64,000 nt of DNA from an uncultured Alphaproteobacteria bacterium (GTDB lineage Bacteria; Pseudomonadota; Alphaproteobacteria; HIMB59; GCA-002718135). The position numbers were made by a program, and so were the translations under genes. Numbering within the stretch: position 1 is the first letter of the stretch; the number at the start of each line of letters is the position of its first letter. Positions 1 to 64,000 of the stretch are shown here, one piece after another. The DNA lies in NCBI GenBank assembly GCA_902621855.1, contig CACNNQ010000002.1:62001-126000 (forward strand). Reading direction: 5' to 3'. The notes beneath the pieces are model-generated. The model saw only the letters and a list, made by a program, of their open reading frames with translations, was not told the origin of the DNA and did not search any database.

Positions 1-359
1 TTGCTTAATTCAATAATTTTTCTTTTTTTGGGAAAATCAATTTTTAATATATTTGAAATTTGATTTAGTGTTTTGTTTATATTGGATGTATTTTCAGGAA
101 TAACGTAGATATCAAAGACCTTTTTGTTATTAGCTAATATATTATCATTTGTATCTAATATTTTTCCTCTTAAGGGATAAAGTATTTCAACATCAATTTG
201 ATTATTTTTTGAGAGAGTTTTATATTTTTCTGAACTTTTAATTTGAATATTATAAAGCCTCCATCCAACTATTGTAAATAAAGAAAGCTTTAAAACATAG
301 AGTACAAAAGATCTTCTATTTAAGACAGTAAATTGTTTTTTATCATCAGAATAGAACAT
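1..359 (-). CDS. mrdA: Penicillin-binding protein 2 (MrdA), N-terminal part, runs off the window edge
   Basis: Minus-strand reading from ATG at 359: MFYSDDKKQFTVLNRRSFVLYVLKLSLFTIVGWRLYNIQIKSSEKYKTLSKNNQIDVEILYPLRGKILDTNDNILANN..., the PBP2 membrane anchor and 'RGKILD' region; located after mreBCD. Confidence 0.85.
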   Translation of the reverse strand, partial: MFYSDDKKQFTVLNRRSFVLYVLKLSLFTIVGWRLYNIQIKSSEKYKTLSKNNQIDVEILYPLRGKILDTNDNILANNKKVFDIYVIPENTSNINKTLNQISNILKIDFPKKRKIIELS

Positions 360-842
360 TTATTTATTTAATTTATTTAAAATAGTAACTATTGGAATAA
401 AAATTATAATAGATATTACTAAATAATTAAATAGATGAGAAATTGTAAAGTATATATTATTAAGAAAGTAAGACAAAAGTATTTCAATATATAAAATTAG
501 ATTCAATGATATAAATATTATTAAACTTATTTGATTAGAAGTTAACAATAATAGATATTTTTTAAATAAAAGATAAATTGATAAAATTACCATAAAACTA
601 ATTAAATGACTTCCTATAGAATTTAAGAGAATTATATCGAATAAAATTCCATAAATAAAACCTAAAATGTAGTGAGTGTAATGATAATAATAAAATAAAA
701 AATAAATAAATGTAAGGTGAAATAGAAAATAAAATAGAATATTTATAATTTCAATATGTAATAAAGAATTAACACTTATTGAAAACGAAAATAATAATAT
801 TATGTTAAAGATAAAATAAGTTTTAAAAACTTGTAAACCCAC
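360..842 (-). CDS. mreD: Rod shape-determining protein MreD
   Basis: Small hydrophobic multi-TM protein between mreC and mrdA. Confidence 0.75.
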   Translation of the reverse strand: MGLQVFKTYFIFNIILLFSFSISVNSLLHIEIINILFYFLFHLTFIYFLFYYYHYTHYILGFIYGILFDIILLNSIGSHLISFMVILSIYLLFKKYLLLLTSNQISLIIFISLNLILYIEILLSYFLNNIYFTISHLFNYLVISIIIFIPIVTILNKLNK

Positions 843-844
843 TT

Positions 845-1666
845 TTATTTAGATGTAACAATTTGAACATAATCAATACTATTAAAATCTACAAAAGGTA
901 AGACGTAAAATCTATCCTTTTCTATTTTTGCAATTTTACCAACTAGTAAATCAACGGGAAAAATTTCTGCAGTGCCACTAGTGACAACAATATCGCCAAT
1001 TTTTGGTATTTTATCATTTTTTATAAAATTACTTACTAGATACTTGTTATCACCAGCACCTGATACTAATGAAAATATTCCATCAGAAATTGTTTTTATT
1101 GATATTGATAAATTAGGATCTGTAATTAATAGAACTCTAGATTTTAATGCTGAAGTTTCAATTATTTTTCCTACTAAACCTCTTTCATTAATAGCAGACA
1201 TATTTTTTTCAATATCACTCTCATATCCTGCGTTAATATTTATTATTTTAGAAAAGAAGGTGTCATTTCTATTTACTAGTGAAGCGGTTTTTACTAGTTT
1301 TAAGTTATTATCAGTCGCATTTAACAAACGCTTAAGAACTCTATTTTCTCTAGAATTTTGTATAGCTAGTGTTTGCCATTTTTTTAGACGTACAATTTCT
1401 TCCTGTAAAATTTTATTTTCAAATTTAAGACTTTGAAACTGTTTATATTCATTAACAACATTTGAAATACCGGTAAATGGCGCAGATAAAACTTTAGTAA
1501 AGGGGTTTATAACACTAGTACTGAAATTTTTTATATTATTGATTATAAAATAATCACTTTTGGAAAAGAAAATTAAAAAAAAAGATAGCAATACTATAGA
1601 TATAATAGTGACATTTTTAAAAACCTTTGAAGTTTTTAGTGCCCTTACTTTAAACCTAGGTGCCAT
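845..1666 (-). CDS. mreC: Rod shape-determining protein MreC
   Basis: N-terminal TM, coiled coil, MreC beta-domain; next to mreB. Confidence 0.9.
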   Translation of the reverse strand: MAPRFKVRALKTSKVFKNVTIISIVLLSFFLIFFSKSDYFIINNIKNFSTSVINPFTKVLSAPFTGISNVVNEYKQFQSLKFENKILQEEIVRLKKWQTLAIQNSRENRVLKRLLNATDNNLKLVKTASLVNRNDTFFSKIININAGYESDIEKNMSAINERGLVGKIIETSALKSRVLLITDPNLSISIKTISDGIFSLVSGAGDNKYLVSNFIKNDKIPKIGDIVVTSGTAEIFPVDLLVGKIAKIEKDRFYVLPFVDFNSIDYVQIVTSK

Positions 1667-1680
1667 AGGATAATAATTTG

Positions 1681-4288
<2,608 letters not shown>

Positions 4289-4328
4289 ATATTCTATACA
4301 CTAAACAAAATATAAATTAAACTTTCAT

Positions 4329-5889
<1,561 letters not shown>

Positions 5890-5890
<1 letters not shown>

Positions 5891-7656
5891 TAAACTAAAA
5901 TTTTTCCTTTTTCGGCAGATTTTTTATCCTGTTTTTGATCTTTACTTAACATCATTTCATTATGTGCTGAGCCACTTTGGATCATTGGAAAGCAGTTTTC
6001 TTCTTTGGTTACCCATATATCTGCAATAACTGTACTGTCTGTTTCAATCATTTGTTTTATAACTGTGTCAAGTTCATCAATAGTCTTTGCTCTCAAACCA
6101 ACTGCCCTATAACTTTCAGCTAATTTTACAAAGTCAGGTAAACTGTCGGTATAACTTTCCGAATATCTTCCGCCATGTAAAAGTTCTTGCCATTGTCTTA
6201 CCATTCCCATGTATTCATTGTTTAATATAAATATTTTTACAGGTAGTCTGTATTGAATTGCTGTACTCATTTCTTGAATATTCATGAGTATTGATGCATC
6301 TCCTGCTATATCGATTACTAAGGCATCTGGGTTTCCAACTTGAGCCCCAATTGCAGCAGGAAAACCATATCCCATAGTTCCTAAACCACCAGATGTAAGC
6401 CATCTGTTTGGTTCCTCAAATTTATAAAATTGAGCTGCCCACATTTGATGCTGACCTACTTCAGTTGTTATAAATGTCTTTGTATTTTTTGTTAATTCAT
6501 AGAGTCTTTGAACAGCATACTGAGGCTTAATCTGTTTTCCTTCATTATTATAATTAAGACAATCTATTTCTTTCCATTTATCAATTTTATTCCACCATAA
6601 ATTTAATGCCTCAGTATCAATTTTATATTTTTTTTCTTTCCAAACAGAAATCATTTTTTCAACAACTTGCTTAACATCACCTATTATTGGAACATCAACA
6701 TTAATTGTTTTATTGATATTACTTTCATCTATATCAATATGGATTTTCTTTGAATTAGGAGAAAAGGCATCAAGCCTTCCAGTAACTCTATCATCAAATC
6801 TTGCACCTATATTAATCATGACATCACATTCATGCATTGCCATATTAGCTTCATACATACCGTGCATACCTAACATTCCAAGTGAATTTTTATCCGATGA
6901 ACCTACCACACCAAGACCCATCAAAGTCATCGTAACAGGTGAGCCAACCATATTTATAAATTCTCTAACTAGTTTAGATGCCTTTGGTCCAGAATTAATA
7001 CATCCACCACCAATATAAAATATTGGTTTTTTTGCTTTAGAAATTAATTCAACAGCTTCATTGATTTTACTTTTTTCAAAATCAGGACTTGGTTCGAACA
7101 ATCTATGAGATGGAATAATAATTTTATTTTTTTCTTCATAAGCACCTTTAGCAAATTGAACATCTTTAGGGATATCAATTAATACAGGTCCAGGTCTTCC
7201 ATTTTGAGCAATTGTAAAAGCTTCATGAAAAACTGACGATAACTTATTTACATCTTTTACTAAGTAGTTATGTTTTGTACACGGTCTTGTGATTCCAGTA
7301 GTATCACATTCTTGGAACGCATCACTTCCTATTAAATGGGTTGGTACCTGTCCTGTAATACAAACAACTGGAACACTATCCATCATTGCATCAGTTAAAC
7401 CAGTTACAACATTTGTAGCTCCAGGGCCTGATGTTACAAGGACTACGCCAGTTTTCCCAGTTGATCTAGCATAACCTTCAGCAGCGTGAATTGCTCCACC
7501 TTCTTGTCTTACTAACACGTGTTTAATTGAATTCTGTTTAAACAAAGTATCGTAAATAGGTAATACAGCTCCTCCAGGGTATCCAAATACAACTTCTACT
7601 CCCTGTTCAGCCAAGCATTTCAAGACTATCTCAGAACCAGTAATTTCAATATTCAT
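5890..7656 (-). CDS. ilvB: Acetolactate synthase large subunit
   Basis: TPP-enzyme 'VFGYPGGAVLPIYD', 'GDASILMNIQEMSTA'; adjacent to ilvN. Confidence 0.97.
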
Positions 7657-7703
7657 TGATTTTAGCTCATAGGCTGTGGATAAAATAAAATCAATAAATT
7701 AGT

Positions 7704-8627
7704 TCAATTTAGGTCTAAATTAATGGAATTTATGTCAATTTCATCTGGAAATTGATCAAATTTTTTAAATATTTTAAGATTTGATGACTTCCACCATGTA
7801 TGCTGTCTTTTTACATAATTTCTTGTAACTTGCTGAATTTTAGAAACACATTCTTCAATTGATATTTGGTTGTTTAAGTAAGACCGAATTTCAGGAACTC
7901 CGTGCGCCTTCATGATAGGCAAACTATCATTATAATTTAACTTTAGTAAATTTTTAACCTCTTCTATTGCACCATTTTGTATCATTTCAATTGTTCTAAG
8001 ATCAACTCTTTTATAATTTTCATTTCTGTGAGGTAAAAATAATAAAATTTTGTAATTTTTCAAATCAATTAATTTTTTATTGTTATTTTTTTTCCATTCA
8101 CTAAATTTTTTCTTAGTATAAAAATTTACTTCCCAAATTCTTCTTATTCTTTGAATATCATTTTGTGAAATATCATTCATTGATTCGCTATCAAGTTCTT
8201 TAACTAAGTTAAAAAAATTTTCTTTTCCTATATCTAAAAGTATTTTATTTGACTCTTTTTTTACTTCTTCTGGAATAGATGGAATTGAAACCATTCCATT
8301 AATTAAAGAATCTATGTATAAACCTGTACCTCCAACCAAAATAGAAGTTATATTTTTATCATTTAAGTAATTAATTTTTTTTGATGCCTCTTCACACCAA
8401 TTGTGAGTATTAAATCTAACATTTCCTTTTACAAAACCATATAAATGGTGATTGATTTTTTTTTGATCATTGATAGGTGGTCTAGCACTTAAGATATTTA
8501 AATCACTATAAACCTGCATACTATCAGCATTTATAATTTCACCATTTAATTTCTTAGCTAAGCTTAAAGCAAATTTAGATTTTCCTGATGCAGTTGGGCC
8601 TAAAATAAAAAAAATTTGATTTTTCAA
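7704..8627 (-). CDS. miaA: tRNA dimethylallyltransferase
   Basis: FILGPTASGKSKFALSLAKKLNGEIINADSMQVY. Confidence 0.95.
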   Translation of the reverse strand: MKNQIFFILGPTASGKSKFALSLAKKLNGEIINADSMQVYSDLNILSARPPINDQKKINHHLYGFVKGNVRFNTHNWCEEASKKINYLNDKNITSILVGGTGLYIDSLINGMVSIPSIPEEVKKESNKILLDIGKENFFNLVKELDSESMNDISQNDIQRIRRIWEVNFYTKKKFSEWKKNNNKKLIDLKNYKILLFLPHRNENYKRVDLRTIEMIQNGAIEEVKNLLKLNYNDSLPIMKAHGVPEIRSYLNNQISIEECVSKIQQVTRNYVKRQHTWWKSSNLKIFKKFDQFPDEIDINSINLDLN

Positions 8628-9997
8628 TTATTCTTAAATTTGATTGTTACCCAATTTTGTTCATTATCTCTAATTATTTTCAGTAATAATGAAGATCTTC
8701 CTGTTTTTTCTAGAGATTTTACTAATTGTTCAAATGTATTTATATTTTTTACAACCTCTCTATTTACTTCTGTGATTATATCTTCATTTTTTAAACTGCT
8801 CTCAACATCATCAATTGAAACTACCTTTACTCCATTATCGTGATCTTCAACAGAAATTCCTAAAGATTCAATTTTTAAATTGCTACTTAAATTTGCAGTT
8901 TTTTTTCTTTCTGTAACAACTTCTCCTGGCAACTCTCCTAATATTACCTCAATATTAATCTTCTTATTTTTTCTCCATACTTCTAATATTGCAGTAGAAC
9001 CAACATCTGCCTCTGCAACAATTCTTGGTAAATCAGGCATCTTTTTAATTTCAGTATTATTAAATTTTAAAATTACATCACCTGGCTCTAAACCAGCAGT
9101 TTTAGAAGGTCCATTTGGGTTTACATTTGATATAAATGCACCTTTTTGATTAGGTAATCCAAGGCTTTCTGCAAAATCTTTTGTAACAGGTTGAATTTGT
9201 ACTCCTAACCAACCTCTCTTTGTTTTTCCAAAATCCTTTAATTGCTGTACTATTTTTTTTGCACTATTTGTGGGTATGGCAAATCCTAAACCAATACTTC
9301 CACCTGTTTGTGAAACAATGGCTGTGTTAATTCCAATTACCTCTCCATCTAAATTAAATAAAGGTCCACCTGAATTACCACGATTTATTGATGCATCTGT
9401 TTGTAAAAATTTTACATATGGTCCGCTTCCTAAATCTCTTGATATTGCAGATATAATGCCAGCTGTTACAGTGCCACCTAACCCAAGAGGGTTTCCGATT
9501 GCAATTGACCAATCTCCTACTCTCATTTTATCAGAATCACCCCAGTTAACATGCGTAAGTTTTTTATTTTTAGGATCTATTTTCAGTACAGCTATGTCTG
9601 CTTTAGGATCTCTTCCAAGTAGTTCAGCAGTAAACTCTGTTTCATCATTCAAGATAACCGTAATTTCATCAGCTCCTTCAATTACATGGTTATTAGTAAT
9701 AACTATGCCATCTTCACTTATTATAAAACCAGATCCAAGTCCTGTCATAGGTCTTTGCGATCTTCTTTGATCTCTGTCAAAATACTCTTTAAAAAATTCA
9801 TCAAAGGGCGAACCTTCTGGGAATTGAGGTATTTGATTTTGGTTATTATTTTCTACAATAGTAGTTGATGCAATGCTAACTACTGCAGGTGACAATTTTT
9901 CTACAAGATCAGCAAAACTTTCTGGTACAGCAAATAATGGTTTATGAAATAAAATTAGAATTAAAAAAAGAAATCTAAATTTCATATTAGTTATCAT
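8624..9997 (-). CDS. Do/DegP family periplasmic serine protease
   Basis: GSGFIISEDGIVITNNHV, GNSGGPLFNLDGEVIGINTAI, two PDZ regions, signal peptide; start probably at internal Met5. Confidence 0.93.
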   Translation of the reverse strand: MITNMKFRFLFLILILFHKPLFAVPESFADLVEKLSPAVVSIASTTIVENNNQNQIPQFPEGSPFDEFFKEYFDRDQRRSQRPMTGLGSGFIISEDGIVITNNHVIEGADEITVILNDETEFTAELLGRDPKADIAVLKIDPKNKKLTHVNWGDSDKMRVGDWSIAIGNPLGLGGTVTAGIISAISRDLGSGPYVKFLQTDASINRGNSGGPLFNLDGEVIGINTAIVSQTGGSIGLGFAIPTNSAKKIVQQLKDFGKTKRGWLGVQIQPVTKDFAESLGLPNQKGAFISNVNPNGPSKTAGLEPGDVILKFNNTEIKKMPDLPRIVAEADVGSTAILEVWRKNKKINIEVILGELPGEVVTERKKTANLSSNLKIESLGISVEDHDNGVKVVSIDDVESSLKNEDIITEVNREVVKNINTFEQLVKSLEKTGRSSLLLKIIRDNEQNWVTIKFKNN

Positions 9998-10187
9998 AGT
10001 ATTTAAAAGTAAAATAAATAAGGCACAGTCCTAAAAGAGCAGAAAATAAACTAATATTTTTTATCTTTTGTGGACTAATGAGAGAGAGTATATTAAAATA
10101 TTTCTTTAAATTGTTAGCTAGGAAATAATATAATGTACCTTCGACGATCAGCACTAGACCAGTGCCTATTAGTAAAATTTCAAGCAT
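9987..10187 (-). CDS. DUF2065 family small membrane protein
   Basis: 66 aa, two TM segments, positioned between degP and hflC as usual for this family. Confidence 0.7.
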   Translation of the reverse strand: MLEILLIGTGLVLIVEGTLYYFLANNLKKYFNILSLISPQKIKNISLFSALLGLCLIYFTFKYYDN

Positions 10188-11062
10188 TAATTTTGGATAT
10201 CTATTTCACCAAAAAACTTTTCGCAAACTTCTCCAGGAGCAATTACCATAGACATTTCTGTGTCACCAAAAGTATCTTTACAAGCTTGCATTGTTCTTAA
10301 AAAATCAAAAAATTCCTCGTCAAGGCTGTAAGCATCACCGAGGATTCTGTTTTTTGAAGCATCTCCTTCACCTCGTAATATTGATGAAGTTCTTTCAGCT
10401 TCGGCTAAAATAACTGTTTGTTGTCTATCTGCTGATGCAACGATTTCTTTAGAAAGCTCTTCGCCTTCTGCTCTAAGTAAATTTGCTTCTTTTTCACGTT
10501 CAGAACGCATTCTTTGATAAACATTATTAGATACTTGTTCAGTTAAATCTGTTCTTCCAATTCGAATATCAACAATTTTTACACCAAAAGAATCCTCATT
10601 AACTTTAATTTGTTTTTCTATTTCATTCATAATATTAATACGTTCATCACTGAGGAGTGATGTTAACGAATATTGAGCAATTACTCCCCTAACTGCAGCA
10701 TTTATGATTCTTCCAAATCTATCTGAAAAAGTGGTTTCATTTCTAACCGTCTGATAAAACTTAAGAGGATCGACAATGTTATACCTAGCAAATGAATCAA
10801 CAATAATTCTTTTTTGATCCGAAAGTATCATTTCTTCGGGTTGAGGGTCAAGATTTAGAAGTCTTGAATCTAAAAACACAGCATCTTGGATAAATGGAAT
10901 TTTAAATTGAAGGCCTGGTTTTGTAACAACTTTTCTAGGATCACCAAACTGAAGTACAAGAGCTTGTTTAGTTTCATTTACGATAAAAAATGCCCCAGTA
11001 AAAGTGAGGAAAAGAATAAACAGTACTAAAATTATAAGTAAATTTCTTGCACTAAATCTCAT
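10187..11062 (-). CDS. hflC: Protease modulator HflC
   Basis: SPFH/band-7 protein downstream of hflK. Confidence 0.93.
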   Translation of the reverse strand: MRFSARNLLIILVLFILFLTFTGAFFIVNETKQALVLQFGDPRKVVTKPGLQFKIPFIQDAVFLDSRLLNLDPQPEEMILSDQKRIIVDSFARYNIVDPLKFYQTVRNETTFSDRFGRIINAAVRGVIAQYSLTSLLSDERINIMNEIEKQIKVNEDSFGVKIVDIRIGRTDLTEQVSNNVYQRMRSEREKEANLLRAEGEELSKEIVASADRQQTVILAEAERTSSILRGEGDASKNRILGDAYSLDEEFFDFLRTMQACKDTFGDTEMSMVIAPGEVCEKFFGEIDIQN

Positions 11063-11063
11063 C

Positions 11064-12170
11064 TTAGTTATTTCCTGATTTTTTTAGTTCATTTAACGGA
11101 AGATAAGGTACCACACCTTGTCCGTTTCCAGTATCATCTAAAATAATTTTGTTCTTGCCTTCTAAAACTTCCCTTAAAGTCTCAAGATAAATTCTTCTCT
11201 TAGTAACTTCTTTTGCATCTTTATAACTGTTATAAACATCAATAAAGTTTTGTGCCACACCTTCAGCTTGTTTGACAACTTGTTCTTTGTATGCTGTTGC
11301 TGCTTCAACAAGTTTTGCAGCTTCACCACGAGCATTTGGTACTATTCTATTTAAATAGGTATTTGCCTCGTTAACTAATCTTTCTTTATCTTGTCTTGCT
11401 CTTTGTACTTCATCAAAAGCATCAATGACTTGATCTGGAGGATCAACACTTTGAAGTTGAACTGATTGTATTAAAACACCACTTTCATAAGAGTCTAGAA
11501 CCAATTGCAACTCATTTCTTACAACCTGTTCAACCTCTTGACGGCCTTCTGTAAGTAAGAATTGAAGATCTCTTTGTCCTACAACTTCACGCACAACACT
11601 TTCTGACATATCTTTTACTGTAAGTTCTGGATTTCTAAGCTTAAATAAAAAATTTCCTGCATCTTTTATTTTAAAGAGAACTGTAAATGCTACATCTGCA
11701 ATATTTTGATCTCCTGTTAACATCAGACTTTCCTCGATGACTTTTCTTTCTGCACTTGAGTTAGAACCAAATCCTAAATCACTAGCGCTTCTGAAACCAA
11801 CATTAATTTTTCTAATAACTTCAACTTTTGGGGTAACAGTTTGGCCAATTGGAGTAGGAAAAAAGTAATGTAATCCTGGCTCAGTTGTTTGACCATTCCA
11901 TCTTCCAAATAGAAGTTCTACTCCCTGTTCATCAGGTTCGACTCTGTAGAAACCGGTGGCCAACCAAAGTAAAATTGCAACAATTATAAAGATCGAAACA
12001 TTACGTCTACCGCCAAATTTAAAATTACCAAACCTATCTTTTGCTTTTTTTATAGAGTCTTCAAAGTCTCTTCTATTTGGGCCATCTCCAGATCCACCAG
12101 AACCCCAAGGATTATTACTACCTCCAGAACCCCATGGATTATTATTGTTGTTATTTATGTTCCAGTTCAT
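11064..12170 (-). CDS. hflK: Protease modulator HflK
   Basis: SPFH protein with Gly/Asn/Trp-rich N-terminus (NNPWGSGGS tandem repeat). Confidence 0.93.
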   Translation of the reverse strand: MNWNINNNNNNPWGSGGSNNPWGSGGSGDGPNRRDFEDSIKKAKDRFGNFKFGGRRNVSIFIIVAILLWLATGFYRVEPDEQGVELLFGRWNGQTTEPGLHYFFPTPIGQTVTPKVEVIRKINVGFRSASDLGFGSNSSAERKVIEESLMLTGDQNIADVAFTVLFKIKDAGNFLFKLRNPELTVKDMSESVVREVVGQRDLQFLLTEGRQEVEQVVRNELQLVLDSYESGVLIQSVQLQSVDPPDQVIDAFDEVQRARQDKERLVNEANTYLNRIVPNARGEAAKLVEAATAYKEQVVKQAEGVAQNFIDVYNSYKDAKEVTKRRIYLETLREVLEGKNKIILDDTGNGQGVVPYLPLNELKKSGNN

Positions 12171-12256
12171 ATATTATTGATAATATTGGTTATATTTACT
12201 AACATTAAATAAAATAATTAATAACTAATATTTGAGTAAATCTGGAAAAATCAAGT

Positions 12257-13300
12257 ATGTCTGATGATATTTTATCTATAATTTATACATTTTCTAAGAA
12301 ATTCAGTGATCCTGAAACAAATATTAATTTCGATCCTAAAAATCAAAACATTTCAGCTGTAGTAAATGAGGGAAATGTTACCATTACGTTGCTTGTAAAA
12401 GGTCAAACTCAGGATTTATATATAAATATCGCTAGATTACTTAAAAAAAATGTTGAACAAATTTCTGGAGTCTTTTCAGTTAATGTAATTATTAATTCAG
12501 ATATAGACAGAAACAAAAAAACCAATACCGATGATAAAAAATTTAAAATTGATGCGAGAAATATTATAGCAATTGCTAGTGGTAAAGGGGGAGTTGGCAA
12601 ATCAACATTTTCGGTCAATCTTGCCACAGCTTTACATTCACTTAATCTGAAAATTGGTTTGCTTGATGCTGATATTTATGGTCCTAGTATACCAAGAATG
12701 ATGGGTATTTCCAAGAAACCCATAATGAATGAAAATAAAAAACTTATACCTTTGGAAAATTATGGATTAAAACTCATGTCTATTGGGTTTATTCTTGACT
12801 CTGAGGCACCAACAATTTGGAGAGGGCCAATGGTCATGAAAGCATTAGAGCAAATGTTTAATGGAGTTGAATGGGGTAAATTAGATTATTTAATAATAGA
12901 TCTACCACCTGGTACCGGAGATGCTCAGCTTACTTTGGCTCAAAGCTCAAAACTTTCTGGATCAATTGTAATTTCTACACCTCAAGATGTAGCTATTACT
13001 GATGCCAGAAAAGGTATAAATATGTTTAAAAAAGTAAATGTTGGTATTCTTGGAATTGTTGAAAATATGAGCTATTTCATGTGTGATAATTGCAATCAAA
13101 AACATTATATATTTTCAAAAGATGGCGTAAAAAAAGAAGCTGAGAAATTTAATATACCTTTTTTAGGAGAAATACCTATTGATACAAATTTAAGAATTCA
13201 ATCTGATAAAGGGGTACCTTCCTTAATAGATAATCCAGATGGTGAAATTTCAAAAAAATTTATATCAATTGCTAAGAACTTAAATAAATCTCTGAGTTAA
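12257..13300 (+). CDS. mrp: Mrp/ApbC family Fe-S cluster carrier ATPase
   Basis: ASGKGGVGKSTFSVNLATALHSLNLKIGLLDADIYGPSIPRMMG. Confidence 0.95.
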   Translation: MSDDILSIIYTFSKKFSDPETNINFDPKNQNISAVVNEGNVTITLLVKGQTQDLYINIARLLKKNVEQISGVFSVNVIINSDIDRNKKTNTDDKKFKIDARNIIAIASGKGGVGKSTFSVNLATALHSLNLKIGLLDADIYGPSIPRMMGISKKPIMNENKKLIPLENYGLKLMSIGFILDSEAPTIWRGPMVMKALEQMFNGVEWGKLDYLIIDLPPGTGDAQLTLAQSSKLSGSIVISTPQDVAITDARKGINMFKKVNVGILGIVENMSYFMCDNCNQKHYIFSKDGVKKEAEKFNIPFLGEIPIDTNLRIQSDKGVPSLIDNPDGEISKKFISIAKNLNKSLS

Positions 13301-14136
13301 ACATTCATCTTCGCATCAATTTTTTCATGATGTTGATAGTTTACTAATTTAAAATCATCAACATTATATTTAAAAAAATCTTTTGTTTCGAATTGAAGGT
13401 CAGGTAATTTTTTAGGCACTCTTTCTAATTGAATTTTAACCTGTTCAAAATGTTCTTTATAAATATGAAAATCTCCTAAAGAATGAACAAAAGTCCCAAC
13501 TTCTAATTTACACTCTCTAGCCAACATATGAGTTAAAAGACTATAACTAGCTATGTTAAATGGAACTCCTAAGAACATATCACATGACCTTTGGTATAAT
13601 TGGCAACTTAATTTGTTATTAGAAATAAAAAATTGTGAAAATGCATGACATGCTGGTAATGACATATTTTTAATTTCAGGAGGATTCCAAGCTGATATTA
13701 TATGACGTCTTCCATTAGGATCTTCTTTAAGTCCTTTAATTAAGTTTAAGATTTGATCTTCTCCATTAAAATTTCTCCATTGAACTCCATAAATTTTACC
13801 AACGTCGCCTTCAAATCGAGCTTTTGATTTCCAATAATCAGCTTGAGCATTTTGAGTCCAAATTGTTTTTTTTTCTTTTAAATTTTCTCTTGAATCATTG
13901 TATAAAATTTCAGCAAGCCTTCTCTCGTCGTCTGAACCTTCAATAAACCACAATAACTCTGAAACTACAGATTTCCATGCTAGTTTTTTAGTTGTGATAG
14001 CAGGGAAACCCTTTGATAAATTATAATGCATTTGATAACCAAATGATTTTCTAACGCCGCCTGCTCTACTTTCAACATCAGAGCCATTATCATAACAAAA
14101 TCTTAACGCATCTAAGTATTGTTTCATTTTTCCCAA
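13297..14136 (-). CDS. thyA: Thymidylate synthase
   Basis: MKQYLDALRFCYDNGSDV..., LPACHAFSQFF, QRSCDMFLGVPFNIASY. Confidence 0.97.
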   Translation of the reverse strand: MGKMKQYLDALRFCYDNGSDVESRAGGVRKSFGYQMHYNLSKGFPAITTKKLAWKSVVSELLWFIEGSDDERRLAEILYNDSRENLKEKKTIWTQNAQADYWKSKARFEGDVGKIYGVQWRNFNGEDQILNLIKGLKEDPNGRRHIISAWNPPEIKNMSLPACHAFSQFFISNNKLSCQLYQRSCDMFLGVPFNIASYSLLTHMLARECKLEVGTFVHSLGDFHIYKEHFEQVKIQLERVPKKLPDLQFETKDFFKYNVDDFKLVNYQHHEKIDAKMNV

Positions 14137-14612
14137 ATCTCAAAATGACAAGTTGAGTCGCCATTAATTTTTTTAATCATTTTCATATTATTTTCTATAG
14201 AAGAAATATCTATAAATTTTTCACAATTGTAATTACCGTAGATTCTAGTGAGATAAAATTGTTCTATGCAGTTAAAAGTTAAATTTATTATTTCTGAACC
14301 ACCAATAATAAAAATATCTTTATCCATATATTTTAATTGAATATCTTGAATTTGATTTTTTATATTTCCACTTAAGTAATAATCTGCTCCCTGAATTAAA
14401 TTTTTATCCTTATTTGTAATAAGAACATTTATTCTATTTTTTAGTGGTGTAGGCATAAAAGGATCATCCCAGGTCTTTCTTCCCATTACAACGACATTAT
14501 TTGTAGTATTTTCTTTAAACCATTTTAGGTCAATTAAATTTTTAGGCCAGGGCATACTTTGACCCTTACTTATGCCACCTTTTTCATCAACTGCCATTAT
14601 TGCTTTAATCAT
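14124..14612 (-). CDS. folA: Dihydrofolate reductase
   Basis: IMAVDEKGGISKGQSMPWPKNLIDLKWFKENT, VVMGRKTW; adjacent to thyA. Confidence 0.93.
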   Translation of the reverse strand: MIKAIMAVDEKGGISKGQSMPWPKNLIDLKWFKENTTNNVVVMGRKTWDDPFMPTPLKNRINVLITNKDKNLIQGADYYLSGNIKNQIQDIQLKYMDKDIFIIGGSEIINLTFNCIEQFYLTRIYGNYNCEKFIDISSIENNMKMIKKINGDSTCHFEIWEK

Positions 14613-14686
14613 ATTTTATTTATTATATGTCTTTATTAGTAACAATTTTTTTTTTAATTGCTAGGTTTGAAGACAAAACTTTCAAG

Positions 14687-14708
14687 TATAATTAGTTTCA
14701 GGTATAAT
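14687..14708 (+). promoter_or_regulatory. Candidate -10 elements for tmRNA (two TATAAT hexamers)
   Basis: TATAAT at 14687-14692 and 14703-14708, just upstream of the tmRNA acceptor piece; no convincing -35 with ideal spacing. Confidence 0.35.
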
Positions 14709-14709
14709 A

Positions 14710-14966
14710 ATAAAGTTGTTTTGCAACTAAGATAATAAATGCTTTGTGCAATAAGTTATTCGGACCCGGGGGCGGTACCCGGCGTCTCCACCAAATATGG
14801 GGACGAAATAGGTTTGACGGTAATTCAAAGACAAAGACTTTATCCGGTATTGTACCACCGTTATCGGGCTATTTTATAAACGCTAACGATAATAGATTAG
14901 CACTTGCTGCCTAGATTCTAGGTGGGCGCGGTCAGGGGCACCGAGCAACAGAACGCCCCATTTTTT
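14710..14966 (+). ncRNA. ssrA: tmRNA, circularly permuted two-piece form: acceptor piece (ends CCA at 14793), 5-nt spacer aatat, coding piece from GGGGACG at 14799
   Basis: T-arm CCGGG-GGCGGTA-CCCGG; acceptor CGTCTCC-A-CCA (14783-14793) pairs with GGGGACG (14799-14805, one G-T wobble); tag ORF GCT AAC GAT AAT AGA TTA GCA CTT GCT GCC TAG (14882-14914); GC-rich 3' stem followed by T6. 5' end approximate. Confidence 0.93.
14948..14960 (+). repeat. 13-bp direct repeat copy 1 (inside tmRNA 3' stem)
   Basis: ACAGAACGCCCCA. Confidence 0.75.
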
Positions 14967-15093
14967 AAATATTATCTAATCAAATCAACAATTTCTTTTA
15001 AAAACCTCTCTACGAAGTTACTACGAAGGAAAATATATAATTTATTATTAGGTAATGTTAATTGTCAGATTTATTTAAACAAATTAATTGATA

Positions 15094-15615
15094 ATGAATT
15101 ATGAGTCTGAACTAACTGGAGGTAATCCAAATTCACTAGGTAATACAATAAAAGTTGTTGAACATGTTATTGTTAAAAAAAATAGAATTAATCCATTAAT
15201 TAAGTGTTATTCAAGCACAGACCAAATAGTAAGATTAAGAACATCAAATGCTTTTAAAAGAATATTTAGACAAAAACCAGAATGGTTTTTAGATTTTAAA
15301 CATATTTTCTTAAACAAAATTTCAAAAATAAAACAATCTTCCACACAATGGACCTGCGCTCAATTATTTTCAGAATTAGTTAATCAATTAGAAAATAAAG
15401 AACAAAAAAAAGCAAAAAAAATTGTATCTGATTATCTTAATAATTCCAGTGATTGGATTGTTTTGTGTCAATCAATGAATGCTCTAATAACTTTCAATAA
15501 AATTGATAATAAAACAATAAAAGAAAATATAAAAATTATTAAAAAACTTTCAAAAGATAGAAGAAAGGCAGTTTCTAGACTAGCAAAGAAATTATTATCC
15601 TTAATTAAAGAATAA
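15094..15615 (+). CDS. HEAT-repeat-like helical protein of unknown function
   Basis: ATG at 15094 (the track starts at TTG 15088); MNYESELTGGNPNSLGNTIKVVEHVI... repeated amphipathic helices resembling HEAT/ARM repeats. Confidence 0.65.
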   Translation: MNYESELTGGNPNSLGNTIKVVEHVIVKKNRINPLIKCYSSTDQIVRLRTSNAFKRIFRQKPEWFLDFKHIFLNKISKIKQSSTQWTCAQLFSELVNQLENKEQKKAKKIVSDYLNNSSDWIVLCQSMNALITFNKIDNKTIKENIKIIKKLSKDRRKAVSRLAKKLLSLIKE

Positions 15616-15736
15616 AAAAGACTACGAAGAACTAAAACAAGAAATCTGACAAATAAAGAAAACTTACTAAGAAGTTTCTACGAAGAAGTTTCCAAAAGTC
15701 CTTATTTTCTGTTAATAATGATTTAGTAGTCGTTAT

Positions 15737-15749
15737 ACAGAACGCCCCA
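15737..15749 (+). repeat. 13-bp direct repeat copy 2 (intergenic, downstream of HEAT-like ORF)
   Basis: ACAGAACGCCCCA, identical to 14948-14960. Confidence 0.75.
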
Positions 15750-15826
15750 CTACATTCTTAAATTTTATTTTTTTAAGTTGCTCTAAATTTGTGTGTAATA
15801 TGTGCGTAAATAAATTAAAATTTTTT

Positions 15827-16182
15827 CTAATTTTCACCAAACCATTCCCAAATAACTTCGGCAATAATATCACAGCTTGTTCCACCTGATTCAATTACTA
15901 AAGCTGCGCCTTCAGCACCATTTTCCCAAGCCAATTCTTGGCTTTCAGTTAAATGATCTAGCTCTGATGAGTATCTTTCAAATCTTGGACTTTCTTGTAA
16001 TCTTTCTGTTATTAAAGTGTAATATTGATTATCTATACAGTTTTCTTCATAAACAAATATTTGAACCCATAATCCTCCTAAAGTAGCTATATCCTCATTA
16101 GAAACTTCTACATCATGAAAGGCTAGAGCAGGATTAACAAAAAATAAGAAGACTGTGATTTTTTTATTAATTTTAAAAACAT
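15827..16182 (-). pseudogene. Small secreted/periplasmic protein whose ATG and signal peptide start are out of frame with the body by 1 nt at an A7 tract
   Basis: ATG at 16182 gives MFLKLIKK; after the A7 run (T7 at 16159-16165 on +) the other frame continues ITVFLFFVNPALAFHDVEVSNEDIATLGGLWVQIFVYEENCIDNQYYTLITERLQESPRFERYSSELDHLTESQELAWENGAEGAALVIESGGTSCDIIAEVIWEWFGEN* ending at 15827; no ATG/GTG/TTG start in the body frame. Confidence 0.6.
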
Positions 16183-16213
16183 AATTTAAACATACAATGA
16201 AAATTATTGATCC

Positions 16214-17041
16214 TTAATTTTTATCAAAAATCAAATTATAAATTTTTGAAGAACGTTTTGTTGAAATAAAGCTTTTATTTGTAAGATATTCATTTAATTT
16301 GAACTTTTTATTTTTAATGTGATCTACAATAAATGAAAAATTTTCATCCTTTTCATTTAACTCAATTAAAATTGACTTTAAACTTGAAGACTCTAATGTT
16401 TTTTCTGCACCTAAAATTAAATCCTTTTCGTTTCCATCAATATCTATTTTTATATTTTCATATGGGCCAAATTTATTATTAAGTTCGTCAATAGTGATTA
16501 AATTTGCTGCATGTGAATAAGCATTAGTCATTTTTTCACCTCGTGTAGCGATTGGTTTCTTGGGAAAACCTGCAGCTAAATCTCTAAAATTTTTATCATT
16601 TCCTAATGATACATAAAATTTGTCAATTTGAGTCACATTCGAAATTGCATTCGGACATATAAATATATTTTCAAAAACATTATTTAAGATCACATTATAA
16701 TTTAGTGTAGATAAATTTGCTAAACATGGTTCAATTGCTGTTACTTTACAATTTTTTTTTACAGCTGCATAAATTGAAAAAATGCCCATGTGAGCCCCAA
16801 CATCCAAAAAATTTGAAGCATTATTAAAACCATCAATCCATTCAATAGTATTGGCTTCTTTTATTAATGATGTTTTTGCTCTAGATCTACTTTGAGATCC
16901 ATTTGATCTAAATAGAATATACTTATCTGAATTTGGAATCTTAACTTTTAAATTAAAATGATGTGCAAAATCAAAAAATGATTGGAATTTGGCTTTAATT
17001 TTAAGAGGTGTGAACTTATTTAAGATTTTGTTTTTGATCAT
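16214..17041 (-). CDS. FkbM-family methyltransferase
   Basis: FLDVGAHMGIFSIYAAVKKNCKVTAIEPCLANLSTLNYNVILN...IKIDIDGNEKDLILGAEKTL. Confidence 0.85.
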   Translation of the reverse strand: MIKNKILNKFTPLKIKAKFQSFFDFAHHFNLKVKIPNSDKYILFRSNGSQSRSRAKTSLIKEANTIEWIDGFNNASNFLDVGAHMGIFSIYAAVKKNCKVTAIEPCLANLSTLNYNVILNNVFENIFICPNAISNVTQIDKFYVSLGNDKNFRDLAAGFPKKPIATRGEKMTNAYSHAANLITIDELNNKFGPYENIKIDIDGNEKDLILGAEKTLESSSLKSILIELNEKDENFSFIVDHIKNKKFKLNEYLTNKSFISTKRSSKIYNLIFDKN

Positions 17042-17370
17042 ATTTCCTTAAAATAATTAATTAATAAATTTTGTAATACTTTTTTTTTCTGCTATCAATA
17101 CTGAATATAAACATTTTTCCAATACCTTTTGTTAAAATTACTTTCATTGATTTTTTATTATTTTTCTTATCTTTCTCTAATGCTTTCATCATTATTGCCG
17201 GCTTAATTTTTATTAAAATATTTTAAAAAAAACTTATAATAAAATAAATTTTTAAATTTACTAATTATGTTCATGTTATATTTGTAAACAAATTAAAAAA
17301 TAATTTTTTATAAAAAAAATTCTACTACTCTCAACTAAAAACCTTTTAAATAAAAACATATAACTCTAAT

Positions 17371-17745
17371 TTAAGATGATTGTTTAATTAACTTTTCCCA
17401 TTCTGCTATACCACCGGTAATATTTTTAACATTTTTAATACCCATATCTTTCATTGTTTTGGTTGATAAAGTTCCTTGTCCACCGACACCACAAAATACA
17501 ACATATTCTTTTTCAGGGTTTTCTCTAAAAAATTTATTTTCTAAGGGACTACCTTCTGCTAAATAAAATTCAAGAAAAGCTCTATCCAAATGAATTGCAT
17601 TTCCTATTGTTCCTTTATCAAAACTATCTTTATCCCTAACATCAATAAATTGCACATTTGGATCATTAAGTTTTTCTTTGGCTTCTTCAGCAGATATGTT
17701 TTCAATTTCATTTTTTATACTCATTAAGTCTTCAAATTTTTTCAT
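17371..17745 (-). CDS. Rhodanese-like domain protein
   Basis: VQFIDVRDKDSFDKGTIGNAIHL; catalytic-loop-like VVFCGVGGQG. Confidence 0.9.
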   Translation of the reverse strand: MKKFEDLMSIKNEIENISAEEAKEKLNDPNVQFIDVRDKDSFDKGTIGNAIHLDRAFLEFYLAEGSPLENKFFRENPEKEYVVFCGVGGQGTLSTKTMKDMGIKNVKNITGGIAEWEKLIKQSS

Positions 17746-17761
17746 ATTCTCCTCACTTCAT

Positions 17762-17794
17762 AAATGGGACGTTCTGTTGCGCAGTGACTGTGAC
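17762..17794 (-). repeat. Inverted, diverged copy of the tmRNA 3' end
   Basis: Reverse complement contains GCAACAGAACGtCCCATTT versus tmRNA GCAACAGAACGcCCCATTT at 14945-14963. Confidence 0.6.
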
Positions 17795-18000
17795 AGGTTT
17801 AATGTGTAACGGCACAAAACTTCACACAAAAGTTTAAGCAAACTCTAATAAATTCGCTCATCCTTTCTTAAATAAATTTATATTATTATATCTCAAAAAC
17901 GTAAATTTTAAATATTTAAACGGCACAGAAACGGCAAACATTTTCAAATTTTATAGACAATTATGTAAAAATTTAGATTCTTCTGTGGTATGTAATTAGT

Positions 18001-18114
18001 ATGAAACTTACATACCGCCATGAAATAGACGGATTACGAGCAATTGCTATTGCTGCTGTTATTCTTTATCACACTCAAATTACTATTTTTGGTTATCAAC
18101 CTTTTAAAGTATGA
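18001..18114 (+). pseudogene. Truncated N-terminus of acyltransferase-3 (OafA-like) protein
   Basis: MKLTYRHEIDGLRAIAIAAVILYHTQITIFGYQPFKV*; matches the family N-terminus and ends where 'GGFIGVDIFFVISGYL' would be expected. Confidence 0.8.
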
Positions 18115-18839
18115 ATTTAAATACGTCAAAAACAAGAACTGCAGAATTTAACAAAATAGGTCTTAAAAAATTTTACAGAAAATTGTTGTCAAAAAATCCA
18201 ACTATCATAGATGTTGGCGCTAACAAAGGTCAAACAATAGTTTTTTTTAAAAAAATTTTTCCTAGATTAAAGATTTTTGCTTTTGAACCTTCTGAAACAT
18301 ATAAATTTTTAGAAAAAAAATACCATAATGATAAAAATATTAAACTGAGCAATGTTGCTATTGATAAAAAAAAGGGTAAGAAGAAATTTTATTATCATAA
18401 ATTTAAATCATATAACACAAGTGGATTATCTGGTTTTTACAAAATTAATAAAGATAGTAAAGATCATATAAGACTTAAATCATCTGAAAGAAATAAAATT
18501 TTAAAGGAGATAAATTTTAGTTATTCAGTTAATTGTATGTCTTTAGATGATATTTTTAAAAAAAAAATAAATATTGATTTACTAAAAATTGATACACAAG
18601 GAAATGAATTAAATGTTTTAAAAGGATCAAAGAAATTGTTAAAAAGTATAAAGTTTATCAAACTTGAATTAATGCTTTATGACTACTACGAAAAGTCTTA
18701 TTCCATTTCTGACATTGATTTATTTCTGAAAAAATATAACTTTAAAATTTTTAATATTTTAGAAGTTCAACAAAATCCTGTAAATTTTAAAACAGATTGG
18801 ATTGATGTTTTATTTTATAATACGAAAACAAAATTTTAA
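18111..18839 (+). CDS. FkbM-family methyltransferase
   Basis: PTIIDVGANKGQTIVFFKKIFPRLKIFAFEPSE...INIDLLKIDTQGNELNVLKGSKKLL. Confidence 0.88.
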   Translation: MNLNTSKTRTAEFNKIGLKKFYRKLLSKNPTIIDVGANKGQTIVFFKKIFPRLKIFAFEPSETYKFLEKKYHNDKNIKLSNVAIDKKKGKKKFYYHKFKSYNTSGLSGFYKINKDSKDHIRLKSSERNKILKEINFSYSVNCMSLDDIFKKKINIDLLKIDTQGNELNVLKGSKKLLKSIKFIKLELMLYDYYEKSYSISDIDLFLKKYNFKIFNILEVQQNPVNFKTDWIDVLFYNTKTKF

Positions 18840-18867
18840 TTTTAAAAGTAAAATATTTTAGATTTTT

Positions 18868-19224
18868 TTAAAATTTACGTTTTTTTTGAAATAAAGCATG
18901 AAAGAGGTAGGAAAAAACAACTCCTAAAAGATTAAATATTAAATCTAATAACTGAAATTCCCTGTCAAAAAATATTTGCAAAACTTCAAGTAAAATAGAA
19001 TAAACCATGCAAAATAGTAAAATTTTATAATTATTTAAATATGAATAAAAAAACAAAAAGTATAAAATATAAAATAGAATGAAATGTATAAATAAAGCAG
19101 AATTATTGTTGGGTTTTTTTTCTTCTGGTATTAATTGAATTATCGCAATATCTAAAGGCATTAAAAATAAAATTGTTATTAAAACTAGGTAAGAAATAGA
19201 TATTATTTTGAGAATATTTTTCAT
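18868..19224 (-). CDS. VanZ-like family membrane protein
   Basis: Four predicted TM segments; 'HFILFYILYFLFFYSYLN...SILLEVLQIFFDREFQLLDLIFNLLGVVFSYL'. Confidence 0.65.
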   Translation of the reverse strand: MKNILKIISISYLVLITILFLMPLDIAIIQLIPEEKKPNNNSALFIHFILFYILYFLFFYSYLNNYKILLFCMVYSILLEVLQIFFDREFQLLDLIFNLLGVVFSYLFHALFQKKRKF

Positions 19225-19370
19225 GAAAATTTAAAATTGCTAAATAACAAATTTAAAATTAAGTAAAATAAAATTATTAAAGTATTGCAAGAATTTTATA
19301 AATATTTTATATTTTGTACCTTCATTAATCTATAAAATTTAAATATTTTTTATGTATCTAAAATTTTAAA

Positions 19371-19802
19371 ATGATAAATTATGATATTATTTTAAATAAA
19401 AATTTACTCAATGTTCTAAAAGAAGTCTTAATTCAAATACAAAATAATAAATCAACAAAGCATAATCAACTTTATATAACTTTTAATACTCAGGATAAAA
19501 ATATTATAATTCCAAAATGGCTTTTAGCAAAATACCCAAGAAATATTACTATTGTTTTACAACATGAATTCTATAACTTAAAAGTAAGTAAAGAATATTT
19601 TAATGTTACACTTTCATTTGATGATATAAAAACAGATTTAAAAATTAGTTTCAGTTCCATAATATCATTTGCTGATCCTACAGCTGACTTTGGATTAATA
19701 TTGCAAAAAGATAACAAACAAAAAAAAATAAATAAAAATTTAGAGAATAAAAAAATGAAAAAAGATAATGTAATTAATTTTTCAAATTATAAAAAAAATT
19801 AA
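19371..19802 (+). CDS. sspB: SspB-like ClpXP adaptor
   Basis: NQLYITFNTQDKNIIIPKWLLAKYPRNITIVLQHEFYNLKVSKEYFNVTLSFDDI...ISFADPTADFGL. Confidence 0.75.
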   Translation: MINYDIILNKNLLNVLKEVLIQIQNNKSTKHNQLYITFNTQDKNIIIPKWLLAKYPRNITIVLQHEFYNLKVSKEYFNVTLSFDDIKTDLKISFSSIISFADPTADFGLILQKDNKQKKINKNLENKKMKKDNVINFSNYKKN

Positions 19803-20428
19803 TCTAAATAATAGTGATTATTTAATAAACCATTTTGATAATTTATACACAGTGGACTACCTGTGGGAAGTTCTATTGAAGAAATTTCTTCAGGCTTATA
19901 CATACCTACTTCAATCATTATTGCTCTTAATGAATTGCCATGAGCAACAATTAAAACATTTTTTTTATCTAGTATATATGGTTTTATAATTTTAGTAAAA
20001 TAGGGTGAAACTCTATTTACTACATCTTTTAAACTTTCTCCATTTGGAGGGGGTGTTTCATATGATCTTCTCCAAATTTGTACCTGTTCTTTACCAAATT
20101 TATCAGCAGTTTCAGTTTTATTTAAACCAACCAAATCACCATAATCTCTCTCATTAAGTCTTTGATCTTTTTCATATACAAGTATCCCATTTTCAAATAA
20201 ATTTTCAATTCCAGATGCATTTAATGCTATTTCAGCAGTTTTGTTAGCTCTTTCAAGAACACTGCTAAAAACCTTATCAATATTAATTTTATTTTTTTGT
20301 AATAAAAGACCAGCATTATTAGCTTCATCAATTCCCTTTTGAGTCAACGGAACATCCTTCCAACCAGTAAATCTATTTTCTAGATTCCACTGACTTTGGC
20401 CATGTCTAAGTAAAACAAGTTTATTCAT
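19799..20428 (-). CDS. gpmA: 2,3-bisphosphoglycerate-dependent phosphoglycerate mutase
   Basis: MNKLVLLRHGQSQWNLENRFTGWKDVPLTQKG. Confidence 0.95.
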   Translation of the reverse strand: MNKLVLLRHGQSQWNLENRFTGWKDVPLTQKGIDEANNAGLLLQKNKINIDKVFSSVLERANKTAEIALNASGIENLFENGILVYEKDQRLNERDYGDLVGLNKTETADKFGKEQVQIWRRSYETPPPNGESLKDVVNRVSPYFTKIIKPYILDKKNVLIVAHGNSLRAIMIEVGMYKPEEISSIELPTGSPLCINYQNGLLNNHYYLD

Positions 20429-20469
20429 ATGTTGTATATAATATGTTATAAGCTAATTGTTAATAAGTA

Positions 20470-21855
20470 ATGACTAATAAAAAAAGATTAGAATTTGATT
20501 CACTAGGTTCAAAACAAATTGATAAAAAAAGACTATGGGGTGCACAAACTCAAAGATCATTAGAAAATTTTAAAATTGGAAGTGAAAAAATACCAAATGA
20601 ATTAATTGTTGCTTTGGGTCAACAAAAAAAAGCTGCAGCGCAAGCTAACGTTGAACTTAGGATTTTAAGTAATAAAATAGGATCTAAAATAATTAATGCA
20701 TGTAATGAAATAATTAATTTGAAATTAATTGACGAATTTCCATTAGTAGTGTGGCAAACTGGATCTGGCACACAAACAAATATGAATGCTAATGAGGTAA
20801 TAAGTAATTACATTATTAAAAAATTAAAAGGTAAAATCGGAAGTAAAAAACCTATTCACCCAAATGATCATGTAAATTTATCTCAATCCTCAAATGATAC
20901 TTTCCCTACAATTATGCATATTGCTATTAATGAATTATCAATTAAAAAATTAATACCAAGTATTAAAAATTTAATTCAAGAATTTCAAAGTAAGAAAAAA
21001 AAATTTCAAAAAATAATTAAAATTGGAAGGACTCATACACAAGACGCAACACCCATTACTTTAGGTGATGAATTTTCAGCTTTTACTACACAATTACAAT
21101 CATGTTTAAAAAGAATTGAAATAGCCAGAAAAGAATTAGAATATCTTGCACAAGGTGGGACTGCAGTAGGTTCAGGAATAAATGCTCCTAAAAATTTTGA
21201 TAAAGTTTTTTGTAAACATTTAAACATAATTACCAAAGGTAATTATAAACCCTCTCCTAATAAGTTTGAGGCCCTGTCATCTCATGACCCATTAGTAAAT
21301 TTTTCAAATTCTTTAAAAACTTTATCAATATCTCTATTAAAAATAATTAATGATATTAGGTTTTTAGCATCTGGGCCTAGATCAGGCTTAGGAGAATTAA
21401 TACTTCCGGCAAATGAGCCTGGTTCCTCTATTATGCCAGGTAAAATAAATCCAACTCAAATTGAAGCACTAAGTATGGTTTGCGCTCAAGTAATTGGAAA
21501 TAATACAACTGTTGATATTGCTGCTGCTAATGGACATTTTCAACTTAACGCCTATAAACCAGTTATTGCCTACAATATTATACAGTCAATGAAATTACTT
21601 GGTGAAGGAATAAATAGCTTTAATATTAATTGCCTAAAGGGATTAAAAGCAAATAAAAAAATTATAAACAATCATTTAAACAATTCTCTAATGCTTGTAA
21701 CTGCATTAAACAAAACTTTAGGATATGATAATGCAGCAAAAATTGCAAAAAAAGCTTTTGAAGAAAATCTTACACTCAAAAAGGCTGCCCTAGAATTAGA
21801 TTTAATTTCGGAAAAAAATTTTGATAAAATAGTTGATCCAAAGAAAATGATTTAA
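20470..21855 (+). CDS. fumC: Class II fumarate hydratase
   Basis: GSGTQTNMNANEVI, SSNDTFPT, PGSSIMPGKINPTQ. Confidence 0.97.
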   Translation: MTNKKRLEFDSLGSKQIDKKRLWGAQTQRSLENFKIGSEKIPNELIVALGQQKKAAAQANVELRILSNKIGSKIINACNEIINLKLIDEFPLVVWQTGSGTQTNMNANEVISNYIIKKLKGKIGSKKPIHPNDHVNLSQSSNDTFPTIMHIAINELSIKKLIPSIKNLIQEFQSKKKKFQKIIKIGRTHTQDATPITLGDEFSAFTTQLQSCLKRIEIARKELEYLAQGGTAVGSGINAPKNFDKVFCKHLNIITKGNYKPSPNKFEALSSHDPLVNFSNSLKTLSISLLKIINDIRFLASGPRSGLGELILPANEPGSSIMPGKINPTQIEALSMVCAQVIGNNTTVDIAAANGHFQLNAYKPVIAYNIIQSMKLLGEGINSFNINCLKGLKANKKIINNHLNNSLMLVTALNKTLGYDNAAKIAKKAFEENLTLKKAALELDLISEKNFDKIVDPKKMI

Positions 21856-22728
21856 CTATATATAATCATAGTTATTTTTATCAGAAAATAACGATCGTAA
21901 CAAAAGATTATTCAAGTGATGACCTGATTTGTTTCCTAAAAAAAAACCTTGGATTGGTGAACCCGCTAAATACAGGTCTCCAATAGAATCTAAAATTTTA
22001 TGTCTTACAAATTCATCCTCGAAACGTAAACCATCAGAATTAAGTATCTTTGTTTCACCAACAACTACGGCATTTTCTAAGGAACCACCAAGGGCTAGTC
22101 CATTCGATCTTAGCAAATCAACATCTTTTTCAAATCCAAAAGTACGTGCAGAAGCAATATCTGTTTTATAGTTTCCATTCACTAATTGTAATTGACAACT
22201 TTGCTGGCTAACTAATTTGCTTGGAAAATCAATTTCAAAATTTATTGAAAATTGATTATTAGGTTTTAATTCTACAGAACTATTATCTTTTTCTACTTTA
22301 ATATTTTTCTTTACTTTTAAAATTTTTCTTTTTTTATCTAGTTTTTTTATTGAAGTTGAGTCAATAAGGTTAACAAACTTTATTGAACTTCCATCCATTA
22401 TTGGGACTTCTGGTCCATTAATTTCAATTTTAATATTATCTATATGTAAACCAGACAAGGCACTCATTAAATGTTCAATAGTTGAAACACTTGCTCCATT
22501 TTTATTACTTATTGTTGTGCTTAGTTTAGTGCTGGTCACGTTTGACCATATTGCTTCAATAACATTATTATCATTAAGGTCTTTTCTAATAAATTTAATC
22601 CCATAATCAGATTCAGCTGGGAATAGTTTCATTGACACATCTATTCCCGTATGCAATCCAATCCCACTAATTGATAACGGTTTAACTATTGTTTGTTGAT
22701 TATTAGAGATTTTTAAAATATCAATCAT
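21856..22728 (-). CDS. lpxC: UDP-3-O-acyl-N-acetylglucosamine deacetylase
   Basis: GIGLHTGIDVSMKLFPA, EHLMSALSGLHIDNIKIEI, HKILDSIGDLYLAGSPIQGF. Confidence 0.97.
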   Translation of the reverse strand: MIDILKISNNQQTIVKPLSISGIGLHTGIDVSMKLFPAESDYGIKFIRKDLNDNNVIEAIWSNVTSTKLSTTISNKNGASVSTIEHLMSALSGLHIDNIKIEINGPEVPIMDGSSIKFVNLIDSTSIKKLDKKRKILKVKKNIKVEKDNSSVELKPNNQFSINFEIDFPSKLVSQQSCQLQLVNGNYKTDIASARTFGFEKDVDLLRSNGLALGGSLENAVVVGETKILNSDGLRFEDEFVRHKILDSIGDLYLAGSPIQGFFLGNKSGHHLNNLLLRSLFSDKNNYDYI

Positions 22729-22732
22729 TTAT

Positions 22733-22757
22733 AAAAGTGCTGATTTCAGCACTTTTT
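22733..22757. terminator. Bidirectional intrinsic-terminator-like hairpin between ftsZ stop and lpxC start
   Basis: AAAAGTGCTGA-TT-TCAGCACTTTT, perfect 11-bp arms. Confidence 0.75.
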
Positions 22758-22827
22758 AAATACATATTTTTAACAATTTTAACAACTAACCTAATATTTC
22801 AAAATATTGCAAATAATATTTATTATA

Positions 22828-24459
22828 CTAGTTTGCTTGTCTTCTTAAAAAAGTAGGAATGTCTAAGAGCTCCTCCTCTGTTTCTTGATTAAAATCGTCG
22901 TCAGTTTCAGAGCTTTCAATTTCTTCACCACTAAATTCAGTTTCTTCATTGATATTTATATTGTCATCTTCAACAAGCTTTTTATCAATATCTTCTTCAT
23001 TATTATCAATGTTTTCTTTTGAAGAATGCAAAACTGGTTCAGTTTTTTCAATCGATACATTTTCCGGATCATTATTTTCTAAATTATTATCTGTTGAAAG
23101 CGTGTCAAATAAACTTAATCGTCTAACATTAGTATCATTCGATTTTTCCAAATCTGTAGATGCACTTATTGTATGATCTGAAAAGTTATCAGTTTCAATT
23201 AAATTTTCAGTATCAGAAATATTAGTTTCTAGAAATTCTTTATCATTATTACTTTGTTCAATATTTGAAGTTTCTATTTCGTTATTTTTTATTTCCTCTT
23301 TGAAATCAGCAGAAATAGGTTTATCAATTAATTCCTCATTCGAGGTTTCAATAATATTTGTTTGATATTCATTTTGTTGAAGCATAGAATGATTAGAGAA
23401 GGACTCAGATTTTTCTATTTCTTTTTTGTAAATATCATTATTAATATTAATTGGTGAAAAATTTTCTGTGTTTTTAGCTACAAAATTACTATTAGCATCT
23501 ATACCTGTAGCTACAATGCTTACTCTAACAACACCTTCAAGTCTATCATCACAAGTCGTTCCATATATAATATTTGCTTCTTCATCAATTTCTTGCTTTA
23601 TTCTGTTTGCAGCTTCATCTACTTCGTACAATGTAATATCTTTGCCACCAGTTATATTTATTATTAAACCTTTTGCACCTTTAAGAGATACGTCATCAAT
23701 TAATGGATTAGCAATAGCTGCTTCAGCGGCTGCGATTGCTCTACCTTCACCTTGTGCTTCACCTGTGCCCATCATTGCTTTACCCATTTCAGACATAACA
23801 GTTTTGATATCTGAAAAGTCTAGATTTATCATTCCAGGCTGAACCATAAGATCGGTTACTCCTCTAACTCCTGCATACAATACATCATCTGCCATTTTGA
23901 AAGCATCAGAAAACGTAGTTTTCTCATTGGCAATTCTAAATAAATTTTGATTTGGTATTGTTAATAAAGTATCAACATACTGTTGCAGCTCTTCAATTCC
24001 TTTCTCAGCTAACTTCATCCGTTGTGAACCTTCAAAATGAAAAGGTTTAGTTACCACTCCTACAGTTAGTATTCCTTTCTCTCTTGCTAATTTGGCAATT
24101 ACAGGCGCAGCACCTGTACCTGTACCGCCACCCATTCCAGCAGCTATAAAAAGCATATGACTACCCTCAAACTTTTCACTTAAATCCTGAATTGCCTCTT
24201 CTGCAGCTTGTCTCCCAATATCAGGCCTCATTCCTGCACCTAAACCTTTAGTACTATTTAATCCTAATTGAATTTTATTTGGGCAACTTGATATTTGTAA
24301 AGCTTGGGCATCTGTGTTAGCAATTAAAAAATCTACGCCTTCTAAATTGGCATTAATCATGTTATTAACTGCATTGCCTCCAGACCCGCCTACTCCTAGT
24401 ACTGTTATTTTAGGATGTAAGTTTTGTGCTACATCTTGTATTGAAATATTGATAGTCAT
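22828..24459 (-). CDS. ftsZ: Cell division protein FtsZ
   Basis: [29 protein letters not shown]; long acidic linker; C-terminal peptide [20 protein letters not shown] upstream. Confidence 0.98.
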
Positions 24460-24539
24460 TGTAAATCTCCGCCGTTTTAATTAGTTTTTAACGATTTATG
24501 TCCGAAATCGTCAATATAATTTACTAGATATAGTATTAT

Positions 24540-25760
24540 CTAAATATATTGATCAAGCCAAGTAAAAAAGCTTGAGATTCCTCGTTTTTTTGAATTTTTT
24601 GATAGATTTGTAAGAAAACCGATCTTAAATAAATTTTCGTCATACAATATAGAACCAATAATGTCACAATAATTAGGTTTTTTAAAATTATTTTCCAAAT
24701 TTAATTGATTTAAAGGATTTGATACTCTGACTCCACTTGCAAAAATAGTTTCAACATACTTTGCAATGTTATCCATCATCGCACCACCACCAGTTAAAAC
24801 AACATTATTTATATTTTTATTTCTAAAATTATTATCTCTCATTTTTTGCCAAATCATCTCTAGGGTTTCTTCAATACGTGGTCTGATAATAGCATTTAAA
24901 CTTGATCTTGTTATTTGTTTAAATATATTTTTATCACCCGATGTAATTGGGATTTCTATTATTTCGTGATCATCACTTGGGGATGAAACTAAAGAGCCAT
25001 ATAAAGTTTTTAATCTTTCAGCACTTGAAATAGTAGTTGATAAACCTCTTGCTATATCTAATGTAACGTTATTACTTCCAACTCCTATAGTATCCCCGTA
25101 CATAAATTTATTATTTTCAAATACTGATATAGAAGATGTTGAATGTCCTAAATCAATACAGATAGTTCCAAGTTCTTTTTCATCTTTTGTTAGTGATGAT
25201 AAAGAAGCAGATAATGGAGAGGGGATATAATTTTCAATATTAAGTTTTAATTTTTTAATAACGCTAGAAATGTTATCTGAATATTTTTTTTGTATAAGTA
25301 TTTTATAAAAATTGATTTTAATATTGTCTGAATAATTTCCTATTGGAGCATTAAAGTACAAGTTATTATCAATATCATATGAAGTTATATTATTAAATAT
25401 TTCAAATTTTTCACTAATATTATTAAAGTATTCTGACTGATTAATAATCTTTCTTAGGTGCAATTCTGAAATTCTTTCATTTTTTAATTCTATTGCTGAG
25501 TCGTAATAATGAGAATAAGAATTCAATAGAGATAGATTAAGATTAACAGAATTTAATTTAGTTTGAGATTGTTTTTCAGCCTCTATTACTAAAGATTTAA
25601 TCTGATCATGTAAATTTTCAAAATTTAAAATAATATTTTTTTTAATATTATTATTAGGAACACTAGAAATTGATAATATATTAATATTTTCTGTATTCTT
25701 ATAATCTGCAATTATACATGATATTTTTGAATTACCAATATCTAGACCAGCTTTAATCAT
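24540..25760 (-). CDS. ftsA: Cell division protein FtsA
   Basis: GLDIGNSKISCIIADY, GTICIDLGHSTSSISVFENN, VVLTGGGAMMDNIAKYVE. Confidence 0.95.
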   Translation of the reverse strand: MIKAGLDIGNSKISCIIADYKNTENINILSISSVPNNNIKKNIILNFENLHDQIKSLVIEAEKQSQTKLNSVNLNLSLLNSYSHYYDSAIELKNERISELHLRKIINQSEYFNNISEKFEIFNNITSYDIDNNLYFNAPIGNYSDNIKINFYKILIQKKYSDNISSVIKKLKLNIENYIPSPLSASLSSLTKDEKELGTICIDLGHSTSSISVFENNKFMYGDTIGVGSNNVTLDIARGLSTTISSAERLKTLYGSLVSSPSDDHEIIEIPITSGDKNIFKQITRSSLNAIIRPRIEETLEMIWQKMRDNNFRNKNINNVVLTGGGAMMDNIAKYVETIFASGVRVSNPLNQLNLENNFKKPNYCDIIGSILYDENLFKIGFLTNLSKNSKKRGISSFFTWLDQYI

Positions 25761-26526
25761 TTAAATTAATTAAGATTGTTTTTTTTAAATTTCTTAAATC
25801 ATATGTTTTTATATTATTAATATCCGTTTCGCTAAGTTTATTTTGTATTATGATAAAATTCTGAATAGATTTATTTGGATCTTCTTCTGAAAGCATTAAT
25901 TTCACATCGTTGTATAAATTTATATCCCATCTTCTTTTATTTATATATTCCAAACTATCTATTTGATATTTTTTTTCAAAATCATTATTTTTTAAAATAT
26001 TAATTAGTGGATTAGCTTTTAAATTTGAAGAATTACCCTTAAAAATTAATAATGACAGTTGAGTGAAATCTGTTATGTAAATTTGATCAATAATTTTTCC
26101 ATTTTCATCAAAAACAAAGTATTTCTCGTTAAAATAATAAATTCCTATTGGTTTATATTCTTCAATCCTAATGAACAAAGTATCTTTGTAATTCGTATTT
26201 AAATAAATTTCTTTGACCCAATTATTTTCTTTTATTAAGTCATTTATTTGATCCAATGGTAATAAAAAAATTGAAGATCCTATATAATTTTGTAGTTTAT
26301 CCTCTACAAATTTTAATTTGATTTTCTCCAAACCTGTAATATCTAATTTTGTAAATTGATATTGGAAGTTTTCTGAAAAACTTTGAATTAAATTTTTAGA
26401 AGTATCAAAAAAATTATTTTTGTTAAAATATAGTAAAAAAGAAAAAATAATTAAAAATAAGAAAATACAAAAATAAGTAAATAATCTGAAACTTAAAACA
26501 TATCTTCTTCTATTAATATTATTCAT
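25753..26526 (-). CDS. ftsQ: Cell division protein FtsQ
   Basis: Single N-terminal TM, POTRA-like domain, position between ddl and ftsA. Confidence 0.85.
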   Translation of the reverse strand: MNNINRRRYVLSFRLFTYFCIFLFLIIFSFLLYFNKNNFFDTSKNLIQSFSENFQYQFTKLDITGLEKIKLKFVEDKLQNYIGSSIFLLPLDQINDLIKENNWVKEIYLNTNYKDTLFIRIEEYKPIGIYYFNEKYFVFDENGKIIDQIYITDFTQLSLLIFKGNSSNLKANPLINILKNNDFEKKYQIDSLEYINKRRWDINLYNDVKLMLSEEDPNKSIQNFIIIQNKLSETDINNIKTYDLRNLKKTILINLND

Positions 26527-26527
26527 A

Positions 26528-27478
26528 CTAATAATTTAAATTTTTGATCAAAATAAAAATGATTTCTGAAAAAGGTAAACCTTTATAATTAGCTTGTTCA
26601 GGTAATAGTGATATAGGAGTAAGTCCAGGTTGAGTATTTGTTTCTAAAAAGTAAATTTTATTTTTTTTTGTATCAAAAATAAAGTCAGTTCTTGCAAGTG
26701 AATTACAGCCTAAAAGTTTATGAGCTTTTGTAGCAAATTTAAGACATTTAGCATAATTTATTTTATTTAATTTAGCTGGCAAAATATGTTTCGCGTAACC
26801 TTTTGAATATTTTGCTTTATAATCAAAGAATTTATTTTTTGATTTTATCTCTGTAACAGCCAGTGCATGAATTTTTTTATCTAATTTAAGAGTTGAAACT
26901 GTAAGCTCCCTTCCAGATATATACTCTTCTATTAAGATTTCTTTGTGATTATTAAGTTCCTTTTTAAATTCTTCTAAATTAGAAATTAAAATATTAAATT
27001 CTTTTTGATTTTTAATTATTTTTATTCCAAAACTTGAACCACTCCTATTGGGCTTAATAACAAATTTTTTTAACTTACTTTTGATAATAATTAATTTCTT
27101 TTCATTTAAATCATTTATATTTAAAAGATAATATTTTGGAGACATTAATTTATTTTTAATAATTTCTTTCTTAGAAGCAGATTTATTAAAACATAGATTA
27201 GATGATTTTATATTTGAATGAGAAAAAGGAATCTTATTTTTTTTTAAAATTTTTTGAGTTTGTCCATCTTCACCAAAGGGCCCGTGTAAAGCATTAATAC
27301 AAACAAAATTTTTATAATTAATTATTTTTTTATGAAAGTTTTTTGGATTAACTCTTAATATCTTAAACTTCAATTTATTTTGATTAAGAATTTTTTGAAT
27401 TTCTCTAGAGGTTACTAAAGATACATCATGCTCTTCATTATTACCACCTTCTAAAATTAAAATTTTTTTATTACTCAC
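26528..27478 (-). CDS. ddl: D-alanine--D-alanine ligase
   Basis: GGNNEEHDVSLVTSREI, NALHGPFGEDGQTQ, FLETNTQPGLTPISLLPEQA. Confidence 0.95.
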   Translation of the reverse strand: MSNKKILILEGGNNEEHDVSLVTSREIQKILNQNKLKFKILRVNPKNFHKKIINYKNFVCINALHGPFGEDGQTQKILKKNKIPFSHSNIKSSNLCFNKSASKKEIIKNKLMSPKYYLLNINDLNEKKLIIIKSKLKKFVIKPNRSGSSFGIKIIKNQKEFNILISNLEEFKKELNNHKEILIEEYISGRELTVSTLKLDKKIHALAVTEIKSKNKFFDYKAKYSKGYAKHILPAKLNKINYAKCLKFATKAHKLLGCNSLARTDFIFDTKKNKIYFLETNTQPGLTPISLLPEQANYKGLPFSEIIFILIKNLNY

Positions 27479-28364
27479 CTATTATTTTTACCTCCCATTC
27501 TAATTTTACATTGAATTTGGCATATACTTTCTCAACAATACTTTTACCTAGATTTTCTATATCTGTTGCTGAAGCACTTCCCCTATTAATTAAAAAATTT
27601 GCATGTTTATCACTCACATATGCATCTCCAAAATTGGTACCTTTACATCCTGCTTCTTCAATTAGTTTTGCCGCATGAAGATTTTCAGGATTTTTAAAAG
27701 TACTACCAGAAGTTTTATTTTTTATTGGCTGAGATTCTAAACGTTTATTCTTTATTTTATTAATCTTATCTTTTATTAAATTTTGTTCTCCATAATTAAA
27801 ATTAAATATAGCTTTTGTAACTATATCTGTATTATTTATTTCTGAAGATCTATATTTTAGATTTAGTTTATCTTTTGTAATGATTTTTCTTTGACCAAAA
27901 TTATCACAAATCTCAATGCTATTTATAACATCTACAGTTTCCGACCCATAACATCCAGCATTCATTTTAACTGCTCCACCTATTGATCCTGGAATACCAC
28001 TATAAAATTCAAAACCCTCTATATTTTGTCTCAATGCATAATTTGATAAATTGATATCTAAAATACTAGCACCAACTTCAAGCTTGTCATCATTGATTTT
28101 AATAGTATTAAAACCTTTGCCTAATTTTATAAGAGTTCCATTATAACCATTATCTCTAATTAATAGATTTGAGCCTGAACCTATTATATAAAAATTTTCA
28201 TTATTTATTTCATTTAATATAATTTCTAACTCTAAATTATCTTCAACTATTGCAAATATTTTTGCATTACCTCCTGTTCTAAACCAAGTATGTTTACCAG
28301 CATTATAATCTGAGTAAATTTTACTTTTAAGTTTATCGGCTAATTCTATAATTTTTTTTGACAT
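27471..28364 (-). CDS. murB: UDP-N-acetylenolpyruvoylglucosamine reductase
   Basis: HTWFRTGGNAKIFA, GSGSNLLIRDNGYNG, IPGSIGGAVKMNAGCYGSE. Confidence 0.96.
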   Translation of the reverse strand: MSKKIIELADKLKSKIYSDYNAGKHTWFRTGGNAKIFAIVEDNLELEIILNEINNENFYIIGSGSNLLIRDNGYNGTLIKLGKGFNTIKINDDKLEVGASILDINLSNYALRQNIEGFEFYSGIPGSIGGAVKMNAGCYGSETVDVINSIEICDNFGQRKIITKDKLNLKYRSSEINNTDIVTKAIFNFNYGEQNLIKDKINKIKNKRLESQPIKNKTSGSTFKNPENLHAAKLIEEAGCKGTNFGDAYVSDKHANFLINRGSASATDIENLGKSIVEKVYAKFNVKLEWEVKIIGE

Positions 28365-29734
28365 TATTTATTCAAATATTTTTTTGCAATACTTGATATT
28401 GAACCCGCACCCATAAAAACAATCGTATTTTGATACATTGTATGAGGTTGCATTAATTTATTTAAATCACCTATATTTTTTAAATATATTGTATTTTTAT
28501 TATTTTTTAATATTTTAGAATATATGTCTTTTGAAGTTGCACCCTTGATAATCTTTTCTCCAGCTGAATAAGTTTCTAATAAAAATAAATAATCAACTTT
28601 AGATAAAACTTTTATAAATTCTCTAATTAGTATTTTAGTTCTAGTGTATCTGTGTGGCTGAAAAACAACTATTACTTTATTTTTTAGACTTTTAGCTGCA
28701 CTTAATGTAGCTGCAATTTCTGTTGGATGATGTGCATAATCATCATACACAAAGGACTTATTTTTTTTTCCAATAAATGAGAACCTTCTTTTTACACCTA
28801 CATAATTAATCAAAGCATTATTAATATCTTTATTTTTAATTCCATTTAGTTTGGCTGCAATAATACTTGCAGTTGCATTTAAAATATTATGATTGCCTAT
28901 TGCATTAATAGTAAATTTATAATTAGAAGAATGAATAATTTTATTGTTAATTTTTAATTTAAAAGAAGTTTTTAGTTTGTTTTGTATAATATCAAAGATT
29001 AATACATCTGCTTTTTTATTTTTTATTGAATAAGTTAAAATATTTCTATTTTTTATTTTGTTAATTAGTAATTTAAGATTCTTATCATCATAACACATTA
29101 TTGTGGTTCCATAAAATGGAAGCAGATTTATAAATTTTTCAAATGCATTAATTAAATTTTTTTTTGATTTATAAAAATCCATGTGTTCAATATCTAAATT
29201 AGTAATAATTGATATTTGATGTGGAAGCTTTAAAAAGGTACCATCACTCTCGTCTGCTTCAACAATCATCCATTCACCTTTTCCATAACGATTATTATTA
29301 GAAAAAGAATTTATAATACCACCATTTACAATAGTAGGATCTAAACCTGCTTCATTGAAAATATTTCCTACCAAACTAGTAGTAGTAGTTTTTCCGTGAG
29401 ATCCAGCTATGGCAATAGATTTTTTATTTTTCATTAATTCAGAAAGCATATCAGCTCGAGAAAGAACTGGTATTTTTTTAATATATGCCTCTCTTATTTC
29501 AGGATTACTTTTTTTAATAGCTGATGAGTAAACAATAGCATGAGCATTTTTAATATTTTTTTTATTATGTCCTAAAAAAAATTTTATACCTTTTTTCTTT
29601 AATCTTTTGGTATTATCATTTACTGATATATCACTACCCTGGATCGAATATCCTTTATCTAGCATCAATTCTGCAATACCAGACATTCCTATTCCTGAAA
29701 TACCTATAAAATGAATTTTACTATTAATTTGCAT
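28364..29734 (-). CDS. murC: UDP-N-acetylmuramate--L-alanine ligase
   Basis: IHFIGISGIGMSGIAELMLDKGY, IAGSHGKTTTTSLV. Confidence 0.97.
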   Translation of the reverse strand: MQINSKIHFIGISGIGMSGIAELMLDKGYSIQGSDISVNDNTKRLKKKGIKFFLGHNKKNIKNAHAIVYSSAIKKSNPEIREAYIKKIPVLSRADMLSELMKNKKSIAIAGSHGKTTTTSLVGNIFNEAGLDPTIVNGGIINSFSNNNRYGKGEWMIVEADESDGTFLKLPHQISIITNLDIEHMDFYKSKKNLINAFEKFINLLPFYGTTIMCYDDKNLKLLINKIKNRNILTYSIKNKKADVLIFDIIQNKLKTSFKLKINNKIIHSSNYKFTINAIGNHNILNATASIIAAKLNGIKNKDINNALINYVGVKRRFSFIGKKNKSFVYDDYAHHPTEIAATLSAAKSLKNKVIVVFQPHRYTRTKILIREFIKVLSKVDYLFLLETYSAGEKIIKGATSKDIYSKILKNNKNTIYLKNIGDLNKLMQPHTMYQNTIVFMGAGSISSIAKKYLNK

Positions 29735-30809
29735 TTAGTATTAATTTATAAATTAAAGTATTAGAGTTTTTAACTTTAATCATATCAAATTTTTTATTCA
29801 TTGATTCTAATTTACTTTCATTACTATATGTTTCATAAATATGTCTTTTTGCTTTGTCTAAATCATCATTATTTTCATCAAAAATTATGGCTAAGTCATG
29901 TTTAGCTAATATTTCAGCATTAAAAAATTGATGATTATCTTTTGAAGAAGGTAAGGGAATTAATATCGAGGGAAGTTTAAAGTTAATTAAATCAACAATT
30001 GTTCCTGCTCCAGCTCTGCATATTGCTAAATTAGAATTAGCTAGTATTTCATCTACATTTATAAAAAAATCTTTCAAAACTATTGGTGATTTAATATTTT
30101 GTAATTCTGCTTCATATTTTTTTATCAAATGTTTAGAACACTGAAATATAAATTTAGCTTTTATAATTTTTTCGTCATCTATAATTTTAATAAGATTTGT
30201 TGCAAAATTTGATACAAATTCTGATCCCTGACTGCCGCCAGAAATAAAAATTGTAAAGTTACTCTTAGAAATTTTATTGCTTATATTATTATTTTTTTGA
30301 AAATTATTTTCTGGAGAACCAACTACAAATATTTTATCTTTAAACTTTGAATTGATTTTAGATTTAATATCAAAATTTAAAAATAATTTATTTGAAAAAT
30401 TCAAAAAAAATTTATTTGTTCTTCCTATTATTGAATTTTGTTCATGTATATAAAGTTTAACTTTATAAATTGGTTTAAATAACATACATGTTAACATTGG
30501 AGAAAACGAAGCATAACTTCCAAAAGAAATAGAATGGGATGGTCTTAATAAAAATATAATAATGAATGATTGAATTAATCCTAATAAAATTTGAAATATG
30601 CCAAAAATTTTAAATATTAGGTTTCCATTCAAATTTGACGAGCTAATTATATAAATTTTTCCATTATAATTATCAAAGTATTTATAGCCTCTTTTGTCAG
30701 TTATAATTGTGCAATTTATATTTTTATTAGATAAATAATTAGCAAAATTTTTTGCAGGTATAACATGTCCACCTGTTCCTCCTGTAATTAATAAAAAATT
30801 TTCTTTCAT
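29724..30809 (-). CDS. murG: UDP-GlcNAc--undecaprenyl-PP-MurNAc-pentapeptide GlcNAc transferase
   Basis: LLITGGTGGHVIPAKNFANYL, ICRAGAGTIVDLINFKLPSILIPLP. Confidence 0.96.
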   Translation of the reverse strand: MKENFLLITGGTGGHVIPAKNFANYLSNKNINCTIITDKRGYKYFDNYNGKIYIISSSNLNGNLIFKIFGIFQILLGLIQSFIIIFLLRPSHSISFGSYASFSPMLTCMLFKPIYKVKLYIHEQNSIIGRTNKFFLNFSNKLFLNFDIKSKINSKFKDKIFVVGSPENNFQKNNNISNKISKSNFTIFISGGSQGSEFVSNFATNLIKIIDDEKIIKAKFIFQCSKHLIKKYEAELQNIKSPIVLKDFFINVDEILANSNLAICRAGAGTIVDLINFKLPSILIPLPSSKDNHQFFNAEILAKHDLAIIFDENNDDLDKAKRHIYETYSNESKLESMNKKFDMIKVKNSNTLIYKLILNAN

Positions 30810-31867
30810 AATTCTTCATTTTTTTTGTTTGTAAGAGATAATAAAAAACCAAATAAAATTGCTATTGATATCATGGAAGAGCCTCCATAACTTACAAATG
30901 GCAGTGTCATACCCTTAGTTGGTATTAGACCCAGCGAGCTAAAGATATTAATTAAGCATTGTAATCCAAATGAGCAAATTAAACCACTAATTGCTATAAT
31001 TTTATATGGATCTTCAAGTCGTAAAACTTTTAATAAGCTTCTTATAATAATAGATAGAATTATAAAAATAATTATTAAACAAAAAATAAATCCTAATTCT
31101 TCTCCAGCAACAGCAAAAATAAAATCAGTGTTAGCATCAGGAATTTTTTCTTTTAAAATACCTTGCCCTGGACCCTTTCCAAGTAGCCCGCCATTTTTGA
31201 AAGCTTGAATACTTAAATCTATTTGGTATGTATCAGTCCCACCTAATCCGCCAAGAAATGAATTAATTCTTGATTGAACATGATCAAAAATAAAATAAGA
31301 AAAAAGTGAAATTCCTAATATAAATAGAAATGCAACTATAACTAAAAAAATTGATAAACCAGCAACAAATAACTGGCAAAAAAAAGTTGCTGACAGTAAA
31401 ACTGTCATTCCCAAATCAGGCTGCATAAGTATTAAAGATAAAAGCAAGAAGAAAAAAACAAACAATAAAGGTAAATAAAATTTTTTATCTTCTATAGATT
31501 TACTTATACACCATGCAGTCAATATGACAAAAATAGGCTTAATTATCTCTGAAGGTTGAAGTGTAAAGTTAAATATTTGAAACCATCTCTTAGCGCCTTT
31601 AACTTCGTAATCTAAAAAAAGTATTAGCAGTATTATTATTAATAAAATAATAAATAAAAATAATGAGATTCTTCTTATATTTTTACTATCTAAGTCCGAT
31701 AAAGCAATAAGTAAGAAAACTGAAAAAAGAAAAAAAATAGAGTGTCTATTTATAGATAAATTTTCATCTATGGAAAATGAAAGTATTAATCCCGTAAAAC
31801 CCAATGATAATATTAATATAATATTAATTCTATCAATTGAACTCCACCAATTCTTTAAATATTCCAT
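30806..31867 (-). CDS. ftsW: Peptidoglycan glycosyltransferase FtsW
   Basis: SEDS family; GLLGKGPGQGILKEKIPDANTDFIFAVAGEELG. Confidence 0.94.
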   Translation of the reverse strand: MEYLKNWWSSIDRINIILILSLGFTGLILSFSIDENLSINRHSIFFLFSVFLLIALSDLDSKNIRRISLFLFIILLIIILLILFLDYEVKGAKRWFQIFNFTLQPSEIIKPIFVILTAWCISKSIEDKKFYLPLLFVFFFLLLSLILMQPDLGMTVLLSATFFCQLFVAGLSIFLVIVAFLFILGISLFSYFIFDHVQSRINSFLGGLGGTDTYQIDLSIQAFKNGGLLGKGPGQGILKEKIPDANTDFIFAVAGEELGFIFCLIIIFIILSIIIRSLLKVLRLEDPYKIIAISGLICSFGLQCLINIFSSLGLIPTKGMTLPFVSYGGSSMISIAILFGFLLSLTNKKNEEL

Positions 31868-31869
31868 GG

Positions 31870-33186
31870 TTAATTTATATAATTTTTAATTAATTTATTA
31901 AAATGTATGCCTCTTTCTTCAAAATTTTTGTATTGATCATAAGAGGCACATGCAGGAGCGAATAATATAGTTGATTGATTTGAATTTTTTTTGATATCCT
32001 TGAAGGTTTCTTTGATAACTGATTTTAAATTTGACAATTTTTTTACAACCAATTCTTTTTTTAATTTTTTTTCAATGAAATTTCCTGATTTTCCGTAAGT
32101 ATATACACAGCTAATTTTATTTTTATATTTTAGAAGAATTTCAAAATTTTTTTCCTTAGCTATGCCTCCTAAGATTAAGTAAATATTATTATAATTTACA
32201 ACTGAATTTATTGTTGAATTTAAATTAGTAGATTTACTATTATTTACTATTCTTAATTTATTATTTGTAAAAATTGTAGATGATCTAAATGGCAGACCCT
32301 TAAATGTTTTAATAACCTTAAGAAAATTAGATTCTGGAATTTTTAATATTTTGCTACATATATATGCTATTAAAATATTTTGAATATTAAAATTACCTTC
32401 TAAATCTTTTGAGATTTTTTTTATAAATAATTTTTTGTTTTTTTTGAAGTAATTATCTAGAATATAATCATTGGTAGCGAAACAATCAGCTGATTTATCG
32501 ACTAAAGAAAAACTAATTTTATTTTTAATTTTTTTTTGATTAAATATCTTTCTTGAATAAATATCATCAATTGATAACAAATTAATTCCATTTTTAGTAA
32601 TAATATTTTTTTTCTGACTAACATAATCACTAATACCTTTGTACCTATCTAAATGATCACCAGATAAATTTGTTATTACTGATATTCTACTATCAAGTGA
32701 CTTAACTGTTTCTAATTGAAAAGAACTTAATTCGATAACATGAACTTTATATTTTTTTTTAAGAAGAAAAGCATTGCATAATGATTCTCCAATATTGCCC
32801 CCAACAAATGTTTTAATATTATTTTTTTTTAAAATGTCTCCTATTAATTTGGTTGTTGTTGATTTCCCATTTGTGCCAGTAATAGCTACAATCTTTTGAT
32901 TTGTTAAATTCGAAATATATAAATTTAAATCTCTATTTACTTTTTTAGATATATTTTTTCTTTTAAATTTTTTTTGTCTTAAAGATATTCCTGGACTAAC
33001 AAAAATTTTTTTAAAATCATTCAAATTATCTTTTTTTATATTAAAAAAATAATCTTTATTGTAATTTTTTTTTATAGCCTTTCTTACTATTGGATTATCA
33101 TCCCACATCTTAAATTTTATTTTTTTATTTTCAAAATAATTTACTATAGAAAGTCCTGATTTTTGAATTCCATAAATTAAATACAT
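31870..33186 (-). CDS. murD: UDP-N-acetylmuramoylalanine--D-glutamate ligase
   Basis: AITGTNGKSTTTKLIGDIL, NLSGDHLDRYKGI; start set at MYLIYGIQKSG (33186), giving a TAATG overlap with the mraY stop; the track start at 33243 would overlap mraY by 58 nt. Confidence 0.95.
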   Translation of the reverse strand: MYLIYGIQKSGLSIVNYFENKKIKFKMWDDNPIVRKAIKKNYNKDYFFNIKKDNLNDFKKIFVSPGISLRQKKFKRKNISKKVNRDLNLYISNLTNQKIVAITGTNGKSTTTKLIGDILKKNNIKTFVGGNIGESLCNAFLLKKKYKVHVIELSSFQLETVKSLDSRISVITNLSGDHLDRYKGISDYVSQKKNIITKNGINLLSIDDIYSRKIFNQKKIKNKISFSLVDKSADCFATNDYILDNYFKKNKKLFIKKISKDLEGNFNIQNILIAYICSKILKIPESNFLKVIKTFKGLPFRSSTIFTNNKLRIVNNSKSTNLNSTINSVVNYNNIYLILGGIAKEKNFEILLKYKNKISCVYTYGKSGNFIEKKLKKELVVKKLSNLKSVIKETFKDIKKNSNQSTILFAPACASYDQYKNFEERGIHFNKLIKNYIN

Positions 33187-34274
33187 TATCTTATTCTTAA
33201 AGTTGCAAGACCTATCAAAGCTAATACAATAGTAATTATCCAAAAACGAATAACTATTGTTGACTCAGGCCATCCCTTTTTTTCAAAATGATGATGTAGT
33301 GGAGCCATTAAAAAAACTCTTTTTCCTGTCATTTTAAAAATGAATACTTGGATTACTACAGACAAGGTTTCTAGAACAAATAAACCTCCTATTATTGCAA
33401 GAAGAATTTCATGTTTGCATATTATTGCTACTGAGCCTAAAGAGCCGCCTAATGCTAAAGATCCTGTATCACCCATAAAAACTTTAGCAGGTGGTGCGTT
33501 AAACCAAAGAAAACCTAAAGCGGCTCCAATTAAAGAACCACAAAAAACTGCTAATTCACCAGTTCCAGGGATATATTGGATAAGTAAATAATTAGAAAAA
33601 ACTATATTACCTGAAATATAAGCTATGAAAGCAAAAGACATAGCAACTATCATTACAGGGACAATTGCTAACCCATCAAGTCCATCAGTTAGGTTTACTG
33701 CGTTAGCCGATCCAATAATTATAAATATGGAAATTAGAAAATAAAATATTCCAAAATCTATAATTAAATTTTTAAAGAAAGGAAATGTCATAGATTTGCT
33801 TATACTTGGATCTAAATTGATAAGAATTAAATATGTAATGAAAAAAGAAAAAATGATTTGAAATATAATTCTTATTTTTGATGAAATACCCTTACTGGTA
33901 TTTGATTTGATTTTACTGTAGTCATCTGCAAAACCAATGGATCCAAAAATTAAAATAGTTGAAAGTAAGATCCATATAAAAATATTTTGTAAATCAGCCC
34001 AAATAATTGTTGAAACAAAAACACTTAAAATAATCAACAGGCCACCCATTGTAGGAGTACCTTTTTTTGCAATTATATGTGACTCTGGACCATCATCTCT
34101 TATTGGCTGGCCAGTTGGCTGAACATTTGATAATTTGTTAATAATATAATTTCCAAATATGAGAGAAAAAAATAATGCAGTAAGAATAGAGGCGCCAGCT
34201 CTAAATGTTATATAGCTAAAAATATTTAGAAAACTAAATAAAGATTGGTATTCAAAGGCCAAATATTTAATCAA
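33186..34274 (-). CDS. mraY: Phospho-N-acetylmuramoyl-pentapeptide transferase
   Basis: KGTPTMGGLLIILS, NAVNLTDGLDGLA, APLHHHFEKKGWPE. Confidence 0.98.
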   Translation of the reverse strand: MIKYLAFEYQSLFSFLNIFSYITFRAGASILTALFFSLIFGNYIINKLSNVQPTGQPIRDDGPESHIIAKKGTPTMGGLLIILSVFVSTIIWADLQNIFIWILLSTILIFGSIGFADDYSKIKSNTSKGISSKIRIIFQIIFSFFITYLILINLDPSISKSMTFPFFKNLIIDFGIFYFLISIFIIIGSANAVNLTDGLDGLAIVPVMIVAMSFAFIAYISGNIVFSNYLLIQYIPGTGELAVFCGSLIGAALGFLWFNAPPAKVFMGDTGSLALGGSLGSVAIICKHEILLAIIGGLFVLETLSVVIQVFIFKMTGKRVFLMAPLHHHFEKKGWPESTIVIRFWIITIVLALIGLATLRIR

Positions 34275-35635
34275 ATCGATACCTGTTTTAATAATATTTT
34301 TGCAAACTTATTTATTTTTGTCGAATTAGAACATTTAATTAAAATAATGTCATTATTATGCACTTTCTCTTTTAAAAATTGCATAATTTTATTTGTATTT
34401 TTAAAATGGATAAATTCATTATTTGGATTTAAATTTTTTACAGATAATTCAAAGAATTCGCCACATAAAATTACAAATTTAAAAATAGTGGTATCTAATT
34501 GTTGTAGTAATTTATAATGAATTTTATAAGAATTATTTCCTAATTCATTCATTGTCCCTAGAATTATTATTTTTTTATTATTTTTTACTTTGATATTTTC
34601 TAAGTTTTTTATGCTTTGCAACATTGTATCAGGATTAGCATTATAAGATTCATCAATAATATTTATTTTTTTTTTATTTAAAAAAATTTTATGAACTAAT
34701 CCCCTACCTTCCACTGGTTTTAAAAACTTGAAACGACTTAGAACTGATTTAATGTTCAGAGAATTTTCATTATAAAATGCAAGACAAAATAATAAGTTAT
34801 TTAATCTATGCATCACTATTGCATCAGTAACAATGTTAATCTTTTTTTTATTAATTGATAAAGTTACTTTATGCAATTTTTTATAGGGAGATATTTTTTT
34901 AATAAAATATTTTTTTGAAGAATTATCAATACGAATTATTTTAAGATTTTTTTCTTTTTTTGCTTTTGTGATTAAAATATTTTCAGATTTAGAAGAAACA
35001 CTGAGATATAGCTTTTTCCTATTATTATTATATTTAGAAATAAATATATCAGCTTTTTCTCTGGCAATATTATTTTTAGTATGGAAATTTTCAAGATGCG
35101 TAGATTGTATATTTGTAATAAATACCTCTGATGGTCTAACTAAATTACTAAGTAATTTTATCTCACCAAAATTGTTTGTTCCAATCTCAAAAATTGCAAA
35201 GTTCGACTTTAAGTTTAAATTTAGTAAAGATATTAATACACCTAACTGATTATTATAACTTTTCTTTGAATAAGAAATAGAATGATCTTTTTTTAAAAAA
35301 AATGCTAAAGTTTCTTTTAAAGTTGTTTTACCTGCACTGCCAGTAATACCTATTACTTTACCTTGATATAAATCTCGTTTTCTTTTTGCTATTTCTGAAA
35401 GATATTTATAAATATTATTTACATATATAATTTTATTATTCTCTTTAAAATTTTTCTTATCAGTTATACAAAATCTTGCACCTCGATTTATTGCTTCACT
35501 TATAAATTTGTTTCCATGAAATCTTTTACCTTTTAGGGCAAGGAATATATCGCCTTTTTTAATATCTTTACTTGAAATTTGAATTTTATCTTTTTTAGAT
35601 ATTATGTATTTGTCTAATTTATTTAATTCGATCAT
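34271..35635 (-). CDS. murF: UDP-MurNAc-tripeptide--D-Ala-D-Ala ligase
   Basis: VIGITGSAGKTTLKETLAFFL, IIDESYNANPDTM. Confidence 0.95.
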   Translation of the reverse strand: MIELNKLDKYIISKKDKIQISSKDIKKGDIFLALKGKRFHGNKFISEAINRGARFCITDKKNFKENNKIIYVNNIYKYLSEIAKRKRDLYQGKVIGITGSAGKTTLKETLAFFLKKDHSISYSKKSYNNQLGVLISLLNLNLKSNFAIFEIGTNNFGEIKLLSNLVRPSEVFITNIQSTHLENFHTKNNIAREKADIFISKYNNNRKKLYLSVSSKSENILITKAKKEKNLKIIRIDNSSKKYFIKKISPYKKLHKVTLSINKKKINIVTDAIVMHRLNNLLFCLAFYNENSLNIKSVLSRFKFLKPVEGRGLVHKIFLNKKKINIIDESYNANPDTMLQSIKNLENIKVKNNKKIIILGTMNELGNNSYKIHYKLLQQLDTTIFKFVILCGEFFELSVKNLNPNNEFIHFKNTNKIMQFLKEKVHNNDIILIKCSNSTKINKFAKILLKQVSI

Positions 35636-37053
35636 TAATTTAATAATTGTTTAACCACTGTAAAATCATCAAACTTAATTGTTTTATTTTTTAAAATTTG
35701 AAATTTTTCGTGCCCTTTACCCGCTACTATTAAAATTTCATTCATTTTTAATTCTTTAATAGCGACTTTAATTGCTTTTCTTCTATCAGATATTTCAATA
35801 GCTCTGGGACAATGCTTTAAAATATTTTTTCTTATTTTAGATGGATTTTCATTTCTTGGATTATCATCCGTTATATAAATTTTACCAGCATATTTATTTG
35901 CATTTAATGCCATGGGTTTTCGCTTACTTTTATCTCTATCACCACCACAACCAAATAAAATTGATGGTTTCATTTTTTTGATTTTATAAGCAAGTAGAAT
36001 TTTTTTCAAAGCATCTGGTGTATGTGCATAATCAATAATAATTTTTGATTTTTTTTTCTTATACTCAATTGTTTGCAAACGACCTGATGGATTTGTAACT
36101 TTTGATAATACTCTTATAATTTTACTTTGACTAATATTAAGTGCTAAGCAACAAGTAATCGCACATTCTAAATTTTCTAATTCTATATTTGTTTTAAGTT
36201 TTAGATTTTCTAGTTTATATTTTGTATTTTTAATATTCAAATATACAAAATCATTGATTTTTATTAATTTTATACTTTTATTTCCGAAATATTTAAATTT
36301 GATATTTTTATTTATCAATTTTTTTTTTAATTCTGGTAATATTTTTAATCTTGAATTAATTACAGCACATCCACTATTTTCTAAATGATTAGTGAAAAGT
36401 TTAATTTTAGATTTTTTATAATTTGAGAATGTTTTATGATAATCAAGATGATCTTTGGTAATATTTGTAATAGCTGCAATATTTATTGGATAATTTCTTA
36501 ACCTGTTTTGTTCTAGAGCGTGACTTGAAGCTTCAAAAATAAAAATATTTTTTTCTTTTTTATTCGAAGATCCATATCTAAATAATTCTTCATAGGCAGG
36601 TGTTGTTAAATTTATATCATTTATTTTTTTTCCGTTTACAAAATGTCCTAAAGTACCAACTATTGTATTATTATATTTTAGTGAATTAAGAATTTTTGAA
36701 ATATACCAAACAACTGATGTCTTTCCATTGGTACCTGTAACTGCTAGTGTTTTAAAAGGAAGATTGCTATGAAGCTTAGTTAATAAAGAGCAGGTCTCAA
36801 AATTAATATTAGATACAACAAATTGAGGAATTTGTAAGTTTTTTATATATTTATTTGAAATTATAGCAGGAGTTTTATTCTTAAGTACTTCATCTAAATA
36901 AATCTTTTTTACCTTTGTATTTTTGTCATAAACAAACAACGTTTTGTTATTAGTAAATTTTGAGTTAGAGGTAATTGCAGAGAAATATTTATTTTTATTA
37001 AAGTTGTACGTTTTATTTATTCTTATAACTTTTGATAAATTAGACAGTAGCAT
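35635..37053 (-). CDS. murE: UDP-MurNAc-L-Ala-D-Glu--meso-DAP ligase
   Basis: AVTGTNGKTSVVWYISKIL, VIIDYAHTPDALKK-like motif, TDDNPRNENP (meso-DAP motif). Confidence 0.96.
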   Translation of the reverse strand: MLLSNLSKVIRINKTYNFNKNKYFSAITSNSKFTNNKTLFVYDKNTKVKKIYLDEVLKNKTPAIISNKYIKNLQIPQFVVSNINFETCSLLTKLHSNLPFKTLAVTGTNGKTSVVWYISKILNSLKYNNTIVGTLGHFVNGKKINDINLTTPAYEELFRYGSSNKKEKNIFIFEASSHALEQNRLRNYPINIAAITNITKDHLDYHKTFSNYKKSKIKLFTNHLENSGCAVINSRLKILPELKKKLINKNIKFKYFGNKSIKLIKINDFVYLNIKNTKYKLENLKLKTNIELENLECAITCCLALNISQSKIIRVLSKVTNPSGRLQTIEYKKKKSKIIIDYAHTPDALKKILLAYKIKKMKPSILFGCGGDRDKSKRKPMALNANKYAGKIYITDDNPRNENPSKIRKNILKHCPRAIEISDRRKAIKVAIKELKMNEILIVAGKGHEKFQILKNKTIKFDDFTVVKQLLN

Positions 37054-38689
37054 TTAATTTTCTATATAAAAAATTTGTGTCTACTTTTAGAAGATCATCA
37101 TTTTTATCTTTTGAAATATTAAAGAGGCTTATAATATTAATAATAATATCTTTTACCAAGGGTGCATTTACTCTTGCTCCAGTCATTCTTTGTTTAGTGC
37201 CTGTTTCCTTTTTTGGATACTCAATAGCAGTGTAAACTACATATTTTGGATTATTTGTTGGGAATATCCCAATAAAGGACGTTAAGTTTCTATCCTTATA
37301 ATATCCACCATTTGGATTTAATAATTCTGATGTTCCCGTTTTACCTCCTACAGAATAACCATCTACTTTTACTCTGGGACCAGTGTATTCGGTTTTGAGA
37401 ACAACAGAATTTAATAAATTTATAAAGAATTTAGATGATTCTTTTTTATTAAAAATTTGTTTTTGTCCAAATTGTTTGTTTAATTGAAGTGTAGGAAAAA
37501 CCTCATTACCATTATTCGCTAATGAAGCATAAGCTTTTACTAAATGAAGGGGAGTAATTGCAAATCCATGACCAAATCCTATAGTTGCTGTTTCTAACTT
37601 ACCCCAATTATTTTTGTTTCCTAAAGGTGCTGAACTTTCTTTATTTTCTATATTTATTTTTTTGTTGAAACCTATTTTTTCAAAAAAATCTTTTTGATTT
37701 TTTTTTCCAATCAGAGTAGCAATCTGAGCAGTTCCAATATTTGATGACTCAACAATTATTTTTTCAACATTATAAATACCATTATCTTTGTATTTATCAT
37801 GATCACTAATATTTAAATATTTTTTTGTAACATCAAAAGTCATTTGAGGATCTAAAATATCTAAATCAAATCCAATAGTTGCTGTGATTGGTTTAAAAGT
37901 TGATCCCATTTCATAATTAGACTGGAAAACTCTATTCATTAAATTATTGTTATTATATGTGGATTTGTCCTCAGGATTATAATCAGGGAAGCTTACTGAT
38001 GATAAGATTTGACCGGTAGGAATTTCCATAACTATAGCTAAACCGGATTCAGCATTGTAGGTATTGATTGTTTTTAATAGATTTTCTCTAATTAATTGCT
38101 GTAAATTGGTATCAATACTAATAATTATATCTTGAGATTTTGAAAGATCATTTTCAAAATACCTCTCAATTCCACTCTGTCCAATTTGATCAATATCTAC
38201 ATATCCAAGAATATGTGACAACGCATTCTTATAAGGATATATTCTTTTAAATTCCTTATGAGATTTGATATTTATTTCACCAAGATTAATTATTTCTTGA
38301 TATTCAATTGGAGATATATTTCTTTTTATCCAAACAAATTTACTTGTTGATAATAATTTTTTTTCTATTGTTTTTATATCTAAATCAAGAATTAATTCCA
38401 ATTTATTGGCAAGTTCTTTTTTATTTTTTATCTTATTAGGATTAATTGATAAAGAGATACTTTCAATTGAGGTAGCAATTATATTTCCATTTCTATCGTA
38501 AATATTTCCTCTAATATCTTGTTTTGTAAAATTAATTAATTCATCATTCAAATCTGGAAAGAGCATTATTGAAGAGATTCTGTAAATAGAAATCAAATAG
38601 ACAAAGATAAATATTGTAATAGAAAAGAATACTCTTCTGTGAAGTAATTTTAATGAGTCACTATCAAATAACTTAAATTTTTCTAACAT
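37040..38689 (-). CDS. ftsI: Penicillin-binding protein 3 (FtsI)
   Basis: RGNIYDRNGNIIATS, EMGSTFKPIT, KTGTSE motif. Confidence 0.95.
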   Translation of the reverse strand: MLEKFKLFDSDSLKLLHRRVFFSITIFIFVYLISIYRISSIMLFPDLNDELINFTKQDIRGNIYDRNGNIIATSIESISLSINPNKIKNKKELANKLELILDLDIKTIEKKLLSTSKFVWIKRNISPIEYQEIINLGEINIKSHKEFKRIYPYKNALSHILGYVDIDQIGQSGIERYFENDLSKSQDIIISIDTNLQQLIRENLLKTINTYNAESGLAIVMEIPTGQILSSVSFPDYNPEDKSTYNNNNLMNRVFQSNYEMGSTFKPITATIGFDLDILDPQMTFDVTKKYLNISDHDKYKDNGIYNVEKIIVESSNIGTAQIATLIGKKNQKDFFEKIGFNKKINIENKESSAPLGNKNNWGKLETATIGFGHGFAITPLHLVKAYASLANNGNEVFPTLQLNKQFGQKQIFNKKESSKFFINLLNSVVLKTEYTGPRVKVDGYSVGGKTGTSELLNPNGGYYKDRNLTSFIGIFPTNNPKYVVYTAIEYPKKETGTKQRMTGARVNAPLVKDIIINIISLFNISKDKNDDLLKVDTNFLYRKLNATV

Positions 38690-38692
38690 TTG

Positions 38693-39007
38693 TTAATTAT
38701 TTGAACTTACTAGTTTAATATTATTGTCTTGTTTTGAAAGATTGTCAATTTTTACTATTTTAGGAGTATTATAATTTACAGAATCAAAAAAATATAATTT
38801 GTACATTTTTTTTAGATATGAACTATTTTGATGAACAACTAATTCAATTTTGTTAACTTTTATATTTTCTGAAATTTCAGAAATTTTAGTTTTAAGTCTG
38901 GAATTATCTTTTTCTATATCTCTTGTATTATTTGCAATATAAATCATAAAAAAAACTAACAACAAATTAAAAGTAAAAAGTAAGATAATAGATTTAGTAT
39001 ATCTCAT
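38693..39007 (-). CDS. ftsL: Cell division protein FtsL-like
   Basis: Small TM plus coiled-coil protein between ftsI and rsmH; identified by position. Confidence 0.7.
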   Translation of the reverse strand: MRYTKSIILLFTFNLLLVFFMIYIANNTRDIEKDNSRLKTKISEISENIKVNKIELVVHQNSSYLKKMYKLYFFDSVNYNTPKIVKIDNLSKQDNNIKLVSSNN

Positions 39008-39009
39008 AT

Positions 39010-39951
39010 CTAATCAATTTTCTGAGCTACCCGAAGTTTTGCTGATCTAGATCTGGGATTATTCATAATCTCAGAAGCTGACGGCAATATAGGTTTTTTG
39101 GTGATTATTTTGAGTTGAGTTGCCAGTTTATCAGGTAACTCCGGGTAGTGGCGGGAGGAACGCCATCGTTTACCACTATTGTGGTTAAAAAAATCTTTCA
39201 CAATTCTATCTTCTAGACTTTGGAAAGAAACTACTAAAATTAAACCATCTTTATTTAAAATCTTTAAAGTTTTTTCTAAACTCGTCTTTAGTTCATTTAA
39301 CTCATCATTTACATAAATTCTAATTGCCTGAAATGTTTTTGTAGCAGGATGAATCTTGTTTTTTAATTGCTTCTTTTTTGGTAAACATTTTTTGATAATG
39401 TTTGATAATTCTATTGTGTCAGTAATAAATTTTATTTTTCTATTTTTTACTATTTCTTTTGCAATAACTCTTGAATAACGTTCTTCTCCATATTGATAAA
39501 TTATTTCAGCTAAATTTTTTTCTTCGTAATTATTAATTATATTATAAGCATTTTTGTCTGAAACACCCATTCGCATATCAAGTGGGCCATTTTTGTTAAA
39601 TGAAAACCCTCTTTCTGGATTTTCAATTTGGTTTGAACTTGTCCCTAAGTCAAAAAGAATGATATCAAATTTTTTATCTTTGAATTTTGAATTACGAACT
39701 ATATTTTCTATTCTGCTAAATTGATCATTTATTAGTGTAAAATTAGAATATTCTTTTTCTATTTCTACAGAAAAAATTTTTGAGATTGGATCTCTATCTA
39801 TTGCTAATAATTGATTTACGTTTAATTTTTCAAGTATTTTTTTGGAATAACCTCCACCGCCAAATGTAGCGTCTATAACATTTATAGATTTAGTAGTAGG
39901 TAAAAAAGATATTACTTCATTTATCATTACGGGCATATGTAGATTTTTCAT
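39010..39951 (-). CDS. rsmH: 16S rRNA m4C1402 methyltransferase
   Basis: HMPVMINEVISFL, IDATFGGGGYSKKIL, RGFSFNKNGPLDMRM. Confidence 0.97.
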   Translation of the reverse strand: MKNLHMPVMINEVISFLPTTKSINVIDATFGGGGYSKKILEKLNVNQLLAIDRDPISKIFSVEIEKEYSNFTLINDQFSRIENIVRNSKFKDKKFDIILFDLGTSSNQIENPERGFSFNKNGPLDMRMGVSDKNAYNIINNYEEKNLAEIIYQYGEERYSRVIAKEIVKNRKIKFITDTIELSNIIKKCLPKKKQLKNKIHPATKTFQAIRIYVNDELNELKTSLEKTLKILNKDGLILVVSFQSLEDRIVKDFFNHNSGKRWRSSRHYPELPDKLATQLKIITKKPILPSASEIMNNPRSRSAKLRVAQKID

Positions 39952-39952
39952 T

Positions 39953-40414
39953 TTATTTTTGTTGTGTTAACATTAAGCGTAGTGATTTTTTTTCTTGTAT
40001 GAGCCGTTTTCTTGAAGCTTCTATATTTTTTAATCCTCTTTTAGGCTCCCAAATTTGAAAAAAGTGTCCTTGACCAAAAAATGCTGCTTCATCTTTTATT
40101 CCTGAGTATAACTTTAAATCTTCAGGTATTAAAAATCTTCCCTCTTTATCAATATTAGTGGTTACGATTTCAGAAAAAATGGATGTTGAAAAATCATCAT
40201 AATCCTCAGAAAAAAAATCTAAATGATTAATTCTTTTCGCAATTTCTTTTAATCTACCAACTCCACATCCTTCTATGGAAGGTGATTTAATTGATTTGTA
40301 TAAAATAATTTCATTTCTATTGGTTTTAGGTAGTGCGTTTCTAAAATTTGATGGAAGGGAAACCCTCCCTTTTTTATCTATCTTATTAAAAAACTTAGAA
40401 ATAAACAAATCCAT
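39953..40414 (-). CDS. mraZ: Transcriptional regulator MraZ
   Basis: MDLFISKFFNKIDKKGRVSLPSNFRNAL; two AbrB-like repeats; start moved from 40450 to 40414 because the upstream part is occupied by TGGG repeats. Confidence 0.9.
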   Translation of the reverse strand: MDLFISKFFNKIDKKGRVSLPSNFRNALPKTNRNEIILYKSIKSPSIEGCGVGRLKEIAKRINHLDFFSEDYDDFSTSIFSEIVTTNIDKEGRFLIPEDLKLYSGIKDEAAFFGQGHFFQIWEPKRGLKNIEASRKRLIQEKKSLRLMLTQQK

Positions 40415-40420
40415 TAAATA

Positions 40421-40454
40421 TGGGTTATCATGGGAATATATGGGCGTCAATGGG
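40421..40454 (+). promoter_or_regulatory. Candidate MraZ box: four TGGGN repeats at exact 10-bp spacing
   Basis: TGGGTtatcaTGGGAatataTGGGCgtcaaTGGG at 40421, 40431, 40441, 40451. Confidence 0.75.
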
Positions 40455-40498
40455 TATAATAAATTTTATTAAATGTTCTTAAAATGTTCTTAAAAGAA

Positions 40499-40836
40499 AG
40501 ATGGTGCATAAGCCGGGTTCTGTAATTTATAAAATAAATTGATGATCATTAATCTAGAGTAAATGTTGCCATTTACTTCAAGCAGTCTACCCGAACAACT
40601 CAGCTGGAACTGATTGTTATTCCTATTTGACCTTGCTCCAAAAAGGGTTTGCAATGCCATTTTTGTCACCAAAAATGCGGTAAGCTCTTACCTCACCATT
40701 TCACCCTTACCTTACAAAGGCGGTATCTTTTCTGCTGCACTTTCCCTAAGCTTACACTTGCCAGGAGTTACCTGGTTTTTTTTCCAGTGGAGCCCGGACT
40801 TTCCTCTTGATTACTCAAGCGATCATCGCACCATCA
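40499..40836 (-). ncRNA. rnpB: RNase P RNA (type A)
   Basis: Minus strand: GATGATCGCTTGAGTAATCAAGAGGAAAGTCCGGGCTCC ... ACAGAACCCGGCTTATGCACCATC, canonical 5' and 3' P-RNA segments. Confidence 0.96.
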
Positions 40837-40855
40837 AAAAATGTATTAGTTTTTT

Positions 40856-41608
40856 TTATTTTTTCGTCAATAGATAATTTAGAAAATGTTTAAAAATAAA
40901 ATTTGAAGTTTTATAATCTAATTTTCCAGAAACATTTTTTTGAAGATAATGAGCTTGATATACAAATAATAATTTTCTATAAAAAAAATGATTATTTTGT
41001 GCTCTAATTGTATCATATCCAAAATATGCTAATATAAATAATGTTCTTTTTTTAGCAGAAAACATTTTATTTTTTTTGAACCAATTTTTAATTAAATTTA
41101 GATTATTAATTGTAATTTTTTTACTTGGATCAAAAACCAAATTTGATTTGTAAAGTTTTATCCATGGAAATTTAGGCCCAGGATCAATTTTTCTAAAAGG
41201 AGCAATGTCAGAATGTCCTAAAATATTATGACTTTTTATTTTATACTTTTTCTTCAATTTATTTAATAAAAATAGAAGGGAATTTATCATTTTAATTGAA
41301 AATTTATTATTTGTTTCATAGAAACTGTAATCTAATTCAATACCAATTGATGAAGAGTTTATATCGATATGATCATTCCAATATGATAATCCAGCATGCC
41401 AAGCTCTCATTTTCTCATTTACTAAATTAAAAATTTTTCCATTTTGTGATATTAGATAATGTGAGCTAACTTTATTTTTTGAATTACAAAGATACTCAAT
41501 AGCATCATTACATCTTTTAAGAGCAGTATAATGAATAATAATAAAGATTATTTGTTTTGTTTTTCTTTTATTAAAATTTTTAGATTTATATTTGTTTATG
41601 AATTTCAT
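40856..41608 (-). CDS. N-acetylmuramoyl-L-alanine amidase (Amidase_2/AmpD-like)
   Basis: IIIHYTALKRCNDAIEYL, SSHYLISQNGKIFNLVNEKMRAWHAG, ILGHSDIAPFRKIDPGPKFPW. Confidence 0.92.
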   Translation of the reverse strand: MKFINKYKSKNFNKRKTKQIIFIIIHYTALKRCNDAIEYLCNSKNKVSSHYLISQNGKIFNLVNEKMRAWHAGLSYWNDHIDINSSSIGIELDYSFYETNNKFSIKMINSLLFLLNKLKKKYKIKSHNILGHSDIAPFRKIDPGPKFPWIKLYKSNLVFDPSKKITINNLNLIKNWFKKNKMFSAKKRTLFILAYFGYDTIRAQNNHFFYRKLLFVYQAHYLQKNVSGKLDYKTSNFIFKHFLNYLLTKK

Positions 41609-41635
41609 TCAAATTTGTATTAATAAGATATATAT

Positions 41636-42451
41636 ATGTATATTCTTAAAATGTTTAATAATTTATTTATTTATGGATTTTTGTTTATATTTTTAATCAG
41701 CTGCTCAAATACACAAACAAGAGTGGATGCCAATAAAAAAGAAATCAATCTAAGTCCTGATAAAATTTATATAACAGCAATGAATAATTTTAATAACGAA
41801 AAATTTGTTGAATCAAAGGAACAATTTGAGTTGCTGCAAAAACTTTTCCCTTTATCAAATGAAGCTATTCAAGCTGAAATAATGATAGGTTTTTTATTTT
41901 ATGTTCAAATGGATTATAATGAAGCTATTTCTCAATTTAATAAAATTATTCGGAAATATCCATCCCATAAAGACATAGATTATATTTATTATATGATTGG
42001 AATGTGTAATTATGAACAAATAGAAAATCATGAATTAGATGGTGCGTATAATGAATTAGCATTAGAAAGCTTTAATCAGGTTATTTTAAGATTTCCAAAA
42101 AGTGAATATGCTAAAGATAGTAGACAAAAAATAATTTTAGTAAAAACTAATAAAGCTGCTAAACATATGGCAATAGGAAGATATTATTTAAAAGAAAAAA
42201 AATATACTGCTGCTCTTAACCGCTTTAAAGTTGTTATAGAGGATTACTCTGTTACAAAATTTACCCCAGAAGCCTTGCATAGAATGGTTGAGGCATATTA
42301 CGAAATGGGAATGATAGATGAAAGTATAGAGACAGCATCTGTTTTAGGGTATAATTATCCTGATTCATTGTGGTATAGACATAGCTATAACTTAATAAAA
42401 AAAGAAAATAAAAATGGATCAATAGTAAAAAAAATAACAGATTTTTTTTAA
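41636..42451 (+). CDS. bamD: Outer membrane assembly lipoprotein BamD
   Basis: Lipobox LISC-SN; TPR repeats; start may be Met6. Confidence 0.9.
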   Translation: MYILKMFNNLFIYGFLFIFLISCSNTQTRVDANKKEINLSPDKIYITAMNNFNNEKFVESKEQFELLQKLFPLSNEAIQAEIMIGFLFYVQMDYNEAISQFNKIIRKYPSHKDIDYIYYMIGMCNYEQIENHELDGAYNELALESFNQVILRFPKSEYAKDSRQKIILVKTNKAAKHMAIGRYYLKEKKYTAALNRFKVVIEDYSVTKFTPEALHRMVEAYYEMGMIDESIETASVLGYNYPDSLWYRHSYNLIKKENKNGSIVKKITDFF

Positions 42452-46691
<4,240 letters not shown>

Positions 46692-46756
46692 TTTTTTGCT
46701 ATAATATAATTATATTCTCATTTATAAACTATAATAAGTATATCTTTTTTATAAAT

Positions 46757-47542
46757 ATGAAAAATAATTTATATTCAATTTTGTTTATTGTAATTTTTTT
46801 TGCAGCACACAATCTGTATGGTGCTGCATCAGATGAAGTAAAAACTGAGCCTGATGATTTTCAAACCTCTGAACAAGAAGACGAAGTATATGATCCATTA
46901 GAGCCAATAAATAGAGCAATATTTAGTTTTAATAATATTGCTGATAAAATTGTTTTAGAACCTGTAGCAAAAGGATATAAAAGTCTACCTTCACCAATTC
47001 AAAGTGGTGTTAGTAATTTCTTAAGTAACCTTAGAACACCTCTGGTTGTATTTAACCAGTTGCTTCAAGGGCAAGGAAAAAATGCCTTTGAGTCTTCAGG
47101 CAGATTTGTTGTGAATAGTACGTTAGGAATTTTTGGACTTATTGATGTTGCAGATAAAATGGGTATTGAAGAAAAAGAGGAGGACTTTGGACAAACTTTG
47201 GCTACCTGGGGTATTGGCGATGGATTTTATATAGTACTACCTCTATTTGGACCATCTAACTTAAGAGATACAAGTGGTATGATTTTGACTATGATGACTG
47301 ATCCAATAAATGCATATGCCGTAAGTGAAGGTCAGGCATGGATTGTTCCAATGAGAACTGCTGTGAATGCAGTAGATCAAAGATCAAAAATTATAGATGA
47401 AGTTAATGCACTTCGTGATAATTCAGTTGATTACTATGCAGCTGTAAGAAGCTCTTATTATCAAAATAGAAATGCAGCAATAAGTAATGAGGATGATAGT
47501 GAATTAACTCCTTTACCTTTGATTAGCATTGAGTTTGAATAA
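46757..47542 (+). CDS. mlaA: MlaA (VacJ) family outer-membrane lipid asymmetry protein
   Basis: YDPLEPINRAIFSFNNIADKIVLEPVAKGYK; start at MKNNLYSILFIVIFFAAHNLYG (46757) rather than 46676. Confidence 0.9.
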   Translation: MKNNLYSILFIVIFFAAHNLYGAASDEVKTEPDDFQTSEQEDEVYDPLEPINRAIFSFNNIADKIVLEPVAKGYKSLPSPIQSGVSNFLSNLRTPLVVFNQLLQGQGKNAFESSGRFVVNSTLGIFGLIDVADKMGIEEKEEDFGQTLATWGIGDGFYIVLPLFGPSNLRDTSGMILTMMTDPINAYAVSEGQAWIVPMRTAVNAVDQRSKIIDEVNALRDNSVDYYAAVRSSYYQNRNAAISNEDDSELTPLPLISIEFE

Positions 47543-48147
47543 TGAAAATTTTTGGTATAACAATTTTACTTATTCTTTTATTTTCCTCAAATACTTCTTT
47601 TGCTGATGAACCATCCAATTGGCTTAAAAATGAGATAGATAAAATATTAATTGCTTATCAAAATTCTGATCTGCCAAACGAGAATAGATTCTTAATGATT
47701 GAGCAAACGATTAATAATAATTTTGCAGGAACTGGGATAGCAAAATTTGTTGCTGGAGATTCTTGGAAGAGTGCATCAAATGATGTCAAAAAAGAATACA
47801 TTAAAAATTTCAAAAGACATTTAGCATTAAATATTGCTTCAATGATGCAGGGTTATTCTAATCAAAGATATGAATTATCAAAATCTAAGATTGATGAAAA
47901 AAATAAAATTATCTTAATTGAAATGGAGATATTTTCTGACACTGGCTCAGTTGTTATTACATGGAGAGTTAAAGAATCAAAAGGCAGATATTTTGTTATT
48001 GATTTGATTGTTGCTGATATATCATTGGTGGTTACGAAGAGATCAGAGTTTAATTCAATGTTAAAGACCGTTAACAATAAATTATCTGATTTTAATAATA
48101 TTTTATTTGAACAAAATAATGAAAGTTATGCAAAAATAATCGACTAA
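47542..48147 (+). CDS. mlaC: MlaC-like phospholipid-binding protein (Ttg2D)
   Basis: Signal peptide; 'GDSWKSASNDVKKEYIKNFKRHLALNIASMM'; follows mlaA. Confidence 0.85.
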   Translation: MKIFGITILLILLFSSNTSFADEPSNWLKNEIDKILIAYQNSDLPNENRFLMIEQTINNNFAGTGIAKFVAGDSWKSASNDVKKEYIKNFKRHLALNIASMMQGYSNQRYELSKSKIDEKNKIILIEMEIFSDTGSVVITWRVKESKGRYFVIDLIVADISLVVTKRSEFNSMLKTVNNKLSDFNNILFEQNNESYAKIID

Positions 48148-49112
48148 ATTATTTTTTCATTTAAGTTTAACCAATTAATTTCATTTATGCTAAGTTTTAT
48201 GTCTAAATTATTAAGACATGAATTTATTTCTTGTATATTTCTTGGTCCAATTAAAGCAAAGGAAGGAAAATTTAAATTTATTGGCCATGCACCAGCAATA
48301 TTTTGACAAGTAGTATTTAATTTTTTTGCAAGTAATATAGATCTTTTTTTTCTCTCTCTATTATCTTTACTATCAAAACAACTTAAAGGTCCACTAGAGT
48401 GTTCACCTGGTTTTCTCCACGTCTCATATTTAATTATTTGATTTTCTATTTCTTGAACTTTTTTATTAGAGAGAAAATATCCTCTACCTTGACTTGACCA
48501 AGATAAATGAGCTGTTTTGGTTTTTTCAAGATAATCTAAAATTTTGTCATCATTTGATGACACACATCCATCCCAAAGCGGTTTTATCATTTTACAAAGT
48601 GATAAATTGTTGTTTAATATACTGAAACCTAATTTATTATTATTTTTTGCCCATACATTAGCTTCAATAAAACGTTCCAAAGACCAATTTGAAGCCCCAA
48701 ATATTCTAAATTTATTTTGGCTTTTTCTATCGTTGAGAACATCTATGAATTCACCAACTGGAATCTCTTTATTGTCACGGTGCATGATATATATATCAAC
48801 ATTGTTACTTTGTAACCTTTCTAAAGACTCCTCAAGTTGGGAAAATAAACTATCAGGGTTGCAATTTGGTGTATGAGCCCCTTTTGCTATCAGAATAATA
48901 TTTTTAAGAATATTTCTAGATCTTTGCCATTTACCAAGAAGTTTTTCCATTAAACCGTTACCGTAAATATGTGCGTTATCAAAAGCATTACCTCCAACCT
49001 CTATCCAATAATCCCATAGTTTTGATGCCTCATCATAATTTGTTTGATTATCATTACCCATTATTAATTTTGATATATTTTTATCAAGTCCAGCTATCTT
49101 ATTGTACTTCAC
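48144..49112 (-). CDS. Aldo/keto reductase family protein
   Basis: GGNAFDNAHIYGNGLMEKLLGKW, VDIYIMHRDN. Confidence 0.88.
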   Translation of the reverse strand: MKYNKIAGLDKNISKLIMGNDNQTNYDEASKLWDYWIEVGGNAFDNAHIYGNGLMEKLLGKWQRSRNILKNIILIAKGAHTPNCNPDSLFSQLEESLERLQSNNVDIYIMHRDNKEIPVGEFIDVLNDRKSQNKFRIFGASNWSLERFIEANVWAKNNNKLGFSILNNNLSLCKMIKPLWDGCVSSNDDKILDYLEKTKTAHLSWSSQGRGYFLSNKKVQEIENQIIKYETWRKPGEHSSGPLSCFDSKDNRERKKRSILLAKKLNTTCQNIAGAWPINLNFPSFALIGPRNIQEINSCLNNLDIKLSINEINWLNLNEKII

Positions 49113-50152
49113 TGTAAGTCTTCTTTTAATTGGTAATTAATTTTTTTTCTCCATATATCTAGAACCTTTAAATTATCTAAAGTATCATCCCAAGTCATAC
49201 CAGGATGAGGTACTTGTTGCTTTTGCTTTAAAATTGATTGACTTGAAAGTTCTGCTTCAAAAAAAAATAAATGCTCTGGTCCTTTAAAGTTTTTTATTTC
49301 TTCAATATTATTTTTAATAATTCTTATGGTTGAGTGATAAGGGCCTCCATCCTTTCCTGGCATCCAAGGATTATCAACTATAATTTTTCCATCAGTTCCC
49401 TCTATAATTGAATTATTATGCATATTTTTCATTATAGCTGTATGTAATTCGGCTTGAACATCATTATCAAATCTTAATACTGCGTGTGCTTCTTCATCAA
49501 CACCTGTTTCACCAATTTTTGCGTTTGCGTCTATATGAATTGGATTAATAAATTTTTTTCCAGAATTTACTCCCGCGATCATTCTAGAAAAGGATACTGG
49601 ATAGAGACCAACATCTAAAATAGATCCTCCAGCTAAATTTTTATTAAATAATCGGTGCTCGGGAATAATTTTACCCATGTCAAATCCAAAGGAAGATGTA
49701 ATTTTTTTAATTTCTCCAATAATATTATCTTTAATATAATCTAATAGAGCGGGAATTTGTGGATGACATCGATACATAAAACCCTCTTTATAAAAAACAC
49801 CTTTTTCTTTAACTACATCAATTACTTTTTTAGCTTGTTTAAAATTAATAGCGCCAGGTTTTTCACATAAAATATGTTTTCCAGCATGCGCAGCCTTTAT
49901 AGATAGATCAGCATGGAACGTATGAGGTGTAGCAATATAAACTGCATCTATACTTTCTGATTTTAATAGTTTCTCGTAGTTATCAAATCTTAAAACATTG
50001 TGAATATTATATTTATCTCCAAATATTTTTCTTCTTTCAGAATTTAGACTGGCAATAGATACTAATTCACCGGAATATGTTTGTTTTAATGCATCTGCAA
50101 AATTATTTGCAATAGAGCCAAGACCTATAATACCCCATCTTATCTTATTCAT
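49109..50152 (-). CDS. Gfo/Idh/MocA family oxidoreductase
   Basis: RWGIIGLGSIANNFADALKQ, AGKHILCEKPGAIN. Confidence 0.93.
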   Translation of the reverse strand: MNKIRWGIIGLGSIANNFADALKQTYSGELVSIASLNSERRKIFGDKYNIHNVLRFDNYEKLLKSESIDAVYIATPHTFHADLSIKAAHAGKHILCEKPGAINFKQAKKVIDVVKEKGVFYKEGFMYRCHPQIPALLDYIKDNIIGEIKKITSSFGFDMGKIIPEHRLFNKNLAGGSILDVGLYPVSFSRMIAGVNSGKKFINPIHIDANAKIGETGVDEEAHAVLRFDNDVQAELHTAIMKNMHNNSIIEGTDGKIIVDNPWMPGKDGGPYHSTIRIIKNNIEEIKNFKGPEHLFFFEAELSSQSILKQKQQVPHPGMTWDDTLDNLKVLDIWRKKINYQLKEDLQ

Positions 50153-50165
50153 TTATTTTTAGTTG

Positions 50166-51215
50166 TTATAAATAACTTGATTTGTATATTGTTGCCATTT
50201 TAGACAAATTATTAGGTTTTATTTTAGTTCCATAACCTGCCGCACCAAATTCTTCTAATCTATTGATTACAACTTTTTTCATAGCATCTTTTGATAATGC
50301 TAAATATTTTCTTGGATCAAATTGAGATGGATTTGCAGCAAAATATTTTCTAATAGCTGAGGTAGCTGCCAATCTTAGATCAGTATCTACATTGATTTTT
50401 CTAACCCCGTTTTTTATACCTTCTTTGATCTCACTTATAGGAACTCCGTATGTTTCCTTCATATCTCCACCATATTTATTAATTTCAGATATTACTTCCT
50501 TTGATACTGATGATGAGCCATGCATAACTAAGTGAGTATTAGGAAGTTTTTGATGTATTTCTTTAATTCTTTCCATTGCCAGAGTTTTACCTGTTGGTGG
50601 TTTAGAAAATTTATATGCACCGTGACTTGTTCCAATTGCTATAGCTAATGCGTCAACTTTTGTTTGATTTACAAATTCTAATGCTTCATCTGGGTTTGTT
50701 AATAATTGTTTTTCAGTTAAAATTCCTTCCGCTCCAACTCCATCTTCTTTTTCACCAGTTCCTGTTTCAAGTGAACCAAGACAACCAAGCTCTCCTTCAA
50801 CAGAGATGCCTAAAGAATGTGCAATATTAACTGTCTGTTTTGTAACTTTAACATTGTAGTCAAAGTCTGAAGGAGTTTTTTGATCTTCTTTTAATGATCC
50901 ATCCATCATTACGGAAGTAAATCCAAGGTCCATACAAATTTTACAATCTTCTGGTGATCCTCCGTGGTCTTGATGAAGAACAATAGGAGTGTCTTTAAAC
51001 TCATCCACAGCGGCTTCAATCATCTTAATTAAAAATTTAGGTCCAGCATATTTTCTTGCAGATTTAGATACTGCTAAGATGACTGGACTATTTAAATCAT
51101 TTGCTCCCTCAACAATCGCACGTATTTGCTCAAGATTATTTATATTAAATGCTGGAACTCCGTAATTATTTTCGGCAGCGTGGTCTAGCAATTGTCTTAA
51201 TGTAATAAGAGCCAT
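50166..51215 (-). CDS. fba: Class II fructose-bisphosphate aldolase
   Basis: [49 protein letters not shown]. Confidence 0.93.
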
Positions 51216-51251
51216 AATGGTCTTTTATATTTTACTTCCTTAATTGCAAGA

Positions 51252-52103
51252 TTATCCTTTGACAGCACCAAAAGTTAATCCCCGGATAAACTGTTTTTGT
51301 AAAATAAAAAACATTATTACTGGAGGAAGCGCGCAAACAATCGAACCAGCGGCAATAAGATTCCAAGATGCTACCCATTGGCCACGTAACACTTGAATTC
51401 CAACAGTTACAGGGCGAACTGAATCACTTTGAACAAGAACCAAAGCCCAAAAATAATCATTCCAAATAAAAGTAAAAATTAATACACCTAGTGCAGCTAA
51501 TGCAGGCCTCATTAAGGGCAATACGATCTTTCTATAAATAAAAAACTCTGATGCTCCGTCAGCTCTTGCGGCCTCAATTAATTCAAATGGAAGCTCTTTA
51601 ATGAAATTTCTTAAAAAAAATGTACAAAAGCCAGATTGAAAAGCTATGTGAAAAATAATTAGCGCAAACCATGTATCATAAATTCCAAATTGTATAGTTA
51701 TACTTCTAACTGGTACAAGCAAAATTTGAAAAGGGATAAAATTTCCAGCAATAAATGCAGCAAAAATTATCATATTTAGTCTAAACTTATGTATAGCTAA
51801 GGTAAAACCAGACATCGAACTAATCAATAATGTAATTAAAGTTGTTGGTATGGTTATAATTAAACTATTAAGAAAAAATCTTGCCATTGGACTTCTAATA
51901 AAAACTTCTGAATAATTTTCAAAAAAATGGATTTCAGTAGGTATGCCCCAATAATTCCCTGCATTTAAATCTGTCAAAGATCTTAATGAAATTAGCATAA
52001 TAGCAAATAACGGAAGCAACCATGTAATTATGCTTAAATATAATAATATTCTGTAACGATATCTGTTTAAAATTGGTTGTTTTTCTATTGGGTATGGAAA
52101 CAT
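51252..52103 (-). CDS. Sugar ABC transporter permease (MalG/UgpE type)
   Basis: EAA-loop ELIEAARADGASEFFIYRKIVLPLMRPALAA. Confidence 0.92.
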   Translation of the reverse strand: MFPYPIEKQPILNRYRYRILLYLSIITWLLPLFAIMLISLRSLTDLNAGNYWGIPTEIHFFENYSEVFIRSPMARFFLNSLIITIPTTLITLLISSMSGFTLAIHKFRLNMIIFAAFIAGNFIPFQILLVPVRSITIQFGIYDTWFALIIFHIAFQSGFCTFFLRNFIKELPFELIEAARADGASEFFIYRKIVLPLMRPALAALGVLIFTFIWNDYFWALVLVQSDSVRPVTVGIQVLRGQWVASWNLIAAGSIVCALPPVIMFFILQKQFIRGLTFGAVKG

Positions 52104-53023
52104 TATTTTTCAGATTTTTCATTTTGAAATAATCGATATAAAAACCACACGATATAAATATCCATTATTATAAATAATATTGTTGCAATTGCAGAACCGT
52201 ATCCCATTCTGTAACTAAATAGTGCTTCTTCATACATTTTGTATGCGAGAACTGACGAACTACCCCAAGGTCCTCCTTTGGTCATAATTGCTACCATATC
52301 AAAACTTCTTAAAGCGCCTACAACTGTTACAACAGTAGCTATAAAAGTTGCTGGCTTAAGTTGTGGAAGTATAACATACCAAAACATTTTAAAACCCATC
52401 GCACCATCAATTCTTCCAGCTTCAACTATTTCTCTGTTAACATTTGTCAGTCCAGTTAGATATATAATCATTGTATATGCGATAGATGGCCAAAAAAATG
52501 CAAAAATTATCGCGTAAGTTGCTAGAGATTCTTCAGCTAAAAATGCTATAGGTTCTAATCCTAAAGATCTAAAAACTAGGTCTAAAAAACCATATTTTGG
52601 TAAATAAAACCAAGAAAAAATTAAACCAACTACAACTAAATTAATTACAAATGGGAAAAAAAATAGAGGTTTAATAAATTTCATTTCTTTGATGTTTTGA
52701 TTTAAAAAAATTGCTAAACCTAGTCCTATAGGAATGACGAGAAGACTTAAAATTAACCACTTAATATTATTTATAATGAGAGTAGGAAATTCATAATCGT
52801 CAAAAAATAGTTCTTTATAGTTACCTAATCCAACCCACTTCCAGTTTTTAAGATCACCACTTAAACCAAGCAACCCCCTGTCCATTCCATTCCAGGAATG
52901 AAAGCTTACCCAAATAGAGTCTATTATTGGATAGATAACATACAATAGGAAGAGGCAACTAGCTGGTGCCAAAAAGAATATCGGCGCCAATTTAATTTGA
53001 TTTTTTGATATATATTTTATCAT
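52103..53023 (-). CDS. Sugar ABC transporter permease (MalF/UgpA type)
   Basis: EAA-loop EIVEAGRIDGAMGFKMFWYVILPQLKPA. Confidence 0.92.
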   Translation of the reverse strand: MIKYISKNQIKLAPIFFLAPASCLFLLYVIYPIIDSIWVSFHSWNGMDRGLLGLSGDLKNWKWVGLGNYKELFFDDYEFPTLIINNIKWLILSLLVIPIGLGLAIFLNQNIKEMKFIKPLFFFPFVINLVVVGLIFSWFYLPKYGFLDLVFRSLGLEPIAFLAEESLATYAIIFAFFWPSIAYTMIIYLTGLTNVNREIVEAGRIDGAMGFKMFWYVILPQLKPATFIATVVTVVGALRSFDMVAIMTKGGPWGSSSVLAYKMYEEALFSYRMGYGSAIATILFIIMDIYIVWFLYRLFQNEKSEK

Positions 53024-53048
53024 AAAAAAAGGCGGAAATATTTCCGCC
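53024..53048 (-). terminator. Intra-operon hairpin with T7 tract directly before the permease ATG
   Basis: Perfect 18-bp palindrome GGCGGAAATATTTCCGCC (53031-53048), then T7 on the minus strand (53024-53030), then ATG at 53023. Confidence 0.75.
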
Positions 53049-53067
53049 TTTAATTTTTACAAGGTCT

Positions 53068-54300
53068 TTAGTTGGAACTAAAGACTCTTTTTCTAGTTTT
53101 ATCTAATCTAGATCTAATAGCTCCAATTCTTTCAGGCTTTACCATGAATTCTTGGAAACCTTTCATGCCATCACCATGCATATCTGGATGCGTATCTCTA
53201 TCATAGAATTGAGCAATATCAGAAGCACTACTTAGAACAGCAAAACCTTGTTGCTTAAATCTATCTGATGGTGGTGTAGCATTAGAATTTGGCGTTAGAG
53301 ATCCATTATCCTCTGCCAAAGCTTTTGCTGCATCAGGATTTGCTAGGAAAGCAAGAAACTTTTTAGCATCTTCTTTGTTTTTAGCTCCACTTGGAATATG
53401 GAACGTATCTGTTGGCGCATCCTCTGCCATACCTACACCTTTGTAAACCATCGGAAATTGGAAATAATCTACATTATCTGCAACACCAGCATCTTCAAAG
53501 AAAGGTACTACAAAATTACCCATCAAATACATCGCAGCTTCACCATTAATCATAGGTGTTATAGCTTCTTGCCATGACAGTGAAGCATGGTCTTCAAGAT
53601 AATATCCTGCATTGGAAAGTTCAGCCCATTTATCGAATACATCGTCAAGTCTTGGATCTTCATAACTAGCATTACCAGCCATTAAATCCATATGGAAGTT
53701 ATAGCCATTAATTCTCATATTCATGTAATCAAACCATGCTGCTGCTGTCCAAAGATATTTGGTTCCTATTGTAATCGGAGTATAACCATTTTTCTTAAGC
53801 ATAGCGCATACCCATTTAAACTCTTCAAAATCTCGAGGCTCATTTAAACCAAGCTTATCAAATATATCTTTTCTATAATAAACACCCCACTGATAATAAG
53901 CATAGGGAACTCCATATTGCTTGCCATCAACAGTTAATGAACCTTTAGATGCTGCCATTGAGTCATTCAAACCAGCACTTTCCCAAACATCAGATACATC
54001 TTCAAATAGACCTTGATCAACAAAGAATTTCATTCTGTTCCCAGCAAACCAAACAGCTATGTCTGGAGCATCAGCTTGTAAAAAGTTTCTAATTGCAACT
54101 TTATACTCTTCATGATCAAAATCATTTACTACAACAGTTACTTCAGGATGAGCTTTATCGAAGGCATCGATAAAAGCATACATCACCTCTTTTGCTCTTG
54201 GATCTGATTGATTATTATTGATAACCAAAGTTCCAGCTAATGATACAAATGAAGTAAATAAGGTAGTCAAAACTACCCCAAAACTAAATATTTTCATTTT
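53068..54300 (-). CDS. Sugar ABC transporter substrate-binding protein (CUT1 type)
   Basis: Signal peptide MKIFSFGVVLTTLFTSFVSLAGT; extracellular SBP family 1; start at Met4 (54300) of the track ORF. Confidence 0.92.
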   Translation of the reverse strand, partial: KMKIFSFGVVLTTLFTSFVSLAGTLVINNNQSDPRAKEVMYAFIDAFDKAHPEVTVVVNDFDHEEYKVAIRNFLQADAPDIAVWFAGNRMKFFVDQGLFEDVSDVWESAGLNDSMAASKGSLTVDGKQYGVPYAYYQWGVYYRKDIFDKLGLNEPRDFEEFKWVCAMLKKNGYTPITIGTKYLWTAAAWFDYMNMRINGYNFHMDLMAGNASYEDPRLDDVFDKWAELSNAGYYLEDHASLSWQEAITPMINGEAAMYLMGNFVVPFFEDAGVADNVDYFQFPMVYKGVGMAEDAPTDTFHIPSGAKNKEDAKKFLAFLANPDAAKALAEDNGSLTPNSNATPPSDRFKQQGFAVLSSASDIAQFYDRDTHPDMHGDGMKGFQEFMVKPERIGAIRSRLDKTRKRVFSSN

Positions 54301-54375
54301 ACCTCCCATGAAAATTATACATATTATCTAACATATCTAGAACCAGATAAAATAGGAAATATGGATAATTTGTAA

Positions 54376-54452
54376 TGGTGGGCCCTCAGGGACTTGAACC
54401 CCGGACCACCCCGTTATGAGCGGGGCGCTCTAACCAACTGAGCTAAGAGCCC
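54376..54452 (-). tRNA. tRNA with CAU anticodon (Ile2-lysidine or elongator Met)
   Basis: Minus: GGGCTCTTAGCTCAGTTGGTTAGAGCGCCCCGCTCATAACGGGGTGGTCCGGGGTTCAAGTCCCTGAGGGCCCACCA; full cloverleaf, anticodon loop CTCATAA, encoded CCA. Confidence 0.95.
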
Positions 54453-54500
54453 TGAAACTGCTAATACATCTCAATTTTGTAAGTTTCAATTAATTTATTC

Positions 54501-55328
54501 CTAGATCTGAATTTTTAAAAGATCTTTCCCAACTATTGGGTTTTTCCCAAAATCATTTCTGACGATTTTCATAAGTTTATTTTCATTGAATTTTGTTGGT
54601 ACAAAATGAGTAAGGACAAGTTTTTTACAATTGGTAATTTTTGCAATTTTACCAACTATTGTTGAGGGAGTATGATAATCTCTTACATTATGTAATGTTT
54701 TTTTTGTTCTCATTTTATTAGTTTCTTTTATTTCTCCATCTATAAAAACTTCATGCAATAAAACGTCTGCGTTTTGTCCGAATTTCATTATATTTTCACA
54801 TGGTTTAGTGTCCCCACTTATAGTTAGTTTTTTTTTATTATGGTAAAAGTTAAAACCATAAGCATATTTTACGGGTTTATGATCGACTGTAAAATATGTG
54901 ATTTTTATATCTTTAATTTTAATATTTCCAAGGGATTTGAATTCTTTTACTATAATATCAAATGCTTTTATTGATGATCTTACTTCATAATTTATTCTTT
55001 GCTCTCTCTCTTTTTTCCACGCGTTCATAATTTTTTTTATAAAGATTTTAGTTCCTGGTGGTCCATAAATTATCCATGGTTTTATTCTATAAGAATGCCA
55101 TGAAGAAATTATTAATTGATATAAATCAACTACATGATCTGAGTGAAGGTGTGTTAATAATAGAGCATCAATACTAGCACCTGATATATTTATTTGATTA
55201 AGTCTCTGTGTTACTCCAGAACCACAATCAACTAAAATTTTTGCTTTTTTTGTAGATACTAAATTAGAAGGACCAAATCTTCTGTAATCAACACTAGGAC
55301 AACCTGTTCCAAGAAGTGTTAATTCCAT
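54501..55328 (-). CDS. MBL-fold hydrolase, ribonuclease Z-like
   Basis: LTHLHSDHVVDLYQLI, ISGDTKPCENIMKFGQNADVLLHEVF. Confidence 0.88.
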   Translation of the reverse strand: MELTLLGTGCPSVDYRRFGPSNLVSTKKAKILVDCGSGVTQRLNQINISGASIDALLLTHLHSDHVVDLYQLIISSWHSYRIKPWIIYGPPGTKIFIKKIMNAWKKEREQRINYEVRSSIKAFDIIVKEFKSLGNIKIKDIKITYFTVDHKPVKYAYGFNFYHNKKKLTISGDTKPCENIMKFGQNADVLLHEVFIDGEIKETNKMRTKKTLHNVRDYHTPSTIVGKIAKITNCKKLVLTHFVPTKFNENKLMKIVRNDFGKNPIVGKDLLKIQI

Positions 55329-57484
55329 TACTCATCCAAAAAAGTTTTTAATTTTCTAGCCCTAGTTGGGTGTTTTAATTTTCTTAGCGCTTTTGCTTCT
55401 ATCTGTCTAATTCTCTCTCTTGTTACACTAAATTGTTGACCAACTTCTTCTAAAGTGTGATCACTATTCATTCCAATACCAAAACGCATTCTTAAAACTC
55501 TCTCTTCTCGTGGAGTAAGAGATGATAGAATTCTTGTTGTTGTGTCTCGTAAAGAGCTTTTAACTGCTGCATCAATAGGAATCAATGCATTTTTATCTTC
55601 AATAAAATCTCCAAGTGAGCTATCTTCTTCATCACCAACAGGGGTCTCTAAACTTATTGGTTCTTTGGCTATTTTCAGAACTTTCTTCACCTTATCAATT
55701 GGCATGTGTAAACGATCTGCAAGCTCGTTAGGAGTTGGCTCTCTACCAATTTCTGACATAATCTGCCTTGTTGTTCTTACAATTTTATTAATAGTTTCAA
55801 TCATATGTACTGGTATTCGAATGGTTCTGGCTTGATCAGCTATAGATCTGGTTATTGCCTGCCTTATCCACCAGGTAGCGTATGTTGAAAATTTATAACC
55901 TCTTCTATATTCAAATTTATCTACAGCTTTCATCAAGCCAATATTTCCCTCTTGAATTAAATCTAAAAATTGTAGACCTCTATTTGTATATTTTTTAGCA
56001 ATTGATATAACAAGTCTTAGGTTTGATTCTATCATTTCTTTCTTTGCTCTATTTGCCGATCTTTCACCATTTTGTACAGTGCTGACTATTCGCCTAAATT
56101 CTGATATAGGTAATTCAGAAGCAGATTGGATTTCTTTTATTTCTTCAACAATTTTGTTAATTTCTAAATGATTCCTATTTATAAATTTTTCCCAACTTTT
56201 ATCCTTAGTAGCCAATAAATTTTGTATCCAATTTTTCTCAAAATTAAAATTCAAATATTGCTCAATAAATGACTCTCGCTTTACACCTGCGCTAGTAGCC
56301 AATCTTAACATTTTTCCTTCTCTCAAAAGAAGTTTTTTATTTAGTTCATAAAGAGCTTCCATGAGAGCTTCAATTGTTGAAGAATTAAAATGTACCGCCT
56401 TCATTGCAGAAACCATCTCTTTTTGAACTTTTTTATATTTTTTTTCTATTGATATATAATTTTTATCATCTTTTTTTTCTGAATTTATAAGTTCACTGCT
56501 ATATTTTTGTAATTTTTTGAAAAGTTTTGTTATATCGTTAAAATCTTCTAAAACTTTAGGTTTTAGTTTTTCTTCCATAGCAGCCAGAGAAACATTTAAT
56601 CCTTCTTCTTCTTCATCATCCTCACTTACTTGATTTTCATCATTAGAATCAGTATTATCACTTGATTCATTTTTATCCTTATTGCTCTGATTATTATCTG
56701 AAGAAGCATTTTCAATTAACTTAAGTGTGTCCTCTAATTTATTATCAGAAATATCTGACATATCGTACGTTGCCTCCAGATCAACAATATCTCTCAATAA
56801 CATTGTTCCATCCTTGATAGAGTCTTTCCAATTTATAATTGATCTTATAGTCATTGGACTTTCACAAATTGCACCGATCATTTTTTCTCTTCCAGCCTCA
56901 ATTCTTTTTGCAATAGCTATTTCGCCTTCTCTACTTAATAGTTCTACAGCGCCCATATCTCTAAGATATAATCTAACTGGATCATCAGTTTTGCCAGTTT
57001 GTTTTTTTTCTTCTTCTTCTGAATTTTCATCAGATTTGCTGGCTTCTTTAGATATATTAATTAATTCTTTAGCTTCCTCTTCGGAGTAGATTTTAATTTT
57101 TGAAGTAATGAACAATTGTTCGAGTTTTTTTACGTTTTCCTCTAGTCTAAATCTTTTTGGAATAGATTTCTCTATTATTTTAAGAGTATATATTCCATCT
57201 ATTTTATTTTTAGTAATTAGTTTTTCAAAAATTTCTTTTATTTTATCCTCAAACGTAGACTTGGATTTTTTTATTGAAGTAATATTTTTTTTGTAATTTT
57301 TTTTATCTATTTTAGAATCAGAAGATTTACTTATTTTTTTTTTGACTTTATTAATTAATTTTTTCTTTATTGATTTTTTTGTTGTTTTTTTATTTACTTT
57401 TGATGTTTTTTTTACAGATTTTTTTTTCGTAGTTTTCTTTACGACCTTAGAAGATTTCTTTTTAATTTTTTTCTTTTTTTTCAT
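55328..57484 (-). CDS. rpoD: RNA polymerase primary sigma factor RpoD
   Basis: [54 protein letters not shown]; Lys-rich N-terminus. Confidence 0.98.
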
Positions 57485-57496
57485 ATAATAGCGAAA

Positions 57497-59233
57497 CTAT
57501 TCCTCGGTACTAATGAGATCAGCTTTAATTTTTTTCAACTCATCCCAAGAAAGTGACGAAAAGTTATTATCTAATTTATCTAGGCTTTTATTTATTTTTT
57601 TCAAATTTGAAAGTCTTGTATTAAGATTTTTGACTGAATCTTGAATTTCTAATAATGTTTCCCTAGAATCGTTATCTTTTTTACAATATGGAAATAGGTC
57701 TAAAATACTATTTTCTGATACATATTTTAGTATTTTAATATAGTTTTTTGGTATCTCATTTATTTTAATTTCATCAATTTGCATTTCTTTAATCTGATTT
57801 TTTTGAAAATAATTTATAAATTCAACTTGGTCATGATCTAACAAATTACTACTCAAAAGCAATTCAGCTAAATCATCTCTTAGATCTATGTGATTAAGAT
57901 ACGATACCATAAAAGAATTTATTTGTTTAGAAAGTAGATTATCTTTTATTTCTTTATTTTTTACAATTAATGTTTTTTTATTTCGAGACTTTAATTTATT
58001 AAAAAATAAATTTTTAAATTCATTTTTATAAAAGAACTTAATTTTTTTATCTTTAATAGTATCAATTATATCGTCAATATACTTATCAAATGATATTTTA
58101 TCTTCCGCCTTTGATAAATCTACTGAAGATGAAGATTGATCAAAAATAAATTTAACAATTGGTACTGGTTTTTTTAATAGTTCGATTAAGTGTTTCAAAG
58201 AACTTTTATTTATAAGACTATCAGGATCATAATTCTTAGGAAGTTTGATAAACTGTAAATATTTGTTTGGAGATATATACTGAAGTGACATTAATGCACT
58301 TTTATAAGATGCTCGGAGACCAGCTTCATCTCCGTCAAACATTATCGTAGGCTTTTCTGCATATTTCCAAGATAACAATAACTGATTTTCAGTTAAAGCT
58401 GTTCCTAGTGGAGCAACAACTGTTTTAATATTATTTTCATATAAGCTAATAACATCCATGTAACCTTCACAGATAAGAATATTTTTTTTTGTTCTTATGT
58501 ATTCTTTCGCATTATTTAGATTATAAAGAATGCTTCTTTTTTGAAAAAAATTACTTTCCGGGGAATTAATATATTTAGGATTTGAATTATCTAAAACTCT
58601 ACCTCCAAATCCAATAACTGTATTTTTCTCATTAGAAATTGGAAATATTAATCTCTTGTAAAAAAAATCTTTTATTTTTTTATTATTATCGATTTTTATA
58701 ACATTACTTTTTAAAATATCTTTGTCAGAAAAATTATTTTTTTTTAAATGATCGTAAAGAGATGATTTAGCATTATATGAAAAACCAATTCTAAATTTTT
58801 TTATTGTATCCATGGAAATCGAACGCTTGTTTAGATAGTTCTTGCATTGGTCATTATAAAAAAGGTTATTTTCAAACCATTTTGTTGAAACTTCAAGAAT
58901 TTTGAAAATATTTTCATATTCTTTATTTTGCTTTATATTTTTTTCTATAATTCTTATTCCCACTTTATTAGCTAATTCTTTAACCGCATCAGGAAAAGAA
59001 TAATTGTATAGGTCAGTATAAATCGTAAAAATATCACCCTTAGCACCACAACCAAAACAATAATAAGAACCTAAATTATCATTTATTTTACAAGACGGTG
59101 TTTTCTCTTCATGAAATGGGCAACAACACCAATAGTCATTTCCTTTTCTTATTACTTTTACTTTTTTTTCTATTTCTGTAGAAAGTTGAATTTTTGATTT
59201 TATTGCTTCAAGATCATTTTTAGTAAATGACAT
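57497..59233 (-). CDS. dnaG: DNA primase
   Basis: CCPFHEEKTPSCKINDNLGSYYCFGCGAKGD zinc finger, TOPRIM. Confidence 0.97.
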   Translation of the reverse strand: MSFTKNDLEAIKSKIQLSTEIEKKVKVIRKGNDYWCCCPFHEEKTPSCKINDNLGSYYCFGCGAKGDIFTIYTDLYNYSFPDAVKELANKVGIRIIEKNIKQNKEYENIFKILEVSTKWFENNLFYNDQCKNYLNKRSISMDTIKKFRIGFSYNAKSSLYDHLKKNNFSDKDILKSNVIKIDNNKKIKDFFYKRLIFPISNEKNTVIGFGGRVLDNSNPKYINSPESNFFQKRSILYNLNNAKEYIRTKKNILICEGYMDVISLYENNIKTVVAPLGTALTENQLLLSWKYAEKPTIMFDGDEAGLRASYKSALMSLQYISPNKYLQFIKLPKNYDPDSLINKSSLKHLIELLKKPVPIVKFIFDQSSSSVDLSKAEDKISFDKYIDDIIDTIKDKKIKFFYKNEFKNLFFNKLKSRNKKTLIVKNKEIKDNLLSKQINSFMVSYLNHIDLRDDLAELLLSSNLLDHDQVEFINYFQKNQIKEMQIDEIKINEIPKNYIKILKYVSENSILDLFPYCKKDNDSRETLLEIQDSVKNLNTRLSNLKKINKSLDKLDNNFSSLSWDELKKIKADLISTEE

Positions 59234-59688
59234 TATTTACCTAAACTATCTTTAGCAATTTTTCCTGCTACTCCCATATCAATTTCACCCAAATAATTAG
59301 ATTTAATAATATTCATTAATTTTCCCATATCTTTGATTGATGAAAAATTATTCTCTTTTATAACTGTTTCAATAATAACCTTCGTTTCATTTTCACTTTT
59401 TTGATCAGGTAAAAAACTTTCTATCACAATGATTTCAGCTTTTTCTTTATCAATTAGATCTTGTCGATTCGCTTTTTCAAAGGCCTCTATGGAATCTTTT
59501 CTCTGTTTAACCAAACTTTGTAATATATTTAGCACATCTCCATCCATGAGGTTTTCTTGCTTTCCTCTTAATGCTATTTGCTTATCTTTAATTGCACTTC
59601 TTACAAGTCTTAACGTATTTATTGAATTGCTGTCTTTTTCTTTAATTGAATTCTTATATTTTTCGTCTATTTTATTTATTAAATTCAT
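59233..59688 (-). CDS. GatB/YqeY domain protein
   Basis: NTLRLVRSAIKDKQIALRG, FLPDQKSENE. Confidence 0.9.
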   Translation of the reverse strand: MNLINKIDEKYKNSIKEKDSNSINTLRLVRSAIKDKQIALRGKQENLMDGDVLNILQSLVKQRKDSIEAFEKANRQDLIDKEKAEIIVIESFLPDQKSENETKVIIETVIKENNFSSIKDMGKLMNIIKSNYLGEIDMGVAGKIAKDSLGK

Positions 59689-59769
59689 TTAGTTTTCTTA
59701 CTCCTAATATCAATTTTTTATTATTAATATACTAATATAATTCTTCTTATTAATTTCAACTAATCCTTG

Positions 59770-59793
59770 ACTAGGCAAGTATAAATGCCTAGT
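59770..59793. promoter_or_regulatory. Inverted repeat ACTAGGCA-N8-TGCCTAGT at the carA 5' end
   Basis: Perfect 8-bp arms at 59770-59777 and 59786-59793, overlapping the first candidate ATG and next to TTGACT (59767-59772). Confidence 0.6.
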
Positions 59794-60990
59794 AGATATC
59801 ATTTTGCTTCAACAAAAATAATGGAAGTTATAAAAAAAAACTATCTTCAAAATAATAAAACTGCAGCTTTGGTATTGGAAAATGGTGAAATTCTTTTAGG
59901 TTATGGATTAGGGATACAAAAAGCTGTTATTGGAGAGTTATGCTTCAATACATCTCAAACTGGTTATCAAGAAGCATTATCTGATCCCTCATATGCAAAG
60001 CAAATAATTACATTTACTTTTCCACATATTGGAATTGTAGGTACAAATCAAGATGATCAAGAGTCAAAAAAAATCTACGCTGATGCTTGTATTATAAATC
60101 AACCATTATCAGAATATTCAAATTGGAGAGCTGAAAGTGATTTGAATACATATTTTTTAAAAAATAAGATTCCATGCATTTACGGAATTGATACTAGATA
60201 CTTAACGAAGAAATTATCAATAGAAGGGGCAAAAAAAGCAGCAGTTATTCACTTTGGAGAAGGTGAAAATAAAATTGAAAAAATTAAAACTCAACTAAAT
60301 GAGTGGAAAGGTCTTCAAAATTTAGATTTAGCTGGAATAGTATCGACAGAGCAAAACTATAATTGGAAAAAAGGAATATGGAAAAGTAATAAATCAATAA
60401 AAAGACAATTCAAATATAATGTCACATGTTTAGACTTTGGAGTCAAAAATAACATTTTAAGAAATCTAAATGAATTTAATCTGAACCCAACTGTATTAAA
60501 CTTATTTTCTAGCTATGAAGAAATAATAGAAACTAATCCCTTAGGAATTTTTTTATCAAATGGCCCTGGTGATCCTTATGCCACAGGTAGTAAAATAGTT
60601 GATGTAATTAAAAAATTAATTGATGATAAAATTCCAATATTTGGAATATGTCTCGGGCATCAAATTTTAGGATTGGCATTAAATGCAAAAACTAAAAAAA
60701 TGTTTCAGGGTCACAGAGGTTCAAACCACCCCGTCAAAAATCTTACAACTGGAATTGTTGAAATTACTTCACAAAATCATGGTTTTGAAGTTGATAGAGA
60801 TAGTTTTACCAGAGATATAATTGAAACTCATGTTTCACTATTTGACGGGAGCAATGAAGGTTTAAGACATAAACATTTGCCAGTATTTAGTGTTCAATAT
60901 CATCCAGAGGCGTCGCCTGGTCCACATGATAGTCATTATTTGTTTGAAGAATTTTATAATCTTATTGAGAAAAATGCCAAAAAGAACTGA
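59785..60990 (+). CDS. carA: Carbamoyl-phosphate synthase small subunit
   Basis: [33 protein letters not shown]; true start may be ATG 59821. Confidence 0.96.
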
Positions 60991-63900
60991 CATAAATAAA
61001 ATATTAATAGTAGGTGCAGGTCCCATAGTTATTGGTCAGGCTTGTGAATTTGATTACTCGGGTGCTCAGGCATGTAAGTCTCTCAAAGATGAAGGTTACA
61101 AAATTGTATTAATTAACTCAAATCCAGCAACAATAATGACTGATCCAGAATTAGCTGATCAAACTTATATTGAGCCTATAACTAAAGAATTTGTGGAAAG
61201 AATAATCGAAATAGAAAAACCAGATGCTCTTCTACCAACTATGGGGGGTCAGACAGCTTTAAACGTTTCAATGGAACTTTTTAATAATGGTATACTTGAA
61301 AAGCACGGGGTTAAAATGATTGGGGCAAATCCAACAGCAATCGAATTAGCTGAGGATAGGCAAAAATTTAAAGATGCTATGAAAGAAATTGGTCTAACCT
61401 GTCCTAAAAGTTACGTGGTAAACACGATTGAAGAGTCAAAAAGAGTAAAAAATGAATTAAATTTGCCTCTTGTCATAAGACCAAGTTTTACTCTTGGGGG
61501 TACCGGAGGTGGTGTTGCCTATGATGATGAGGGGTTTATTGATTTATGTAATAGGGGTTTAAGTGCTAGCCCGACTAATCAGATACTTATTGAAAAATCT
61601 GTTTCAGGTTGGAAAGAATTTGAAATGGAAGTTGTTAGAGATAATAAAGATAATTGTATTATTGTTTGCTCAATTGAAAATGTTGATCCAATGGGTGTTC
61701 ATACTGGAGATAGTATTACAGTAGCTCCATCCTTAACATTAACTGACAAAGAATATCAAATTTTAAGAAATGCCAGCATTAAGGTTCTTAGAAAAATAGG
61801 AGTAGATACTGGCGGTTCAAATGTTCAATTTGCAATAAATCCTGAAGATGGAGAAATTAATGTAATTGAAATGAATCCAAGAGTTAGTAGATCTTCTGCA
61901 TTAGCATCTAAAGCCACAGGTTTTCCAATAGCAAAAGTTGCTGCAAAATTAGCTGTGGGTTACACTTTGGATGAACTTGCAAATGATATCACTACGACAA
62001 CACCCGCAAGTTTTGAACCAACTATTGATTATGTTGTAACTAAAATTCCAAGATTTACTTTTGAAAAATTTGTTGGTGCTAATTCCGACCTAACAACATC
62101 CATGAAATCAGTTGGTGAAGCAATGAGTATAGGTAGATCTTTTAATGAATCAATCCAAAAGGGGTTTAACTCTCTTGAGTACGGTCTAACTGGTTTTGAT
62201 AAACCAAAACTTAGCTCAAATGATAAAAATACAATCTTGAATGAACTTAAAATACAATCTTCTCAACGCTTGTTAGTCGTAGGAGAAGCTCTAAGAATTG
62301 GATTATCAGTCGATGAAATAAATCAAACTACAAAATATGATAAATGGTTTTTATACCAAATAAAAACAATAATAGATTTTGAAAAAATCTTAAAAGAAAA
62401 AGGGCTCAACAAAGATATAATATTATATGCAAAGAAAATTGGCTTCTCAGATAGCAAAATCTCATCAATATTAAGTATTAAAGAAAAAGAATTAAGAAAA
62501 TTTAGAAATAATAATGATATTAATCCTGTCTTCAGACTTGTTGATACTTGTGCAGGTGAATTTAGTTCTAAAACTCCTTATCTTTATTCTACTTATGACT
62601 GGAATTTTGAAAATACTAAATTCTGTGAAGCAAATCCTACATCAAAAGACAAAGTAATAATACTTGGAGGCGGTCCTAATAGAATAGGTCAAGGCATTGA
62701 ATTTGATTATTGCTGTGTACATGCTGTCTATGCATTGAAAGAAAAAGGCATTGAAACAATAATGATAAATTGTAACCCAGAAACAGTTTCAACTGACTAT
62801 GATACTGCTGATAGACTTTATTTTGAGCCACTTTCAGCTGAAAGTGTTATTGAAATTTACAATAAAGAAAAAAGTAATGGAAATGTTCTTGGTGTGTTAG
62901 TACAATTTGGAGGCCAGACACCTCTAAAAATTGCAAAAGAATTAGAAGAGTCTGGAATAAAAGTTATAGGAACGTCAACTGAAGCAATAGATTTAGCTGA
63001 AGATAGAGATAGATTCAGTGAAATATTAATGAAACTGAAAATTGCTCAACCAAAAAATGCTTTTGCAAATACGGTAGCACAAACTTTAGAAAAAGCTGAA
63101 GAAATTGGATATCCTGTTTTAGTTAGGCCTTCTTATGTTCTTGGAGGAAGAGCTATGCAAATCGCATACGACAAAGATAATTTAGAATCATTTTCTAATG
63201 AAGCTCTTGAAGTTTCTTCAAATAATGTAATTTTAATTGATGAGTATCTTGAGAATGCCAAAGAAATAGATGTAGATATAATTAGAGATAAAAATGGAGA
63301 AATATTCATAGCTGGAATTATGGAACATATCGAAGAAGCAGGAATTCACTCTGGAGATAGTGCTTGTTCCTTACCTCCCTATTCAGTTAGTAAAGAAACT
63401 CAGAATAAAATAATTGAATGGGTATCAAAAATTGCTAAAGAAATTAATGTTGTCGGATTAATGAACACTCAATTAGCAATTAAAGATAAAAAAATATATG
63501 TTTTAGAAGTAAACCCAAGAGCCAGCAGAACTGTACCATTTGTTGCCAAATCAAAAGGTATTCCGATCGCAAAAATTGCAGCAAAAGTAATGGTCGGCGA
63601 AAATCTTAATTCAATTTTGAATGATTATGAAATTAATGAATTAAAAAACTTTAATGTTAAAGAATCTGTTTTTCCTTTCAATAAATTTGATGGAGTTGAT
63701 TTAATACTAGGTCCTGAAATGAAATCGACAGGAGAAGTTATGGGAATAGATGAAACCTTTTTATCTTCCTATATAAAGAGCCAAATAGCCTGTGGTAATA
63801 TTCTTCCATCCAAAGGGACAGTTTTTATCTCAATAGATAATGATAATAAAAAGTTCATTATTGAGATAGCACAAAAGTTAAAAGAATTAGATTTTAATCT

Positions 63901-64000
63901 ACTTGCAACTAAAGGGACTGCTGAATACTTAAATACTAATAACATCAAGACAAAAACAGTAAATAAAGTAAAAGAAGGTAATCCTCATGTAGTTGACTTA
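60974..64000 (+). CDS. carB: Carbamoyl-phosphate synthase large subunit, 3' truncated by the window end
   Basis: [42 protein letters not shown]...; 17-nt overlap with carA; not in the ORF track because it is open at the edge. Confidence 0.95.

Follow-up and report, generated by a model that had tools for sequence, protein, structure and literature searches.

SAR11 bacteria belong to the most abundant groups of bacteria on the planet; their genomes are very small, and their accessory genes turn over fast, by routes that are poorly known. The locus described here, which lies within a 64-kb stretch of DNA (the window), raises a question that bears on those routes: how does a single gene come to be enclosed between two exact copies of the end of a neighbouring RNA gene? 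The window is assigned to SAR11 on the basis of its gene content, its tmRNA and its relatives, which are single-cell genomes of uncultured Alphaproteobacteria and Pelagibacteraceae. Directly behind its tmRNA gene (ssrA) is a 789-bp one-gene unit bounded by the two copies of ACAGAACGCCCCA, which a sequence-only reading had taken for an integrated mini-element or island remnant. The reading of an integrated unit with no integrase is supported, but it was too narrow, as the unit is not an isolated relic but one of a large family of tandem cassettes. The features on which the argument rests are as follows.

14676 to 14962, plus strand: permuted alphaproteobacterial tmRNA gene, ssrA (Rfam RF01849, 215.8 bits; ARAGORN tmRNA*, tag ANDNRLALAA).
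14948 to 14960, plus strand: core repeat, tmRNA copy, the left attachment site (exact ACAGAACGCCCCA match).
15010 to 15028, plus strand: putative left arm-type repeats, CTACGAAG twice (15010-15017 and 15021-15028), with an 11-bp period.
15094 to 15615, plus strand: cargo gene, 173 aa, weakly HEAT-like; the sole open reading frame between the repeats, also open from a TTG at 15088.
15622 to 15685, plus strand: putative right arm-type repeats, CTACGAAG at 15622-15629 and 15678-15685, with a degenerate CTAAGAAG at 15667-15674.
15737 to 15749, plus strand: core repeat, downstream copy, the right attachment site of this cassette and the left site of the next (exact match).
15750 to 16244, plus strand: second cassette, left portion; its arm repeats GTGTGTAA/GTGCGTAA span 15791-15809 with an 11-bp period.
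17765 to 17777, minus strand: third core copy, ACAGAACGTCCCA, before the rhodanese gene; the chromosomal end of the array, inverted here.
17778 to 17945, minus strand: right-end remnant of a TGTGCCGT-class unit, with an approximate right limit; it resembles the terminal part of the G090 integrase element.

The direct repeats of the tmRNA 3' end are exact at both positions where they had been reported and have no other exact copy in the 1.48-Mb genome. That uniqueness, together with a chance expectation of 1.8e-6 copies per 2 kb (first-order Markov estimate), rules out a chance repeat as the origin of the pair, and an assembly artefact is ruled out by the many independent assemblies that show identical junctions within long contigs. 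The first copy forms the terminal stretch of the permuted alpha-tmRNA gene, and the acceptor CCA of the tmRNA lies upstream of the core, at 14791-14793; because ssrA is permuted, the 3' end formed by the first 13-mer is that of the mRNA-like piece and not the CCA/T-arm end. Its earlier placement in a terminal stem is plausible, as its GCCCC pairs with an upstream GGGCG, but a folding z of -1.0 makes the case a weak one. The ssrA sequence itself is intact after insertion, as in the target gene of a tDNA-targeted integrative genomic island. Elsewhere, one genome assembly (G061) holds two full-length tmRNA genes on separate contigs (G061:C33:4455-4752 and G061:C55:12473-12762), and weak partial tmRNA-like matches of 25-29 bits lie within arrays (G013:C13:2864-2940, G098:C4:80727-80814, G083:C2:32198-32343, G065:C46:2171-2258 and G103:C4:12211-12295); these may be ssrA fragments carried along, or unit ends with a likeness to the 3' end of ssrA.

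Between the repeats the single open reading frame first noticed at 15094-15615 stands, and encodes 173 residues. Its description as HEAT-like is harder to sustain: the best PDB match of the protein is alphaRep (30 residues, E 5e-4), which weakly indicates HEAT-like helices, but a Pfam Cnd1 match falls below the cut-off and the AlphaFold model is unusable (pLDDT 42, from too shallow an alignment). A defence annotation was rejected, PADLOC having given a chance-level Cmr5 match only; a search for a known phage homologue of the cassette or of the cargo protein gave no meaningful match, and a promoter and terminator scan of the unit returned no more signals than shuffled sequence did.

It is the ends of the unit that suggest how it might move. 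The 64-kb window holds four copies of CTACGAAG, against an expectation of 0.25, and every one of them falls inside the unit, two near each end; compared with most relatives, which have three of these repeats on the left, the window copy is one short there and has a mutated arm on the right. The pattern extends across the 60 non-redundant units that were identified: when the two inner ends of one unit are compared, their longest common motif has a mean length of 7.3 bp, and the mean falls to 1.7 bp when ends are cross-paired (p 1e-24), and a motif of at least 8 bp is shared by the two ends of 38 of the 60 units but by 10% of cross-pairings, a conservative comparison because the cross-pairings include units of the same class. 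Direct repeats occur at the left end in 35 of the 60, with an 11-12 bp period in 34 of them, compared with 18 of 1180 interior control windows, and begin at a fixed distance of ~60-70 bp from the core; the other 25 left ends have no clear repeat by the criterion used, and some of the segments may therefore have decayed or be composite. Motifs vary by class (examples are CTACGAAG, TGCACACACT, ACGCGTMAT, TGTGCCGT, GTGCGTAAT and TGTGCACA). Arm-type sites of lambda-type integrases have just this arrangement, and the unit ends thus have the anatomy expected of such sites.

Some genomes lack the cassette. Among 80 regions retrieved downstream of tmRNA, 78 of them orientable, the empty sites for which the sequence-only reading had proposed a search were found in seven genomes, as core followed by the next unit or core followed by the rhodanese gene: the tmRNA core of L094 and of L100 passes without a break into the sequence that begins at 15737 in the window (92-93% identity across the junction), and in L109, L114, L121, L124 and L127 it is joined directly to the rhodanese gene. 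The 13-mer at the boundary is retained in nearly all carriers. The site is occupied in 51 of 68 genus loci, where the core recurs, in up to eight copies, and the tmRNA is followed by one to seven units, mostly of 0.5-2 kb; because no more than one mismatch was allowed in the cores that delimit segments, these counts leave out borders that have decayed. Arrays also occur in two of ten surveyed loci of family f2, in further f2 loci and in other genera, and the class with CTACGAAG ends is present in four genera. Their cargo is a miscellany of GNAT acetyltransferases, FkbM and other methyltransferases, HNH and exo-endo-phosphatase nucleases, UDG-like, trypsin-like and bactofilin proteins, a permease and many small secreted proteins with no assigned function; an 11.2-kb segment in L132 carries an ABC transporter and, as its two ends differ, may be composite.

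In the window, the second cassette has homology that reaches 16244-16309, and homologous units occupy other places in other arrays. The small secreted protein that it encodes elsewhere (123 aa in L120) corresponds here to no open reading frame of 60 aa or more: a run of T lacks one base that relatives have, which points to a frameshift or a sequencing error. From 16214 to 18111, a stretch that takes in the last core and the rhodanese gene has the opposite orientation to that in relatives, where both run in the direction of the tmRNA; the TGTGCCGT-class right-end remnant sits behind this inverted core.

The HEAT-like gene, which it had been suggested might be sought at other ssrA loci, is present in 32 of 102 genus genomes (one genome per species), with 26 copies in arrays. 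Relatives of the cargo are 96-99% identical, with median identities to the window copy of 98.4% over all nucleotides and 96.8% at third positions, while mrp, thyA, folA, the rhodanese gene, gpmA and fumC in the same set have third-position identities of 64-80%. Sixteen distinct downstream neighbours were counted among the 31 copies with a readable right end, nine of which pass directly into the rhodanese gene. Where the HEAT-like unit lies in an array, it is the first one behind the tmRNA in 23 of 26 cases, the position predicted for newcomers that insert at the ssrA core. The data support a family of tandem cassettes with class-specific terminal repeats, of which the window unit has spread recently; from sequence comparison, one-gene cassettes appear to move between species. 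The cassette is also found near a tRNA-Gly gene, away from ssrA (L271 at 5264 on the plus strand, L272 at 4977 on the minus strand, L050, L060 and L061), where it lies behind a core with the upstream end CTGTGACACGCA. In L272 an integrase N-terminal fragment lies beside it, and G070 carries the cassette in its tRNA-Gly region while its own ssrA site (L121) is empty.

A unit that moves and has no integrase would need one from elsewhere. That the window unit has none, as first proposed, is confirmed by its one open reading frame, and the sole tyrosine recombinase match of the genome lies far from the locus, on contig C1. Integrase elements of the same layout do occupy the same site in relatives: G064 has an intact 340-aa ssrA integrase directly behind the left end, G090 a broken one (51-58% identical, and searched in its broken, unrepaired form), and G100 an integrase N-terminal fragment only, inside an otherwise ordinary unit with intact ends. 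Just before the start codon, the tyrosine integrase genes of these genomes, whether they sit at ssrA or at a tRNA, carry a repeat of 8-9 bp, mostly with an 11-bp period. The units with one gene resemble integrase elements whose integrase has given way to cargo, with G100 as a possible intermediate. All three ssrA integrases accompany arm motifs other than CTACGAAG. No relative of an ssrA integrase was found in the window genome, none of the CTACGAAG-arm units contains an integrase, and none with CTACGAAG arms was found in 162 genomes of the order or, by exact pattern, in IMG/VR; with genomes that are mostly incomplete, such absence of helpers is weak evidence. An intact ssrA-linked integrase occurs in one of the 73 genus genomes with a tmRNA match over the cut-off, many of these assemblies being incomplete. 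As a separate observation, among the SAR11 tyrosine integrases that sit at various sites (L240-L252 and others), at least seven have TGTCACAA as their arm repeat.

Viral genomes were also considered. An autonomous parent in IMG/VR was rejected, as exact CTACGAAG-class and core patterns matched unrelated phage genes and phage-encoded tmRNAs only, and the sole match to the arm pattern (L186) lies within a long phage open reading frame and is put down to chance. Eight viral contigs (L190, L191, L192, L195, L197, L198, L200 and L202) encode permuted tmRNAs that end in the CAACAGAACGCCCCA core, so phage genomes may offer an attachment site; no cassette was seen behind a viral tmRNA in the contig parts examined. 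Marine phages with a same-core tmRNA could conceivably act both as landing sites and as carriers.

We consider that these units, which have no integrase, are mobile cassettes that ssrA-specific tyrosine integrases move in trans and that collect in integron-like arrays, and put the probability of this reading at about 0.83. On this reading the unit ends are complete tyrosine-integrase attachment sites, each made of the 12-13 bp core ACAGAACGCCCC(A) and the inner CTACGAAG arm repeats. An integrase with CTACGAAG specificity, supplied by another element, would excise the unit as a circle, whose predicted junction joins the right end, core and left end of one unit (e.g. GTCGTTATACAGAACGCCCCATTTTTTAAATATT); no circular form was seen. 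In another cell, the circle would enter the permuted ssrA at its 3' end, through the same core, and ssrA would keep its sequence because the core is duplicated; repeated insertion through the same core with different arm motifs would build tandem arrays between ssrA and the rhodanese gene. A carrier between cells and a benefit from the cargo protein are parts of the model that we infer.

Other histories could leave a similar footprint. A former island that had lost its interior, integrase included, and was now inherited vertically would account for a unit with no integrase; G100, with an integrase fragment between intact ends, resembles such a deletion half way, and the window copy has lost one arm. 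Vertical inheritance is contradicted by cargo third positions that are 96.8% identical when those of both flanks are at 64-80%, and also by patchy presence, exact empty sites and 16 different neighbours, which together make a dead remnant very unlikely; deletion may be the origin of such units, but not the route by which the window unit spread. The resemblance to integrons, with tandem single-gene units and new ones mostly at a proximal fixed site, might prompt the thought of a genuine cassette array built by IntI on folded attC sites. By inspection, the boundaries are instead a linear, ssrA-derived core of 12-13 bp with arm repeats on both sides and no GTTRRRY attC motif, and the linked integrases, judged by their matches to PF00589 and to phage integrases, the nearest at ~30% identity, are lambda-type, so that we attach almost no credence to an integron proper.

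The array might also be an additive island, shuffled by homologous recombination between the ssrA and rhodanese flanks, its short repeats no more than old scars. The flanking genes are indeed shared, and additive islands with repeated tRNA ends appear in other streamlined bacteria (PMC10872708). Single units have nevertheless been added next to varied neighbours through junctions that fall exactly on the core, the HEAT-like gene lies also in the tRNA-Gly region away from ssrA, and shuffling leaves the class-matched arm repeats at both ends unexplained. A repeat of 13 bp is, besides, short for RecA-type exchange, and we judge this account unlikely.

Trans-mobilised cassettes, our preferred reading, are not without kin: the SAR11 ssrA arrays are a variant on known types of element at tDNA and tmRNA sites, although no description of them was found in the literature searched (many subscription papers lay beyond the search). 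CIMEs are units flanked by attL and attR that have no recombinase and accrete in tandem; classically they derive from ICEs, are kilobases long and number few per locus. The 789-bp unit carries attL and attR with no recombinase, and tandem accretion occurs at its one site, and in these respects the two are alike, but here there are dozens of mostly one-gene units in many arm classes. An integrase of its own, one mark of a tDNA-targeted integrative genomic island, is absent from the cassette. Tycheposons, attributed to Hackl and colleagues in 2023, are reportedly tRNA-linked, cargo-carrying integrative elements of streamlined ocean bacteria, with a tyrosine recombinase as their hallmark. That recombinase, replication genes and a kilobase-scale length (4-200 kb, as quoted in PMC10872708) are all absent from the window cassette. 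Another comparison is the additive island of Methylopumilus at tRNA-Lys, where the recurring last 20 bp of the tRNA gene delimit units; its target is a tRNA, its hosts are other bacteria, and the available text does not describe arm sites or unit-level mobility (PMC10872708).

At tmRNA genes themselves, the Pseudomonas islands I23, I44 and I55 with IntY (PNAS 2025, PMC12595487) share insertion directly behind the tmRNA, short direct repeats, a tyrosine integrase and a lack of transfer genes, and transfer by a helper jumbo phage was demonstrated for I55. Each encodes its own integrase and its repeat is the CCA end of a one-piece tmRNA, whereas arrays of integrase-less one-gene units, a feature here, are not described in the accessible text (PMC12595487). 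The Dehalococcoides ssrA islands (McMurdie et al. 2011, PMC3146451) are also tandem units behind ssrA, many with no integration module, with short direct repeats of the ssrA end and accessory genes. Where they do have a module, it is a six-gene one with a serine recombinase (DsiB) and insertion is in the T-loop (PMC3146451); such a module is absent from the one-ORF cassette, and in SAR11 the linked integrases are of tyrosine type, the units mostly 0.5-2 kb and most of them equipped with matched arm repeats.

A larger proposition, to which we give even odds, is that SAR11 ssrA is an integron-like platform for gene capture, where tiny integrase-less cassettes in arm-motif classes are moved by several rare, ssrA-specific tyrosine integrases. 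A defined site where units of one gene, identifiable by their ends, arrive, accumulate and disappear is a testable route of accessory-gene turnover. The cassette ends allow recent transfers to be read from single-cell genomes, and the arm motif could predict which helper integrase moves which cassette.
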